A DNA stretch of 64,000 nt, from positions 228,213 to 292,212 of the forward strand of contig JAJSSI010000017.1 in assembly GCA_031841125.1 (NCBI GenBank). Direction: 5' to 3'. Below the pieces are notes generated by a model. The model had not been told where the DNA came from. It worked only from the letters and a program-made list of their open reading frames with translations, and did not search any database. Shown in pieces: positions 1 through 64,000 of the stretch (its first letter is position 1; every line of letters begins with the position of its first letter). The translations under genes were made by a program, and so were the position numbers. This DNA comes from Acanthococcus lagerstroemiae (lineage: Eukaryota > Arthropoda > Insecta > Hemiptera > Eriococcidae).

Positions 1-2
1 AC

Positions 3-152
3 GACGACGACCACAGCCCGTTTGCCACCGACGTCGACTTTACGTTCGACGTATTCGACGTTGATACCGTTGTCGCGCCGTCGATGCTCGACCTCGTCGT
101 CGTCGTGTCGAGATACGCAAAAACCGAGTTATATAGAAAACTCGATGCGTAA
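3..152 (+). CDS. 3' end of an unknown gene, cut by the window edge
   Basis: A frame entering from the left edge runs 49 codons from base 3 to a TAA at 150-152. The visible residues are Asp/Val/Thr-rich, then a short hydrophobic stretch and a Tyr/Arg/Lys-rich tail. No family is recognisable from so short a piece. The frame starting at base 1 is also open (to 303), but its Thr/Ser/Arg composition is what the shadow of an Asp/Val-rich frame looks like in this genome, so I prefer the base-3 frame. The start lies outside the window. Confidence 0.45.
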   Translation, partial: DDDHSPFATDVDFTFDVFDVDTVVAPSMLDLVVVVSRYAKTELYRKLDA

Positions 153-771
153 CGAGGGCGGCAATTACGTTAAAAGGGTCGACAACAACGATATCGATAA
201 ATCTTATGAAGAAAACATCGACCAATCAATCGCCATTCGACAACGAGCTCTATCCATATTAAATAGTCGCAAAGTATTGTATTTACTTGTGGAGTATAGA
301 TAGATTGAAAATGTGTTTTGAGACGCGACTCGATCGTTGAATAATACGACAAAGTCGGGAGGAAAAAAAAATACCGAATTCGTATACGAGCACGGATAAG
401 AATTAGTTGAAAAGAATAAAAACGAGCGAACGACCATCGTGATAAATTTTTCATCGATCTTATTATCGTGTGTCTATAACCATCGTCGACCTCCCGTTTC
501 GACTATCGGCATCGAGATTTTATTATAAAATTTGACGCGCAAAAAAAATATATTCTATCCGACGCTGTTCTTTACTCGTTGCTAAATCGATTTCGTAATA
601 ACGGCGTAGTCATCGTTATCGTCGTCGACGTATTCTTCGCCGCATCATCATCGTCATCATCATCGTTGCCCTCGTCGTCGATATAATTGTCGCTTATTCG
701 TGACTACCCGTCCATCTGAACGCGCACGTACACACACGTTCATCGACGACGCATACATCGTGCCGTAAAAA
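153..771. other. Intergenic stretch without a convincing gene
   Basis: About 620 bases lie between the left-edge gene and the first complete gene. The possible frames here (up to about 94 codons) have erratic composition and no hydrophobic or motif pattern. The right part is rich in CGT/CAT triplets and the middle in short A/T runs, including an AT-rich patch near 525-560. It presumably holds the upstream region of the 772 gene. I see no early-promoter motif, hairpin or RNA gene. Confidence 0.4.
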
Positions 772-1143
772 ATGACCACAGCACCGGGTCGAATGTCGTC
801 GATGACGCAGAATATGCGATCGACGATAAATTCGGCGTTACTGCGAAATTGCGATAATATGGAAGTACCGTTGAAACGGGCCAACATCATTACTCTATTG
901 TCGGCCATAATAACGATTATTTTGGTATTGTTTTTGTACCTGTTTAATCGTTACTACACCGTGCCGGACGGTGATCAAGAAAAACGTAAACGAAAAGAGA
1001 GAATCATCGGTATAGCCTGGTGGGTACTCGTCGTATTTTCCACGATAACCGTATTGAGTTCGGGATACATGTATCCGAATGTCAAAAAAGTGATCGAATG
1101 CGTCTCGAATATGACCGCAGGTGGAGGCGGCGGAGGTAATTGA
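772..1143 (+). CDS. Small two-pass membrane protein
   Basis: This 123-residue protein has two strongly hydrophobic segments, at about residues 38-61 and 80-101, separated by a short Lys/Arg-rich loop. The N-terminus is Met/Ser/Thr-rich and the C-terminus ends in a run of glycines. That layout fits a small integral membrane protein, and in this lineage such proteins are often virion-envelope or nuclear-membrane components, but I do not recognise the family. Its TGA overlaps the ATG of the next frame (TGATG at 1141-1145), which could couple it to the lef-4 reading frame. The ATG at 772 has an A-rich context. Confidence 0.6.
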   Translation: MTTAPGRMSSMTQNMRSTINSALLRNCDNMEVPLKRANIITLLSAIITIILVLFLYLFNRYYTVPDGDQEKRKRKERIIGIAWWVLVVFSTITVLSSGYMYPNVKKVIECVSNMTAGGGGGGN

Positions 1144-1382
1144 TGAAACGATTATACGTAATTTTGTTTTTTTTTATCTTAGCATACGTGTGCACGCGTA
1201 CCCGTAATAAAACTTCATACGTCGAGTGTTCTTCGTCGTACGCGGTCGAGTTTTTTTGTCTTTTTACGAATCACATAATCAGACTTTTGTTGTTATCGGC
1301 GTCGACGATCGATCATCAACGGCGAGGCGATCGTTATATTTATCGACATTTACGCCTTGGATCGGTAGTAATTGGGAAAAAA

Positions 1383-3269
1383 ATGTCGAATCATCCCGGT
1401 GAAAATGGAAGTTTGGAATTCGAATCGACGTTTAAAATCGGTATAGATCGAGAATTGTACGACGAATACGCGTTAAAATTCGACCTCGATTCGTGCCCGA
1501 AATACAACGAGGACGACGACGCGAATAAAGATTCCAACGGTAATAACAAAGACGACGACGACGTAGACAGCGGTAACGGTAACGATAATGCCAATGACGA
1601 CGACAAGTATAATCATCGTTGTCGTCACCGCCATTGTCGTCGTAGTAGTCGTAACGTCCAACGCCCCAGATACGTGCGATCGGAAAATTGTATATTACAC
1701 TTTGACGACGACACGCGCATCAGCGAATGTCGACACGAGCGGAAAATCATTAAACGTTCCAAACGCGCGGCTTTATTTTGCGACGACGTGTTTTACCCGA
1801 TAGTTCGTACCGTGGCCAGCGAGAAATTGATCGATCTTGGCGCGTACGCGTTCACGCCGAAAATCATAAAATTTACGCATCGTCGCGTTCTCAGACCGAC
1901 GCGCGAGCACGTGCGCAAAGTACTCGTCGCGTTCGCCGATCGGCATTCGTTGGATCGCGAGCTCGTCGACGATTACGCGACATCGCTGCGATTTCGACTG
2001 TCGCTCGACGAAGAGAACACAAAATACGGCGTCTCGTTGTATCTGAATTGCGAAGTCGAGTACGCCGGCAACGCGTCCATAGGCGACGTTTACGTCTTCG
2101 AAACTCTGTTGGTGCGCGTGTTTCGCGATTATTTGGTTCACGCGAGATTACGCTCTCGATGCCGCGGCGTTGACTATCAGCCGTTGACGGCGACCGAACT
2201 GTTTGCCAGCATCAATCCGAAAGTTCAGTTATTCACGGCGTTCGACGTTCGCGAGGATTATTTGTGGGCTCCGAAATGGAACGGCGTGTCGGCCAAATTC
2301 ATGAAGATTGGCGCAAAATTTCTCGTCTGGCCGGATCTCTCGCCTCTACAGACCATCGACGTGGACGCGACGAGTTACGATTCGAGTTTCGACAAAATCG
2401 ACAATTACGCGCTTCAGGTCGAGCTCATGCGAGACAACGTTTTGGTGATCGTTCACGTGATTTCGATAAAGGTCGACGGTAGACTCTACTACGTGGATTT
2501 GTACAATAATTTGGCGTTTCTTCGACGCATGTACGACGAGCTGAACGACAAACGTTTCGGTAATTACGTGGTAAAAGTGCAACGTTATTATCGATCGAGT
2601 TTGCCGTTGAATTTCGATTTACGCGACGGGCTCTACGACGGACTGATTATCTATCAAAACGGCAAATACATAAAATGGAAACAACCGACCATCGACGCCA
2701 TATATTTGGGCAACGACGAATGGTACATCGGCTCGATGTCGGGAACGAAGAACGAAACTTGTACAACCACCGACGCCACTACCACTAATGGTGGTCGTCG
2801 ATACGTCATCGTGCGCACGGCAAAAAACGATTTTTCAAAAACGCCGACGTTATCCGAATCACTCGCCGTTTTGCCGCCACAGCCATCGATCTCGTCGTCA
2901 TTGTCGTCTACGGCCACGATTGAAAGTCAATCGCTTTCGCCGAACGCTATTATCGATTCGTCGCCAACAACGTCGATGACGACAGCCACAGCATTACGAC
3001 CACGACAACGACGATCAAAGGCTGCATTGGCGACGACCACCACCACCGTGTCTTCATTGCCGATAAATCAGACCGACGCGACGATGATTAAAAAGAATAT
3101 AGATTTTAATAAAGGCAAAGTGTACGAATTATCGGCAAATTACGAGGTCATACGCGAACGCAACGATCGCGCGTGTAGCGCTACGTACGAGCAGTATTTG
3201 GAATTTGTGAAACACGTAAATTTACTACGACGTTGTATTTCTTCGTTATTGCACGAGCGACAACGATAA
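1383..3269 (+). CDS. lef-4: LEF-4-like mRNA capping subunit of the viral RNA polymerase
   Basis: LEF-4 is one of the four subunits of the baculovirus-type RNA polymerase and combines RNA 5'-triphosphatase with guanylyltransferase activity. The guanylyltransferase signature is visible: motif I as Lys-Trp-Asn-Gly around residue 298 (the Lys would take the GMP), a motif III-like stretch (VISIKVDGRLYY), motif IV as DGLIIY and motif V as IKWKQPTID. The N-terminal half has paired Glu residues (LEFES near the start, later NCEVEY) like the metal-binding glutamates of viral and fungal-type triphosphatases. The first ~110 residues include an Asp/Asn spacer and the C-terminus carries a Ser/Thr linker. 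The frame is open from an ATG at 1143, adding 80 residues with a hydrophobic start; I take 1383 because the family-like region begins there. Confidence 0.8.
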   Translation: MSNHPGENGSLEFESTFKIGIDRELYDEYALKFDLDSCPKYNEDDDANKDSNGNNKDDDDVDSGNGNDNANDDDKYNHRCRHRHCRRSSRNVQRPRYVRSENCILHFDDDTRISECRHERKIIKRSKRAALFCDDVFYPIVRTVASEKLIDLGAYAFTPKIIKFTHRRVLRPTREHVRKVLVAFADRHSLDRELVDDYATSLRFRLSLDEENTKYGVSLYLNCEVEYAGNASIGDVYVFETLLVRVFRDYLVHARLRSRCRGVDYQPLTATELFASINPKVQLFTAFDVREDYLWAPKWNGVSAKFMKIGAKFLVWPDLSPLQTIDVDATSYDSSFDKIDNYALQVELMRDNVLVIVHVISIKVDGRLYYVDLYNNLAFLRRMYDELNDKRFGNYVVKVQRYYRSSLPLNFDLRDGLYDGLIIYQNGKYIKWKQPTIDAIYLGNDEWYIGSMSGTKNETCTTTDATTTNGGRRYVIVRTAKNDFSKTPTLSESLAVLPPQPSISSSLSSTATIESQSLSPNAIIDSSPTTSMTTATALRPRQRRSKAALATTTTTVSSLPINQTDATMIKKNIDFNKGKVYELSANYEVIRERNDRACSATYEQYLEFVKHVNLLRRCISSLLHERQR

Positions 3270-3417
3270 TGACGACGACAACAACGACGACGACAGCGGT
3301 AACAGCAGCGGCAGCAACAACAACGAAAACAATGACAAATATTGTATTCGAATTCGATAAATATAATTTTTTTTTCATCTTTCAATATAGTGTAAATTTT
3401 TATATAATTTCGTTTCA

Positions 3418-4569
3418 ATGTTTCCCAAAAATCACGCCTTTATCACCAACTCTTACGACGTGTACGACGAATCGATTTTTACGAATGGTCGGGTTTTCGC
3501 GCGATACATTACGACGAAAAACGGCCCGAGTAAGGTGTACGCGACTAATAGAGTCGACAAATTATTAATCGAGACTCGTTGGAAAAGATCGACGACGATC
3601 GAGTGTTCGCTCAAAAATGAATTGTCGATTAATTCGCGCGATAAATGCGCGATCGTTAGCGTGTCCACACTCGATCCGTGCAATCGATCGATCGGCTATG
3701 TGGCTCCTCGATACACGCCGTTTATCGTGCGCGACGATTTAATAGATACCGTTTCAATTGAAAGTACGATCGAGGAAGAATACGAGGAGGATCGAAAGAA
3801 TAATGAGAAACGCAAAATAGCGCCTTTATCGTTAAAATTGTACGATACGGAAATCAGAGACGAACTAGTGCTCGATATCAATTCCAACTTGAACGCGCTC
3901 GAATCCGCGTTATTATTAAAATATTATTCGTTAGCATCGGCGTACGAGGATGATGACGACGACGACGACAACAACGACGGTAATAACGTCGAACGTGTCG
4001 TCTACGGCAAAAACGATGATATACTTAACAACGACGAAACGACGAATCGAGTTGACGATGATGTAAACGCCGATGGCACAGCCAAGGGTCGTCGTTTTAT
4101 CGGGGCAAATGATAAATTTTACGGCACGTTCTCTATAAATAAGTACATACACGTTACACCGTCTTTGTATTATTACGTTAGACGTTATTTTCGCGCGTCG
4201 TACGACAATTCGTGCTACGGTCGATCTTTGAAAAGCGGTGGTGGCGACGGTAATGCGGCGGCGACGACAGCAGCAGCAACGAGAACGGGAGTCGCGCTTT
4301 TACAAAATCGACGTTGGTTCAAATTTATAGATCTGCACGCCGTTCGTCCTGATTGTAACGGAGAGTATAAACAATCGTGGCGACTGTGGTCCGCCAACGA
4401 ACGCGACGACGATAATCATAATAATAACTACGAGGACAACAATAACAACGAATATTATCGTTACGAAGACAACGACGATAATGGGAATTTATTCGACAAT
4501 TACGATATTATTTACGAATCGATGAAACGTCGTCGTGGTATTAAAAATTTTAGTCGTAGATTATTTTGA
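3418..4569 (+). CDS. Unknown protein with Asp/Asn-rich inserts
   Basis: This 383-residue protein has an ordered-looking N-terminal part (about 1-165) and a second one (about 225-330, with a Tyr-rich stretch), separated by an Asp/Asn insert near 180-215 and followed by another Asn/Asp/Tyr tail. There is no signal peptide or membrane segment. I recognise no family. It follows lef-4 on the same strand after about 150 bases, and its 3' end faces that of odv-e66 across about 70 bases, so the two genes converge. Confidence 0.6.
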   Translation: MFPKNHAFITNSYDVYDESIFTNGRVFARYITTKNGPSKVYATNRVDKLLIETRWKRSTTIECSLKNELSINSRDKCAIVSVSTLDPCNRSIGYVAPRYTPFIVRDDLIDTVSIESTIEEEYEEDRKNNEKRKIAPLSLKLYDTEIRDELVLDINSNLNALESALLLKYYSLASAYEDDDDDDDNNDGNNVERVVYGKNDDILNNDETTNRVDDDVNADGTAKGRRFIGANDKFYGTFSINKYIHVTPSLYYYVRRYFRASYDNSCYGRSLKSGGGDGNAAATTAAATRTGVALLQNRRWFKFIDLHAVRPDCNGEYKQSWRLWSANERDDDNHNNNYEDNNNNEYYRYEDNDDNGNLFDNYDIIYESMKRRRGIKNFSRRLF

Positions 4570-4642
4570 ATTTTTTTTCAATCATCATTATTATTTTCGT
4601 TATCGCGCCGTTGGTGTGATGGTGAGAAGAAAAAAAAAGAAA

Positions 4643-7600
4643 TCATTTAATCCATTGATTTTCATCGACGTCGAATTTAAAACTATATTTTTTCCCATTA
4701 TAAGCGACATACAGCATTTCTTTTTCCATGATGTCGTGCCTTACCGCCGCGTAAACTTTACTCTTTTTCATCAACACGATGGCGTTATCGTCCGCCTCGA
4801 CGATACTCAAGGTTTTCGTGTCTTCCAGATACATCGGTAAATCGAGTTCATCGTTTCGCGCCTCGCTTACCAATACGACGTTATTAACGAGACCCGTTGC
4901 GGTCGTATTACCCGATAATGACGACGACGACAACGATGCGGTTGCCGTAGCAGTAACAGCGGCCATCGACGACGACGACGACGGTGGCGATCCAAACATA
5001 TCCGTTCGAAATGTTCTCGTTTCGTTCGGTTTTATAACGTGGTCTTTCATATTTAAATCGGTAAATTTCAATTCTCGTGTATCGTCCATATTTTTGGCGC
5101 GTATCAAGATTTTTATTTTCTCTTTTTCCATATCCACGACGATCAATTCGGTCACCTCGTACGGACCAAATTCCTGTATCTGATAGGTCTGGTACAGACA
5201 ACCGATTTTCGTAGTATTTCTCGGACTCTCGGAATCGGGTATAGTGCACGCGAACACGGCGCTATTTGCTTTTTGCGGATAGTACAATTCGACGGTTTTT
5301 TTCGGCGACATTTCCACGTACGCGTTCTCATTGTAGGTGAACGCGCCGGGAAAGTAACCTTTCAGAGGAGAAACTTTGTCCTGAATAGTGTACCATTTGC
5401 GCTGCTGCACCCAGTGTTGGGCGTAAATCGAATTTTTTTGATCGGCCACGTAATATCCCTGTCGTTTGTGAAGACCGCGCACGCTAAAGTAACGATTGAC
5501 CGTTTTGAAGACGAGCATAGAGGCGCACGGCATCACGAACACGCCGTACGGTGCGCCGGTTCGCGACTCGCACTCGTCGTTGGCGCGACGACCGAAACAA
5601 CCCACGTTGCCGAGATTTATGACCGGATGACAGACGATGTCGGTGATACTGTAATACAACGATATGTGCGTTTGACGCTCGTTCAGCGACGAATCGAGAA
5701 AGTAAATGGATCGCGCTCGCGGTCCCACGAATTCCTGGAGGGTATTAAATGACAAACTGCCGGCTCGCTTGCTACCGCCGTACGCAAAGTACGATAAGTC
5801 GCGATGCACGCCGTTATAGAAGGGCGCTTCTTGCATTTCCGGGAATAGAGCGAGACGGGCTCTGGTGTAGGCCGCAGATTTCAACGTTTCGGCGAGTTTA
5901 CCGGCCAACCGTCGACACAACAGCCAGACGGTCAGGGTGCACGCCTCGTACGACCGTTTTACGCGTCTACGCGTAAATAAATTCGGTTCCGGCAAATAAT
6001 TGTCGATGAACTTGACAATTTTGTCCGTATTTTTTGGCTCGTGCATCAGCAAGTATTGGCCAAACACGATCGGCATCATCAGCCCGAACGGATACCAATT
6101 TTTCGAATCACCCCACAAACACTCGTCCTCCAAATTCGAATCTTTAATTTTATCGAGTAGACGCTCGATCATGTCGTGAATGATGGCTTCGACGCGCTCG
6201 AATCCGGGCGTCGAGTCGGCTTTTCCTTTTTTATAACGTATCGTTAACGCGTAATGAATGTGCTTTAAAATAAATTCCAAAAACGTTTGTAAAGCGCCGT
6301 CGTTTCGAGTCCATTCGGTGAATAACGACCATTTCATGTCGTCGTTTTCGTTTTTTTCGTCGCTATGACCGATGACGCCGTCGTCGTCGTCGTTCTTATT
6401 TTTATTTTTATCGTCGGTTTTACGTTTCATTCGGTAATGCGCGAGATTGTCGTTGTCCGGTTGACTGACGTGCACGTTGTTGCGTCGAGCGCGATCGAGA
6501 TCCAAATACTTGTCTATCGGTATATTGGGCGGTATCGAGGTATCGGGTGGTTTTTGACGATCGTATCGGCCAACGTGTAATACTCGCGAATAATCCGTCA
6601 ACGCGCTAACCGCGCTTCCCTTACCGCCACTGGTTTGTAGCGATGGCGATTGAACCGCAGGTGGCGGCGGTGTTGATATCACCGCCATCATTGGGCTTGT
6701 CGTCGTCGTCGTATTTTTCGTATCGGCCGTGGTAACGCCTGCCGATGTCGATTGTTGTGCCGGCGGTGATGGCGATATCGTCACAACAGCTCCAGATGTT
6801 CCCGATTCGGTGGTGTTGCGCATCGTTACGATCGCCTCGGGTGGTTTCGATTTGCCGCCGCCGTCGTCGCCATCGCCGGGTGTTGTTTTACCGAATGACG
6901 TCGGGATCGATATCATCGACACCGCCATCATCGGCGTCTGCCCATCAACCTGCTGCGAAGATTTCGATTTTTCCTCCTGTTGTTGTTGCTGTTGTTTTTC
7001 CCATGTTTGTGGCTGCGACGATTTCGATTTTTCCTCCTGTTGTTGCTGTTGTTGTTTTTCCGATGTTTGTGGCTGCGACGATTTCGATTTTTCCTCCTGT
7101 TGTTGTTGCTGCTGTTTTTCCGATGTTTGTGGCTGCGACGATTTCGATTTTTCCTCCTGTTGTTGTTGCTGCTGTTTTTCCCATGTTTGTGGCTGCGGCG
7201 ATGATTGTATCGGAGATGACGTCTCCTGCGCCGGTCGCGTCGGTTCTTGCTGCGGTGGTTGTACCGGAGGCAATTCTACCCGTGATGGCTTTGTCGACGC
7301 TGGTGTTGGTGGTAGTGGTGGCGGTAACGGTTGTGGTGACGGTGATTCCATCCGCGTTGGTTTCATAGGCGGCGATTCCATCTGCGTTGGTGACGATACT
7401 TGCACCGGTTGCAATTGTACAGCAGGCGCTGATGTATCTTGCTGTAACGACGGTGGTGTTGGTTTTGTCTTTTTCTTCGTTATATTCGTCGACGACGACG
7501 ATGGTATCTGGATTTTCGATGATGGTGATGATGATGATGTCGGTGGTGGCGGCGGTGATTTACTTTTCAACGACGATTGTCCGTTATTCTGTTTTTTTTT

Positions 7601-7930
7601 TTCATCTTCCGACGTTTGATTGGACTTTGGTTTCGGATTCGATGACGAGGCTGACGACGTTTTGTTGTTCGTCGATGGTTGCGCCGTTGTGGCGGATGCC
7701 ATAGTAGACGATGACGATGAACGAGCCATTGCTGTCGGTTTTTTATTACGATAATACGTTAAATACACGATGCACGCGATCATAATTAAAATAAAAATCG
7801 TCACGTAAACGAACATCAAACTCGAAAACGACGATTTCAATGATCGTCCATCGACGCCGTTCACTGCCGCGTCGTAATATCTCCAATTGGTGCTCGTTGT
7901 CGCTTTTTCCGCTGTAGGGTTCGTGGCCAT
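4643..7930 (-). CDS. odv-e66: ODV-E66-like envelope polysaccharide lyase
   Basis: ODV-E66 is an occlusion-derived-virus envelope protein whose baculovirus members are chondroitin/hyaluronan lyases (PL23), thought to act on the peritrophic matrix or cell-surface glycans. This protein has 1095 residues against roughly 700 in baculoviruses. A single membrane anchor lies at about 38-60. A very long Pro/Ser/Gln/Thr linker (about 65-480) follows, and the lyase-like region fills the last ~600 residues. There I see the WYPFG...FGQYLL helix, a His-x7-Tyr pair (NGVHRDLSYFAY, about residue 706) at the spacing of the family's proposed catalytic pair, and NLGNVGCFGR. The linker contains four 20-residue repeats. 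Its start is 120 bases from that of the divergent membrane protein. Confidence 0.82.
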   Translation of the reverse strand: MATNPTAEKATTSTNWRYYDAAVNGVDGRSLKSSFSSLMFVYVTIFILIMIACIVYLTYYRNKKPTAMARSSSSSTMASATTAQPSTNNKTSSASSSNPKPKSNQTSEDEKKKQNNGQSSLKSKSPPPPPTSSSSPSSKIQIPSSSSTNITKKKTKPTPPSLQQDTSAPAVQLQPVQVSSPTQMESPPMKPTRMESPSPQPLPPPLPPTPASTKPSRVELPPVQPPQQEPTRPAQETSSPIQSSPQPQTWEKQQQQQQEEKSKSSQPQTSEKQQQQQQEEKSKSSQPQTSEKQQQQQQEEKSKSSQPQTWEKQQQQQQEEKSKSSQQVDGQTPMMAVSMISIPTSFGKTTPGDGDDGGGKSKPPEAIVTMRNTTESGTSGAVVTISPSPPAQQSTSAGVTTADTKNTTTTTSPMMAVISTPPPPAVQSPSLQTSGGKGSAVSALTDYSRVLHVGRYDRQKPPDTSIPPNIPIDKYLDLDRARRNNVHVSQPDNDNLAHYRMKRKTDDKNKNKNDDDDGVIGHSDEKNENDDMKWSLFTEWTRNDGALQTFLEFILKHIHYALTIRYKKGKADSTPGFERVEAIIHDMIERLLDKIKDSNLEDECLWGDSKNWYPFGLMMPIVFGQYLLMHEPKNTDKIVKFIDNYLPEPNLFTRRRVKRSYEACTLTVWLLCRRLAGKLAETLKSAAYTRARLALFPEMQEAPFYNGVHRDLSYFAYGGSKRAGSLSFNTLQEFVGPRARSIYFLDSSLNERQTHISLYYSITDIVCHPVINLGNVGCFGRRANDECESRTGAPYGVFVMPCASMLVFKTVNRYFSVRGLHKRQGYYVADQKNSIYAQHWVQQRKWYTIQDKVSPLKGYFPGAFTYNENAYVEMSPKKTVELYYPQKANSAVFACTIPDSESPRNTTKIGCLYQTYQIQEFGPYEVTELIVVDMEKEKIKILIRAKNMDDTRELKFTDLNMKDHVIKPNETRTFRTDMFGSPPSSSSSMAAVTATATASLSSSSLSGNTTATGLVNNVVLVSEARNDELDLPMYLEDTKTLSIVEADDNAIVLMKKSKVYAAVRHDIMEKEMLYVAYNGKKYSFKFDVDENQWIK
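6961..7200. repeat. Four tandem 60-base repeats inside odv-e66
   Basis: Four head-to-tail copies of a 60-base unit differ by only a few bases. They encode four 20-residue copies of a Gln-run plus Glu/Lys/Ser unit in the linker between the membrane anchor and the lyase region. The unit length is a multiple of three, so copy-number change keeps the frame. There are no unique spacers, so this is not a CRISPR array. Confidence 0.95.
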
Positions 7931-8050
7931 CGTGAATACGTTATAACGCGGTCGCGAAATTGGGTATTGGAAAATTTTCTCTATATCGAGTGTAATTTCT
8001 TTCCCGATATAGAGAGATGCTTCAGCGCATATCTATGTATATTGGAAAAA

Positions 8051-10306
8051 ATGAATTTCGCGTTATTAGTCGTACTCGTTTTTGTCGTAATAGCTATCGT
8101 GGCGTTGATTGCGACGTGTTTATCGAAATTATTAAAAAACGCCAACGATAAAAAACAACAATCGAACAAAGTGGATCGAAAAATCGAGCATAATGATGAC
8201 GCGATTGCGACGAACGATGACGACAAAGCCAATGGAGAAAAAACAAATACATTGACCGATATCGAAGAAAATACAAACCCGAAATACGATAATAATAATA
8301 ATGACGACGACGATAACGACGATCGTGCTGACGATAATGTCGGAGACGCGGATGATTCTATTAATATGACTTATAACGAAGACGAAAAATTGGACGCGTT
8401 ATTGTATAATAAATTTGGTAAAAAAAAAATGCAAAAGACAAACGTCGATGTCGTAATTCCGGACGAACGAAATAGAAAACAGAACACTAAAACGAAAAGA
8501 TCGCCATCGGCGATGTTCTCTTCGTCCTCAAATTTATCGTCGAATATTTCCCAAACGTCTTTACAATCTGTGTCGCCATTGACGATACCGCCACCATTAC
8601 CACCACCGACGTCTCTCCCGTTAACTTCGTCTTTATATCCGTCATTATCAACTCTGGCAGCGACAACGGTATCAAAATCTTCATCATCATCGCCATCAAT
8701 TGTCGACGAAGAATCCGATATTTTGATGAGCGGCGATATAAATTGGCGGCATTTAAAAAATTGCGCCGTCAAATACGCTTCCAAGTGCGATTTACTGAAT
8801 TTGCACAATAACGAAGAATCAACGGCCAGCATAATGTCGAATTCGTCGTTTACAAACGAGCGCGCGTATTCTTCGTTCAATAACGACGAGTACGCTCATA
8901 AATTGAAAATTTTGGGCAATTTGACTTCGAAAATGTTGGAGTTTCGAAACGATTACGAATTTCTCGGTACGAATAAATTGAAATTCACGCCCGACAATCG
9001 AGACGAAAAAGCTTCGAGATATTTCCGAGCGCACGATCGTTATTGTTCGAGGCGACAGCAACAACGAACGCGTCAACGACGACGGATTAATAAAAATGAC
9101 GCTCCTCGTTCGAGTGAAAACCATTATTCGACTCGATACAACGAATCTTCGTTCGAAAATTATTACGCGTTGACGAAATCCGACGACGGTCACGACAACG
9201 ATAATGCCGATATTGTTGCCGAAGATGATAAAGACGTCGAACGGACGCCGATAATAGGCAGCGGCGACGATGAAATCGACATCAACGACAACAAACGGCA
9301 ACGATATTCGAATAACGGAAACGATAATACACGACAACGCTGTAATTGTCGTCCTAGTTCCAGCATGTCTATAATAAAATTAATTCGCAACGTCGATGGT
9401 GCGAAATTTTATTACGCGGTGTACAAACAATATTCGTCGTTTATAACGACACCACCGCCCCCTTCGTTGTCGTCGTCTTCGTCGTTGCCGCCGTTGACGA
9501 TGTCGCGAAATGATATTGGAAAAAGTATCAAATTAGCGATGAAATTATTGAAAAGTAAATGCGTCGACGACCTGCCTTGTTTCGTGCTGGCGAAATTTAA
9601 TATACGCTCCTCGTCGTTTGGTAATACCGATTCATTTTATAAATACGAAAATCGCGATTATTGGTATAAAATTTTTGACAATAATTATTTTGTAGATCGC
9701 GACGAGACTTTGGCGTTAATCGTTTCGCGTTCTCTGTACGATCGACTCGAATATAAATTAGATTTTCCGGACGCGAATAACTTTCTAATTGAAATTCGAT
9801 GTAAACGCGTATCGAGCGAACCCGGTGTTTTTCCCAATAACAATTTTACGACATTTATCGAAGCTTCGTCGTCGCCATCGTCGTCTATGCTCACTCCATT
9901 CTCAATATCGGATAAGGATAATAATGGTAACGACAGCAACAACAACAGAAACGATAATTATAATAAGAGCGACGATAGAAATGATGATTACAACGACGAT
10001 GTCGACGATGACGTTTCGTCTATACGATCTATGAGTGAATCGAGCGTTCACGATATTACTGAACTTTGGGCGCATAATCGACCTGTCGATAAGAATAGGA
10101 CGAAGAAATCGATAGACGACGAAGACGGCGACGACGATAACGGCATTGGTAATGCCAGTGGATACTTTGACGACGACGATTTTTCTATTTTACCCAGCGC
10201 CCCGTCGTTTCAATTATTATTATTTGGTAGCGAACAACCGATAATGACGAGATTCCCGGAACCACCACCCAGCTATTCCAGCATCGTGAATGAAACAACT
10301 AAATGA
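8051..10306 (+). CDS. Membrane-anchored acidic protein ending in a PPxY motif
   Basis: This 751-residue protein starts with a hydrophobic segment (about 3-26) followed by Lys residues, so it probably has an N-terminal anchor with a cytosolic body. Most of the rest is Asp/Asn- and Ser/Pro-rich. More ordered patches occur at about 225-340 and 460-600, the latter around CVDDLPCFVLAKFN. The last 15 residues contain PEPPPSYSS, a PPxY motif of the kind viral proteins use to recruit NEDD4-family ubiquitin ligases and the ESCRT machinery. I recognise no family. I chose 8051 because it is an ATG directly before the hydrophobic segment; the open frame upstream begins without such a context. Confidence 0.65.
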   Translation: MNFALLVVLVFVVIAIVALIATCLSKLLKNANDKKQQSNKVDRKIEHNDDAIATNDDDKANGEKTNTLTDIEENTNPKYDNNNNDDDDNDDRADDNVGDADDSINMTYNEDEKLDALLYNKFGKKKMQKTNVDVVIPDERNRKQNTKTKRSPSAMFSSSSNLSSNISQTSLQSVSPLTIPPPLPPPTSLPLTSSLYPSLSTLAATTVSKSSSSSPSIVDEESDILMSGDINWRHLKNCAVKYASKCDLLNLHNNEESTASIMSNSSFTNERAYSSFNNDEYAHKLKILGNLTSKMLEFRNDYEFLGTNKLKFTPDNRDEKASRYFRAHDRYCSRRQQQRTRQRRRINKNDAPRSSENHYSTRYNESSFENYYALTKSDDGHDNDNADIVAEDDKDVERTPIIGSGDDEIDINDNKRQRYSNNGNDNTRQRCNCRPSSSMSIIKLIRNVDGAKFYYAVYKQYSSFITTPPPPSLSSSSSLPPLTMSRNDIGKSIKLAMKLLKSKCVDDLPCFVLAKFNIRSSSFGNTDSFYKYENRDYWYKIFDNNYFVDRDETLALIVSRSLYDRLEYKLDFPDANNFLIEIRCKRVSSEPGVFPNNNFTTFIEASSSPSSSMLTPFSISDKDNNGNDSNNNRNDNYNKSDDRNDDYNDDVDDDVSSIRSMSESSVHDITELWAHNRPVDKNRTKKSIDDEDGDDDNGIGNASGYFDDDDFSILPSAPSFQLLLFGSEQPIMTRFPEPPPSYSSIVNETTK

Positions 10307-10419
10307 CAACCGCTTCCATCGTATAACGACGACGACGTTACCACGAAGATCGAGATTTTTGAATTGTACTATGACGTTAAATGAAGAAATGAGAGAAAAA
10401 AAAAACAAACAATAACGCG

Positions 10420-10455
10420 TATAAATAAAATCGCGATTTTGATAAAACATTCAGT
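10420..10455 (+). promoter_or_regulatory. Arthropod-type early promoter (TATA + TCAGT)
   Basis: TATAAATAAAA at 10420-10430 is followed by TCAGT at 10451-10455, a 31-base spacing. This is the classic TATA plus CAGT initiator of baculovirus and arthropod early genes. It sits 72 bases upstream of the ATG at 10527. Confidence 0.7.
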
Positions 10456-10526
10456 AGTAATTATCGCTTATGGTTTTTTGGTTTAGTTTTGCTTGTTGGT
10501 TCGATTACTCGCGCGTCAATACCATC

Positions 10527-11249
10527 ATGTCGAGTGTAATGTATCAACGTTACGTCGTGAGAAAAAATATTTTCAACGATATCGCGCTGTCGCCACCGCC
10601 ACCGACGTCGTTATTGTCTTCGTTGCCGTCGTTCGTGATACCGCTTCATCGTGAATTGCGCGATGACGACCGTGTCGTATCGTTCAACATCGTCGCGTTA
10701 GATGAAAAAGCGCGATTCGAGAATCGCCACGAGTGGCATCATCACGCTTACGTGGATGCTTTGTTCGTATTGAACGATCACGTGGGAGTTGAAAAAATAT
10801 TAAAGCGCGTAAAACAATCTCTCGATCGACGATTCTCTTTTTACGACGATGCTGATTGTGCGTGCGCGAATCTAAAAGCCGATGATGGCGCATTGACTCG
10901 GCAACGCATGATCGTTAGAGATTTTTCCAATATGCAGTTCACGTCGCACGAGTATCCCATTCTCTTTCGTGACAAACATACTTTTTGCGTTCAATTGATG
11001 ATCATCGAGGGTAACAAATTTGGCAAAACGTCGCGCGAATATTGGCCAAGTGTTGCGGAAATGGATGCAGTTTTCACGATTGAACCGGGTCAATATTCTA
11101 CGAGCTACATAAAACAATTGTGCGAAACGTTACGAGATAGTTTTCATTTGTTGTTTTCTGGAAATATCGATATCGCGTCGGCTAACGTAATAACCGGTTC
11201 GATTGTCGCGGCCGAATCTGATACCGTTACTGATGTACCACAACAATGA
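10527..11249 (+). CDS. Unknown early protein, paralogue A
   Basis: This 240-residue protein is clearly related to the protein at 12464-13633. Both share an RYVVRK/RRVVRK start, a R/DHDRIVAFNVV-like segment, an EW...AYVD.LFVL segment and a later PSVAEMDAVF/PKIAEIDAIF segment. No enzyme or DNA-binding motif is evident. The ATG at 10527 is chosen because it aligns with the paralogue's start and lies downstream of the TATA/TCAGT early promoter. The paralogue lies beyond the long inverted repeat in the same orientation, so this looks like a duplicated gene with a foreign or rearranged segment between the copies. Confidence 0.65.
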   Translation: MSSVMYQRYVVRKNIFNDIALSPPPPTSLLSSLPSFVIPLHRELRDDDRVVSFNIVALDEKARFENRHEWHHHAYVDALFVLNDHVGVEKILKRVKQSLDRRFSFYDDADCACANLKADDGALTRQRMIVRDFSNMQFTSHEYPILFRDKHTFCVQLMIIEGNKFGKTSREYWPSVAEMDAVFTIEPGQYSTSYIKQLCETLRDSFHLLFSGNIDIASANVITGSIVAAESDTVTDVPQQ

Positions 11250-11458
11250 TCGTCGTCATATTATAAATTTGTCGTTACATTCGTATAAAATCTTACAAAT
11301 ATACGTTTTCTTTTCTTTTCATAATTTCGATGGCGATGAAACGAAGGAAAAATTTTTTGAATCTCATTTTTTCCCCGAGCAAACAGACCAAACGACATCA
11401 ATTGATCCACCAACGACGACTTTTGTAGCTGTTGGTAATACATATAAACGACGACGAA

Positions 11459-12085
11459 GCAATTTTTTCGGCGATACGATAAAAAACGAGCCGAAAATGG
11501 GTCGATTTTCGACACGGGAATAACACGGCGAAAGAGCGCAACACGCGAATCGTTTCGTCGCCGCGGCAAAGACAATGCTTTTACGAGGCCTCGTCGTTCT
11601 CGTAGACGAGTTTAGCATTGCGTGACGTCACGCGCATCGTCAACGAAAACGGCGAATTCGACGACGACGCTATATTTTTGCTGAGACGTTGATTTGTTTG
11701 TGTTTTGTTGATGGGCGCCGATAACAGTAGCAATAACGTCGACGATACTAATGATAATGGCAAAGATAGTACCGACAACATCAACAATAATATTGTCATC
11801 ATTATCGCTCGTTTCGGCATTATTTTCAAATCAATTTTCAACAAATCACAAACAAATCAACGTCTCAGCAAAAATATGGCGTAGTCGCCGAATTCGCCGT
11901 TTTCGTCGACGATGCGCGTGACGTCACGCAATGCTAAACTCGTCTACGAGAACGATGTGGCCTCGTAAAAGCATTGTCTTTGCCGCGGCGACGAAACGAT
12001 TCGCGTGTTGCGCTCTTTCGCCGTGTTATTCCCGTGTCAAAAATCGACCCATTTTCGGCTCGTTTTTCGCACCTCCGAAAAAACT
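11459..12085. repeat. Long inverted repeat (about 250-base arms, about 127-base loop)
   Basis: The left arm (about 11459-11711) and right arm (about 11839-12085) are near-perfect reverse complements with a few substitutions and small indels near the outer ends. The loop (about 11712-11838) is Asn/Asp-codon-like sequence without a gene. Each arm contains the 14-base palindrome GCGTGACGTCACGC, which includes the CRE core TGACGTCA. No gene covers the structure. It could be a non-autonomous inverted-repeat element, a replication origin or enhancer like baculovirus hr regions, or the source of a hairpin RNA. I see no clear flanking target duplication. Confidence 0.9.
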
Positions 12086-12193
12086 TTTTTCATTTTTTCA
12101 CCCGTCTGCACGAAACAAAACCACAAACTCTACGTCATCGTCATCTATGCTCGAAATAACTTCAAACAAACTACGCATAAATCTCAAACAAAT

Positions 12194-12198
<5 letters not shown>

Positions 12199-12228
<30 letters not shown>
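12199..12228. repeat. (TA)n tract
   Basis: A pure run of about 15 TA units lies between the inverted repeat and paralogue B. It may serve as the TATA element of paralogue B (ATG at 12464), but no TCAGT initiator follows at the usual spacing. Confidence 0.85.
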
Positions 12229-12229
<1 letters not shown>

Positions 12230-12463
12230 CCCCCTCGCCCAAACTATAGCTCCGTCGAGCCGATACTGAGTCTGTTACTGCTACTACAGCGATGTATGTA
12301 CCCATATCCCCTCCCCGGTATGGAAAAAAGTGGGGGTAAAAATGCGCGAATAAATACGAACGCGTTTGCGAGCGATCGATGCAGTTTTTCGGTGTGGTAC
12401 GCGACGAGTACGCCTCTTGAAAAAGAAAAAAAACGTTTATCGAGAGTAAAACGCGCGCGCACG

Positions 12464-13633
12464 ATGTCGTCGTCGAATCTGTTTTGGCAACGACGCGTTG
12501 TTCGAAAACAGATTTTTGGCGGAAGCGTGTCGTCGTTGGCGATGCCGCTTAGACGCGCGCTAAAAGATCACGATCGAATTGTCGCGTTCAACGTCGTCAG
12601 TCCGAAAAATGCGCGACTCGAAACTCGGGACGAATGGTGCAAATACGCTTACGTGGATACGCTGTTTGTTTTGGACGAGCATCGAGAAACGAAAAAGGCG
12701 GTTTTACGATTGCGTCGATCGCTCGAAGAGCACTTTAATCGAGCTATAACCGACGCCGCGACAACGTCGACGACGACGACGACGACGACGACGATCAACG
12801 AATCGAAACGATATTGTCGTAAACGTAGCGTCGATGATGTTGGAAAACGCGACGCGGATCAGCAACGATGTCAGCAGCAGCATCTTGTTTTGAGAAACGC
12901 GCGCAACACCGGTTCCGTGACTTACGTTATGCCCGTTGATTATTACGACGAAAACGCCGTTGTCGCGCAACTGACCGTTCTCACTGGCAGACAATTGCGA
13001 CGAAATGTGTCGCGCGTAGATTGGCCGAAAATCGCCGAGATCGATGCGATTTTTGTCGTCGACGGTCGACGAACTCCGAGACACGATGTCGAAAAATTGT
13101 GCGATTCTGTGACGACGAGTTTTGACACGATATTGCGCGAATTAATCGACGAAACGACGCCGAACACGTTGCCGCCATCGCCACCCATGCCCATGATGGG
13201 ACCAACGACAACAACTTCATCGGGTAGTATCGGAATTTCCAACAACAACGATAATAATGACGAGGACAACGACGACGATTGGATAATCGTAAATAACGAC
13301 GATGCGGCGACTGTCGCGATTGACGATAAGAAGAAAAACGATGGTACTTCTGCCGCCGCCATCATTACCAAAAACAACAACAACGCCAATTATTCGTTGA
13401 AGAAAATCAAGAATCGTTTGATAAAGGAATTGTATAAATTTTATACGGAAAAAGGAGTTCGGATGGTCGTCGAATTATACGATGTGGGCGAAAATCAGGA
13501 TGCCAGAGATAATTTTGTCGTTTTACCCGATAATCTGGGTCAAAAGGTAGAATTGGAAGAAACGCATTACAGAGATGTGATTCACAAAATGAATTTATTT
13601 ATCGATATGGATACATTGAAATTGTCGGTTTGA
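12464..13633 (+). CDS. Unknown protein, paralogue B
   Basis: This 389-residue protein is the larger relative of the gene at 10527. The shared part covers roughly residues 1-225, interrupted by a Thr run and a Lys/Arg/Gln-rich insert. The extra C-terminal part has a Pro/Thr/Asn/Asp linker (about 230-310) and a final ordered segment (about 315-389) with Lys/Tyr-rich and Glu/Val-rich helices. The ATG at 12464 aligns with the paralogue's start (MSS...RVVRK), whereas the open frame upstream has no counterpart. No function is recognisable. It directly follows the inverted repeat and (TA)n tract. Confidence 0.65.
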   Translation: MSSSNLFWQRRVVRKQIFGGSVSSLAMPLRRALKDHDRIVAFNVVSPKNARLETRDEWCKYAYVDTLFVLDEHRETKKAVLRLRRSLEEHFNRAITDAATTSTTTTTTTTINESKRYCRKRSVDDVGKRDADQQRCQQQHLVLRNARNTGSVTYVMPVDYYDENAVVAQLTVLTGRQLRRNVSRVDWPKIAEIDAIFVVDGRRTPRHDVEKLCDSVTTSFDTILRELIDETTPNTLPPSPPMPMMGPTTTTSSGSIGISNNNDNNDEDNDDDWIIVNNDDAATVAIDDKKKNDGTSAAAIITKNNNNANYSLKKIKNRLIKELYKFYTEKGVRMVVELYDVGENQDARDNFVVLPDNLGQKVELEETHYRDVIHKMNLFIDMDTLKLSV

Positions 13634-13767
13634 TTTTGTAATCGGAAAAAAATGTTGAAAAAAAAAATAAAATTCAATTTTTTAATGGTATTTTCTCGAT
13701 TTTTTATGTGCGGGCCCGTTTTTTTGGGAAAAATATTTTTTTTTCAATTTTATCGCTCGTATGAAAA

Positions 13768-13992
13768 TTATCGTCTCGATGGCGAACGTGATCTCGAACG
13801 AGAACGACGACGACGCATTGTCGTTCGTGGTCGTCGTTGTTTACGCGTCGTCGATGACGCCGACGATGATGGTGATCGTCGTCGTGATCGTTGTCTCGAT
13901 GTGGATCGTTTTGGAGAGCGCGACGCGCGACGTTTGCCGCCGCGTGATGGTGAACGCGATCGTGACCGCGATCGTCTTCCGTTACTGGCCAT
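13768..13992 (-). CDS. p6.9: P6.9-like protamine-type DNA-packaging protein
   Basis: From an internal ATG at 13992 the frame encodes 74 residues, nearly all Arg, Ser, Lys and Pro in RS/SR repeats. That is the composition and length of the P6.9 proteins that condense viral DNA in baculovirus and nudivirus capsids. The region just upstream on the minus strand has a TATATA motif about 55 bases before this ATG (around 14045-14050) that could drive separate transcription. It lies in frame at the end of a longer reading frame, so an SR-rich domain of a fusion protein is the alternative. The RSRSRSPSR units also resemble host SR splicing factors. Confidence 0.6.
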   Translation of the reverse strand: MASNGRRSRSRSRSPSRGGKRRASRSPKRSTSRQRSRRRSPSSSASSTTRKQRRPRTTMRRRRSRSRSRSPSRR

Positions 13993-15027
13993 TGCCGACG
14001 ATACGATTAATAATTTTCTATCGTCGCGATTATTACTCAACGAGTATATATCGGCGTATTTTAATTCTCGTAAAATTCTAGCTCGATGATTCGGCAATAA
14101 TGGCGAGTTGTCGTCGTCGTCGTCGTTGTTATTCCTGCTGCTGTTGTTTGTCGCGAACGTCGATTTTTTGTTATCGACGTTCTCGTCGTTAATTCTATCG
14201 TCGTTCGCGTTTAATTGTCGATAAACGAGTAAACGTAGATTATTATCATCTAAGTTGTCGTCGTCGTTGTCGTTGAAATAGTAATTACGCGACAGACACA
14301 ATTTCGTGTTGTACAAATAATGTAGCGCGTACGTCGGTTCTAGTTCGGAAATTAAAATACCGATGTTCGAATGAGGAGCAGGCGTCGCCGCCGCCGCTGC
14401 TGCTGATGCTGTCGCGCGATTGTGCAAAACAATCAGAGTACTATCTATAGTGACTTCGGGCAACCAATATTTGAGCGTGGCCAATAAAGAACTACGCACG
14501 ACTCCGTTGGTGGTATAGTGCACGTACAACGCGGCGGCTATTTCGGGCTCGGTGCAAAATATTTTGACATCTCGATCGTAGCGCGAACGACGATGCGCGT
14601 GATCTACGTTTGGTTTGTGAAATTTCAACGAATCGACGCATAAAAATCGTTGTAATTTATCGCTACGTTTATTGTAGGTCAACGATTTACGTTTATCCGC
14701 CGCCGTGGAACCAATCGACTCTACCTCGGCTTTCAATCGGTCGGATAACGCGTATTCGCGCGGATAAACAGCGTGCGTGTCTAGCACGTAGTAATATACG
14801 CTTTCGACGAAACGATTGTAATTCAAAATTTTATACGTTGCCAGAATTAGATTATTTTCGTCGAAATATCCGCATTGTACGAGTTGTCGTTTAGATTCCG
14901 TATCGTTATACTCCAAAACCTCGTCTATTCTTGTATTCTCGCAAACGTCGTCGTCGTTGTCGCTGTAATCGTCTTCATTATGATCGTTGCCGACGCCACG
15001 ATCATTATCGACGCAGTCCTTATTCAT
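13768..15027 (-). CDS. Unknown protein whose frame continues into a P6.9-like Arg/Ser tail
   Basis: This frame encodes 419 residues. The first ~345 form an unrecognised protein with an acidic start, an ordered central part with many Tyr/Leu (about 40-240) and an Ala run. The last 74 residues are the Arg/Ser-rich protein described separately. Reading through would give one fusion; the more likely layout is an unknown gene whose 3' region contains an in-frame internal start. In baculoviruses p6.9 lies beside lef-5 and 38K, but I see no TFIIS-like zinc ribbon here, so I do not call lef-5. The start is the ATG at 15027; the divergent gene starts at 15132. Confidence 0.5.
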   Translation of the reverse strand: MNKDCVDNDRGVGNDHNEDDYSDNDDDVCENTRIDEVLEYNDTESKRQLVQCGYFDENNLILATYKILNYNRFVESVYYYVLDTHAVYPREYALSDRLKAEVESIGSTAADKRKSLTYNKRSDKLQRFLCVDSLKFHKPNVDHAHRRSRYDRDVKIFCTEPEIAAALYVHYTTNGVVRSSLLATLKYWLPEVTIDSTLIVLHNRATASAAAAAATPAPHSNIGILISELEPTYALHYLYNTKLCLSRNYYFNDNDDDNLDDNNLRLLVYRQLNANDDRINDENVDNKKSTFATNNSSRNNNDDDDDNSPLLPNHRARILRELKYADIYSLSNNRDDRKLLIVSSAMASNGRRSRSRSRSPSRGGKRRASRSPKRSTSRQRSRRRSPSSSASSTTRKQRRPRTTMRRRRSRSRSRSPSRR

Positions 15028-15131
15028 GGTGACGCCGATTGCAATCGTAATCCGTTGGGGGAAATGTGTAAACCGAGAACTATATAGAGAGAATGTAGAA
15101 ATTGTAAAAAAAACTCAATCAATACGTGACG

Positions 15132-15944
15132 ATGAATGTTGATGTCGATGACGACGATGATTCGTTGACGCGAGAAGGAATCGAAAATATGATATACAAC
15201 GACGACGACGACGCGTTTAACGACGATACAGATTCCGTTGTTGCTTGCGTCGATGAATTAAACGCCGTAGTAGACGATACAAATTCAAATATTAGAAAAA
15301 ATGACGACGATAAAAATAACGGCGATGTCGATGGTGGTGGTGGCGGTAGTAACGATAATATCGTCATCGATGGTAATAACGAGTTTGAAAACGATAGTCG
15401 TTTGAAAAAAAATCAAAAGGAATACGAGCGTTTGAACCGTGGGTCGTCATCGTGTTACGATTTATCAGCTAAATCGATCAATATACACCGACAGCGAGAA
15501 CGCCAAAAATATCAACGAACCCACCACAATTCTCAACACGAAAAATCGATCGTTGTCACGTCGAATGAAAAACAAGACCCGAATGCGTGTAATTTCAATA
15601 ACGATACCGTTACAGATGAAAAATTGAAAATTTCATCTAACATCGAAAATTGTAGTAACAACAACAACGAATTATCGGCAACGAGCGCGCATCCTTGCAC
15701 GACTTCGTCGACTTTAGCGATGACGCCGACGTCGACAACTTTTTCTGTATCAACATCGTCGTCGTCATTTTCTTCAAACGGCAAATATTACAATGTAAAA
15801 AAAAGAATTCGAAAAGTTTATAATTGCGTGCGCAAACCTTTATGGTTAGCGGCAAATACGGCTTCGTTATTCTTATTGTTGAATGATTTACGCGAAAATC
15901 AAACGTTAATCGCGCTACTCGATCATTGCTATCATTCGATATAA
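15132..15944 (+). CDS. Unknown low-complexity protein with hydrophobic C-terminal helix
   Basis: This 270-residue protein opens with an Asp-rich region, continues with Asn/Ser/Gln/Thr-rich sequence, and ends in an ordered ~45-residue segment. That segment has basic residues (KKRIRKVYNCVRK) followed by a Trp/Leu/Ala-rich hydrophobic helix (about 240-258). The pattern suggests a protein held by its C-terminus to a membrane or partner, but no family is recognisable. The start is the first ATG of the frame (15132). The gene diverges from the 15027 gene across about 100 bases containing a CTATATAG motif near 15080. Confidence 0.5.
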   Translation: MNVDVDDDDDSLTREGIENMIYNDDDDAFNDDTDSVVACVDELNAVVDDTNSNIRKNDDDKNNGDVDGGGGGSNDNIVIDGNNEFENDSRLKKNQKEYERLNRGSSSCYDLSAKSINIHRQRERQKYQRTHHNSQHEKSIVVTSNEKQDPNACNFNNDTVTDEKLKISSNIENCSNNNNELSATSAHPCTTSSTLAMTPTSTTFSVSTSSSSFSSNGKYYNVKKRIRKVYNCVRKPLWLAANTASLFLLLNDLRENQTLIALLDHCYHSI

Positions 15945-16122
15945 GCATCGTCGTCGTTATTTTTTTTTTTCTATAAATGACGTAAATAGAGAAATAACTT
16001 TTAACAATCGAAAAACGATCGATGTAAACCGAATTTTGTAATCGTCCTAATACATTTGTCGATCGATAGCTACTCCCCACCCGATATAAGAAGACGACGA
16101 CGACGACAACGACTAATCGACG

Positions 16123-16452
16123 ATGTGGTCTGCCGGAGTTGATGTACTTTGCGGTAAAGGTTACGGTGAATCGTACGTTACTTGGGAAGTAAACGAACTC
16201 GATAATACGATCGACACGACCAATAACGTCGATTACGATTTGTCGTCATCGATACCGTTACAACGTATCACAAATAATAACGATAATAATTTTATACAAG
16301 CGCAACGAAAACATTCTACCGAAACGTTATTGAAAAACGAACCGTCGTCGTTGTCGTTTAATCGCTCAAAACGCGACGTTCGATACGGAAGAAGTAATTA
16401 CTCTTATAATAGCGACGATTCCGAAAGTAATAATAATGACGACGACGACGAC

Positions 16453-16483
<31 letters not shown>

Positions 16484-17928
16484 GTGGTGTCGGTGATGAT
16501 GGCGCGAATGGAAAAGCAAGGAAAAATTCGAAATCGCGAAACGATCAACGACGACGACGGCTCTCGCTCGACTCCAGCAATATCGGCGTCGATGATGGGA
16601 AAAAAATTAAAATCGAAAATACGATGCAGAAATTTGCTTCTTGCGAATCGTTGGCCATCAATTCGGCCATCGAACATATGGAATACGATCTCGACGAGTT
16701 AAGCGAAAGATACAAAAGTAAAGGAAATCGTTTTGTTTTATTCGTGTGTCGCGCGATAAAAAAATTTTTACGTTTAACGCGAATGTTTATAATTTTCATC
16801 GCGGTTGTTTCAACTTTGGCCGGAAGCGCTATGTTTGTTTTTGCCAATACAAAATCCGTAATCGGTTATAATATCACGAATCTATTGTTGGATACGATCG
16901 ATGTCGGTGGTGGTGCTGCCGCCGCCAACAACAGCCATAATGACGGTTCGATATCGCAGCCGTTTTCCTCTATTTCGAACGAAACGAGCACCATTCGCGC
17001 AAATGATTCGAATTCGACGTCGATAAAAGAATCATCATCGTTGCCACCGTCGCAACCAATATCGACGATATTGTCGCAATTATCGTCGTCGCCGTCATCA
17101 TCATCATCATCATCCTCATTATTGTCGTCGTCGCTATTATTACCAATGACCAATAAAGCGGAATCACCCACAAAAACGATAACGTCGAGGTTAGCGATGG
17201 TGGCAATAACGCCAGCACGAAACGAAACGGTTTTACGATTGACGCAATCGAAAAACGAAACGACACCGATGCCGGTAGTATCGACAATATCAATAGCCAC
17301 GACGACACCGACTACAATAATATCGCCGATGGTGGAAGCCGCAGCGACCGAGTCGTTACTAAAAATAAAAATACCAACAACAGCAGCGGCGATAACTATG
17401 CCAACAATTACGGCAACAGCAACGATAACGACTACGGCGACGCCATTAACTAGGCAAAAAGTTACATGGCTACCGTTACTGGTATTGAAAAATAATTCGA
17501 CGAATGATTTATCATTGTCGTTATTACCGCCACAACCACTATCGGCAGCATCATCTGTCTCGACTCTTGAAAAAATAACGATATCGAATCAAACTACGAA
17601 AATAAATGAAACATCGACGACGACGACGACGGCGAAGTCGAATTTAGTTACGCCACAAATAAACGAAGAAACAACCATTTCTACGGCTCAAAGGCACGCG
17701 TTGCAATACGAGGCTCTATTGAGACTCAACGGTGTTACCGGATCGATATCGATACCAAAAACAACCATTTCTACGGCTCAAAGGCACGCGTTACAATACG
17801 AGGCTCTATTGAGACTCAACGGTGTTACCGAATCGACGTCGACAACCCTACCGTCAGTAGCGACAACGGCAAAAGCAACGACAACGACGTTCGTATCGAA
17901 TATCATGAAAATCTCTCCGAGACAATAA
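16123..17928 (+). CDS. Single-pass membrane protein with Ser/Thr-rich mucin-like domain
   Basis: This 601-residue protein has an acidic, Asp-run-containing N-terminal half (to about 205), then KKFLRLTR and one hydrophobic segment (about 220-243). The long C-terminal domain is dominated by Thr, Ser and Pro with many Asn-x-Thr/Ser sites. With positive residues before the segment, the Ser/Thr domain is probably extracellular or lumenal, giving a type II, mucin-like glycoprotein. Near the C-terminus a 25-residue unit (STAQRHALQYEALLRLNGVT core) occurs twice, 30 residues apart. A virion envelope or attachment role is only a guess. The gene is followed by a Fanzor left-end relic 14 bases after its TAA. 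Confidence 0.6.
17671..17835. repeat. Two 75-base direct repeats, period 90
   Basis: Copies at 17671-17745 and 17761-17835 differ at only a couple of positions. They encode the duplicated 25-residue unit near the end of the mucin-like membrane protein. The period is a multiple of three, so the frame is kept. The unit itself (Gln/Arg/His/Leu/Glu) is not mucin-like, unlike everything around it. Confidence 0.9.
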
Positions 17929-17942
17929 TCTCGATGTTTTAT

Positions 17943-18020
17943 CCTTTTCGCTACCGCTGACACTTATGTGTGTCGGAATGAAAATTCGAAAATGAACGAT
18001 TTTGCTCGTGTCTTATCGAC
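17943..18020 (+). mobile_element. Left-end relic of the Fanzor element
   Basis: About 78 bases starting CCTTTTCGCTACCGCTGACA match the left end of the Fanzor element (46625 down to about 46550, minus strand) with only a few differences. The match ends after CTTATCGAC. No nuclease sequence follows. It is a solo left end placed just past the stop codon of the membrane-protein gene, in the opposite orientation to the full element. Confidence 0.85.
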
Positions 18021-18099
18021 AGAAAATAGTCTAGTGAAAGGGAGGAAAAAAAATTTATTAAATATTCTTTTTTTTCCACGAGGAAAAAACCCCGATCAT

Positions 18100-19953
18100 T
18101 TATTTAGACCAACAACTATCCATACAATTCATATCATAAAAATTGTAACATTCGTCGATGTCCTCGTCGTCGTGTATTTGCGCCGTGATCTCGATATTTG
18201 TACTGCGCGCGCCAACGTCCATCGGTAAATTCACGCATTGCGTCGATCGTATTCCTTGGCTGCAGTGTATTGCGTTTACGTTGCGCAGACGATTGAGCGA
18301 CGTTTTCGGACGTTCGGCGGTAAATGCGATAAATGGATTTTGTATGTGCGGCGATATATTTGTGAGAATTTTGGTGGTGACGAATAACGCCGCCTCCAGT
18401 AGCAGCGAATTGAGCACTTTTAGATGTTCGAACTTGCGCAAATCAAAGACGTAATTTTTCGTCGTGTAGCAATACTTGAATTTGACGAAATTCGATATAA
18501 ACAGCAGCGGATTGTAGTGGAAAAATTGCAATTCGGATAAAAAAATTAACGAATAACGCGTCGGCCGCGAATCGTAGTATCGCAGCAACGCCGTCGTTTT
18601 CAATTGATCGCTAAACAAGCTGGTTTTTTGCATATGATGCGGTTCCACCGACGTCTTGTAAACGTACGATTCGTACACGTTGTCGCATATTTTCGTCACG
18701 ACGATCGGATGATAAACGACGATTAAAAATTTCGAATCTTTATCAATTTTAATCGATAAATCTTCGAGCCGAATTTGAGTAGAGTAACTCGAAAATACAC
18801 CCAATTCGTTATCTTCCTCTTTCTCCTCCTCGTTTTTGTAATTTTTTTTATTTTTGTCGTTGTGTCCGCTCGCGTCGTCGTCGTAGTCGTCGTTGTCATT
18901 TCTCATACGACGACGCGTGTAAATAAAACTATTCTCGTTCGAATAAAATTCATCCGCGTCTTTGCGAACATCGTTACCGCGATAATATTTATAACGATTA
19001 TTTCCATCGTTGAAGCGCGTCGTATATGGAGAATTTTTCGGCAACGTCGTTATTTTATAAGCGTACGCGTTTTCGTTGAATTTAATCATCAAACTAGACT
19101 GTATACGATATTCGACAATGTATAAATGTAACGAGCGTCCGTTATCCCAATTTACGCATCGATCGTCATCATCATTGTCGTCGTCGTTGTATGTGTCGTT
19201 GATATCATCCTCGTCGTCGGTATCGCCATTGTCGTCGATATTATTTCTCATTAAACCAGCGTCGTCGCGTTTATGCCATCTTAGCCATATACAAGTGTTG
19301 TCCGAATAAAGCGTGTTATTCTTAATGGTCGGTTCTTTTTTACAAAATGAAAATTTATCGTAGTTTTCATTATCGTCGTCGTCGTCGTCGCGATGGTTTT
19401 CTTCATCATTATCATCATTATTATTAAGCTCTTCGTCACTATCGTTTTCGTCATCGTCGTCGCCAGTAATAACCGAATAATCCGTATCGACGATAGAACG
19501 TTTATCATTAAATTTGTCGAGATTATTGTCGATGGCTCGATCGCTATCGTTCTCTTCAACGATATTCGCGGCGGCGCTAATATTTTTCCGTATTGATGCG
19601 ACATCTTGTCCAACCCGTTGTTGTTGTTGTTGCTGCTGCTGCTGCTGTCGTCGTTGAAGATGCTTTACGTTTAGCGAATTTTGTATGGTGGTCGCGGTAC
19701 GAGTCGACACGAGGTTTGTGCCCAAAGCTTTAGGCTCGAACGACAAATAGTCGGTTTCGCTGCGTAAAAATTTACGAAACAAACGCTCGAACGTGCCGGG
19801 ATCGACGCTTTCGACTATTCGCACGGCGTCATCTAGACTCATGCCGCGGCACAGTAGCATAAAATACGCGACGTATCGAGCATACAACGCCATTGTCGGA
19901 TCACGTAGTTTCATCAAAATAACGGATTCGAGGTATTCGACGTCGATGTCCAT
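18100..19953 (-). CDS. Unknown conserved-looking protein with acidic insert
   Basis: This 617-residue protein has an ordered start (about 1-85, including EYLESVILMKLRDP and a PGTFERLFRKFL segment). A long Gln/Asp/Asn insert follows, then an ordered C-terminal ~300 residues with many Tyr, Phe and Leu (HYNPLLFISNFVKFKYCY) ending in a Cys-rich tail. There is no membrane segment. The two-part architecture with a disordered insert suggests a core structural or transcription protein, possibly one of the lineage's polymerase or capsid subunits, but I cannot assign one. Its start overlaps the end of the next minus-strand gene by about 53 bases. Confidence 0.6.
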   Translation of the reverse strand: MDIDVEYLESVILMKLRDPTMALYARYVAYFMLLCRGMSLDDAVRIVESVDPGTFERLFRKFLRSETDYLSFEPKALGTNLVSTRTATTIQNSLNVKHLQRRQQQQQQQQQQRVGQDVASIRKNISAAANIVEENDSDRAIDNNLDKFNDKRSIVDTDYSVITGDDDDENDSDEELNNNDDNDEENHRDDDDDDNENYDKFSFCKKEPTIKNNTLYSDNTCIWLRWHKRDDAGLMRNNIDDNGDTDDEDDINDTYNDDDNDDDDRCVNWDNGRSLHLYIVEYRIQSSLMIKFNENAYAYKITTLPKNSPYTTRFNDGNNRYKYYRGNDVRKDADEFYSNENSFIYTRRRMRNDNDDYDDDASGHNDKNKKNYKNEEEKEEDNELGVFSSYSTQIRLEDLSIKIDKDSKFLIVVYHPIVVTKICDNVYESYVYKTSVEPHHMQKTSLFSDQLKTTALLRYYDSRPTRYSLIFLSELQFFHYNPLLFISNFVKFKYCYTTKNYVFDLRKFEHLKVLNSLLLEAALFVTTKILTNISPHIQNPFIAFTAERPKTSLNRLRNVNAIHCSQGIRSTQCVNLPMDVGARSTNIEITAQIHDDEDIDECYNFYDMNCMDSCWSK

Positions 19954-20260
19954 GTCGATAACTATACTCTATACTGGTGACAATGCCAAAATGCACGATT
20001 ACGCGGACGTCGTCGACTGTCCAGAATCGTTTGTCGTCTCGACAAACGGGCAACGATAGCGGCTGCGGCGACAAAGACTCCTTGACATTCAATTTCGTAT
20101 CACGATGTATGAGAAAACCCAACAACACCGACAATGCGAACGGCGCATGAGGCGAATGTAACAAAAAATCGGGAATTTCGTAATAATTCGTAGTTTCGTC
20201 GATACCGACGATGCCGCGGCTACTTTCGATTATTTGACGAAACAACGATGAATTATCCAT
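19901..20260 (-). CDS. Unknown small protein overlapping the start of the next gene
   Basis: From the ATG at 20260 this frame encodes 119 residues with good composition: an N-terminal helix, an LLHSPHAPFALSVLLGFLIH segment that may be amphipathic or membrane-associated, then WTVDDVRVIVHFG. The last ~20 residues are Arg-rich and lie in the overlap with the downstream gene's start. The frame is open further upstream, but 20260 gives the most compact product. No family is recognised. Confidence 0.5.
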   Translation of the reverse strand: MDNSSLFRQIIESSRGIVGIDETTNYYEIPDFLLHSPHAPFALSVLLGFLIHRDTKLNVKESLSPQPLSLPVCRDDKRFWTVDDVRVIVHFGIVTSIEYSYRHGHRRRIPRIRYFDETT

Positions 20261-20511
20261 GACGCTCGTCGATTCATTCTTCGCACGGAGACGTGTTATT
20301 CGCGCGCACACGAGTTTAGTACTGAACACACGAATCACGCGCTCTCACCTCAGGAACCTCGCCTCCGCGTTTTAATTTCTAATGGGGAATTCGGAATTTC
20401 GAGAATACTTCGTCGTCGTCGTCGCGTGATGACGCCACGATCGTTTCCGATTTCGAGATATTCGAAACGAACGCGCGACTTTGATGCGTAGTTTTTGAAG
20501 ATGAACGAATT

Positions 20512-23511
20512 TTACGAAGAAATGACAATGGGGTTTTTTGAAAAATGTTTCAGCGCGTCCAAGAAATCATCATCGTCATCGTCGTCTTTATCAAAGTCGA
20601 TAAAATTACGATTTTTTGTATCGTCATCGACACGTACATTTTCCGCGTTACGAAATGTCGCAATTTGTTTCTCGTAAACGTTCATATCAAATTTTTTCTT
20701 CAATTTCAACTCGTTGAGTTTGTTTGACTTCGTCGTCGCCGTTATCGTTGTTCGTCGAGAAGATTTCGATTTATTCTTCGTCGATTCCTCGTTTAATTTT
20801 GTCATTTTCAAATTTTTCGTGGTAGCCACCGATAACGGCGTCGATTTCGTCGCCGCTACAGCAGAAGATTTACGATTAATCGAGAGAATGTCGTTTAAAA
20901 TTTCTTCGTCGCTATCGTAATCCGCTTCTACAATTTGTTTCGTTTTCTGCGCCATTATCGGTTTCGATATCGGCGACAAATCTTTTTTACTTTTGCCGAA
21001 ATCATATTTCCCATCTTTGGATAAAACGATCGCCGACAATATTTCGTCATCTGTATCGTAGTCGTCATTGATGATCATTTCATCGGGTTTCGTATTATTA
21101 TCGTTGTACTCGTAGGAAACGGATTCGGCATAATTCGGCATCACTTGAGACGCCGAGTCCGATTCGTGAATACTACTACAAACGTCGTTGTATTCGTCGT
21201 CGTCGTCGTCATTATTGGTATTATCGCCATCACCAACAACGTCGTTTCGTTCATTTTCGTTATTATTTTCACATTTACCCTCTAGTCTCGAGCGTTTTCG
21301 CCCAATACAATCGTTATCCTCGTGATCTTTATTATCGCGTTTTCTGTTATTACTACGACGATGACGACGTCTCCTCGTATTAGTAGTAGTGGTAGTTATA
21401 TCCGGCGCTAAATCTTCTTTATTTTTTTTCGTACGCACCACTTCTTCGACGTACGAACGTACGGAATGATTTTTTTCATCCGATAATGCTCCTACGGTAT
21501 CGCAACTAATTATATTATTATCGCGGTTTTCGTTATCATCATTTTTGTTCGAGCCAACTTTATTCGTGTCCTCCTCCTTCTCTCTTCCATCATTTTTAAT
21601 TTCTTTTTCCGCGATATTATTGACGGGCGATATTTTCGTATTTATCAATCGTATCGACGGTTCGATTAAATTGTTCGAACCGGGCGTCAATAATTTATCC
21701 GAAATGATATTTATTTTTTTCGCCGACGACGACGTCATCGTTAAATTATCGATATCTTTGCCAAAATCATCTCCTCCGACATTATCATGTTCGTCGTTCC
21801 GTTGCTCATTTCGATTATTTTTTTCGACACTTTGCCTCTTTTCGTTGTCGTCGTCGTCGCTGTTGTTGTTGTTATTTTCGTCATCCTTACCTTTTCCCGT
21901 ATCGTCGAAGCCATCATCGCGACTATCGATATTTTTTTCCTTCATTTTTACCACATTTGTCAAAATAATGTCGGTTAATCTCGATGTCTCGGATGATGGA
22001 GAATTTTTATCATTTACAGTTAAAACGCCCTTCGTAGATGGTGTCGATTTAAATTTGTCATCACGCGTCGTCGATCGATTTATCGATACTTTGTTTTCGT
22101 TAGTGTTATTTTCAATAGTTTTGGTATCATTATCGTTACGATTATCGGGATAAACAAACGCGCTAAAACTATTTCGCAAAGAATTGTAATTTTTGTATCG
22201 ATTTACATTATCGACGTTGATAGCGGCGGCAACTGTAATACCATCAGAAGACGATGCCGATGTTTGTAAATGCAGCGATTGCGGCGTTAATTTTGGCGAC
22301 GACGACAACGACGATGTATTTTTAATCGTGTTTCTTGATTTACGAAAACCAACCTCGTCGTCGTCGTCGTTAGTGTAATTATTAGAAGCGGCATCGTCAT
22401 CCTCTTTTTCATCGTAGTCGTTGTCAGCGTCATCATCATCTTCGTCATCACGAACATTACCCCGAAAAGAAACGGGAGACGATGAAACGGCGGTAATTGG
22501 AGGATTGTCGACATTTTGCACGACTGATCCGTAATTATATCGAAATTTATAATCGGGTCGTTTACGAGGATCGACGTTGACGCGCTCGTTGCTATTATTA
22601 CGATCGCGTTTCGCGTTATCGTTGCGATTTTCGTTACAACGATCGTCATTATTTACCGCATCGTCGTGCTCATTTTTATTCGTGTTCTCCCGTATGATTC
22701 CTTGAATGCACTCGGTAAAGTTGTCCATAGACGTGGATAGTAGACCCACAACGACGTTTTTCAGCACGATCATGTGTATGCTCGTTTTTGCCGGACTAGA
22801 TTCGCTAATGGCAAGCAATTCGTCCTCTTCGACTCGACAATTGATTCGATTTGGATCGATGTATCGTTTCAACGAGGGAAAATAACCGACGACGCCGCGA
22901 GCACACACGATCACCACGGATTTGAATAGTAAAATCGGTATAGTTTTCATCTGCGTACTGGTATTTATGTTTATTAAATTTCGTAAATCCATCATGTTGT
23001 ATTTGTTGGTATCGATGTGCCGTAAAATTGGAGATTTTTTAATCATCGACAATAAAATGGCGTACCTATAGTCTTGCGTGAGTTTCAAATTATCCATTGT
23101 GATCGGCGATGCTAATGGCGGCATCGTCGTCGTCGTGGTAGTCGGTAGTGTCGGCGATTTTCGTTGTTGTCGATCAATGTTCGAACGAGACGATAAATTC
23201 TGATTCGTCGACGATGAAAATTCAACTTTTCGTCGTTGCTCGTTGTCCTGTCGATAATTTACGAGAGGATCATCGGCGACTTGATGATCCGTGATAAAAA
23301 CTCCGTCGGACGATATCGTACCCCGATATCCATTTTTTCTATCGTCGTCGTTATTTTGTCGTTTTATTTTCCCGACATTTTCGAAAACTCGATCCAACAA
23401 CAATAAAGACGGCGTCGGTGTTTGCGGCGATGACGTTTCAACAAGAGAATCGGTATCGTCATCGCGATTCGATCTATTCTCCGTTTGCGGAACGTTATCG
23501 AGATTGGACAT
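20512..23511 (-). CDS. Large, mostly disordered acidic protein
   Basis: This 999-residue protein has one ordered region at about 150-275, with a hydrophobic core (LLFKSVVIVCARGVVGYFPSLKRYI), and otherwise long Asp/Asn/Ser/Lys/Glu stretches. The C-terminal third has two similar short units, SYEYNDNNTKPDEMIINDDYDTDDEILSAI-like and IVEADYDSDEEILNDI-like, an internal repeat with a D-x-D-E-E-I-L core. The final segment is Lys-rich and Asp-rich. This could be a nuclear or replication-compartment scaffold protein, but there is no motif to prove it. It starts at the ATG at 23511, about 147 bases from the divergent pif-2. Confidence 0.6.
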   Translation of the reverse strand: MSNLDNVPQTENRSNRDDDTDSLVETSSPQTPTPSLLLLDRVFENVGKIKRQNNDDDRKNGYRGTISSDGVFITDHQVADDPLVNYRQDNEQRRKVEFSSSTNQNLSSRSNIDRQQRKSPTLPTTTTTTMPPLASPITMDNLKLTQDYRYAILLSMIKKSPILRHIDTNKYNMMDLRNLININTSTQMKTIPILLFKSVVIVCARGVVGYFPSLKRYIDPNRINCRVEEDELLAISESSPAKTSIHMIVLKNVVVGLLSTSMDNFTECIQGIIRENTNKNEHDDAVNNDDRCNENRNDNAKRDRNNSNERVNVDPRKRPDYKFRYNYGSVVQNVDNPPITAVSSSPVSFRGNVRDDEDDDDADNDYDEKEDDDAASNNYTNDDDDEVGFRKSRNTIKNTSSLSSSPKLTPQSLHLQTSASSSDGITVAAAINVDNVNRYKNYNSLRNSFSAFVYPDNRNDNDTKTIENNTNENKVSINRSTTRDDKFKSTPSTKGVLTVNDKNSPSSETSRLTDIILTNVVKMKEKNIDSRDDGFDDTGKGKDDENNNNNSDDDDNEKRQSVEKNNRNEQRNDEHDNVGGDDFGKDIDNLTMTSSSAKKINIISDKLLTPGSNNLIEPSIRLINTKISPVNNIAEKEIKNDGREKEEDTNKVGSNKNDDNENRDNNIISCDTVGALSDEKNHSVRSYVEEVVRTKKNKEDLAPDITTTTTNTRRRRHRRSNNRKRDNKDHEDNDCIGRKRSRLEGKCENNNENERNDVVGDGDNTNNDDDDDEYNDVCSSIHESDSASQVMPNYAESVSYEYNDNNTKPDEMIINDDYDTDDEILSAIVLSKDGKYDFGKSKKDLSPISKPIMAQKTKQIVEADYDSDEEILNDILSINRKSSAVAATKSTPLSVATTKNLKMTKLNEESTKNKSKSSRRTTITATTKSNKLNELKLKKKFDMNVYEKQIATFRNAENVRVDDDTKNRNFIDFDKDDDDDDDFLDALKHFSKNPIVISS

Positions 23512-23657
23512 GATTTACGATAGAATATCGAGCTAGAAACGACGACAACGGTATAAACGATGAAATTATGCGCGCGCAAAATAGACGACGATGGTTTCGA
23601 GCGAATGCGGCGTCGGTGCGTTACCAAATTCGAAACGATAGCGAACCGATAATCAAG

Positions 23658-24866
23658 ATGGCCATTTTCTTTGGAAAAAGATTATTTTGGATAACGGTCT
23701 ACGCCATCGTATTGATTTTAATATATTTTCTACTCTATTTTAGATTCGATAAATCGATGATACGTCGAATACGGGAAAATGAGCGAATATTAGAAAGCGA
23801 CGATAAATTGGCGTCTCTGATAAACGCTTCGAGTATCGGCAATATACCGAATTTGAATATCGTCACTACCAACGCGTCCGTCGAAACGGCCAATAATTGC
23901 GGACACGGCCCCGTACCGTTGAATTCGATCAACGGCACCGACGCCGATTGCGTACGATTGTGCGCCAATCGAAATGCGACTCTACTACGAGTTGGCGGTG
24001 GCGGCGAAGATGCGGCGACCGATAATAATGGCGACGACGACGACGACAATCACGACGTCTATTACAATCAAGTCAAATTGAAACCCGGCTCGTATTGCAT
24101 GACCGGCAAACGACCGAATTGTAATTCGAAAACGACCGTCGCCATTCTCACGCTGAATTCGCTCGTTTGTCGACCGCGTTTTCCTCAAATTTTCGGCGGC
24201 GACACGGGCAACAAGGTGCTCGCTTGTAATAACGCGACGATACAAGATCCGCAAAATATACTGTGGGACGAGAAAAAAAATAAACGAGTGCTCGCCAACG
24301 CGATAGAACGAGATTTTCGTGTCGATGAAAAACTCGAATCGGGCGAGTATCGTTACGCGTGTCGATATCACGGTCGAGACTATCTGTACAACAGATACGT
24401 TGAAAATCCGTTATTTCGTTTTCATCCGATGCGAAATTATTGCGCGTCGTTGGTGTACGGAGCGCACGACGACGTACGACTGGAAATCGAATACGACGAG
24501 AGAGGCAACGTGCTGGATTACAAGTGCAATTGCGGCGATTATCAGCATACGCGAGTACGTAATTTGGATATCGAAGACGCGCGCACCCCGTGTTCGAGTA
24601 AATCCAAAGAGGTCGTTGACGATGCTAAAGGGCGTAAAGAAATCACGTTACCCTACAAGTGTTACAACACGAGTTCGCCAATCAGTATGGTCGTTGACGC
24701 GTTCCCGTGTCGCGACGGATTTACCGAGAAAACGGTTCAAGTTAACGCCGTGAAAATTCAATATTCCGACGATTTGGAAAAACCCATCGAATCGCCGGCC
24801 TGGGACGTACTGAAAAACCAATCAAATCCTAACGTTTATTTGAATACTTTGACAAAATTAATTTGA
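23658..24866 (+). CDS. pif-2: PIF-2, per os infectivity factor
   Basis: PIF-2 is an essential component of the PIF complex on occlusion-derived virions that mediates entry into midgut cells. This 402-residue protein matches the family's length and build. An N-terminal uncleaved anchor (about 5-24) is followed by an ectodomain with many paired cysteines: NCGHGPVP, DCVRLCANR, a SYCMTGKRPNC block, LVCRPRFPQIFGG, an LACNN segment, RYACRYHGRDYL, NYCASLVYG, YKCNCGD and FPCRDG. A short Asp/Asn insert (about 120-135) is peculiar to this version. The ATG at 23658 directly precedes the anchor. The gene converges with the FEN-like gene, their ends 10 bases apart. Confidence 0.85.
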   Translation: MAIFFGKRLFWITVYAIVLILIYFLLYFRFDKSMIRRIRENERILESDDKLASLINASSIGNIPNLNIVTTNASVETANNCGHGPVPLNSINGTDADCVRLCANRNATLLRVGGGGEDAATDNNGDDDDDNHDVYYNQVKLKPGSYCMTGKRPNCNSKTTVAILTLNSLVCRPRFPQIFGGDTGNKVLACNNATIQDPQNILWDEKKNKRVLANAIERDFRVDEKLESGEYRYACRYHGRDYLYNRYVENPLFRFHPMRNYCASLVYGAHDDVRLEIEYDERGNVLDYKCNCGDYQHTRVRNLDIEDARTPCSSKSKEVVDDAKGRKEITLPYKCYNTSSPISMVVDAFPCRDGFTEKTVQVNAVKIQYSDDLEKPIESPAWDVLKNQSNPNVYLNTLTKLI

Positions 24867-24876
24867 CGCGATTTTT

Positions 24877-26913
24877 TTACAATTTTTCGAAATCGCCGTC
24901 ATCAAATACGGAATAGGACGTAATTGATGGCACCGCGGTCGACGTTGATGATGATAACAATAAGGACGGCGACGACGATGGTGATGACGATGCCAATAGA
25001 GATTCACATTCGTGCGCGTCGTCATCCGCGTCTTGACGCGACGACGACGACGACGATGATGATGATGCCGTTGCGGCATTCGATTCGAATTTGTCGATTA
25101 TCGTTACGAATAATCGATCGTTGAAACGCAACCAATCGCATATTTCTTTGAGATTTGAAAATTTGTCGTTCATCGAATTAGATTCGACATCGTCGCTCGA
25201 CAACGACGACAACGACGATGACACGCCGCGTCCGTGATTAGCGATTTTTCTACGACGTCGCGCTCTTTGCGATTTTACACGATAATTTGGATCGTGTCGT
25301 TTTCGCAGTTCGTCGAATATCGTCATTATATATTCGTACGGTCTCGTGATTTGCGTTAATCGCGCGTCGGGCATACTACCGGTGCGAATGTATAGGCAAT
25401 AAGTTTCGTACGATTGACTCAATTTTTCGAGTACGTGCTCGTACGTGTCGATGGCGACTCGTTGAGATCGCACTCGATCCAAATAATCGTCTAAATCATC
25501 GAGAAATTCCTTCGATTCGACGGATGTCGTCGATTCGCGTTTTCTTTTTTTTCGAGTTTCCCATTTTTTTCCACAATTATCGGCACCATCGTCGTCTTCC
25601 TCGTAATAGTATTCGTCGTCGTTATTCGTCGTATTATCGATGTCGGCGTCGTCTTTTGAAGAATACGACGATGTAATGGTCATTTTTATCGATTCGCGAC
25701 AAGATTTTTCACGACGTAGCGGTAACCGACATCGGTGTTTGTCGGCATCAAAAACAGCGATATACAAGATAAGAAGTACGCATAATTCGACGGGATCGCC
25801 GAGACGGCGGCATAACTCGATCGCGCGCCAAAATCCGATATTATCGCCGATTATCGGGTTTATATCGTTCGTGACGACGCATTTGCCATCGACGCCGTCG
25901 ATATTGCGAAAAAAGTTTTCGATCAAAGTGCCCGTGAGCAATGGTTTGGTAAAATCCGTGCCGCACATAGCGCACAAAACGCGAAACAATCGCGGCGACA
26001 AACGTCTACGGTATAGCATACAATCCATGCCGTAAAGCAAAATCGAATTGCAACCGCGTAAATGGGCGAATACCAGAGAATCGCGCACATTTTTGTGCTT
26101 GGACGAACAATACGAAACGTTATAATCGAATATTTTTACGTTGGTATTGTTGTCGTGTTTCAATAAATCGAAATTCACGTTTTCGTTCGTGTTGTTATTC
26201 GTGTTTTTGTCGTCATAATCTCCGTTGTTGCTGCCGTTGTTGTCGTTATCGCCGCTGGTAATGGCGCTGTTGTTGTATTCATTATCGTTGACTCTTTTTT
26301 CTGACGACAACAACAAATCAAATCTTGGCGATTCTCGAACGCGTTCTTTATACGTAGTTTCGTAATAGCGCGATTGTCGATCGCGAGTCGTGTTACTTTC
26401 TTCGTTCGGATTTGCCAACGGTGACGATACATGTCCGTATGTAATGGAAACGAGATCGCTATCGCTACTGAGCAATACATTGAGCTCGGCATTGCGATCG
26501 CGCTCGATATACATAATCAATTCGGATTCGCCACGTTCCAGCTGACGCACAACGTAGCCATTATCGACGGCTATGCTTTTGAGCGTTTCACGCACGATCG
26601 AATGATCGATTTGATCGCGAATCGGGCGATAACATTTATTGGCCGGTCGTTCTCCGTCCATGTATAAGTAAATTTTGGCAAAACCCTCGATCGATAACGC
26701 CTTCTCCAGACATCGACGACGAACGTTCATATAGTCGAAGGCGTCACGCGCTATTTGCGTTTCCGTATTAGAACCCATTAAATTCGATCGGGTCATTCCT
26801 TTGAAACGTAGATTTTCACCATCGATGTATAAATTGACGATTCTATTCGCTTCGCGATAATACAAACCGTACGGTAGGTTGTCGAATATTTTTTCAAAAT
26901 TACGTATTCCCAT
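24877..26913 (-). CDS. fen-1: XPG/FEN-1-like structure-specific nuclease
   Basis: FEN-1-family enzymes cut 5' flaps and branched DNA during replication and recombination, and nudiviruses encode one. This protein has 678 residues, about twice the usual length. Visible family features are the N-region aspartate (LYIDGEN, near 30), IYLYMDGERPANK (near 105), an I-region GESELIMYIE followed by LSSDSDLVSITYG, and CGTDFTKP, equivalent to the helix-hairpin GxDY of XPG proteins. Two long disordered inserts (about 190-250 and 400-460) and a Ser/Asp tail account for the extra length. The start is the ATG at 26913. Confidence 0.75.
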   Translation of the reverse strand: MGIRNFEKIFDNLPYGLYYREANRIVNLYIDGENLRFKGMTRSNLMGSNTETQIARDAFDYMNVRRRCLEKALSIEGFAKIYLYMDGERPANKCYRPIRDQIDHSIVRETLKSIAVDNGYVVRQLERGESELIMYIERDRNAELNVLLSSDSDLVSITYGHVSSPLANPNEESNTTRDRQSRYYETTYKERVRESPRFDLLLSSEKRVNDNEYNNSAITSGDNDNNGSNNGDYDDKNTNNNTNENVNFDLLKHDNNTNVKIFDYNVSYCSSKHKNVRDSLVFAHLRGCNSILLYGMDCMLYRRRLSPRLFRVLCAMCGTDFTKPLLTGTLIENFFRNIDGVDGKCVVTNDINPIIGDNIGFWRAIELCRRLGDPVELCVLLILYIAVFDADKHRCRLPLRREKSCRESIKMTITSSYSSKDDADIDNTTNNDDEYYYEEDDDGADNCGKKWETRKKRKRESTTSVESKEFLDDLDDYLDRVRSQRVAIDTYEHVLEKLSQSYETYCLYIRTGSMPDARLTQITRPYEYIMTIFDELRKRHDPNYRVKSQRARRRRKIANHGRGVSSSLSSLSSDDVESNSMNDKFSNLKEICDWLRFNDRLFVTIIDKFESNAATASSSSSSSSSRQDADDDAHECESLLASSSPSSSPSLLLSSSTSTAVPSITSYSVFDDGDFEKL

Positions 26914-27057
26914 TTTTATCGAAACGGCGATTTACCACACACACAATCAATTAGCATACGCGAAGAGCGCGTTCGAAGAACTAAATTTTTTCGGTAAAAA
27001 ATTCGAACCTATATATAGTATCGGGAAAAAATTGAAAAAGAAAAAAACGCATATTCT

Positions 27058-27088
<31 letters not shown>

Positions 27089-27163
27089 TGATGTCGTCAT
27101 CGTCCGATTAACCAGGCGCGTGTCATTTATCTTTTGACTGGGAGGGAGAGAAAGAGACGAGTC

Positions 27164-27943
27164 ATGTTCAATTATCGACAATTTAGCGTGCCGCAGCTTT
27201 ATCGCATGCCGAATGAAATAGTTAAGCCGGTATGCGTTATGAGCAACGTTTCGCGATGCGGCAAACAAACGTCTCGTTATTATTGTAACGAACACGCGCG
27301 CATGTTATTCGGTATGCGTTTCGAGTGCCAGACCATCGTCAACGGCTACAATCATCAGAGAGTCGAGCATTTTCCGATTATCGATACGTACACCGATATC
27401 GAAATACCGATATGCCTCAGCGGACCGAATACCGTCGACACCGACGAGATACACATGTATTGCGAATCTATCGCAAAAAAATATCCCTCGGTAAATCCGA
27501 GATTATTATGCGCGGCGATAACATCGCTGATTTCATCATCTCCCGACAGTTATCCTCCGTATCATCCTTGTTGGTTGGATAATCCAAAAAATTATATATT
27601 GGGCCGTAATCAAAATGGCAAAAGTTTCGTTTTGTGCACCATGCATTTACCGTTATTCGTTAAAATGCTTTTGTGCGACGTTTACGCGACCATCATGATT
27701 TACGATAAAGACGAAATTCTGATTAAACCGACGGTACTGGGTGTACGTAGGTTCCACAACGATCGTACACCGAAAATCGTTATTCACAACAAGTCGAACG
27801 CCACAAAAGGCGTCGAAACGGATTGCGTGTATTCGCCGCTAACGATAGCCGGTTGTAATTACGTTCAACGCGAGAGTAACGTCATCAATGTGATTCACAG
27901 CAATTCCAGCATGCTCGCATCGGGAAATCAACGAATTTGTTGA
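27164..27943 (+). CDS. Unknown Cys/His-containing protein
   Basis: This 259-residue protein lacks low-complexity inserts, unlike most neighbours, suggesting a compact fold. The N-terminal third has CVMSNVSRCGKQ and YYCNEHARMLF, a C-x7-C...C-x2-H arrangement that may bind zinc. A second Cys/His cluster is LLCAAI...HPCWLD and LCTMHLPLF. No signal peptide or membrane span is evident. I recognise no family. The start is the first ATG downstream of a TATATATAG sequence near 27010; the frame is open a little further upstream. Confidence 0.6.
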   Translation: MFNYRQFSVPQLYRMPNEIVKPVCVMSNVSRCGKQTSRYYCNEHARMLFGMRFECQTIVNGYNHQRVEHFPIIDTYTDIEIPICLSGPNTVDTDEIHMYCESIAKKYPSVNPRLLCAAITSLISSSPDSYPPYHPCWLDNPKNYILGRNQNGKSFVLCTMHLPLFVKMLLCDVYATIMIYDKDEILIKPTVLGVRRFHNDRTPKIVIHNKSNATKGVETDCVYSPLTIAGCNYVQRESNVINVIHSNSSMLASGNQRIC

Positions 27944-27990
27944 AAATATGGAATATTTTTTTTCTCTCTCCCATAACTCGATCTGATGAT

Positions 27991-28118
27991 AAAAAATTCG
28001 AAAAAGAACGATTTTGCTCGTGTCTTATCGGCGATTTCGTTCGCCCCTCTTCTCCTATAAATATAGCATCCGCGCGGCGATAACGTTCAGTCGTGGTTAA
28101 TTCTCCGTCGCTCTCGAC
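27991..28118 (+). promoter_or_regulatory. Fanzor-left-end-like sequence forming the ribonucleotide reductase promoter
   Basis: Bases 27991-28029 match the inner part of the Fanzor left end (the TTCGAAAA...GAACGATTTTGCTCG...CTTATCG core). After a gap of about 35 bases relative to the element, the match resumes. Both share a GATTTCGTTCGC block, a TATA box (TATAAATATAG, 28056-28066, here), a GCGATAAC block, TCAGT (28087-28091) and a CGTCGCTCTCGA block ending at the ATG. The Fanzor gene has these same blocks in the same order before its own start (about 46590 down to 46419). So either this promoter came from an element insertion or the element captured it. Confidence 0.8.
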
Positions 28119-30261
28119 ATGGCCGATACTAGAAAAACTAAAATTTTTCGTAAGAGTGCGCGAAAACTCTCGTTTGATAAGATGATTTGCGACGACAATA
28201 GCACCGATATAGGCATTGACGACGATCACGTCGGCGATTTTCTCGAAGAAGAAGAAGAAAAAGAAGAATTGAAAACGATGAATACGTGAGTAAAAAAAAT
28301 CATCGCAATATGCTACGTAGCATCGAGTACACCAAAAACATTACATTTTTTTCCATAGAGAAAATATCGTTCCGGGTCGACAAAATGATGAATACGGAAA
28401 TGATTACACCACCAACGGCGATGATAAAATAATAGTATCGGTCGTTGCTGGCAAAATTGAAACCGCATCTGTTGCTGTTACCGCTGTCATTGATGCCGAT
28501 ACTACTGTCGCCGCTCTTTCAACCGATAATCTCGACAATAAGAACGATCAAATCCGGGAAAATGATGGAAAAATCGAGAATGATAAAAAATATACCGACG
28601 ATATAACCAATAAGGACGACGATAATGGAAAAAATACTAATTGTGACAACGACCAACCGAATAAAAACGAAAATGGACGTAACAACAATGATCGTGGTAA
28701 CGATAATAATAATAATAGCGGTTACGAAAACAAAAATAATAATGAAACAGATGACAAAAACGATAATGACTATAACGACGATGATGTTGACGATAATAAT
28801 GACTGTAAATCGAGTGAATATAATGGCGACAGTAACAGCAACAACAACGACGATGACGACGACAACTACGAAAACGATGATAAAAGTGAAACGGGTAACG
28901 AAAACAATTCCGATACTGAAACGGAATACGATAATGCGGATAATGATGATTCGGATATCGACGAATGCCAAGACCAAATTTCCAACAACGACGACAACAA
29001 CAACAAAAATGACGACGACGACGACGACGACGACGGTGATGGTTATGCGAATGACAAAAGCGACGATAGAAACGATGCCGACGGTAACGACGACGACGAC
29101 GATAATGATTGTGCGAGAAAAAAAAACAAAGACGACGACGACGATGACGACGATGATGATGGTAATTTGGACAATGCCGACGAGAACGAAAGAGAATTGT
29201 CGATGCGAAAAGAATTTTATCGCGACAGAATACGAGATATTTACGATAATTTGGGCAAAGAAAAAATGTACGCGGACGAATATTCCGACGCGTTGATTTA
29301 TCCGCCATCTCCGGATTCGACGTTATTTTACGAATTACTGATAAAACATCAGCGCCAGTATTGGAATCCGAACGAGATAAAAATCAACGAAGACGGGCCG
29401 TTGCTCGATCGTTGTCCGGCACCGCTTCGTCGTCTCGTATTTCGTATGAACGCGTTATTGGCTAACGGCGATAAATTGATCAACAAACTATTCGATTCGA
29501 TGGCGTTTAGCGAAATCACGTTGCCGCAAATTCGAGCATTTTTCGACGATCAACGAGCGCGCGAGAATATTCATCAAATTACGTATTCGCGGATATTGGA
29601 TTTGTGCGGCGATCCGGAATATCGAGAATATTTACGTTCGAACGAGTTCATCGAGAGGGTCGGTGCGAGTATGAAGGCGTATTTAAAAAAAATGAACAAT
29701 TGCGAACCGGAATTGTATTGCGCCGTGCAGATACTGCAAGTAGTTCTCGTCGAGCGTTTATTCTTTGCCGTCGCTTTTGCCGTGAACATGTGGGCCGGAA
29801 TTCGCGGTTACGCTAATAAAATTTGCGACATTACCAATTACGTTATGCGCGACGAATTTTTGCACTACGAGCACGCGTCTTTTGTTTTGAACTCGTTGGC
29901 CTGTCACATCGAACGATCGCGATTCATTGAGATCGTGTCGGAATTCAGACGCGTGTGTCGCCGGTGCACTCGTCGATTGTTTTTGATCGATTGGGACGAA
30001 CGTCTCGGCCGGACGATTAAACGTCGCGAAAATTTAGAAGACGATTTCGATCCAACGATAAATTTCAAAAATGTGGCGCGTTACATCAAAACGCAAGCCG
30101 AATCGGTGTTGTACGAGCACAAATGCATCGACGAGCCGACAGCACGAATGACGGACTTGATCGAGCCCACCAATCCATTCAACTACATGATGACGCTTTC
30201 GTCGTCGGAAACGCAAATCAACAATATGGAGCGTAATTCTACGATTTACCGAGTCGCTTGA
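28119..30261 (+). CDS. rnr2: Ribonucleotide reductase small chain (R2), spliced
   Basis: R2 carries the di-iron centre and tyrosyl radical that let the large chain reduce ribonucleotides to deoxynucleotides. All key positions are visible: an Asp in ANGDKLIN, ENIHQITY (Glu, His and, four residues after the His, the radical Tyr), VERLFF (Glu) and RDEFLHYEH (Glu, His). Exon 1 is 28119-28285 and exon 2 is 28359-30261. Removing the 73-base GT-AG intron joins them in one frame of 689 codons plus stop. Exon 2 alone has no ATG before its acidic region. The first ~325 residues are an Asp/Asn-rich extension absent from ordinary R2 proteins, which have 320-390 residues. The early promoter lies just upstream. 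Confidence 0.88.
28286..28358 (+). other. Predicted spliceosomal intron in the R2 gene (73 bases)
   Basis: The donor is GTGAGT and the acceptor is preceded by a clear pyrimidine tract (TTTTTTTCCATAG). Unspliced, exon 1 stops at a TGA inside the donor. Splicing occurs after the second base of a codon and restores a frame that is open for 1.9 kb. Length and signals are those of short arthropod introns. Confidence 0.85.
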
Positions 30262-30334
30262 CTTCGTATTTTTTGCGTCCTCACTCGAAATATTGTATTA
30301 TCAGTTACGAGTAATCGAATAAAATCTTTATCAA

Positions 30335-30742
30335 TCACATTAAATACGTTTTATTATTTATCGATATGATCAATATGGAATAACGTTTAGCCACTTCAAC
30401 CGCTATTTCTCGATTATATTTCAAGTTGCAAACGTGCGTGTAACCTCGTTCGTATAGACGTTGGAATAGCGTCGATAAATCGACGACGTTTTTAATCTTC
30501 AAATCTCGATTCAATCGTTTCATTTTGAATCCGGGATTTGGTTTTCGTCGCTCGGTCAAATGACTTTTGGCGTTCTCGATATCGAGATAAACCGTATAGG
30601 TAGATTGGAAAAATGATCCGTAATACATAGTATTATCATTGGAATACAAATTTTTCCTTTTACAATCCTCGTCGGTGCGATTGCCGCCATCGTTGATTGC
30701 GTCATTCGTCATATCTATTATCGATCGTTCTATCGTTTTCAT
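30335..30742 (-). CDS. Unknown small protein
   Basis: This 135-residue protein is compact, with no long low-complexity tract. It has a Tyr-rich middle (YYGSFFQSTYTVYLDI), a basic segment and a C-terminal alpha/beta-like stretch (YTHVCNLKYNREIAVEVAKRYSILIISI). No signal peptide is present. I recognise no family. The start is the ATG at 30742. It converges with the R2 gene across about 75 bases containing an AATAAA signal near 30318 for the R2 transcript. Confidence 0.5.
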   Translation of the reverse strand: MKTIERSIIDMTNDAINDGGNRTDEDCKRKNLYSNDNTMYYGSFFQSTYTVYLDIENAKSHLTERRKPNPGFKMKRLNRDLKIKNVVDLSTLFQRLYERGYTHVCNLKYNREIAVEVAKRYSILIISINNKTYLM

Positions 30743-30831
30743 CAATCTTCATACCGCGTTCGATACTGCAGCGGTGGCATATATAACGGTGATTGTCATC
30801 GACATTATCGTCAAAATAATAAAAATATCGA

Positions 30832-31521
30832 ATGGAACAGTCCAATAAAGTTCGATTTATTTATACTCTTTCGAATAGACCATCGAGGAGCGATAAATGT
30901 TGCCTACTTAAACGCAATTCCTTGTATTTTTCGCGTGAAACCAAATCCGACGAGAAAATAGTATACACGGAACGCAATCTACGCGTAATTGTACGCACAG
31001 TTTGCTTTTTGTTCGCGTCCAATCTCGATTTTCACGGCGAGGTCGAAGACATCATCAAGACGGGTCGAATTTCTTATATCAACGACGATGGCCCGGGGAA
31101 TAAAACAAACGTCGGCGCGGAATCGTCGTCGTCGTTACTACCGCCGCCGTTGAAAATGAACGAAGATTTCGGCGACGGCTACTGCGACTATAATCAAAAT
31201 TGGCGCGATAAATTAATTATACACGAGTCGCTAGATGTACTGGATTTCATAGAATATTTGGATTTGTTCTTTGGGCCGAATTTCTCGTACGTAACCAATC
31301 GTGTGATTTCCGCCGTATACAACGAATACGAACAACTGTGGCGTTATTACGCGTACGGCGCGACGATTTGTTTGCCAAGCGCTCGTGATATAGTCGCCGT
31401 ATATAGGTTTTGTAATCTAGTTAATTGGCGATTATCTAAAAACTCGACCTTCGTACTGAATCTGGTTAATCGCGACCTCCGAATCCCTCTACAAAGTAAG
31501 ATAAAACGAATAACGGGTTAA
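30832..31521 (+). CDS. Unknown protein
   Basis: This 229-residue protein has a Cys/Lys/Arg-rich start, a short Ser/Pro spacer (near 100-112), and an ordered C-terminal half rich in aromatic residues (LDFIEYLDLFFGPNFSYV, EQLWRYYAYGATICLP). No membrane segment or catalytic motif is evident. It is followed after 28 bases by the next gene on the same strand, so the two may be expressed together. Confidence 0.55.
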   Translation: MEQSNKVRFIYTLSNRPSRSDKCCLLKRNSLYFSRETKSDEKIVYTERNLRVIVRTVCFLFASNLDFHGEVEDIIKTGRISYINDDGPGNKTNVGAESSSSLLPPPLKMNEDFGDGYCDYNQNWRDKLIIHESLDVLDFIEYLDLFFGPNFSYVTNRVISAVYNEYEQLWRYYAYGATICLPSARDIVAVYRFCNLVNWRLSKNSTFVLNLVNRDLRIPLQSKIKRITG

Positions 31522-31549
31522 TCGAGCGGCTATTTCTATTTGTATAGAC

Positions 31550-32242
31550 ATGGCGAGCTACGATATTTTTCCGTTCAACGTCGATTATTTTGAAAATAGC
31601 AACAACAACGACGACGACATAATACCATCGTTTAGCCATTACGATACCTGGGAATCGTTGTTGTTCTTGGCCTCGACCGTGTATTCGACGAAATTGAACC
31701 CAACGTACGACGCGACGTGGCTCGACGTATTGTTACGTATGATCGCGCGAATATTTAGACTAGATTCTTTCGAATATCGAGTAACGAATATACGTTTACT
31801 CGAGCCCGTTTGGATAATTGCGAATTCTTTTATCGTCTCGTTACCCGTTTTATCGGACTATCTCAATAGTAAAGTGCATCGGAGAGAACGACGAGACACG
31901 ATCATAACGGGTTTCGATATTTTTGCCTCCGTTCAAGCCGTCAATCGTTATAATAAACGCGCGTTTCGGCGACGAAACAAAAATAACAGCTGCGACGGAA
32001 TCAACGGCGGTGATTTCGGCAATAACGAGAATGTCGAAAAAACCCCGTACACCAGAGAAGAATACGTCGTCGTTATCATGCTGATGCGTTGCGCTTACGC
32101 CGCGCGTCATTTGCATAAACATTTTCTCGCCACGGGATGCAATTCTTTGAAGGAAATCGACTCGTTGGACTACAATCATCATTATAAATTTCCTCCCGTT
32201 ACTTTCGCCTATAATAGCGGCGATAAAGACTCTGACGACGAC

Positions 32243-32278
<36 letters not shown>

Positions 32279-32692
32279 GACGCTGATGATACTGGTAAAG
32301 ATAATGATAATAATGACAACGATAAAGCTAATGAAGACGAGGAAGATAACAACTATAACGGATATAATTGTAAAAATGAAAAAAATAATCGGAATAAAAA
32401 TAAATCGAATAAAATCGGCGATAATAAATTGAACGAGAACAAGCTTGACGACGAGCACGATGATCCTTATTTATCCTATCGTTGGAAATCTCTTCATGAG
32501 AAAAAACCAAAACAATTTGTGGTATACAAGAAACGCGGATCGCAAAAAAATAAATCATCCGATGCTTTTTCTTCGACGAGAACAACGACTTTTGGCGATT
32601 CGTCGAAAAAACGTAATAGACGAGAACAAGGACGACGACGACGAATCGAGTCGCCGTCAATTTTAGATTCCGATTCGTCAGATGATTATTAG
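31550..32692 (+). CDS. Unknown protein with acidic tail
   Basis: This 380-residue protein is ordered over about residues 25-225, with several hydrophobic helices (WESLLFLASTVYS, PVWIIANSFIVSLPVL, YVVVIMLMRCAYAARHL). A pure Asp run (GAT/GAC repeats near 32235-32285), an Asn/Lys-rich stretch and a Ser/Asp end follow. The helices are moderately hydrophobic and may be buried rather than membrane-spanning. The function is unknown. Its TAG is followed at once by the inverted-repeat end of a Fanzor relic. Confidence 0.55.
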
Positions 32693-32861
32693 CCCTTTCG
32701 CTACCGCGCGACGCGCGAACGATAGCCGAGAGTTACGAATTCCGAACGAATCGTTCGAAATTCCGAGAGACCGACAAATTGATCTCTCGCTATCGTGTTA
32801 ACGCTATGCGTTGTTTTTTTCGTTGCTACTGCTGCTGCTGCCGCGACGGCGGTGACGTTAG
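32693..32861 (-). mobile_element. Right-end relic of the Fanzor element
   Basis: The sequence starts CCCTTTCGCTACCGCG and follows the Fanzor right end (43487 onward) through both hairpins and the GTTAACGCTA block, with scattered substitutions. The match fades near 32861 in the CTG-repeat region that encodes the C-terminal Ala run in the intact gene. No nuclease motif remains. It abuts the TAG of the preceding gene. Confidence 0.88.
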
Positions 32862-32938
32862 AAGCAATTACTCGTGCGTTATCGACGCGTATACTTTTTT
32901 TTGAAACAAGAACTCCAAGAAAGGGAAAAAAATCAGCG

Positions 32939-33247
32939 TTATAAACGCCAAGGTAGAAACGATCGTTCGAAACGAATAAAATTACGGGCTATAATTTTTT
33001 GATAATACGAAAACGAACCGTAGAAAACACTGACAAGCGCGATAACGACTAAAAGAAACATAAACGTTATCGAGGTGAGCATAGACACGCCGTCGGGTCC
33101 CAATTGTCGTCGAATAATGTATCGAAACGAATTATCTTTTGTGTTGGATTCCAATAATCGCGATTCATCGCTGCCGTCGTCGTCGTCACGTACTTGATCG
33201 GCAGGATTACGTATATTACGCGAAAACGTCTGTATTTTTGGAGACAT
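32939..33247 (-). CDS. Small single-pass membrane protein
   Basis: From the ATG at 33247 this protein has 102 residues. It has an Arg/Asn/Asp-rich N-terminal part, a segment with RRQLGPDGVSM, one strong membrane helix (about 58-80) and a short basic/aromatic C-terminus. It may be a tail-anchored envelope or PIF-complex-associated protein, as this lineage has several of this size, but I cannot name it. It reads in the same direction as the 55-residue gene next to it and away from the recombinase gene. Confidence 0.55.
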   Translation of the reverse strand: MSPKIQTFSRNIRNPADQVRDDDDGSDESRLLESNTKDNSFRYIIRRQLGPDGVSMLTSITFMFLLVVIALVSVFYGSFSYYQKIIARNFIRFERSFLPWRL

Positions 33248-33383
33248 TCTCGTTATCGTCGCCGTTGTTGTTCTATTTTTTTTTTCTGTTTCATACACTT
33301 TGGTATCTTATAGTTTTATATTGATCCCGTTGTCGGGTTAATGGTGTCGTTATGCGAGGTACAATCGTCGCTTTTTCTTCATA

Positions 33384-33551
33384 TTACGAGTATAACGATT
33401 TGTCGGCGTAACGTAATATAGTACGATTCATCCAGGGCTGTCGCAAGGTATCGTTATAAATACCTAATTCTCTGTTTATATAGCTATCTTTAGCAAAAAT
33501 CATGAGCATTATCGCGACGAAAAATATTAAAACGGTCATAGCGTAAATCAT
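33384..33551 (-). CDS. 55-residue membrane protein, PIF-7 candidate
   Basis: This 55-codon frame starts with a hydrophobic anchor (about residues 4-20) followed by a 35-residue hydrophilic tail with Tyr, Asn and Arg. Size and layout match PIF-7 (Ac110 family, about 56 residues, N-terminal anchor), a small member of the oral-infectivity complex. The resemblance is architectural only; the sequence is too short to be sure by eye. It sits in a gap that otherwise contains nothing, beside another small membrane protein and 58 bases before the recombinase ATG on the other strand. Confidence 0.5.
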   Translation of the reverse strand: MIYAMTVLIFFVAIMLMIFAKDSYINRELGIYNDTLRQPWMNRTILRYADKSLYS

Positions 33552-33609
33552 CGTAAAATTAATTTTATTTTTCCTCTATCTGGTAACTCGTTATTTTACG
33601 CGTGGTATC

Positions 33610-35601
33610 ATGACGACTCCGGCTAGGCTGAAATCTTTGATGACCGAAGCAGCGGCTGCGGCGACGATAACACAACGCTATACGAAACGACGGCACGCTC
33701 GTCGATCGACGAACGAGAAAGATGACGAAGAGTCGTCATTGGGGCATAATGTACAAAATGAAATTGAATTTTTATCCGAATTGGATAGAGAATTGATTAT
33801 TGGCGATATCGACAACGATGATGATGATGATGATAACAATAACGCGTCGCCGAAATTGAAAAAAGTTTTGACGCAAAAATCGATTCGATTATTCGATTCG
33901 ATGCCGACATTGGCCGAGCAACAGAAACGAGCTCAACGCGCTTTGTGTGGCGATGGCGACGACGACACAACGGCCAGCAGCGGCGCCTTATTGACAAAAA
34001 CACAAGTAATGGCGATAGACGCGCGCAAATCGAATGAAATTCGAAATAAAACTCGTAAACAGCTCGACGCTCACGTGGCTAGAACAAATTTTCAACGTTC
34101 CAAACGATATTTATCCGAACGAGTATTGAATTCGATCGCCGACAAAATACCCGATGATTATAAACGAGTGCTCGTGCGTTGGACGGGAATTTCAGCGGTG
34201 GCAGCTGCATCAGCAGCAGCAGCGCGTACTATAGATATGGAACGACCACAACGTAACGTAAATTTTCGATTTCGTAATCATCGTCGTCGTCGTGATTATC
34301 ATGATCGTGAAGTACCTACGGATTCCGCTGTCGTCGGCGCAACTACCACGATTCAAAATAATTTCGATAAATATTATTATAAAGGCGACGAAAATGTCAA
34401 CGACGATGGTGACGGCGATAATAATGATGGTGGTGGCGATGTTGATGAAAAAGACCAAAATGCAAAAGATTCCAATAGGGACGATACCGATACCAACGAT
34501 AAATCGTCGTCGTCGTTTTTGCTACCGGAAATGCTGACGAAAACGATTACGCGACTCAAATTACTCGACGAACCGAATTACGTGCGTCGTTTTTACAGTC
34601 TCATCGCTTATTTCAAAATTTCGAATTTAGCCTTTTCCACGATTATCGTGTATCTGCGTAAATTACGTCTCTTCGGTATATTCGGGCCGAAAGGACGCGC
34701 TTTATTACGCCGATTTCGTCTCGATCGCGCCGCATACGAGCGTGACGCGCACACGCGACTCGTCGACGATCGTTCGTATACGCGATACGTCAAATATCTC
34801 AAAAATAATTTTAGCTCGTACACGGCACCTCTGCTGATGGTCTACTATAGCGGATTGCGGAACGTCGAAGTGCGCCAACTGACGAATCGTTCGCTGCAGC
34901 AATTGAGCGAACAACGGCCATTCGTTACGGACGTGATGCGCAAACGATCCAAACAATCGACGCTAGAACCGTATCGTACTTGGTCGCCGATATACACGGG
35001 ACAATTTAATCGGTTTATCGCGTGCCTGTGTGTCTTATACGAAGGCAAATTAACGAGTTACACGAAACACGGGGTCGTGACGAAACTTTTCGATTTTACG
35101 TCGCACACCACGTTGCCGGCTCGTATGCGCAGCGAGTACTACAAAGCGACGGGAAAAATGTTGCCGTACGGTTTTGGCGTACACGGCAATCGCACGACGA
35201 CCGCCACTATAGCCTACGACAAAACGCACGACATTCATTTTGTGAATCGTTTTCTCGGACACAAGTGTTTGCGCACGACCGAACGTTACATCAAGCCGAA
35301 ATTGTCGCTGATGGAGCGCCAATTCGATCGAATCATCGACGACAGTTTTAACGTGGTGTTTCGACACTTTGACGAAGCGCTAATAAAACGCGGACTGGCG
35401 ATAAACGACGACGAGGATTACGCCGCCGCGACGACGATATCGGCATCGTCGCCGTTATCGCGCGAACCATCGCAAGATCAACGTCGAACACGTGCTACGG
35501 AATCGAACGTGGCTCGTAATTTTGAGCCGTGTCTATTGCCGGGATTGTCGACGGCCAGCAACAACATCGACGACGACGACGCTGAAAATGATTTCGAATA
35601 A
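33610..35601 (+). CDS. vlf-1: Tyrosine recombinase (VLF-1/integrase family)
   Basis: This 663-residue protein has a C-terminal tyrosine-recombinase domain with the full catalytic set visible: Arg417 in YSGLRNVEVRQL, His525 and Arg528 in HGNRTTTATIAY, His551 in FLGHK and the nucleophile Tyr560 in TERYIKP. In baculoviruses VLF-1 is a structural, packaging and very-late-expression protein of this fold; nudiviruses also encode a separate integrase, and I cannot tell which this is. An N-terminal SAM-like DNA-binding region probably covers about 310-400. Residues 1-300 contain Asp/Asn and Ala inserts. The family usually has about 350-400 residues. Confidence 0.8.
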   Translation: MTTPARLKSLMTEAAAAATITQRYTKRRHARRSTNEKDDEESSLGHNVQNEIEFLSELDRELIIGDIDNDDDDDDNNNASPKLKKVLTQKSIRLFDSMPTLAEQQKRAQRALCGDGDDDTTASSGALLTKTQVMAIDARKSNEIRNKTRKQLDAHVARTNFQRSKRYLSERVLNSIADKIPDDYKRVLVRWTGISAVAAASAAAARTIDMERPQRNVNFRFRNHRRRRDYHDREVPTDSAVVGATTTIQNNFDKYYYKGDENVNDDGDGDNNDGGGDVDEKDQNAKDSNRDDTDTNDKSSSSFLLPEMLTKTITRLKLLDEPNYVRRFYSLIAYFKISNLAFSTIIVYLRKLRLFGIFGPKGRALLRRFRLDRAAYERDAHTRLVDDRSYTRYVKYLKNNFSSYTAPLLMVYYSGLRNVEVRQLTNRSLQQLSEQRPFVTDVMRKRSKQSTLEPYRTWSPIYTGQFNRFIACLCVLYEGKLTSYTKHGVVTKLFDFTSHTTLPARMRSEYYKATGKMLPYGFGVHGNRTTTATIAYDKTHDIHFVNRFLGHKCLRTTERYIKPKLSLMERQFDRIIDDSFNVVFRHFDEALIKRGLAINDDEDYAAATTISASSPLSREPSQDQRRTRATESNVARNFEPCLLPGLSTASNNIDDDDAENDFE

Positions 35602-35702
35602 TTGTTCGACCAACGCAACAAGAGGGTGGGGTACGAGAAAAATAAAACAAAACGTCTCAAAATAAAATATATTTTCTATTTATTTGTATATTTATATATA
35701 TA

Positions 35703-37472
35703 TTACATTCCTATAGGATCAATATATTCTTCGTCGCCATCAACGCTATCATAACTGTCATCGTCGTCACAATATATAACGCGATCGCGAGTATAAATTT
35801 CATTTTTGAAATGCTTTCTGACGTGTTTATACAAAACCCATATGTCCGCGATGAAACATCGAGCCACGCAATCGTCTTCGTCGGAAAATTTAGCATTCAA
35901 AAACTGATTGTACGTATAATTCGAAATACTTCTTTTTATCGGGTCAGATCGGAAGAATTGACATAAATTTATTTTGTCATTATAAACATTCGAGTAAAAT
36001 TTATACTTTTCACGTAATTCGAATTCGTTTAACAATCTAAATCCCGTTAACGTGCGATTTATGAATTCTATTCCAAATATCAACGCGTTATTAGAGTATT
36101 TGAATTTACCCCATTCTAGTTTCGAATCGGATGTGATAAATATTTCTCCTATTCGTACGGTTTTTGGAGGAGTCGGTGGTACGGGGCTCTGCGTCGTAAC
36201 TCGACGAATGATTCCATCATTTTTATTCCGTATCATGTACGTGGGCAACGTGTTGATACAAAGCTGACCTCGGCGCATCACTCTGTATGTGTTTTCATCG
36301 GTATACCATACGAGTGCGAATAATTCTTTGTCGACGTCGTCGTAGCGCGTATTGACGCCTCGATTGTTGCGTAAAGGGGGCAAAAATTGCGATGGTGGTG
36401 GCGACTGTAACGGTGGAAGTGATGATGACGACATCAACGGCGGTGGTGGTTGTGGGGGCGATGATGACGACGAGAATGACGAAGAGGTCGACGGTTGTAA
36501 AAGTTGCGGCAACGACGATAATGGATACGACGACGATGATGACGATACAATCGTAGATGGCTCAACCATTATCGGCGTATGGTTTTGTAGCAAATGATAC
36601 ATGAAATGACCATTAATGCCGGAAGCGGTTTCTTCGTACTGCGAATGCGGTGGTGATGTTTCGATCGTCGATGCGCCATTCTGTCGCCACGGCTGTGAGA
36701 GACGATATTGTTGATTTTGAGACGACTCGTTCGATGTAAAAAGACATTTTTGCGCCAATATCGTTATCGTGGTTTGCATTTTTTCCATTTCCATTTGTTG
36801 TCGATCGATAATGGTCTTTTGATGTTCCACGATACGTTGTTCTATAGCCAATTGATTTTCGCAACGCCGTAGCGTCGAACCGATTTCATCGGTGAAGCGC
36901 GACGATTCCATCATTTTCGGCGCATCATCGGCATCCATATGCGAAGATACGAATTTTATTTCCGTAGTTTTATTCGCATCATCGCTATCAACGTTACTAC
37001 ATATATCGATACCGTTACAATTGTCGTTTCGTTTATCACTAACCGTCACAATCGTCGTTACGCTTTCTTCATCTTGAATCCCATTGTCGTTGTAGTTGTC
37101 GTTGCCGCTACTACTGCTGTTGTTGCTACCACCGTAGCTATCGTCGTTGATTTGGAACATTGGTAGATTCATCTTTTTTAATACGATTTTTATTTTGTTA
37201 TCGTATTTTCTCATGCCTCTGTAACTACGGCAATATTCCAATACACCGGCGTCATTGACAAAGGTAGTCTTTGGCTGTAAATATTCTTGTCGCCGCGTAT
37301 TTTTTTTTATCGATATATGTTTGAAAAATTTGAAATTATCAACGGACACGCGACTATTGAGTTCTCGATGTGTATTATATATCGATCCGGTTACTATGTG
37401 ATGCAGCGCATTGAATTTCGTCCAACGAATATTTTCGCAATCAACGATAATTGGCAATTCGACGGCAAACAT
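35703..37472 (-). CDS. BRO-like / MSV199-type DNA-binding protein A
   Basis: This 589-residue protein shares its N-terminal domain with the protein at 54108-55574: an IRWTKFNALHHIVTG / VRWTKFNSVYTYITG pair, and VNDAGVLEY / VNDAGVNEY about 70 residues later. This is the pattern of KilA-N/BRO/MSV199 domains of large DNA viruses. A coiled-coil stretch (about 225-270), a Ser/Pro linker (about 315-375) and a C-terminal domain follow. The C-terminal domain (LFALVWYTDENTYRVMRRGQ...) may be of the DUF3627 type that often accompanies MSV199. BRO-type proteins bind DNA and alter host or viral transcription. The start at 37472 aligns with the paralogue. Confidence 0.5.
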   Translation of the reverse strand: MFAVELPIIVDCENIRWTKFNALHHIVTGSIYNTHRELNSRVSVDNFKFFKHISIKKNTRRQEYLQPKTTFVNDAGVLEYCRSYRGMRKYDNKIKIVLKKMNLPMFQINDDSYGGSNNSSSSGNDNYNDNGIQDEESVTTIVTVSDKRNDNCNGIDICSNVDSDDANKTTEIKFVSSHMDADDAPKMMESSRFTDEIGSTLRRCENQLAIEQRIVEHQKTIIDRQQMEMEKMQTTITILAQKCLFTSNESSQNQQYRLSQPWRQNGASTIETSPPHSQYEETASGINGHFMYHLLQNHTPIMVEPSTIVSSSSSSYPLSSLPQLLQPSTSSSFSSSSSPPQPPPPLMSSSSLPPLQSPPPSQFLPPLRNNRGVNTRYDDVDKELFALVWYTDENTYRVMRRGQLCINTLPTYMIRNKNDGIIRRVTTQSPVPPTPPKTVRIGEIFITSDSKLEWGKFKYSNNALIFGIEFINRTLTGFRLLNEFELREKYKFYSNVYNDKINLCQFFRSDPIKRSISNYTYNQFLNAKFSDEDDCVARCFIADIWVLYKHVRKHFKNEIYTRDRVIYCDDDDSYDSVDGDEEYIDPIGM

Positions 37473-37599
37473 AACAAATCGAAAAATTTCGTTATACGAA
37501 AAAAAAACACAAACAATCGAAAGGACAAACATTCGATACGAACAAAGCAAAACTAATTATTTTGCAAAAAAAATTTCGACTAAATATAATCTCGAATCG

Positions 37600-39399
37600 T
37601 TATCGTTCTATTTGCATGCGTTTAGTCGCGATAGTGGTGGGGATTGTAGTAGGGGCGGCACCGAGCACATTAGCGGCAGTCGCCGCTGCGGTCGCAGCTA
37701 GTAATTTGTCGCTATCGTTGTCATTTTTCATCGATATCACGCTCAAAATGATAATGCCGAAAAACAGTATCAACGTGAACGCGATAAACAAGACGAATAT
37801 CGATAATTGAGGTTTATCGGGAGGTAGTGGCGGTGGTGGTAATGGATCCGGTGGAGGATCTTCGGGTGGCGGTGAAGGCGGTGGTGGTACGGGATCGACT
37901 GGTTTGGTCGGCGGTGTTTTGTAAAACGGCGACATATCGATAACCTTAGCGATGGCTTCTTCGCCGAGACCCTCGTGCGCGGCATTCGATAATAGCCCGT
38001 TATCGTAGTCGACCAGCCAAGTGAACAATCCGCCGAGGTTTCGTTCTCGCGCGTACTGGGCTTTTGCGCGCACGCTACGCGGCGTATCGAGCGACATGAA
38101 GACGCGCGTTTGCTCGGAATACAAATAGTCGGCGTCCGCTTCGGCGTCGTGATACAACGTGTATCCATTTTTACCCTTCAACTCCGCGCCATCGTATTCG
38201 AGATAATTTGCGAGTAAATCGTACCATTCGGTCACACCGCTTTCAAACGTGCCGACGATCGTCGGGTGGGGCGAACAAGTGCCGCGCAACGGACTGTAAG
38301 ACTCGATTTTTGCGTCGTACGCGTTACGCGAGTACGCCGCGTAACCGATGAAAATTTTACGCGGATCCACATCGTGAGTGTCGACGAGGCATTCGACGGC
38401 TTGACTTATGCTCAAACCCGAATTGTAATTGTCGCCGGGCTTTTTTAAATTGGTATGATGCGACAATTGCGTCGAATAAGTGCCGCCAAAAAAGTCGTAA
38501 CTCATGAGATTTATCGCGTCGACGTACGGAGCGTACGCGTAAATTTGACCCGATTCGATTTTCGCCACACTCGCCGACGTGGCTATGGTGATTTTTACGT
38601 ACGGTAAATTATTGGCGTTAAAGTTGGCGCGCAAAGCTTTCAAAATCGACACGAAATAATCGACGTCCTCGGGCGAGTAAACGTGTCCCGTATTACCCTC
38701 GGCGTTCGGGTACTCCCAGTCGACGTCTACATCCTGAAATTCGCGAAACGTCTGGAAAAATTTAACGACCGAATCGACGAACGTTCTGATACGCTCTTGT
38801 TTGGCACCAATCACGTGAAACGGTTTCGATAACGTCCAGCCGCCGATACTTATGGCCAACGTGCTGTTTTTATTATTCGCCTTCCATAATCGCATCGCGC
38901 CTAAAGCTCCGGCCACGTCACTACCGCCCTCCATCCATAAAAATCGATCTTCCTTTTGCGGTGAGACGGTTTTACCGCAATTACGCCACGCTTTCACATC
39001 GCCCCAAGTATCGACGCTCGTTATTTGGTCCTCGAACACGCCGAGGTTGTTGCCTTGGGCCGTAACCTGTTGTCCCTTTTCGCCGTCATCGCCCATAATA
39101 CCGAAAAATCCGAGTACCAATTTATCGTACGCGCCGCAGTTGTAAAAATTTTGAATATCCTGACCGCGACCGCAATCGTGATTGGCGCAACCAATCGGCG
39201 CGTCGAGTCGTCCATCGTATTGCGACCAATTCGTATAGTAACCGTAAACGAGAAATTTCGGATCGCGTTTGTACTTGTTCCAAAAATACAATAACACGCG
39301 AGCGCTCGTGTACGTTAATGTTTCGCTATCGTTCGCGAAAGACGTATTGTTTTCTTGGTATTTACTTTCACTGGCCGCGTCGCTTTCAGTCAATCGCAT
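37600..39399 (-). CDS. GH18 chitinase with C-terminal membrane anchor
   Basis: Family 18 chitinases hydrolyse chitin. This 599-residue protein shows the fold's markers: FLVYGYYTNW, KLVLGFFG, TLAISIGGWTLS, the catalytic DVDVDWEYP (acid Glu229; the first Asp of the classical DxxDxDxE is Gln here), DAINLMSYDFFGG, KIFIGYAAYSR and GGLFTWLVDYD. After the catalytic domain come a Pro-rich linker (about 495-528), one membrane segment (about 530-553) and a ~45-residue Ala/Thr/Met tail. There is no N-terminal signal peptide, unlike the secreted baculovirus chitinases. A virion-envelope enzyme acting on the peritrophic matrix would fit, in parallel with ODV-E66. It resembles bacterial and baculoviral GH18 enzymes more than arthropod ones only by impression. 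Confidence 0.85.
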   Translation of the reverse strand: MRLTESDAASESKYQENNTSFANDSETLTYTSARVLLYFWNKYKRDPKFLVYGYYTNWSQYDGRLDAPIGCANHDCGRGQDIQNFYNCGAYDKLVLGFFGIMGDDGEKGQQVTAQGNNLGVFEDQITSVDTWGDVKAWRNCGKTVSPQKEDRFLWMEGGSDVAGALGAMRLWKANNKNSTLAISIGGWTLSKPFHVIGAKQERIRTFVDSVVKFFQTFREFQDVDVDWEYPNAEGNTGHVYSPEDVDYFVSILKALRANFNANNLPYVKITIATSASVAKIESGQIYAYAPYVDAINLMSYDFFGGTYSTQLSHHTNLKKPGDNYNSGLSISQAVECLVDTHDVDPRKIFIGYAAYSRNAYDAKIESYSPLRGTCSPHPTIVGTFESGVTEWYDLLANYLEYDGAELKGKNGYTLYHDAEADADYLYSEQTRVFMSLDTPRSVRAKAQYARERNLGGLFTWLVDYDNGLLSNAAHEGLGEEAIAKVIDMSPFYKTPPTKPVDPVPPPPSPPPEDPPPDPLPPPPLPPDKPQLSIFVLFIAFTLILFFGIIILSVISMKNDNDSDKLLAATAAATAANVLGAAPTTIPTTIATKRMQIER

Positions 39400-39642
39400 C
39401 GCGTTATTCTTTTTTTTCGACGGTACGTTTTTTCCCCCAAACTCGATTATTATCGCATTTTTTCCTATAATATTACCTGCGCGATGCTATTATCGCAACA
39501 TCTTCTTCGTTACCTTTTGTAATTTCCCAGCACAAACACTATATCCTATTTTTTTTCTAATATTTTATTTTTTTTTTGAAGCACTATTTATCGTATATTG
39601 TCTGTACGTATGCGCGCACATTTTTCGAATGAAGCGCAACTT

Positions 39643-40275
39643 TTACAGAATTCGAGTTCGAAGAAAACAACGAATTTCACAATTTGCGCAAAAACAAGAG
39701 CACGTATACGTCATTAGCTTACGAACGTCGTCGAATGTTATTCTTTCATTTTTAGCAACGATCATTGCAGACGACAACGACAACGGCAGCGATGATGGTG
39801 ATGATGATGATGACGACGATAATCCTGATGACGATGATGATAACGGTGACGACGTCGAAGACGATGATGTTTCGAGCGTGTTTTTCGTTGAAAACGGCCG
39901 AGCCTCGATACAACGCGAGCATAATTTTTGATCGTCCCGAATGTACGAATATTCGATCCAATATCGACAGTAAATATTGAAAACGGGTCGAATGAATTCA
40001 AATAATTCGTCGCTACATTCGCGTCGACGTATCGCTTCGAATATCGATCGATACGAAATATGAGGTAATGTCGCGAATTTACCGCGATAAATGTCAAAAT
40101 GATCTCTCAGATATAACGATTGTTCGTATATACGCGGATCGACGAAAGAAGTTTTGTCGATACGGCCTTCGCAATAAAGTTGCAAATCGTTATAATTCCA
40201 TTTTGTAAAATCCAAATCGTCCAAAGTGTCGATAATTCTCGTTGTAATCGTCGTCGACGGCGTTTTCTTCGCCAT
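39643..40275 (-). CDS. Unknown Cys-containing protein
   Basis: This 210-residue protein is ordered to about residue 125 (KWNYNDLQLYCEGRIDKTSF, a helical LRDHFDIYRGKF, FIRPVFNIYCRYWIEY with KLCSRCIEARP). A Ser/Pro run follows, then a C-terminal Cys cluster (YTCSCFCANCEIRC). CSRC and the final cluster could together form a zinc site. It does not show the Erv/ALR pattern of P33 or the zinc ribbon of LEF-5. No function is assigned. The start is the ATG at 40275. Confidence 0.55.
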   Translation of the reverse strand: MAKKTPSTTITTRIIDTLDDLDFTKWNYNDLQLYCEGRIDKTSFVDPRIYEQSLYLRDHFDIYRGKFATLPHISYRSIFEAIRRRECSDELFEFIRPVFNIYCRYWIEYSYIRDDQKLCSRCIEARPFSTKNTLETSSSSTSSPLSSSSSGLSSSSSSSPSSLPLSLSSAMIVAKNERITFDDVRKLMTYTCSCFCANCEIRCFLRTRIL

Positions 40276-40327
40276 TATTTCGATCGTAAAAACTCGGGTT
40301 ATAACGGTTGGACAGGAAATATAACAA

Positions 40328-40380
40328 CTCTTTCGCTACCGCGTAATACATGAACGATAGCCGAGAGTTACCGAACGAAT
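40328..40380 (-). mobile_element. Short right-end relic of the Fanzor element
   Basis: About 53 bases match the Fanzor right end: CTCTTTCGCTACCGCG, then GAACGATAGCCGAGAGTTAC with a small deletion before CCGAACGAAT. Only the terminal repeat and part of the first hairpin remain. It lies between the 40275 gene and the RING gene's promoter. Confidence 0.75.
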
Positions 40381-40492
40381 CCCCCGAATGGCGAACCGTT
40401 TTTACTCGTTCGATATATGAACACGTACGCGTAGTAGGGGAATCATATATGCGAGATCACGATTTTTTCACTTTTTTTATGTCATCGCGTTG

Positions 40493-40527
40493 TATATAAC
40501 GAAGCTGCAGCGATTTTTGTCGTCAGT
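40493..40527 (+). promoter_or_regulatory. Early promoter (TATA + TCAGT) of the RING gene
   Basis: TATATAA at 40493-40499 is followed by TCAGT at 40523-40527, a 30-base spacing. The ATG of the RING-finger gene is at 40609. Confidence 0.7.
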
Positions 40528-40608
40528 TTGACGATTCGCGTCTCGGTGTTTCGAGACGTATACTTGCTGAAGAAAAAAAAACGTGTGCGTCCCAACCAGT
40601 GTGATTCT

Positions 40609-43344
40609 ATGGCGCGAAGTCAACTATTTCGATCTCGAGCATTCATCGTGATTGATTCGGATTCAAACGACGACGACGACGACAACGATCGTATAACAAC
40701 GGATACGCGAATGGGAGTTTTTAAAAAAACTATTCTCGACGTTCCGTCGAATAATTCTAAATTTGTATTTTCTACTCAAGTTCGGCAAATACCGTCGTCG
40801 TCGTCGTTGTCGCCGTCCTCGTTACCGGTATCGATAACATTGACGTCTTTGGCATCGTCCTCAACGTCGTTGTCGTCGTCGTCAACATCACCGTCGATAC
40901 AATTATCGACATCGTCGTCGTCACCGCCGCCGACTACATCTTCGGCGATACAATTATCGGCGACGTCATCGTCGACAACTTTACCATTGACGATAAATTC
41001 ATCGTCGTTGTCGCCGTCTCAAGTATCAAACACCAATCGAATACAATCAAACGCCTCGTTAAAAAGACGTCGTCGTGCCGATAGTAGTAGTATTGACAAT
41101 CGCCGCCGCCGCCGTCGTCGTTCTAGCCAAGTGATTCATCGACACGAGCGTAATAACGCCGACAACGACGAGGAAAATTACGAAAACGCGTCTTTTGAAA
41201 AATTTGATCGCGGCGATCGTTTGTGGGTGCCAACATCGAGTCAACGTCGTTTTATAGACGAAAATCGAAATACTTTTACTTCTTCCATTATCGACGATAC
41301 GACACTTTTATTGTCGCTGTCGACGACAACCAACGAAGATTCGTCTCGAAGATCCAATAAAAGAGCCGCGTATCATAAAGCCACGGCCGCTATAAGGGCG
41401 ACGATGGAAGAGCAGCAGCAACAACAACACGAAGTGTATCACCGAGCACCACCTCGGCGACAACAACGGCAATCGTCGACGACGACATCATCATTTTTGC
41501 AACCAGCGCCGCCCACATCACAATCCTTTTCATCGAATCAATCGGTAGAGTCGACGACTACAACGGTAGGGACGCCACAACAGGAATCGGCAACGACGAT
41601 ATCTCGACCATGGTTAACGAATTTACGCGAATCGTCGTTCTTGTCGTCTCGATTTTTGTCATTGCCGCGACATTACGAATCGCAGCAGCGATTGTTCGAT
41701 GACTCGACCTTGGTACCGTTTCCGCCAACGGCATTATCGCACGAACAACCACCCGAAATAATTGAAGAAACGGCAACATCCTCGTCACAATCATTATCGC
41801 CGCCATCGTCATCATTGTCGTCGTCGTCGTCGTCGCCATCGCAACAGCATCGAGTAATTTCACCCGTTTTAGGAGGAAGACGAAGACTACAATTGAAATC
41901 GTTACGTCGACACGCGGATACTCAAAATTACTTGAAAACCCAATCGTTGTCGAATAATGCGGCATCTTCGTCGTCATCGGGAATGTTAGCAGTTGCATCG
42001 ATATCGAACAATTTGCGTAGGATCGACGACGGCGTAGACGCAAATAACGATAGTGTTGAAAATGCTATCGACAATTATCGTAATAATAGCAACATCAACG
42101 GAAATCATAATCAGGACGAGGACGAGGACGACGACGACGAGGAAGACGAAGAATTTTATAAAGAAGAGGATATTTGCAATTATGCGCGAAACAATAAAAG
42201 AATCGACGATCGACGCGGTAATAATATCGACGACGATTACGATGAAAAAATATTATTAAACTTTGCGGATCGTGTGCGTTCGAATATCGAAGCGGCCAAA
42301 GATTACGACAACGATAATGACCCCAATGATGATAAAACAATCGATCATTCGGGTTTGAAATGGACAAACGATATCGCTTACAAAGAATATAAAACGACCA
42401 TGAAAAAATGTTTAAAAATTATCGATAAATTAAATAATCGTATGAATCGAATAAAAATTTTATACGACGATATCGATCGCGTTAAAAACACCGACGACGT
42501 CGACCGTTATAAATGTAATTGCGATATTTGCGACGGAAATCAGAAAGAAGAGCGAGAAAGATTGCCGAAATATTATAATTTTAATAAATTTCCATTAAAA
42601 ACGCCGCAAAGCGAAGAAATTATGACCAATCTGGCTAAAGATTTAGAATATCGACTCGCGCATATCCAACGAAACCAGATCAAAAAATTACCGTCGTCAA
42701 TTTCGCCATCATCATCATTGTCGTCGTCGTCGTCATCATCATCATCGTCATCATCATCGGCAATGGTTGATGACTCGTTAAAATCGTCTCATTTATCGAT
42801 GACAAAACCCCTATCGTCGTCGTCGTCGTCGACTTTATCGTCGATTTACGAACCGTTATTACGTAAAAGACGAATTGTTTTACGTAAAATGAAAAATTTG
42901 CACAAACGGTACGTGTCTTACATCAGTATGAACGACGCGTGTTTGGATATGAATAAAACATTGGATCGAATGATCGATACGAACGAATTAATGAAACAAA
43001 ATTCGTTTACGACATGTAGCGCGCGTTACTTTACAAACAGTCATACGCGGTCGACGCGCCAACTCAAAGAATTATCGGAAAAAATTGTACGTTTATTCGT
43101 TACGATGAAAAACCATCATAATGACAATAATAACGACGCCGCTAATCTCAATTTTGATAATCGTCTATTGCCGCTAGACAACGGTATGCATTTTATTTGT
43201 AGTATTTGCGTGAGTTGGCGCGAACGAGCGATGATTTGCCGATTTTGTTTTCACATTTTATGCCGAAAATGCGCCGATCGATGCGTCGACTCGTGTCCGC
43301 ATTGTCGCAATAAAAATTATCTCAAAGAAGCCATACACGATTGA
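40609..43344 (+). CDS. RING-finger protein with long disordered N-terminus
   Basis: This 911-residue protein ends in a C3HC4-type RING: CSICVSWRERAMICRFCFHILCRKC followed by a second Cys pair in CVDSCPHC, spaced as in RING-HC ubiquitin ligases. A helical region (about 590-830, with a CNCDIC motif) precedes it. The first ~500 residues are Ser/Thr/Pro/Gln-rich with Asp/Asn tracts. There are no BIR domains, so it is not a standard baculovirus IAP. A viral E3 ligase acting on host or viral proteins is the natural inference. The ATG at 40609 follows the TATA/TCAGT promoter by about 80 bases. Confidence 0.7.
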   Translation: MARSQLFRSRAFIVIDSDSNDDDDDNDRITTDTRMGVFKKTILDVPSNNSKFVFSTQVRQIPSSSSLSPSSLPVSITLTSLASSSTSLSSSSTSPSIQLSTSSSSPPPTTSSAIQLSATSSSTTLPLTINSSSLSPSQVSNTNRIQSNASLKRRRRADSSSIDNRRRRRRRSSQVIHRHERNNADNDEENYENASFEKFDRGDRLWVPTSSQRRFIDENRNTFTSSIIDDTTLLLSLSTTTNEDSSRRSNKRAAYHKATAAIRATMEEQQQQQHEVYHRAPPRRQQRQSSTTTSSFLQPAPPTSQSFSSNQSVESTTTTVGTPQQESATTISRPWLTNLRESSFLSSRFLSLPRHYESQQRLFDDSTLVPFPPTALSHEQPPEIIEETATSSSQSLSPPSSSLSSSSSSPSQQHRVISPVLGGRRRLQLKSLRRHADTQNYLKTQSLSNNAASSSSSGMLAVASISNNLRRIDDGVDANNDSVENAIDNYRNNSNINGNHNQDEDEDDDDEEDEEFYKEEDICNYARNNKRIDDRRGNNIDDDYDEKILLNFADRVRSNIEAAKDYDNDNDPNDDKTIDHSGLKWTNDIAYKEYKTTMKKCLKIIDKLNNRMNRIKILYDDIDRVKNTDDVDRYKCNCDICDGNQKEERERLPKYYNFNKFPLKTPQSEEIMTNLAKDLEYRLAHIQRNQIKKLPSSISPSSSLSSSSSSSSSSSSSAMVDDSLKSSHLSMTKPLSSSSSSTLSSIYEPLLRKRRIVLRKMKNLHKRYVSYISMNDACLDMNKTLDRMIDTNELMKQNSFTTCSARYFTNSHTRSTRQLKELSEKIVRLFVTMKNHHNDNNNDAANLNFDNRLLPLDNGMHFICSICVSWRERAMICRFCFHILCRKCADRCVDSCPHCRNKNYLKEAIHD

Positions 43345-43494
43345 TGAAAATTGTTAGACGAACGACTACAACCCATTTCTGTGTTATCTCTTCGCTATTC
43401 GTTGTAATATGCGAAAAAAAGGAGTATTGAATAAAAAAATGAACATATAATCACGATGTCGTCTTTATTTTTACCGATTAGAATAACCCTTTCG

Positions 43495-46350
43495 CTACCG
43501 CACGACGAGCGAACGATAGCCGAGAGTTACGAATTCCGAACGAATCGTTCGAAATTCCGAGAGATCAACAAACTGATCTCTCGATATCGCGTTAACGCTA
43601 TTTATAGTAGTTCTTGTTGTTGTTTTCGTTGCTGCTGCTGCTGCTGCGGTGACGACATTAGCGGTAGCGCGATAATCGACGAGACCCAGCGCAACGAGGA
43701 TAATGTTGCGAGCGGCGTTGACGTCGCGATTCCACACGATCGCGCAATTTGGGCAAATTTGAAATCGGTGGTAGGCGCAACGTCCTCGTCGTCGTTGTCG
43801 TAGTCGTAGTCGTTGATGATGCTTCTTTATCGCATTTATCGTCGTTTCGCCGCTCCTTTCCGCTTCATCATCTTCAACGTTGTCGTCGTCGTCATTGCTA
43901 TTGTTACCACCGTATACGATTTTGGGTGGTAGCGACATTTCCGTGACGTTACATCTCGAGCACATTTTCGTCGTCTTGTATTCGTCGACGTCGACCACGT
44001 CGTAGAGTCGTGCTCGTCGCCATCGGGCAAACGCTCGTCGCAGCCGCTCGACGGCCGGTCGTTGTTTTCCGCCGTACGACACGCCCTGCCTCAACGATCC
44101 GTCGCCAAAACACACGAGAGTTTTATTCGTCGTCGACGACGACGACGACGGCGATTGCGACGGCGGCACGTAATAATTGACCAGTCGGTCTTCGGCGCGT
44201 CTGCGCTCGATGTAGCCGTCCCACTTGGACCAGCGGCAATAGTTGCGTTTCGCGCGATACACTTCGGCGCGTCTATCGAAAAACAGCAACCGATAGTGCG
44301 TGTAATCCTCGATGTCGCGAAAGTTCGCGGCGATTTTGTGACTTAGTGTATTACTACCACCACTACTACGAGGAGACGTTGTCGTCGTTGCTACCGCCAC
44401 ACTATCGAGATTGTCGAAGTTGACGGCGACGTCGTTGTCGTTGTTATCGGTATTATCGCGACCGATAACCACGGCAGCGACAACGGTACGACGATAAGCC
44501 TCCTCGTCGGCGCGCAACTTCTTGTCCAGCGTATAGAGTTTACGTTTGCGCGCGCGTTCTCCGCAATATTGTTGCCGATACGTGCCGGTACGAAGCACGC
44601 TATTGGTCTCTATTATTCGTCGTCGTTGTGGTTGTAGCGATAACGTCGCGACATCGTCGTCGTCGTTGTCGTTCTTATCCGTAGTGTTAACGGCAGTAAC
44701 GTCGTTGTCGTCGTCATCGATGATGATCGATCGATCGATCGTGCAAGCACCCATGTAATTCACGACGCCCGGATCCACGCCGACGAATCGCGTGTATTTG
44801 TCAAAGTCGATCCGTCGAGATACCGACGGTGCTGCTGCTGCTGCTGCCGATGATGATATCGGTGCCGGTAACGTCGACGGATTTCTAGGCGTCGTCATCT
44901 TCTTCGATCGCGTGTTTTTCGATATTTTTCGTTTTTTCGCCGATCGATAATCGATATCGTAGTCGTCGTTGTCGTCGTCGTTGTCGCCATTATTGTTACC
45001 ATCATCAACGCCAACGTTGTCGTTGCGACGTCGACGCCGACGTATCAATTTTACGGAACAATCGATACCGTTCGTGCTGAAAGACATCGCGAAACGCGTA
45101 CGTCCGGGCTGTTCGATGATCGGTAGTAGGGCAGCGGTGCCGCCGCCTTTCTCGCTGTTGCGCTCGTCGTCGTCGTACGACAACGCGCCGTAACGCCGCC
45201 GCTTGTCGAGTCGGCAATACGTCCACCAGTATTCGGGCGAACGACGACGAAATTCCACGAGGTTACCGCCGCACGTTAGCGGCACGCCGCTTGCGCGCAA
45301 CAGCTCGTAGAACGCGCTCGTATTGTATAGGACGTGTTTGCGCTGCGACGAGAAGACGGGAAACAGATTGAACGAGCGCAGACCCGACGAGGCGAAGTAA
45401 CGGCCGAGCGCGAACGAGAACGGCACTAGCGACCACCAGTCGTTGTTCTTGTTGAATTTCGATAGTTTCGTGCCGTAGGCGAAACCGAAAGTCGTCCAAA
45501 AGTCGACGGTTTCGCGGCGCGCCGGACCGACAAAGTCCGGCGCGAATAATTCTTCGCGCACGATCGATCTCCATTGCCGTTTATCGACGACGACGGCGGT
45601 AGAGATGTCACCGTTATCGTTGCTATCACGACCGTCGCCGCCGCTCCATTTGTGCGCGAAATACTTGACGACGCGCGCGTACAAGTGCACGAGCACGCAA
45701 TTCTTCATCGCCGTCTCGTGTTGCTCGGCGGCATTTTGCACGAGGTACGTGCGATGCGTGCCGTCGTAAAATTTCCCGGGATCCGAGCGTAACGCGAAAT
45801 ACGATTCGTCCGGCGGCAAACGTTCGCGTTTCTGTCGTTTTCCCTGCAAATGATAGTACGCGTCGAGCAAATGACCGCGCGTATACGTCGTCACCAGTAG
45901 TTGGCGGTAGCGATGGTCGTCGTCGCCGTCGCTATTAGCGGAGCCGCTAACGTCTTCGTTGCCGCCGGCGATAGTAGTGGCGGCGGCGGCAACTGCTGCC
46001 GTGGTAGTGGCGGCGGCGTACAAAAGTCGAGCAAAACGATGATTCCAGTAGAGCGACGCCTCCTCCATGAGGGAGGACACTTCCAGCACGTCGGCCTCGA
46101 TGCGTCGACGTATCGCCTCGTCGGCGATGAATTTGCGCAAACCCATTTTCACGGTACACGTTCGTTCTTCGTATTTTTTGTTCGTCGACGAAGATGGCGA
46201 TGACGACGACGTCGACGATGGTGATAACCGGGACACGAATCGATCCTTTTGACGTAGAATACGTTTGGCGCATTTCGACGAGGACGCTCGAGCGTGATCG
46301 TTGCCGCCGCACGCTTTGCAGCCGGGACGCCGCGCGTCATTGCCGAGCAT
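43495..46350 (-). CDS. fanzor: Fanzor (eukaryotic TnpB-like) RNA-guided nuclease
   Basis: Fanzor proteins are TnpB relatives of eukaryotes and their viruses that use an RNA transcribed from their element's end to cut DNA. This 951-residue protein shows RuvC-I in FVGVDPGVVNY (about 521), a GDGSLRQG segment (about 752), DEYKTTKMCSRCN (about 790; its Glu is a candidate for the relocated catalytic Glu of Fanzors), a second zinc pair in ICPNCAIVW and RuvC-III in NRDVNAARN (about 875). Low-complexity inserts split the RuvC parts and the zinc ribbon. A Cys/His knuckle (CKACGGNDH...C) opens the protein. The start is the first ATG after the left-end TATA/TCAGT promoter. Confidence 0.85.
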   Translation of the reverse strand: MLGNDARRPGCKACGGNDHARASSSKCAKRILRQKDRFVSRLSPSSTSSSSPSSSTNKKYEERTCTVKMGLRKFIADEAIRRRIEADVLEVSSLMEEASLYWNHRFARLLYAAATTTAAVAAAATTIAGGNEDVSGSANSDGDDDHRYRQLLVTTYTRGHLLDAYYHLQGKRQKRERLPPDESYFALRSDPGKFYDGTHRTYLVQNAAEQHETAMKNCVLVHLYARVVKYFAHKWSGGDGRDSNDNGDISTAVVVDKRQWRSIVREELFAPDFVGPARRETVDFWTTFGFAYGTKLSKFNKNNDWWSLVPFSFALGRYFASSGLRSFNLFPVFSSQRKHVLYNTSAFYELLRASGVPLTCGGNLVEFRRRSPEYWWTYCRLDKRRRYGALSYDDDERNSEKGGGTAALLPIIEQPGRTRFAMSFSTNGIDCSVKLIRRRRRRNDNVGVDDGNNNGDNDDDNDDYDIDYRSAKKRKISKNTRSKKMTTPRNPSTLPAPISSSAAAAAAPSVSRRIDFDKYTRFVGVDPGVVNYMGACTIDRSIIIDDDDNDVTAVNTTDKNDNDDDDVATLSLQPQRRRIIETNSVLRTGTYRQQYCGERARKRKLYTLDKKLRADEEAYRRTVVAAVVIGRDNTDNNDNDVAVNFDNLDSVAVATTTTSPRSSGGSNTLSHKIAANFRDIEDYTHYRLLFFDRRAEVYRAKRNYCRWSKWDGYIERRRAEDRLVNYYVPPSQSPSSSSSTTNKTLVCFGDGSLRQGVSYGGKQRPAVERLRRAFARWRRARLYDVVDVDEYKTTKMCSRCNVTEMSLPPKIVYGGNNSNDDDDNVEDDEAERSGETTINAIKKHHQRLRLRQRRRGRCAYHRFQICPNCAIVWNRDVNAARNIILVALGLVDYRATANVVTAAAAAATKTTTRTTINSVNAISRDQFVDLSEFRTIRSEFVTLGYRSLVVR
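43531..43582 (-). ncRNA. Candidate guide-RNA (omega-RNA-like) scaffold hairpins
   Basis: Two adjacent inverted repeats lie near the Fanzor 3' end. One pairs 43531-43543 with 43545-43557 (12 of 13 positions); the other pairs 43559-43567 with 43574-43582 (9 of 9, 6-base loop). They overlap the last ~30 codons of the nuclease and end about 44 bases from the element end. The relics at 53654 and 32693 keep them while most of the coding sequence is gone. A transcript running out through the element end would carry these stems followed by flanking DNA as guide, as in TnpB systems. Transcription is not shown by the sequence. Confidence 0.6.
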
Positions 46351-46446
46351 GTGCTATAGGACCGTTTTTCGCGTTTATAATCGTCGTCGTCGACGGCGAG
46401 GTTATCATACGATGAAAAGATCGAGAGCGACGAAGTAATAATCAGA

Positions 46447-46487
46447 ACTGAGGGTTATCGCTGCTCGGACGCTATATATATATATAG
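46447..46487 (-). promoter_or_regulatory. Early promoter (TATA + TCAGT) of the Fanzor gene
   Basis: On the minus strand a CTATATATATATATAG run (46487-46472) is followed by TCAGT at 46451-46447, about 100 bases before the Fanzor ATG. The same block order occurs before the ribonucleotide reductase gene. Confidence 0.7.
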
Positions 46488-46609
46488 GGAGGGAGCGAAC
46501 GAAATCTTTCTTTCTTGGAATTCTCGTTCCGAGAAAAAAACATATACACGTCGATAAGGCACGAGCAAAATCGTTCGTTTTCGAATTTTCGTTCCGACAC
46601 ACATACGTG

Positions 46610-48208
46610 TCAGCGGTAGCGAAAAGAATAATTTTTTACAAATGATACGCAATTGACATATTTTTTACAGAATCTATATTCGGCCAAGTATTCGATTATA
46701 CGTGGATCGTAGACATTGGTGTCGTAATCGAACTCGTTTCTATATAATGGTTTAACTTTTGTTACCGTCGCTTCGACCGAAGACGATCGAGGAATTGACT
46801 TGGGGGATGAAGCTGTTATTGTGGCCTTTTTCTCGTTCGAAACAATTCCGTCGTTTACAATCGACGACGACGAAGTCGTTTTCGATGGCGACGACCAAGA
46901 CGATAAATTGGGCAAAACAACTAGACGCGAATCGAGAGAATTTATAATTACGAGTATCGTATAATCGGTATCGGCCAATTCGTCGATAATATCCATGGTT
47001 AATATATAAAATTTATCGTTGATGTAACTTATATTTCCGTTTGCCGACGAAGATCCGTTGGATTCTGTTGGTTTTTTATCGTCTTCGCGAATTGCGATCG
47101 AATCGGACATTTTGAATTCGATAAAACGTTTTTCACCTACATCGTCGTACTCGTTCGGGGCGAATTGCAAAATTTTCACGAGTTTATCGATCATCGTCGT
47201 GCGCGTATTGTAATTACACAATACATCGTGGTCGTCGACGACGCGTTTTATGGCGATTGAAAAATGATTCAAATGCAGTACTATACGTTTTCGCGTTGTC
47301 GATTCGACACGGCGATGTTGGCGATACGTAATGGCGTCGTTAACGCGACGTTCGTCTCTTTTTTTTCCAATATCCTTTCGAATAAAATCTCTAATGACTC
47401 GATCTTGATTCTTTTTATTACCATCATCATTATCATTGGGCAGAGTGGCATAATTTCCATCCGATTCATTCGCGACTTCACGAAATTCGAAATTAGTTGC
47501 GACATCGGCGTTCTCATCGTCGCCGTCGTTGATAAATTCCAGAATTACACGTTTAATTTTCAGCATACATAAGGGAAACACGTCTTCGACGAATTCCTCG
47601 CGATGTCGATGATTTTCATCGATAGACGATCGTCCGTGTTGTCGAATCGAGGACGTTAATGGCGATGGTGTTGCGATGGTATTTTGCAACGCAGTAGCCA
47701 TTAATCCGGCGAAATTTTTCAACGATTCGATCAAATAACGTATACCGTATGTCGCGCGTTTCATATTAACCAATAAAACGTCGTCCATGTCGTAGGTTAT
47801 ACATTTTTTCGTCAATTCGAAAGTAATTAAAATTTTTTTAGAGGATTTACCATCATCAGTATGATTGGCAATGTTGTCGCCGTTTATTTTATCACCGTGT
47901 TTATTATTATTAACGCCACCGTTGGTATTATCATTTCGATCGTTGTTTTTCGAATTATTATCGACACCGACGACGACGCCGTCGTTGGCGTTATTTTTGA
48001 CAATAGAATCACGATCGAGCGCCCCGGCGAGACTACGTTCGGCAGTTTTTGCATCGGTTACGATCGATTCGACATCCAGAAGCGACGACGAAAGATCGAC
48101 AGTCGCTCTGTTGTCCGGATTATTATGATATTGATAATGTTTTGTATAAATCAAAATACTCAATACGCAACCGAATATAGTTCCGTACAAAGATTCATTT
48201 ACCGCCAT
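46610..48208 (-). CDS. HAD-motif protein, candidate 38K nucleocapsid factor
   Basis: This 532-residue protein contains ITYDMDDVLLVNM near residue 140, which looks like the hhhhDxDx(T/V) motif I of HAD/CTD-type phosphatases. 38K (Ac98), a core gene needed for nucleocapsid assembly, is the lineage's protein of this type, usually about 320 residues. Later ordered regions include KRIVLHLNHFSIAIKRVV (about 310) and YTILVIINSLDSRLVVLP (about 415). An N-terminal hydrophobic stretch (about 8-22) is unexpected for 38K, so the assignment is tentative. The last four sense codons and the TGA lie inside the left terminal repeat of the Fanzor element. Confidence 0.45.
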   Translation of the reverse strand: MAVNESLYGTIFGCVLSILIYTKHYQYHNNPDNRATVDLSSSLLDVESIVTDAKTAERSLAGALDRDSIVKNNANDGVVVGVDNNSKNNDRNDNTNGGVNNNKHGDKINGDNIANHTDDGKSSKKILITFELTKKCITYDMDDVLLVNMKRATYGIRYLIESLKNFAGLMATALQNTIATPSPLTSSIRQHGRSSIDENHRHREEFVEDVFPLCMLKIKRVILEFINDGDDENADVATNFEFREVANESDGNYATLPNDNDDGNKKNQDRVIRDFIRKDIGKKRDERRVNDAITYRQHRRVESTTRKRIVLHLNHFSIAIKRVVDDHDVLCNYNTRTTMIDKLVKILQFAPNEYDDVGEKRFIEFKMSDSIAIREDDKKPTESNGSSSANGNISYINDKFYILTMDIIDELADTDYTILVIINSLDSRLVVLPNLSSWSSPSKTTSSSSIVNDGIVSNEKKATITASSPKSIPRSSSVEATVTKVKPLYRNEFDYDTNVYDPRIIEYLAEYRFCKKYVNCVSFVKNYSFRYR

Positions 48209-48392
48209 TGTTATTTTTCTCGAAAATAATTCGTGGCGTATCCTATTCCACTTTTTCTCTATATTATATGAAAGAAAAAAACATTGAAACGATCTCTTTT
48301 TTTTGATTCATTTTATTTATTCGTCTACTACAGGATTACACATGACAATTCGTGACAGAAGCGACGACAGTAGTGGCGAGATCGTACAAAAA

Positions 48393-51300
48393 TTATCGAT
48401 GAATGCCGATTCGTTTTTGAAACTTTACATTTTTGAGAAAACACGGCACGTCGGATTTATTCAATTTCACGGATGACGATAACAGTTTCATCATCAGTCG
48501 TCTGTTCTCGTCGTGTGGATCAATTTTTGGAAAATGCGTTTCTATAAACTCTCGCTGCATTCGTTCGAACGTATCGAAATCGGCTTGATAATAATAACGA
48601 CAGCGACGATCATCCGCCGACGCGTCAATTTTCAATTTCTTATAAGGCATCGCCATTATTTTATATTCGAACAAATGCGCGGCGAACGCGTAATAAATAT
48701 TCTGAACGAGCGCATAATTCGAGAGACGGGCGCGATGTTGGTCGTTGCTTTCGTTTCGTCGCAACATACGACGCTGCGTGTGCGACGAAAGCGGATCAAC
48801 GAAGATCACGACATCGTGATTGGCGTGAAATGCCGCCGACAATTCGTTGAATGTGGTCGAAAAAAATAATAAAATACTTTCGTATAATTCGGACGAGAAT
48901 TTTTCATCGAAAGCCGATTGCCGTCGTTGCAATCTTTGCCGTCGCCGTTGTTGTTTTTTTCGTAATTGTCGTCGTCGTCGTCGTTGGCATGATTGCTGCT
49001 GTTGCTTCTGTTTTCGAATATCGTTGTAATCCTCGATATCGCCGTCACATTTATCATCATCGTCGACATCGTTGTAATTACTGCCACAGCCGTCGTCGTC
49101 GACGCCACAGTCATGATCGTCGCTATCGGTAATCGACGACGACGATGATAACGTCGCGTATTTTCGAGCGATCCCGATTATCGGCATAATCGCGTTCCAC
49201 AGACAATTATCGAGTTGGCCTCGATCACCGACGACGAATGGAAACGAATGCGCGTATTGAATGGCCGCGTGCATGGAACATGTAAGAGCAGACGAATCGC
49301 ATTTTCCGGCAAAAGAACCGAGTTGGCCTCGACTAGGGGTCAGATAATTGTATTCCGGCCCCGACAATATGCGCAACATGGTCGTCTTACCGGTACAAGC
49401 CGTGCCGGTAACGTATTTCGGTCGATACGTCGTCTCGTCGCCGTCTCCTCGTCTCGCGATAGAAGCGGCACCGGTCATTAATTTATTGACGCGCAAATAA
49501 CGACACAACGGGGATAGACCACTCGTATCGTTTAGTAAGCGTAAATCTTCGTCCGTCCATTTTTCCGATACGAAACAACATACGATTCGGTACATTTTTT
49601 TAATAAAATCCTCGAAATTTGGTATCTTGGCGAATAGAGACGCGCGACGATTATAATTAATTTTTGCACAAACCTTGGTTGAAAAATCATCGTTATTGTC
49701 CGTTATATGGGAATCAACGCTACGATAGTCAACCGCATTGTCGTCGTCGTCGTCGTTCTCGTTTTCGTTATTATTGATGGTATTAACGCGACAACAACGA
49801 CGCATTAATCGTTGTAAAAATTCACTCGAAATAATTCGCGGATATAAAGCGTCCAATCTTATCGAAAACTCTAATCCATCATCGGGTGGAGCGCGCAGAA
49901 TTAGCCACTCGTCGATATCAAGTTCGTCCAATAAATTATGATTATCGTTGTTATTGTCGGCGCAATCGCTTTTATCATCACCTTTGATATTTGCCGTCAT
50001 TGATTTATTGGAAATGACAATTTTATCGCGATAATCTTTATATTCTCGTACAAACTTATATATCGTCGGCATGACTGGTAAATACGGATTATCGGGATGT
50101 TTAAAAATAATGGGGATAACGTCGTCGTCGTCTTTATCTTTGATGTTTTTGTCTTCTCTACCGGGGCTTTTATCAATTTTACCGAGACAAATTTTATCTT
50201 TAATTTCAAATGATCGAAGCAAACACGCGTACATGTATTCGATGGAAATGATATTTGTCCTCGTTGTCGCGCCTTCCACAATAAATATCGAATTAGATTT
50301 CGTAGATCGCGACATATCGGCGAGAAAATTATCGCTAGCGTGGTCGCGACGATCAAGATTAACCGCATGTCTGTCAGGATTTTTCGACATTGATAACAAT
50401 TGCGCGTTTCTACGCCAAAGTTTGATGCACGTGTCAATCATGATCGTCGATAGAGTTAACATAACCGAAGAATCGGCAAATAATCGCCGTAAAGCGTTAT
50501 CCTCGTCGTCGCGATCAATCGCGGTTAACCTTGCCCCGTTATCGGCCGAATAACAAGTTTTATCGCACCCATCTACATTCGTTCGAGAAAAAGAGGAGAA
50601 AAATGGGACGGAGGTAATAGTCGCCAGACGATCGAATAGTCGTTGAAATTCGTTATAGTCGTGAATGTAGGAATCGCGCAATGGTCCGAAAAGATCGATA
50701 TCGTTGACACGTATCGGGCACGATACCAAATCATCTAACCGTCGAAATGGATCGTACATTTTGTAAAATTTAGCGCGAAGTCCGATAAACCGAGCCACAT
50801 CGATGCACCGACGAGTACCCACTTTACCAAAAGGCCCGAAACAAGGTTTTTCCGCCAAAACGTCCAATAAACGATACAATTCGTCGTCGGATAAGTATTC
50901 ATCGGTTATCGCGATTGGATAATACACCGCTAATAAAGGTGCACTCGCGTTAGCGGCTATTATTGCCGTATCGCGTTGTCGCGTTTCGTTCTTTCCATCG
51001 GTTTCATTTTCCGAATTATCGAGTTTCTCACCATCAACCTCGATCGCCTCTGACCACGAAGATGACTTCGCCTTTTTACTCGTCGTCGTCACCGCTGCTG
51101 TCGATTGCGATGATACCGACAACAACGACGGCGATGGCGACAATTGGTACGGCATTAAAGCCGATGTCGGTATATTTTTCATTGTTATACCGGTGATAGT
51201 TGCAGCAACGATATCTTTAGTTTCGGCAATGGGTGCGGTTGTCGTAGCTACTGTTGCCGTGGATAATGTTGCCATTGTCGATTGTAACTGATTTTCAATA

Positions 51301-51545
51301 TTTGTCGATGCCGATGCTGTAAAGAAAGCAATTGCACAAAAAAAAAATTACTACATTTCGTCGTCGTCGTCGTCAATTTACATGAAAAAAAAAAATGATA
51401 CTTACTATGTTGTCGTCGTCCGAAAAATGTCTCGTAATTGTAAATATTTTTCGAATATTTGACTTTTAAATCATCTTCAAATGAAATGGAACACTTTGGC
51501 GGCGATGAGGATAATGTCGGTAGCGAAAATGACGACGACGACGAA

Positions 51546-51591
<46 letters not shown>

Positions 51592-51736
51592 GCGACGGCA
51601 ACGACGATGTTGTCGGTGTGATCGATTCCGATGGTTTGGACGATGCCGTCCTCGCTAATGAGGACTTTTTCCAATAAACGTAATAGCGTAAATAATCGTT
51701 CAATTGATTCTGATTCGAAATATCGCCGACGGTCAT
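48393..51736 (-). CDS. Deoxynucleoside-kinase-like P-loop protein, spliced
   Basis: Exon 1 is 51736-51406 and exon 2 is 51316-48393. Removing the 89-base intron gives one frame of 1084 codons plus stop. The C-terminal third has a P-loop GTACTGKTT (about residue 750) and, about 60 residues later, a DR-containing segment (GDRGQLDNCLW), the arrangement of thymidine/deoxynucleoside kinases, of which nudiviruses carry several. VVIFVDPLSSHTQRRMLRR may be the lid Arg region. The ~700-residue N-terminal part is unlike any known kinase and is unassigned. Exon 1 is Ser/Pro-rich. The early promoter lies 63-104 bases upstream, as for the ribonucleotide reductase gene, another spliced gene of nucleotide supply. 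Confidence 0.6.
51317..51405 (-). other. Predicted spliceosomal intron in the kinase-like gene (89 bases)
   Basis: On the minus strand the donor is GTAAGTATC (from 51405) and the acceptor ends CTTTCTTTACAG (51317), both near-consensus with a good pyrimidine tract. Exon 1 ends one base into a codon and exon 2 supplies the other two, keeping the frame. Without splicing the long frame would have to start at a later ATG (51275), and exon 1 would lack a purpose. Confidence 0.8.
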
Positions 51737-51798
51737 ATTTGCCACTACTCGTCTATTCCTATTACGAGAAGTTGTAACTCTATGACGACCCGAGATCG

Positions 51799-51840
51799 AC
51801 TGAATGTTCTCGCGTACATCCCATTACTCATATATATATA
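51799..51840 (-). promoter_or_regulatory. Early promoter (TATA + TCAGT) of the kinase-like gene
   Basis: On the minus strand a TATATATATA run (51840-51831) is followed by TCAGT at 51803-51799, about 30 bases on. The exon 1 ATG is at 51736. Confidence 0.7.
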
Positions 51841-51841
51841 G

Positions 51842-52702
51842 ATGTGTCGGAGGAAAAAAATGGAAAAAGAGAGTAGAATTCGAAACGCGTCATCATTGTC
51901 GGCATCCTCATCATCACCACCATCGCTATCGTCGTTGTTGGTAACAGCAACAACCACGGAATCGCAATCACCGTTGTCGATCATGATTATGTCGCCGTTG
52001 TCGTTTATTTCATCGTTGCCAGTGTCGTTGCCGCGAATAGATCGTGTGCGAAAAATAGACGATCGGTCTACCGATAAGACGGTGCATTTGTCGGAGAAAC
52101 GTTCGGCGACGCTACTTCGTCGTTTTCCACGATACGTGATACGCGAATGTCGATCAAAACGCGAAGCGCCTCTCGTTAACGAATGTTTCGCCGACATGGG
52201 CGTTACGTGGCGTGATTTGATTCACGAATCGACGTACCCCATACGCGAAGCCATTTTCGAAGATCTAGTATGGCCTTATCCCCGTTTCGCGCGATCAAAT
52301 TTACCGGTGGCGAATCGGCAAATCGTGGTCGAACGTTTTAACGCGCGTGCCTACCTGGATCGAAAAAATCACAATATAGTATACGCGTCGTTATTCGCCT
52401 ATCCGAAAATAGATTTCATATTTGAATTTGTAACGCGAGACGATATTGACGCGTGTAAAAAATATAGGAAATGGCTCGTGAATGATAATAACGACAACGA
52501 CAGCGACAATCGTGAAAATGATCATAATGATATCGACGACGACGACGACGACGAAATAAATGTTGATATTATTACCGATAATAGAATAAATAATCGCGAC
52601 GTTGGCAACTACGATCACGATGGCAAACAAGAGGAAATGATTTCTGTCGAAAAACAAAACGACGAAATAGTAAAATTTATAAAATTGATCGAGTATGTAT
52701 GA
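51842..52702 (+). CDS. Unknown protein with Ser-rich start and acidic tail
   Basis: The frame encodes up to 286 residues. The first ~80 are Ser/Pro-rich and the last ~70 Asp/Asn/Glu-rich. The ordered middle (about 85-210) has YVIRECRSKREAPLVNECF, WRDLIHESTYPIREAIFEDLVWPYPRF and IVYASLFAYPKIDFIFEF. No family is recognised. The first ATG (51842) sits right after a TATA run used by the opposite strand, so a later in-frame start (51860 or in the Ser-rich part) is possible. Its end overlaps the esterase start by eight bases, suggesting coupled genes. Confidence 0.55.
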   Translation: MCRRKKMEKESRIRNASSLSASSSSPPSLSSLLVTATTTESQSPLSIMIMSPLSFISSLPVSLPRIDRVRKIDDRSTDKTVHLSEKRSATLLRRFPRYVIRECRSKREAPLVNECFADMGVTWRDLIHESTYPIREAIFEDLVWPYPRFARSNLPVANRQIVVERFNARAYLDRKNHNIVYASLFAYPKIDFIFEFVTRDDIDACKKYRKWLVNDNNDNDSDNRENDHNDIDDDDDDEINVDIITDNRINNRDVGNYDHDGKQEEMISVEKQNDEIVKFIKLIEYV

Positions 52703-53762
52703 AACACTAACGTTGATATTGATCGATCTCGCGCTTTTGTTTAGTTTCGTTTTTTTACTGATTCGGCCTCTGTTTGTAAAATGGATTTTATCCTACACGA
52801 TAAAATTACCGAGAGGAGATCGACCACGTGCTCTGGTTCGTGTCGAAGAATTTTTAGTCGATAGTTTTAAGACGACATTGTATATGAATAAAAAAGACGA
52901 CATCCTCGATCCCGGCAACTACATCGACGCAAAAAAGCACAACTACGCCGTCGATTCGTCTACTCCTTCTTCGACGACGACGACTTACAATCTGGTGGTT
53001 TTTGTGCATGGTTTTATGTTTCTCCTGACCGACGCGAGTGCGACTTATTTATTTTTAAACGAACTCACGGCGCATTTGCCGAATCACGATTATGTGACGT
53101 TTGATTACGGCATTAGATTCGGATACACGTTATGCGACATGGTTCGACACACCTATAAAGTTATACGCGCTTGTCGCGCGTTTCGAAACTATACAAATCT
53201 ATACGGCATAGGCGTGTCTGCTGGCGCGCTCGTTTGCGGCGCCATGCAACAATGCGAATTTAATCGCAGCGTCGATCGTGAAATGCGAGTCCGACTACAC
53301 GATGATGACGCACGAGTGGAATACAAGTTCGAGTGTTTCATCACCTTGTGCGGTCTTCTCAATACAAACTTTCAACATCGATACTTGAATCTATTATTTA
53401 ACGCGTACTTGTCACGCGGTACACCGGCGCAACAATATTACACGTGTTACGGCCTCGATCATCTGCCAAAACTTGTCGTGAGCGCGCGCGACGATTTCCT
53501 GTCGGCACAATCAACGGCGTTTACGATTTCAGAAAAATGCGAATCTCTCGTATTTCCAAACGACGTCGATTTGCCGCACGCGTTTCCATTATTCCCGAAT
53601 TTCAAGCAAACCAACGAATGCGTCAAGCGTATAGCCAAATTCATCGAGGATAACCCTTTCGCTACCGCGCGACGCGCGAATGATAGCCGAGAGTTACGAA
53701 TTCCGAACGAATCGTTCGGAATTCCGAGAGACCGACAAATTGATCTCTCGCTATCGCGTTAA
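52695..53762 (+). CDS. Alpha/beta-hydrolase (lipase/esterase-like)
   Basis: This 355-residue protein has an N-terminal hydrophobic segment (about 4-28), then an alpha/beta-hydrolase fold. Visible are VVFVHGFMF (oxyanion-loop HG), the nucleophile elbow GVSAG (Ser175), a likely acid in VVSARDDFLS and a likely His in DVDLPHAFPLF. Nudiviruses are known to carry an esterase/lipase-like gene. It probably acts on lipid or ester substrates at membranes, anchored by the N-terminal segment. The last ~36 residues (from NPFATARR) are encoded by the right end of a Fanzor relic that starts at 53654, so the natural C-terminus has been replaced. Confidence 0.75.
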   Translation: MYETLTLILIDLALLFSFVFLLIRPLFVKWILSYTIKLPRGDRPRALVRVEEFLVDSFKTTLYMNKKDDILDPGNYIDAKKHNYAVDSSTPSSTTTTYNLVVFVHGFMFLLTDASATYLFLNELTAHLPNHDYVTFDYGIRFGYTLCDMVRHTYKVIRACRAFRNYTNLYGIGVSAGALVCGAMQQCEFNRSVDREMRVRLHDDDARVEYKFECFITLCGLLNTNFQHRYLNLLFNAYLSRGTPAQQYYTCYGLDHLPKLVVSARDDFLSAQSTAFTISEKCESLVFPNDVDLPHAFPLFPNFKQTNECVKRIAKFIEDNPFATARRANDSRELRIPNESFGIPRDRQIDLSLSR

Positions 53763-53946
53763 CGCTATTTGTTATTTTTTTCGTAGCTACCGCTGCTGCC
53801 GCGGCGACATTAGCGGTGGCGCGATAATCGACGAGATCCAGCGCAACGAGGATAATGTTACGAGCGGCGTTGACGTCGCGATTCCACACGATCGCGCAAT
53901 TTGGGCAAATTTGAAATCGGTGGTAGGCGCAACGTCCTCGTCCTCG
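53654..53946 (-). mobile_element. 5'-truncated Fanzor copy (right end plus last ~90 codons)
   Basis: From CCCTTTCGCTACCGCG this 293-base piece follows the right end of the intact element base for base with few changes, through both hairpins, the NRDVNAARN codons and the zinc-pair codons. It breaks off at the CGTCCTCG block (equivalent to about 43797). A 75-codon minus-strand frame (53889-53662) still reads the nuclease C-terminus. Its outer end lies inside the esterase gene. It cannot encode an active nuclease, but the guide-scaffold hairpins are intact. Confidence 0.92.
53662..53889 (-). pseudogene. Fanzor C-terminal fragment
   Basis: Seventy-five codons correspond to the last ~80 residues of the intact Fanzor, starting at the RuvC-III Asp motif (NRDVNAARN) and including the SEFRTIRSEFVTLGY tail. 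The rest of the nuclease is missing. The Ala/Thr-run length differs from the intact copy. Confidence 0.85.
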
Positions 53947-54107
53947 TAAAATGATGATATTTATAGAAAAAAAAAAAATTTATTTTTTGTATCGTAATTA
54001 CGTCGTTTACGCGCATGATCTCGAAATGAAGAAAAAAAAGAAAATAATTCAATAACGTAAAATTTATTTTATTGTCTGTACTATACATCGGGTTCGACTT
54101 GCCGGAA

Positions 54108-55574
54108 TTAGTGCAAATCCGAGTTGTATTTTTCCAACAGATTGTATTTTTCGATAATCGTCGCGGTCGCCATATTTTCATCCGCGTTCACGTCGTCGTC
54201 GTTGTCGTTGTCGTCGCTACTACTACCACCACCACCACCACCACTATCGTCGTCGCCGCAGTCATTGGTCGTCGACGACGAGTCTAATGGCGGCACCGTC
54301 TCCGCGACAATCGCCGAAGATTTCTTCGTAGACGCGGCGGTAACCATCAACTCGGAAAACGACGATGGGGTACACATCGATGTAGTAGTCACAGTAGTAG
54401 CGGTTGCGGCTGTATCATCGGCGTTGGTGGTGGCGGCGGCGGTTGCGGCTGCATCATCGACGGTGATAGCGACTGCTGCGGCGGCGGTGATAGAACGCGT
54501 CGTCGACTCAGAATATCCGGAAGAGGAGCACGTCTCGTACGCGTCGAGCGTCGTCGTCAGCCAGTTCTCGTTCGGATAGCGTTCGGCCATCCGCCGGAGA
54601 CGCGCGTCGTTGCGGAGCGCGTGCTCGCGCGCCCGTTCAAACGCCTCGACGTTTTGCCGGCAATTGGCTTCGGCGCGCGTCGCCGTCTCCTCGATCACGG
54701 CCACGCCGAGCTTCCGCGCGCTCTCGTACTGGAACGCGTACCGCATGTGTAGCTCGCGTACCTCGCTCTCGTGCTCCTTTTCCTTCAGCCGTAATTCGGC
54801 TCTCGCCCTCTCCAACGTCAATCGCGATTCGAATTTCGTCTTCGCCAGAGCCAATAGCGATTCGGCTCGCGCCTTTTCCAACGCCAATTCCAATTTCAAT
54901 CGCGATTCGAATTTCGTCTTCGCCAGAGCCAATAGCGATTCGGCTCGCGCCTTTTCCAACGCCAATTCCAATTTCAATCGCGATTCGAATTTCGTCTTCT
55001 CCAACGCCGATTCCAACGCCAGTCGCGATTCGGATTTCATTTTCTCTAACTCATTTTCTTTCTCTTTCACGGTCAATTGTCTTTCGCGTTCCAGGAATTG
55101 TAATTTCGCGCGATATAATTCCAAGTCCTGTTTCATCGACGCCAACTCCATCGACGATGACGATGCGCCAGAAGTATCCATTGATTCGCCGTTCGACGAT
55201 TGCGTCGTCGTAGTCGTATTCGTGGGTGGCTCGTTGTAGAGGCACGCTTCGTCGTTTATTCGAATGGGATACCGCGAGATCGATTCGCCGACGTTTAATT
55301 CGGCCAAAACGCGTTCGCGTTCGTTGGGTCGAACCGCTACAACGTATTCGTTCACGCCTGCGTCGTTGACGTATTTCGTGTTGTCCGATTCGTTGGCTAT
55401 TCGCGTTTCTCGATCCAACGACAATTGCTGGTATTCGCGGATGTTTGCTTCGTCGACGTACTTCGACAAATCACAAGACTCTTGTTTGGTCGGTAAACCC
55501 GTAATGTATGTGTAGACAGAATTGAATTTGGTCCAACGAACGCCATCGACGTCTACGACACTCACGAAAGACAT
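54108..55574 (-). CDS. BRO-like / MSV199-type DNA-binding protein B with coiled coil
   Basis: This 488-residue protein shares the N-terminal domain of the 35703-37472 protein (VRWTKFNSVYTYITG, then KYVNDAGVNEYV). Instead of that protein's C-terminal domain it has a long Glu/Lys/Arg/Leu coiled coil (about 150-310) containing near-identical 26-residue repeats, then an Ala/Thr/Ser/Asp tail. It probably binds DNA with its head and oligomerises through the coil. The ATG at 55574 aligns with the paralogue and follows the TATA/TCAGT promoter; the frame upstream lacks an ATG between them. Confidence 0.55.
   Translation of the reverse strand: MSFVSVVDVDGVRWTKFNSVYTYITGLPTKQESCDLSKYVDEANIREYQQLSLDRETRIANESDNTKYVNDAGVNEYVVAVRPNERERVLAELNVGESISRYPIRINDEACLYNEPPTNTTTTTQSSNGESMDTSGASSSSMELASMKQDLELYRAKLQFLERERQLTVKEKENELEKMKSESRLALESALEKTKFESRLKLELALEKARAESLLALAKTKFESRLKLELALEKARAESLLALAKTKFESRLTLERARAELRLKEKEHESEVRELHMRYAFQYESARKLGVAVIEETATRAEANCRQNVEAFERAREHALRNDARLRRMAERYPNENWLTTTLDAYETCSSSGYSESTTRSITAAAAVAITVDDAAATAAATTNADDTAATATTVTTTSMCTPSSFSELMVTAASTKKSSAIVAETVPPLDSSSTTNDCGDDDSGGGGGGSSSDDNDNDDDVNADENMATATIIEKYNLLEKYNSDLH
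54819..55000. repeat. 78-base tandem repeats in the coiled-coil region
   Basis: Two complete copies (about 54819-54896 and 54897-54974) and a partial third encode 26-residue coiled-coil units (core ESRLKLELALEKARAESLLA). The period is a multiple of three and close to whole heptads, so copy-number change would lengthen the coil without breaking the frame. Confidence 0.9.
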
Positions 55575-55685
55575 ATCGACACACTCCGTTGGTATATCTC
55601 GTATATACCGATGGATTGAGAATAGAATCTTTCTCGAAACTGACGAATAGACAAATCGACACAATTCAACGGTGTATCAAACAAT

Positions 55686-55727
55686 ACTGAGTATTTTTTT
55701 TTCAACTAATTACATTATATATATATA
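55686..55727 (-). promoter_or_regulatory. Early promoter (TATA + TCAGT) of BRO-like gene B
   Basis: On the minus strand a TATATATATATA run (55727-55716) is followed by TCAGT at 55690-55686, about 30 bases on. The first ATG downstream is 55574. Confidence 0.65.
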
Positions 55728-55735
55728 TTATTTGA

Positions 55736-55931
55736 CCGGTTCGCTATTGCGCGACGCGCGAACGATAGTCGAATTACAAATTCCGAACAAATCTTTCGAA
55801 ACCCCGAGAAACCAACAGCCTGATCTCTCGCTATACATTAACGCTTGTTGTCGTCGCAGTCGTTGTTTTCGTTGCCGTTGCGACGGAGTTGGCGCGATAA
55901 TTGACAACAAGGGTAATGCGCAACGTCGTAG
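55736..55931 (-). mobile_element. Decayed, internally deleted Fanzor end
   Basis: The piece starts CGGTTCGCTATTGCGCG and shows eroded versions of the Fanzor right-end blocks (GAACGATAG, AATTCCGAAC, TGATCTCTCG, TTAACGCT). It then matches the GCGATAATTGAC and GCGCAACGTCGT blocks that are further apart in the intact gene. It looks like an old copy with an internal deletion, resembling a miniature non-autonomous element. The stems are weakened by substitutions. Confidence 0.7.
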
Positions 55932-56010
55932 AATTCTCATTTCGACATACGCGCACGTTAATGGTAGTAAAAAAAGATAAAGAAATAACAACATATACAT
56001 ATACAAATTT

Positions 56011-57693
56011 TTATTCCACAGTAAAAAATACACATTTCGTTTGCTTATCAAAATCATCAGCGAGACCAACGCTTACATTTCTAAATATGCGCAATTTGAA
56101 ATCACGCACAACATCGATAAATTTATAAATATTGTCGTAGGTCGCAAATTTTCTAATTTTATCGTTTATACTCAACGTAATAAACGGTTTAATCGAGTCT
56201 TTTAATTCCGGGCACGTACACGCGTTAGATAAAATTTTATCGAATTTATCGCGAGTACAAATAAGACGCAACATTTCGCGTTCCAATTTTTCAACCAATC
56301 TACACATATCTACGGCATTTTGAAGCGTTCTAATGGCAGTCAATTTTTGATTTTTTACATAATATACCAAAGATAAAATAATTTTTTCAAGTTGCTGATC
56401 AAATCGACGCGCATCTTTTTCTCGTTTCTGCCGCATACTCGACGATGATGCGCGACGATTCGAGATTTTTTTCCAATTTTTGGCAACGACGTTGTCCCCT
56501 TTGTCCGTACCATCGGCGTTATTGCTGCTGCCGCTGTTGCGATTATCGACGTCAACGTTATCGATAGCGATGCCCGTGTTAATAGCTGCAACGCCATCAC
56601 GAATGCAATTATCCTGACGAGTGGGCATTATCGACACGTCCTTATTTGCGGTGAATGTGGCGGAATCGAGCGACACGGAGGTATTGAATTTTTTACAACG
56701 TTTATCGGCATATGTTTTCAAATCGTCTACAAAAACAAATTATATATTAAGAAAAAATTCAATCGTTCAATTATTAATCTTAATAAAAACGTTCATACCT
56801 CGTTTTTTTCTCTTGTTTTTCATAATCGCATTATCTCGATCGCCGTTGTCGTCATCGTCGCAGGTGTTGTCGTCGCTCATCGACTGTTTCTCGTCAATTG
56901 AATTTTGAAACAACGTCGTCAAAACGACGTGGTCATCGTCGATTTTTTTAACTTTTTTCGTCGTTGATTTTGATTCAATTGGTTTTTTTTTCCTCGAAAT
57001 TATAGCGAAAGGAGCAGTGGTGGTACTACTATCCGTTTTCATTTTTTTCGCAGTTACTGGTAACGAGGGCAGCAGCGGCGGCGTTGTCGTCGATTCTACT
57101 CGTTTTACTTTTAAAGTTGAATCGTTCGATGTCGTCGATTTCGTCATTTTTTCAACGGAATCATCGAGAAGACTCGATGACGTTACGGAAATCATTGCAG
57201 TCTTGGCCACCGTCATCGGTGTTGATCGTGTCGATAAAGTTGTATTCGTCAACGACAACGAATCGACAACGACAGTAGTAGAAGTCGTGATAGGCACGAT
57301 AATCGATTCACCGTCGGTTATTAAATTTGTATTCGTAACGGTCATCGCGACATCGCCACTATAACTATTTTTACTCGAACCGAATGCGCGCGCCAAACAA
57401 TATTTCTCCAATCTATTCGGAGTAACTACTGAATCGAGAACGTGACGTATTTCACTTTTATTGCCTTCGAACGAGGTCGCCACTATAGAATCTTTTTCAT
57501 TTTCTTTTTCGTATCCGCATATAGGGAGAGGTCGCGTTGGTGGTGGTAGTGGTGATTCTATTTTTACGTTAACGCGACGCGACGGCTTCGGGTGTTTACT
57601 CTGTTCGCCGATAAAACCCACCACCGATATCGAAGAAGCGAATTCATTTAAATAACGTGGTGCATTCGATAGTGTCGTAGTCGTCGTCGTCGT

Positions 57694-57724
<31 letters not shown>

Positions 57725-60160
57725 AATGCTGGTATCGGCAGTGACGAGAAGACAATCGTCTCGGAAGGTGAATTTGTCGTCGCAAATTCCATTTTTTCTA
57801 GCGCGTCTATCGTTTTAGTCGCAATGTTTCTCTCCGACAACGATAATGAAAATGGCGACAGCGACGGGCACATGTCGTTATTGTCGATTATCGAGGTAGG
57901 TTCGACGGATGTCGAGTGGTGATTTTGAAAACACACCACCGATTGTGGCGACGATGATATCGCCGAATGTTCGGATACAAATGTATTCAAATTCTCGGAG
58001 GTCGGATAATAAAAAGAATCATCGTCGATCGAATTAGCATCTCGGGCATTTGTAAAATTTAAAAATTTATAGAGATCATCCGTGCAAGTAGTGGTAGTAG
58101 TTGTCGCGGTTGCGACAGGAGGAGTCTTCGTTATCGTGGTGGTAATATTAGAAGCGGCAATACTGGTTTCATAATTACCATCGAGATCATTTTGCCTATT
58201 TGTAATAATTGGTTCATAAATTTTTTTATTATCGTTATAGTTATTACCAATATTATTATTATTACTATTATTATTGTAATCTATATTATCGCGATTAAAA
58301 CAAGTATCGTCGTTATATTTATTATCACAGTTTTTATTCGATAAAACGGAAAATTCGCCGTTGAAAAAAATATCATCTAATTCTTTATCGAACGAGTACC
58401 GTTTATTATTATTATTGTTAAAATCACACGTAAAATCGAGTAAAATATCACTATTGGTTACCTCGACGACGGAATGATTACTAATTTCATTTACGTTCCT
58501 CGTTGCGTCTTCGATCGTTGACGATGATGATACCAGTGACGGCTTCGTCGTCAACGAGACTGTTTCGGTATTCGCCGCATTCTGTCGAATAAACTCTATC
58601 GAATTAGACGCAACCCACGGCGACGATGGCGGCAAATGCAATAATGGCGAAGTTGTCGTTGTCGTCGTCGTTGACATTGTTGTGGTAATCATAGTCGTTT
58701 CGAATTTGGACGACGATGATTTTTTAAACGACGACAACGACCATCGTTGCAATTCTTTTTGGTATTCCGGTGCACGTCGTCGTCGTGACTTTTTTTCTTG
58801 AGACTCGCGTTCCTCCAACCACTGCTCAAATTTTCGTTGCTGCTGCTGCTGTCGCCACTGGTCGTCGCAGTCTTTACGATATTCGTGTCGGGGATTTTCG
58901 TCAAAATTCCACAAATTGGCCGTTTGAAGTATCGGCGAAATAATCGACGATTGCGACGACGACGACGGAGGCAGAGTCGATGTCGACGTTGCTATTGCCG
59001 ACGACGATGATGGATAAAAAGAAAACGGCAACGGCACGATGTCCTCCACGGCATCGTCGCACGAAAGACCCGATAAATGAGAAAATTTCGGCAATGATGC
59101 GACACCGGTCCGAAAATCACCGTCAGCATCGTCGCCGTCATCTTAAACATTTCATCAATAAAAATATTTTAAAATAGAAACACGCAACGACGCGGTAATG
59201 TAGAAATTTTTTATACTTACAATTTACGATGATTCTAGCTGGTATTGTAGCCGCCGCCGCCGCCGTCGTCGTCGTTGTTGCCATTGTTTCCGGCGACGGC
59301 AATATTGATCGCGAAAATGATTCGGTTTCGATCGAATTTGTCATCATAGACGACGACGTAAAATTTTGAAACAATTTGTCCAGATTCGCGTATTGATTTT
59401 TTCGACTAGAAATGATCTCGTCGCCGGTAGTTGCGGTAATTTGATTCATCGCGATGTTACAATCATCATAATTATTATTCGAAATGCACTCACCACTAGA
59501 ATCACACTGTTGCAATTGCAAATGACTAAAATCAACCGTCTCGTATATTTTATTCGAATCCGTTATTGCATTTTTATCAATATCACGATCATCATTTGAT
59601 AACGTTCGATGCGGAAAATAATATGACGAATATCCCGTACATTCTCCAACATCCTGATTTTCTAATAACAATTTTTCATTAGATACGAAACGCCGTTCTT
59701 CCTGATACTGGTGGTTAGATAATACTTCCGGAAAAATAAATGAACTCTGCCCCGATAATACTGACGACGACGACAATTGCATGGGTAACGATAACGGTGG
59801 CCAATGGTCATTTCCTACTCTTCCGTTATTATTATCTAGTTGCAAACACTCGGATTGCATCGTCGTCGATTTATAGGTCGTGGTAAATGGATGCCGCGTA
59901 AATTCGTCGCATTTCGATTTTTTCGAATCGAACGATGTTGACAACGACGACGATATTAACGACTGTTGCACCCTCGCGATTGTATTCGCCATCGGCGTTG
60001 CCGTTATAGTTGCCGTAACCGCTGTTGATACGTCGTCGTTGAAAGACGGAAAATTTAAAAAATTGTCGTAATCGTTTATCGCGATCACCGACGATTCTGT
60101 AACTGAGAAATTGCCGTTTTCGACGTCGACGGCACTCGACTCATCGTCGACATTATTCAT
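56011..60160 (-). CDS. Three-exon gene, large unknown protein
   Basis: Exons are 60160-59221, 59141-56799 and 56726-56011. Their total of 3999 bases gives one frame of 1332 codons plus stop. Most of the product is Ser/Thr/Asn/Asp-rich and disordered. A basic stretch (KKSRRRRAPEYQKEL, early in exon 2), another near the end of exon 2 (KKVKK, KRKKR) and a helical C-terminal ~150 residues in exon 3 (LEKIILSLVYYVKNQKLTAIRTLQNAV...) stand out. Each exon read alone lacks a credible start or end: exons 2 and 3 have no ATG in place. Basic patches, acidic regions and splicing would fit a transcription regulator of the IE type, but that is only inference. Confidence 0.65.
56727..56798 (-). other. Predicted intron 2 of the three-exon gene (72 bases)
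   Basis: On the minus strand the donor is GTATGAACG (from 56798) and the acceptor is TTTGTTTTTGTAG (ending 56727). It is AT-rich, with in-frame stops inside. The exon 2 frame breaks after one codon base and exon 3 supplies two, keeping the frame. Confidence 0.8.
59142..59220 (-). other. Predicted intron 1 of the three-exon gene (79 bases)
   Basis: On the minus strand the donor is GTAAGTATA (from 59220), a near-perfect consensus. The acceptor is AAATGTTTAAG (ending 59142) with a weak pyrimidine tract. Splicing joins one codon base of exon 1 to two of exon 2 in frame. The donor is strong; the exact acceptor is less certain. Confidence 0.72.
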
Positions 60161-60360
60161 CGTCGATAGTACAAAAAAAAAAAATAAAATTCTTATCGGC
60201 GCGTGATAATACTCGATTATCAATAATTTTTGATTCTCGTCAACTCTATATCAGTATTTCTATCGTCGCGTATATCATCGACATTGACATTATCGTTGCC
60301 GATTGTGTCTTTTCCGTCGCACTCGATCACGCGCAAAAATCAATAATTAAAATAGAAAGT

Positions 60361-60675
60361 CGGCTCACCAAAAATGTCTTTCAATTTTGCGGTATTTTGT
60401 AAAAAATTGGCGACACTGAATCGGAAATTCGCGAAAGAAAAAAATTGTACTCTAGCGTGGTTTTCTTGGGTTTAAAACAGGTTATGGCGTAGTACGTTGC
60501 TCTGCTCTCACCCAATGCTGTGGTGTCTTATGTGGAATCAGTTGCGGTAAATCGATGAAAAAAAAAACACAACAATGAAAATCACGCTCTCGTGTGTCGA
60601 CTAGATGCTGCTTTGGTTGGAACTGCGTAAACATCGAGTCGGGATGCTGGAATATATTCGAAATATGGAGCGTGC
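60361..60675. other. Non-coding stretch of different base composition
   Basis: This region lacks the CGA/GAC/TCG triplets that dominate the rest of the window and is richer in TG, CT and GG steps, for example GCTCTGCTCTCACCCAATGC. It contains stops in all frames and no TATA/TCAGT pair. It lies between the three-exon gene and the PIF-6 candidate. It could be a non-coding RNA gene, a recent acquisition or a regulatory region. I see no tRNA cloverleaf. Confidence 0.4.
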
Positions 60676-60849
60676 TTGCGCATTTGTTTTTTCAAATTAT
60701 ACATTTTACGATCGCACGACGTGACAATAATAAAAGAGACGCGCGTGTTTGCGCCTACAATATATAGAACAAACGTCGATGTTGTTATTGTTATTATTTT
60801 TCATCTCGACGAAATAATAGAACCCGTTCGACGTCGCGCGCTGACGAGC

Positions 60850-61278
60850 ATGCAACTAACGCCGGAACAATTCGAACGCATAAGACCCGTTTTATGGGTA
60901 AAACAAGCGTCGCTCGACAACGACTCGAAATTATATTATCGACCGTCCGACGCGTTATCTCGAAAATTGGTAAATTTGGATTTTTTCAAATTCATCGTGG
61001 CCCCGTTGTTCGCTTCGCAGCACGCGCAAAGCGTCATAAATAACGTTTCCATCGACAACGACGAGTTCATCATCGACTCCGATCTCAAAGTTCACAGTGC
61101 CTCGGAATTATTGAAAAATATTTTTTACAACGCTCGAAATCGACCTATAACACCGATAGCCGTACCCGTGACCATAAATTTCGTTTACATCGTCTCGATA
61201 ATAATGTTCGGTTTATTGGTTGTTTTCAAATTATTGGTATTCGACAAACGGAAACTCGTCACCAATTACGCGATTTGA
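60850..61278 (+). CDS. Tail-anchored small protein, PIF-6 (Ac68) candidate
   Basis: From the ATG at 60850 this 142-residue protein has no cysteines, an ordered body (LVNLDFFKFIVAPLF, NNVSIDNDEFIIDSDLKVHS) and a single C-terminal membrane segment (about 108-131) followed by a short basic tail. That is the size and layout of PIF-6/Ac68 proteins of the oral-infectivity complex, and pif-1 lies 320 bases away. The match is one of architecture, so the name is tentative. The frame is open upstream to about 60676, but that part lacks a comparable context. Confidence 0.5.
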   Translation: MQLTPEQFERIRPVLWVKQASLDNDSKLYYRPSDALSRKLVNLDFFKFIVAPLFASQHAQSVINNVSIDNDEFIIDSDLKVHSASELLKNIFYNARNRPITPIAVPVTINFVYIVSIIMFGLLVVFKLLVFDKRKLVTNYAI

Positions 61279-61596
61279 AAAGGAAATTGTTTACCTTGTT
61301 TTCCCTTAGTGTTTGTTCAAACTGTTTTTTTTCTAAGATCCTCCTAGGTGGTGGTTAATACTTTGAAGAGACGCGCGCCGATACGAATCGAATCGAATAC
61401 TATGCGTTCGCACGATTCGACGCGGTCGTATAAAAATGAATAAAATCGCATCAATAAAAAAGGGATTACAAAAAAAACGCCAGAATTTACGCGCGCGATT
61501 AACGCAATATATTGCCGACAATGAAATGTGCGAGATAAAAAGATCATCCTCTTTTTTCCGGTCAATACCCTTTCGAGCGCGCGTGTCGAGAAATCA
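61279..61596. other. Intergenic region between the PIF-6 candidate and pif-1
   Basis: This 318-base convergent gap is A/T-rich around 61285-61335 and holds a TATAAAAATG near 61430. A plus-strand frame from 61436 is Lys/Arg-rich, but most of it overlaps the pif-1 3' end in antisense, so I do not call it a gene. No hairpin or repeat is obvious. Confidence 0.4.
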
Positions 61597-63186
61597 TTAT
61601 ATTTCGTCGTTTAGCGCTCTGTACGCTTTCCACGCGGATTCGTCGCGAAATTGCAACGGTCCGTTCGCGTCCGTGTCCTTCTCGAGCACCGCCACCGACG
61701 ACTTACGGGCCGAATACTGCATACCGTAAAATTTCACCTTTTCGTTGTATTTTTGCGCATCTTTGGGCCGCCACTCGACGCCGAAACCGGCGTCCGCGAA
61801 CAGACCGATGTACGCGTACGCCTCGTCCCAATTGCCGTAGCCCCACGGGCAACAATACTCGGACTTGGCTTTGGGCAATCGGCCGGTTGTCGTGTCGACC
61901 GAGGAGAACGGCTTCAAGTAGCAGTCGTACGTAAATATATTGTAATACGGGTGATCGCACGTGCCAATCACCGTTTTCGGCGTCAAACTCTGTCGCGGAA
62001 ACAACATACTGTTGAACGCGACCCCTACGTTGTATCCGATTTTTATTCTCTTGTAGTTGTTGCGAGTCGCGTCACCGCCCATCAGCCACGGCACACGCGC
62101 CTGTACGGCGACAATTTGCCGTTTCGCCAACACGTGATCGCTCACCCAAATTTTGCGATACTCCGAACTCGGTATGACGGCGTCGTACATGGCTATAGTG
62201 TCGATTTCGTACGTGTAGTCGGTGTTTTCCGAACGAGTTTTTTGCAACGCCGTCTCCTGCAGCAGATCCACCTTGACGGGTATGTGCTGCTCGTAGACGC
62301 ACGAATTCGACGCGTAATCGAAACGCGTCGAATTCAGATATTGACGCGCGTCGAGCAGCGAATAGTCGCAGGTCGAGCGTAAATATTGGACTTTCATGTT
62401 GTCGCGGATGGTTGGCGAGAACATGCTGATCGACATGAACACGGTGTCGCTGGGAAATTTCAGCAGACTCGTCCAACCTTTGTCGCCGAAACGCTCGTTC
62501 GCCTCGGTAATGGTGAGTTCGCGGCAAAACGGCGCGGTCTTTTCGTCGAGTCGCGACGATATTTCGCTCTCGTCGCACTTGCATCGAAGTTGCTCGAACG
62601 GCACGTTAATGTCGACGACGCCGCGATCGCCGCATATGCGCGCGGTCGTGCAATTACCGAGTAAATCGTCGTTGCCGACGTAGCCCTCTTTGCGACAACG
62701 ACAAATCATCAGGTACTCCTTGGAGGTGACGGACTTTGAGACGAGAACCGGATCACCGTGATAGGCGTTACAGCTGTCGTACACGCTGGCGATGGCTAAC
62801 GCGTAACCCTCGTTGGGTTTTTCGTTGGCCGGTATCACGTATTCCACATCGGAGCTCGTGTCGACGTATTTGAACTCGTCGTCGAAATGATGACAGCGCA
62901 CGTTGAGTTCGCGACAACCGTACAACGTGCTGTTGTCGTTGATGTCGCATTTCTGCAACGATTTGACGCTGCATTCGCGTTTATTGCTCGCTTCGAAATC
63001 ACGCGGAAAATCGTCGAATAAAATTTTGGTGGTAAACCGCGCTGGCCCGTCGTCCTCGTCGTCGTCGTCGCCGTATTTACGTTGTCCGCGCGTTAAAATT
63101 GATTTTTTATTTTCAATCATATACACCATTATGGCCGTACAGAGGAAGGCGACAAAAAGAAACAAAACGTCCAAGAAATAATACAT
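61597..63186 (-). CDS. pif-1: PIF-1, per os infectivity factor
   Basis: PIF-1 is a conserved component of the entry complex on occlusion-derived virions and acts in midgut binding and fusion. This 529-residue protein has the family's usual length (about 530). It has an N-terminal anchor (about 3-22), a short acidic segment, then a Cys-rich ectodomain with family-like blocks: YGCRELNVRCHHF, YLMICRCRKEGYVGND, TARICGDRGVVDI with LRCKCDE, CDYSLLDARQYLNSTRFDY, GTCDHPYYNIFTYDCYLKPF, and EYCCPWGYGNWDEAYAYIG near the end. Unlike most neighbours it has almost no low-complexity sequence, which fits strong constraint. It begins 76 bases from the divergent 63262 gene. Confidence 0.85.
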   Translation of the reverse strand: MYYFLDVLFLFVAFLCTAIMVYMIENKKSILTRGQRKYGDDDDEDDGPARFTTKILFDDFPRDFEASNKRECSVKSLQKCDINDNSTLYGCRELNVRCHHFDDEFKYVDTSSDVEYVIPANEKPNEGYALAIASVYDSCNAYHGDPVLVSKSVTSKEYLMICRCRKEGYVGNDDLLGNCTTARICGDRGVVDINVPFEQLRCKCDESEISSRLDEKTAPFCRELTITEANERFGDKGWTSLLKFPSDTVFMSISMFSPTIRDNMKVQYLRSTCDYSLLDARQYLNSTRFDYASNSCVYEQHIPVKVDLLQETALQKTRSENTDYTYEIDTIAMYDAVIPSSEYRKIWVSDHVLAKRQIVAVQARVPWLMGGDATRNNYKRIKIGYNVGVAFNSMLFPRQSLTPKTVIGTCDHPYYNIFTYDCYLKPFSSVDTTTGRLPKAKSEYCCPWGYGNWDEAYAYIGLFADAGFGVEWRPKDAQKYNEKVKFYGMQYSARKSSVAVLEKDTDANGPLQFRDESAWKAYRALNDEI

Positions 63187-63261
63187 TTCGATTTATTTTT
63201 CTTCCAATCCTTCAAAGTTCTACATTTGCGCAAACAGAAAAGATAGGATACGATATTTTCA

Positions 63262-63831
63262 ATGATGAAAATGGAACAATCGTCGTCGTCTACGTCGTTG
63301 TCGCGGCACGAAAAATCATCGTCGATAAATCGATCGTTGAATCCGTCAAACGTTTACGAGCACGTAATGTCGTTTGCGCATAAATTAAAAATCGCCGCGA
63401 ATAAAAACGATAAAATTGCTCGAAATAATGGTGGCGACGACAACGACACTACGGCGGCGCAAAAACAATATCGCACATCGACGGAACTACTGAATACGTT
63501 TAATAAACAGCAGCAGCAGCAACAACGTTATAAACGTAATGTCGGCATCGTGGAGGATGACGACGAAGAGGGTGTCACCGCAACATCGACGCCAAATACG
63601 AGCATAAAAGAAAAACTAAATAATTATAAAACGCAATTTATTACGAAATTACAAAACAATAAGGATAAAATTTATCCGTACGGCATGCTGGCTTTATCGT
63701 TGATCAGTTTAATTGTCTACATGTCGAGCGGATGCGACAGTAACGGACGCCGTTCGTTGACATTAAATTTTATCGTCGTTTTTATATTCATCATAATGGT
63801 CGTGTTTACGTTACTAACGTATCGAGCGTGA
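63262..63831 (+). CDS. Two-pass membrane protein
   Basis: This 189-residue protein has a Ser/Asn-rich hydrophilic N-terminus with a Gln run (near 83-88) and an acidic patch, a Lys/Gln/Asn helix (about 118-135) and two membrane segments at the C-terminus (about 139-157 and 168-187) separated by GCDSNGRRS. Sharing an upstream region with pif-1, it is a plausible envelope protein. I recognise no family. A run of nine or ten G follows its stop. Confidence 0.6.
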   Translation: MMKMEQSSSSTSLSRHEKSSSINRSLNPSNVYEHVMSFAHKLKIAANKNDKIARNNGGDDNDTTAAQKQYRTSTELLNTFNKQQQQQQRYKRNVGIVEDDDEEGVTATSTPNTSIKEKLNNYKTQFITKLQNNKDKIYPYGMLALSLISLIVYMSSGCDSNGRRSLTLNFIVVFIFIIMVVFTLLTYRA

Positions 63832-63851
63832 ATGATGGGGGGGGGGACACG

Positions 63852-63998
63852 TCAAACATTTTTTAGCGCGAAAGAAAAACATTCGTTAGATTTTATTTTA
63901 ATTTTCGCGTACGTCGATAAGGTCGAAATGTGTATCGTGTCGCCGGTATACGGTATCAAATTGTATTTATCGTATAAATCGCAATCGCGAATAAACGT
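63852..63998 (-). CDS. 3' end of an unknown gene, cut by the window edge
   Basis: A minus-strand frame enters from the right edge and runs 48 codons to a TGA at 63854-63852. The residues have natural composition (RDCDLYDKYNLIPYTGDTI, then STYAKIKIKSNECFSF) and no repeat. The other two minus frames contain stops here. No family is recognisable. Confidence 0.5.
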   Translation of the reverse strand, partial: TFIRDCDLYDKYNLIPYTGDTIHISTLSTYAKIKIKSNECFSFALKNV

Positions 63999-64000
63999 TA

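Follow-up and report, generated by a model that had tools for sequence, protein, structure and literature searches.

A probable transposase-less Fanzor1-type transposon in four intact copies on an arthropod-type DNA virus contig

The contig C17 carries a 3,141 bp element that is likely to be a DNA transposon encoding no transposase itself, belonging to the short-repeat kind with TTAN targets known from insect viruses, with a Fanzor1-type nuclease as its sole gene and kept by a proposed guide-directed retention. At the level of sequence, comparison of the copies shows defined ends, a target motif, four intact copies, purifying selection and a predicted 3' RNA. Having four intact, same-ended copies on one contig makes the ends, target motif and predicted scaffold readable by comparison, and it makes persistence by transposition testable against retention of sites by the nuclease itself. 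With this element, a group of RNA-guided nucleases that apparently move from one insect virus to another gains a divergent multi-copy member. The window analysed here is the 64,000-nucleotide stretch C17:228213-292212 (contig JAJSSI010000017.1, 296,212 bp in total) of a 658-Mb assembly; positions refer to the window unless a contig or locus is named. The window copy comprises the following features.

46628-46631, minus strand: target site, 5' copy, TTAT in gene orientation (copy comparison; TTAN type as described in PMC3627910)
43487-46627, minus strand: Fanzor transposon of 3,141 bp; C17 has four full copies, this one included (ends common to all four)
46614-46627, minus strand: 5' terminal inverted repeat, 14 bases, TCTTTTCGCTACCG in gene orientation (comparison of copies)
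43495-46350, minus strand: Fanzor reading frame, 951 aa, no internal stop (Pfam, alignments)
43483-43600, minus strand: predicted guide RNA (reRNA/omegaRNA) scaffold with three main stems, overlapping the last ~35 codons (fold)
43487-43500, minus strand: 3' terminal inverted repeat, 14 bases, CGGTAGCGAAAGGG in gene orientation (comparison of copies)
43483-43486, minus strand: target site, 3' copy, TTAT in gene orientation (predicted pairing inside the guide-RNA scaffold)

Viral setting

Judged by its gene content, C17 is well supported as sequence of a large arthropod-type DNA virus. ORFs near the Fanzor element match per os infectivity factor 2 (PF04631, E 1.1e-22) and 'Per os infectivity' (PF05092, E 2.2e-14; presumably PIF-1) in Pfam, and others around it encode a ribonucleotide reductase small chain and a family-18 glycosyl hydrolase; together these bear out the viral genome setting proposed by the first-pass annotation. 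The setting is well supported because PIF genes are described as marking arthropod-specific large DNA viruses (PMC10271883). Scans of a viral contig collection found no relative of either the neighbouring PIF-2 or the Fanzor protein, which is weak evidence of rarity since this virus group may be absent from the collection. Two viral contigs beside C17, C162 and C166, are near-identical to each other (99.1-99.5% in compared stretches), and on this comparison the virus assembly is apparently split or contains variants. The window also contains a tyrosine-recombinase-like ORF at 33610-35601 with a weak, below-cut-off match to phage integrase (PF00589, E 6.5e-5).

The Fanzor protein and its relatives

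The protein is a probable RNA-guided DNA-cutting enzyme of the Fanzor type. Its full-length frame, as first proposed, stays open over all 951 codons. Pfam PF07282 (Cas12f1-like TNB) matches with E 5.6e-6 and 26.9 bits, just over the cut-off of 26.3, and a PHROG 'transposase' family matches with E 1.4e-5; NCBIfam matches all fall below cut-off. Alignments place the catalytic and zinc residues at D526, E790, C797/C800/C866/C869 and D876. RuvC-I reads G-V-D526-P-G, with D526 taken from the alignments, and RuvC-III contains R875-D876 within NRDVNAARNI. The relocated glutamate, E790, lies six residues before C797, the first zinc-ribbon cysteine, and the old RuvC-II position reads LVCFGDGSL, with no glutamate. 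The PF07282 match and these aligned residues support the initial assignment to the TnpB/Fanzor family, relocated glutamate and zinc ribbon included. An earlier DPG in the four copies, at D190 in the window copy, is a chance match; the alignments place the RuvC-I motif at D526.

The family pattern given in PMC3627910 for Fanzor/TnpB proteins, D-X(125,275)-[TS][TS]XX-C4 zinc finger-X(5,50)-RD, is present as D526, T793 T794, C797/C800/C866/C869 and R875 D876, with spacings of 266 and 5 and a long zinc-finger loop (65 residues). PMC10711439 describes Fanzor as distinguished from TnpB by DPG at RuvC-I and a glutamate six residues before the first CxxC; this combination (D526-P-G, E790-x6-C797, no glutamate at RuvC-II) is found in all four copies and in the database proteins P0001-P0003, and is not found in P0004. 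The regular expressions DPGx(120,160)E and CxxCx(12,18)CxxC given in that source do not match, the spacings being 261 and 65 residues in the window Fanzor and 178 and 39 in P0001, because inserts lengthen both; the residues themselves are kept.

P0001-P0004 are unnamed database proteins and the closest relatives found by protein searches, one of which scored the 7,999 candidates sharing most words with the query. P0001 is 33% identical to the window Fanzor (BLASTP) and matches PF07282 clearly (E 1.9e-10); P0002 is 77% identical to P0001. The catalytic residues of the window Fanzor are the same in P0001 and P0002 and are kept in all four full copies. P0003 is without the R of RD, and P0004 shows none of the Fanzor motifs, which are missing from its second half. 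P0001-P0003 differ from the window Fanzor in lacking its long low-complexity inserts. An N-terminal CxxCx4H motif, which we take to be a zinc knuckle, is shared with P0001. Two structure predictions were poor (mean pLDDT 37.5 and 40.7), and a PDB profile search reached no Fanzor, the best match being LaTranC (E 0.006).

Intact copies, selection and relics

A protein search of the assembly itself with the Fanzor sequence lists 14 matches, including four full copies on the 296-kb C17, all with open frames.

C17:271710-274562: full copy (window)
C17:165903-168737: full copy, 88% protein identity to the window copy
C17:111811-114651: full copy, 89% protein identity to the window copy
C17:217284-220283: full copy, 89% and 87% in two matches within one 1,001-codon open frame, lengthened by the Ser tract

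The codon comparisons show purifying selection on the Fanzor protein. Pairwise dS among the four copies is 0.13-0.17 and dN/dS 0.31-0.43 over 907 ungapped codons. In the 658 codons that align to P0001, taken as the conserved core, dN/dS is 0.25, and in the other 249 codons it is 0.52. Assuming 0.07 changes per site, or about half of pairwise dS, an unconstrained copy should carry about 8 stops, and none is seen in any of the four. Indels between copies within the reading frame have lengths that are multiples of three in 111 of 119 pairwise cases, the other 8 forming four neighbouring alignment pairs. The Ser tract is encoded by a triplet repeat whose length varies among copies (L004 2340-2520, very long; L046 2335-2414), and an old relic in L046 breaks off within this repeat.

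Partial copies are found on the near-identical C162 and C166, where one piece on each contains one TGA. C17 additionally carries at least eight degraded pieces, two of them in L046 near C17:137.2 kb and 139.6 kb. The remaining six lie in the window, which agrees with the several relics noted at first pass.

17944-18020, plus strand: relic of 5' end, 95% identity
27993-28117, plus strand: relic of 5' region, pieces of 78% and 93%
32693-32861, minus strand: relic of 3' end; the adjoining target site TTAG (plus strand) holds the stop codon of ORF 31550-32692
40326-40381, minus strand: short degraded relic of 3' end, 75-79%
53654-53948, minus strand: relic of 3' end, ~295 bp, in which the predicted scaffold survives (z -4.6); the outer part encodes the C-terminus of opposite-strand ORF 52695-53762
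55736-55881, minus strand: old relic of 3' end, scaffold decayed (z -1.4)

DNA searches with each element end gave at least 13 matches for the 3' end and at least 7 for the 5' end. Among the matches listed, all are on C17, C162 and C166 except three host-contig matches of 38-40 bases, which fall in the triplet-repeat part of the query. A bias of relics towards the 3' end was considered and set aside, six 3' against two 5' relics on C17 being too few; this count takes four 3' and two 5' relics as listed, plus the 40326 piece and the old piece at C17:137.2 kb.

Several pieces adjoin other reading frames. The minus-strand neighbour ORF at 46610-48208 ends in element bases; were the flanks of the window copy joined, this ORF would still terminate after a few codons. 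A stop codon lies ~15 bases before the start of the relic at 17944. The C-terminal ~36 residues of ORF 52695-53762 are encoded by a Fanzor 3'-end relic on the opposite strand, making this a putative viral gene whose end is made of transposon sequence.

Element boundaries and target motif

Comparison of the four copies defines the ends of the element, as the first-pass annotation had expected, and sets them at 43487-46627 rather than at the 43487-46625 it had proposed. The 11-base inverted repeat it had recognised, TTTCGCTACCG at 43490-43500 with its reverse complement at 46614-46624, recurs: the same repeat bounds both ends of all four full copies, and on this ground it is more than a chance occurrence. 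Allowing one mismatch, the 11-mer has 10 matches in the window against 2.3 expected (largest of 100 shuffles, 7), and the 20-base 5' end at up to three mismatches has 2 matches against 0.00 expected. The short terminal repeats span 14 positions in all four copies, with the inner 11 exact at both ends, and the TAG stop codon at 43495-43497 sits within the 3' repeat.

The target motif was read from the bases just outside these ends. In gene orientation, the 5' ends of the four copies read TTAT before TCTTTTCG, TGAA before CCTTTTCG, GTAA before CCTTTTCG and TTAG before TCTTTTCG, and at the 3' ends GCGAAAGGG is followed by TTAT, TTAA, TTAA and CTAT. Further 3' ends give TTAT (L005 and 53650), CTAA, TCAA, TTGT and TGAA, and one further 5' end gives TTAT. 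TTA occupies the target position in three of the five 5' ends and five of the ten 3' ends compared, whereas its frequency in the window is 0.018. The two flanks of one copy resemble each other most at a length of 4 bases (identity 0.75; lengths 2, 3 and 5-9 give 0.12-0.45). Flanks of different copies are 0.65 identical at 4 bases, near the within-copy value, and a preferred target motif is therefore shown more firmly than a true duplication. Within copies the tetramers match at 4, 3, 3 and 2 of 4 positions and are identical only at the window copy, where they read ATAA on the plus strand at 43483-43486 and 46628-46631. A common 4-base TTAN-type target motif is certain; of the four copies, only the one in the window shows an exact duplication.

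The GAATAA repeat reported at first pass on both sides of the element is real at the window copy, where it extends to seven bases (AGAATAA at 43480-43486 and 46625-46631), and is absent at the other three copies. Four of these bases are the TTAN-type site, and the other three are the same as the three outermost bases of the element itself; because the copies give a 4-base site and the remaining bases coincide in this way, the element is taken as 43487-46627. AGAATAA duplication as a general rule was rejected, being found at one of four copies.

Exact matches to a 13-base 5'-end pattern number 15 across the genome, of which 10 lie on host contigs and 5 on C17. With up to one mismatch allowed, the pattern occurs 254 and 258 times against 375 and 362 for the reversed control; being no commoner than this control, its host matches are at chance level. 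The joined flanks of copy L004 gave no uninterrupted match in the two loci tried as empty sites (C162/C166), where the match broke off four bases before the joint.

Predicted RNA at the 3' end

A strong three-stem RNA is predicted at the 3' end of the element. The last 118 bases (43483-43600, minus strand) fold with a minimum free energy of -53.1 kcal/mol (z -6.2), a stability that none of 200 shuffles reached. For six other well-kept 3' ends z lies between -3.5 and -5.0, and three control stretches of the element give z -0.3, -0.4 and -2.3. The consensus fold has three main stems and takes in the terminal repeat and target site. One stem pairs UAACUCU with AGGGUUA, so that the target-site UUA pairs with an invariant UAA; all three target-site pairs form in five of eight sequences. 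The consensus is, in outline, the minimum-energy fold for L001, L002, L003 and 53650 (relic 53654-53948), whereas three of the seven well-kept 3' ends (L004, L005 and 32689) prefer a different one, keeping two stems and pairing the remainder otherwise. Covariation speaks neither for nor against the fold, since none of 42 pairs has a two-sided change (368 of 500 shuffles pair as well). Rfam has no match in window 43000-47000.

Because the reading frame stops only within the terminal repeat, it runs through most of the predicted scaffold. The overlap would be about 35 codons here, and such overlap is known at 17 aa in GtFz1, as described in PMC10432273. Synonymous divergence is 0.056 in the last 34 codons against 0.135 in the rest, a value that 10 of 52 windows equal or undercut. 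Ten predicted guides were compared with 15 loci: at 0-1 mismatches each fits its own locus or a near-identical twin contig only, and at 2-3 mismatches most of the matches fall in simple repeats or in the repeat next to L004.

Comparison with described elements

Insect-virus Fanzor1 elements flanked by TTAN were already described in 2013 (PMC3627910), and the C17 element joins this known kind as a divergent addition. The five such families of Bao and Jurka (2013) are reported to have 4-base TTAN duplications, 13-base terminal repeats and no assignable superfamily (PMC3627910). The C17 element appears to fit this account: as in HVav-1, SFav-1, PUgv-1, HAgv-1 and HAmn-1, a Fanzor-type protein and TTAN sites occur in a large dsDNA insect virus, with short terminal inverted repeats (13 bases there, 14 here) and, in the elements as described, no transposase (PMC3627910). 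Compared by description, it differs in its four intact copies on one contig and its long Ser and Asp/Asn inserts.

A close parallel for the predicted RNA is the Fanzor1 reRNA of Spodoptera frugiperda ascovirus 1a, reported as a three-stem predicted 3'-end RNA with the terminal repeat and target site in its scaffold and as extending ~15 nt beyond, with expression data (PMC10711439). On C17 the scaffold is predicted, in contrast to the expression data reported there, and the coding frame crosses most of it. SpuFz1/SPu-1 of Spizellomyces punctatus is likewise described as a Fanzor1 in an inverted-repeat element with gene-less standalone 'ghost' loci, but with a TA target and 33-base repeats, and its ghosts resemble both ends, whereas the C17 relics keep one (PMC10432273, PMC3627910). 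Among the open-licence papers listed we found no report of Fanzor in the virus of C17 and no paper on Fanzor in a nudivirus; an ant-virus paper (PMC12548425) has 0 occurrences of Fanzor or TnpB.

Proposed retention and alternative readings

The retention model comes from work on TnpB. Applied to C17, a transposase supplied in trans would move the element between TTAN sites; a scan of 34 of the 53 window ORFs (150 aa or more) showed none. The 3'-end transcript would act as guide RNA, with the downstream flank, below 43483, as the guide. Fanzor would then cut, beside the TTAN motif, copies of that site from which the element had been excised; repair templated by a sister viral genome would restore the element, which could in this way be kept and spread through the viral population.

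It is unlikely that the copies have instead become viral genes, with Fanzor kept as a homing or anti-competitor nuclease, and every copy maintained by selection, after transposition stopped. The four copies are nearly equally divergent (dS 0.13-0.17) yet intact, which is odd with recent serial transposition, but this divergence could equally arise while the element was mobile, or in other genomes before arrival. Relics show that copies are lost, and among the 15 loci no predicted guide fits, at up to one mismatch, anything but its own locus or the near-identical twin contig. A related proposal, which we regard as distinctly unlikely, is a domesticated Fanzor: the four intact, equally diverged copies and the gene-less 3' ends at 53654-53948 and 32693-32861, both of which keep the predicted guide-RNA fold, would make up a scattered set of guides that the viral nuclease serves in trans, either to protect insertion sites or to shut out co-infecting genomes without them, with most of the scaffold also translated, up to the stop in the terminal repeat.

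The transposon reading with TTAN targets differs from a Tc1/mariner-type element with a TA duplication, as in SPu-1, only in the bases assigned to the element. TA does lie four bases outside TTTCG at most ends, symmetrically on both sides, but TTAN explains the same TA, places CCC/CCT within the repeat and matches the insect-virus families as published (PMC3627910); with no mariner transposase seen in the scanned ORFs (34 of 53 in the window), the TA reading is improbable. A transposon with a 7-base duplication is very improbable, for although AGAATAA flanks the window copy on both sides, three of its seven bases coincide with the element's own end and the same register at the other copies reads TGAACCT/TTAAATC, GTAACCT/TTAATCG and TTAGTCT/CTATCAA (gene orientation).

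Fanzor pieces outside the intact elements

A degraded C-terminal Fanzor piece (34-38% identity, two stops) is present on host contig C9 (59.8 Mb) at C9:58216850 (L047 4851-5150). It has no recognisable ends, and nine kb around it match nine viral loci in the Fanzor alone. On C162/C166, a repeat with a period of ~510 bp lies between two Fanzor pieces in opposite orientation (L048, C166:26000-35900; L031/L032, C162), and the pieces break off at this repeat. A part of it, about 250 bp long, turns up again very near the 3' end of copy L004 (L004 4520-4751).
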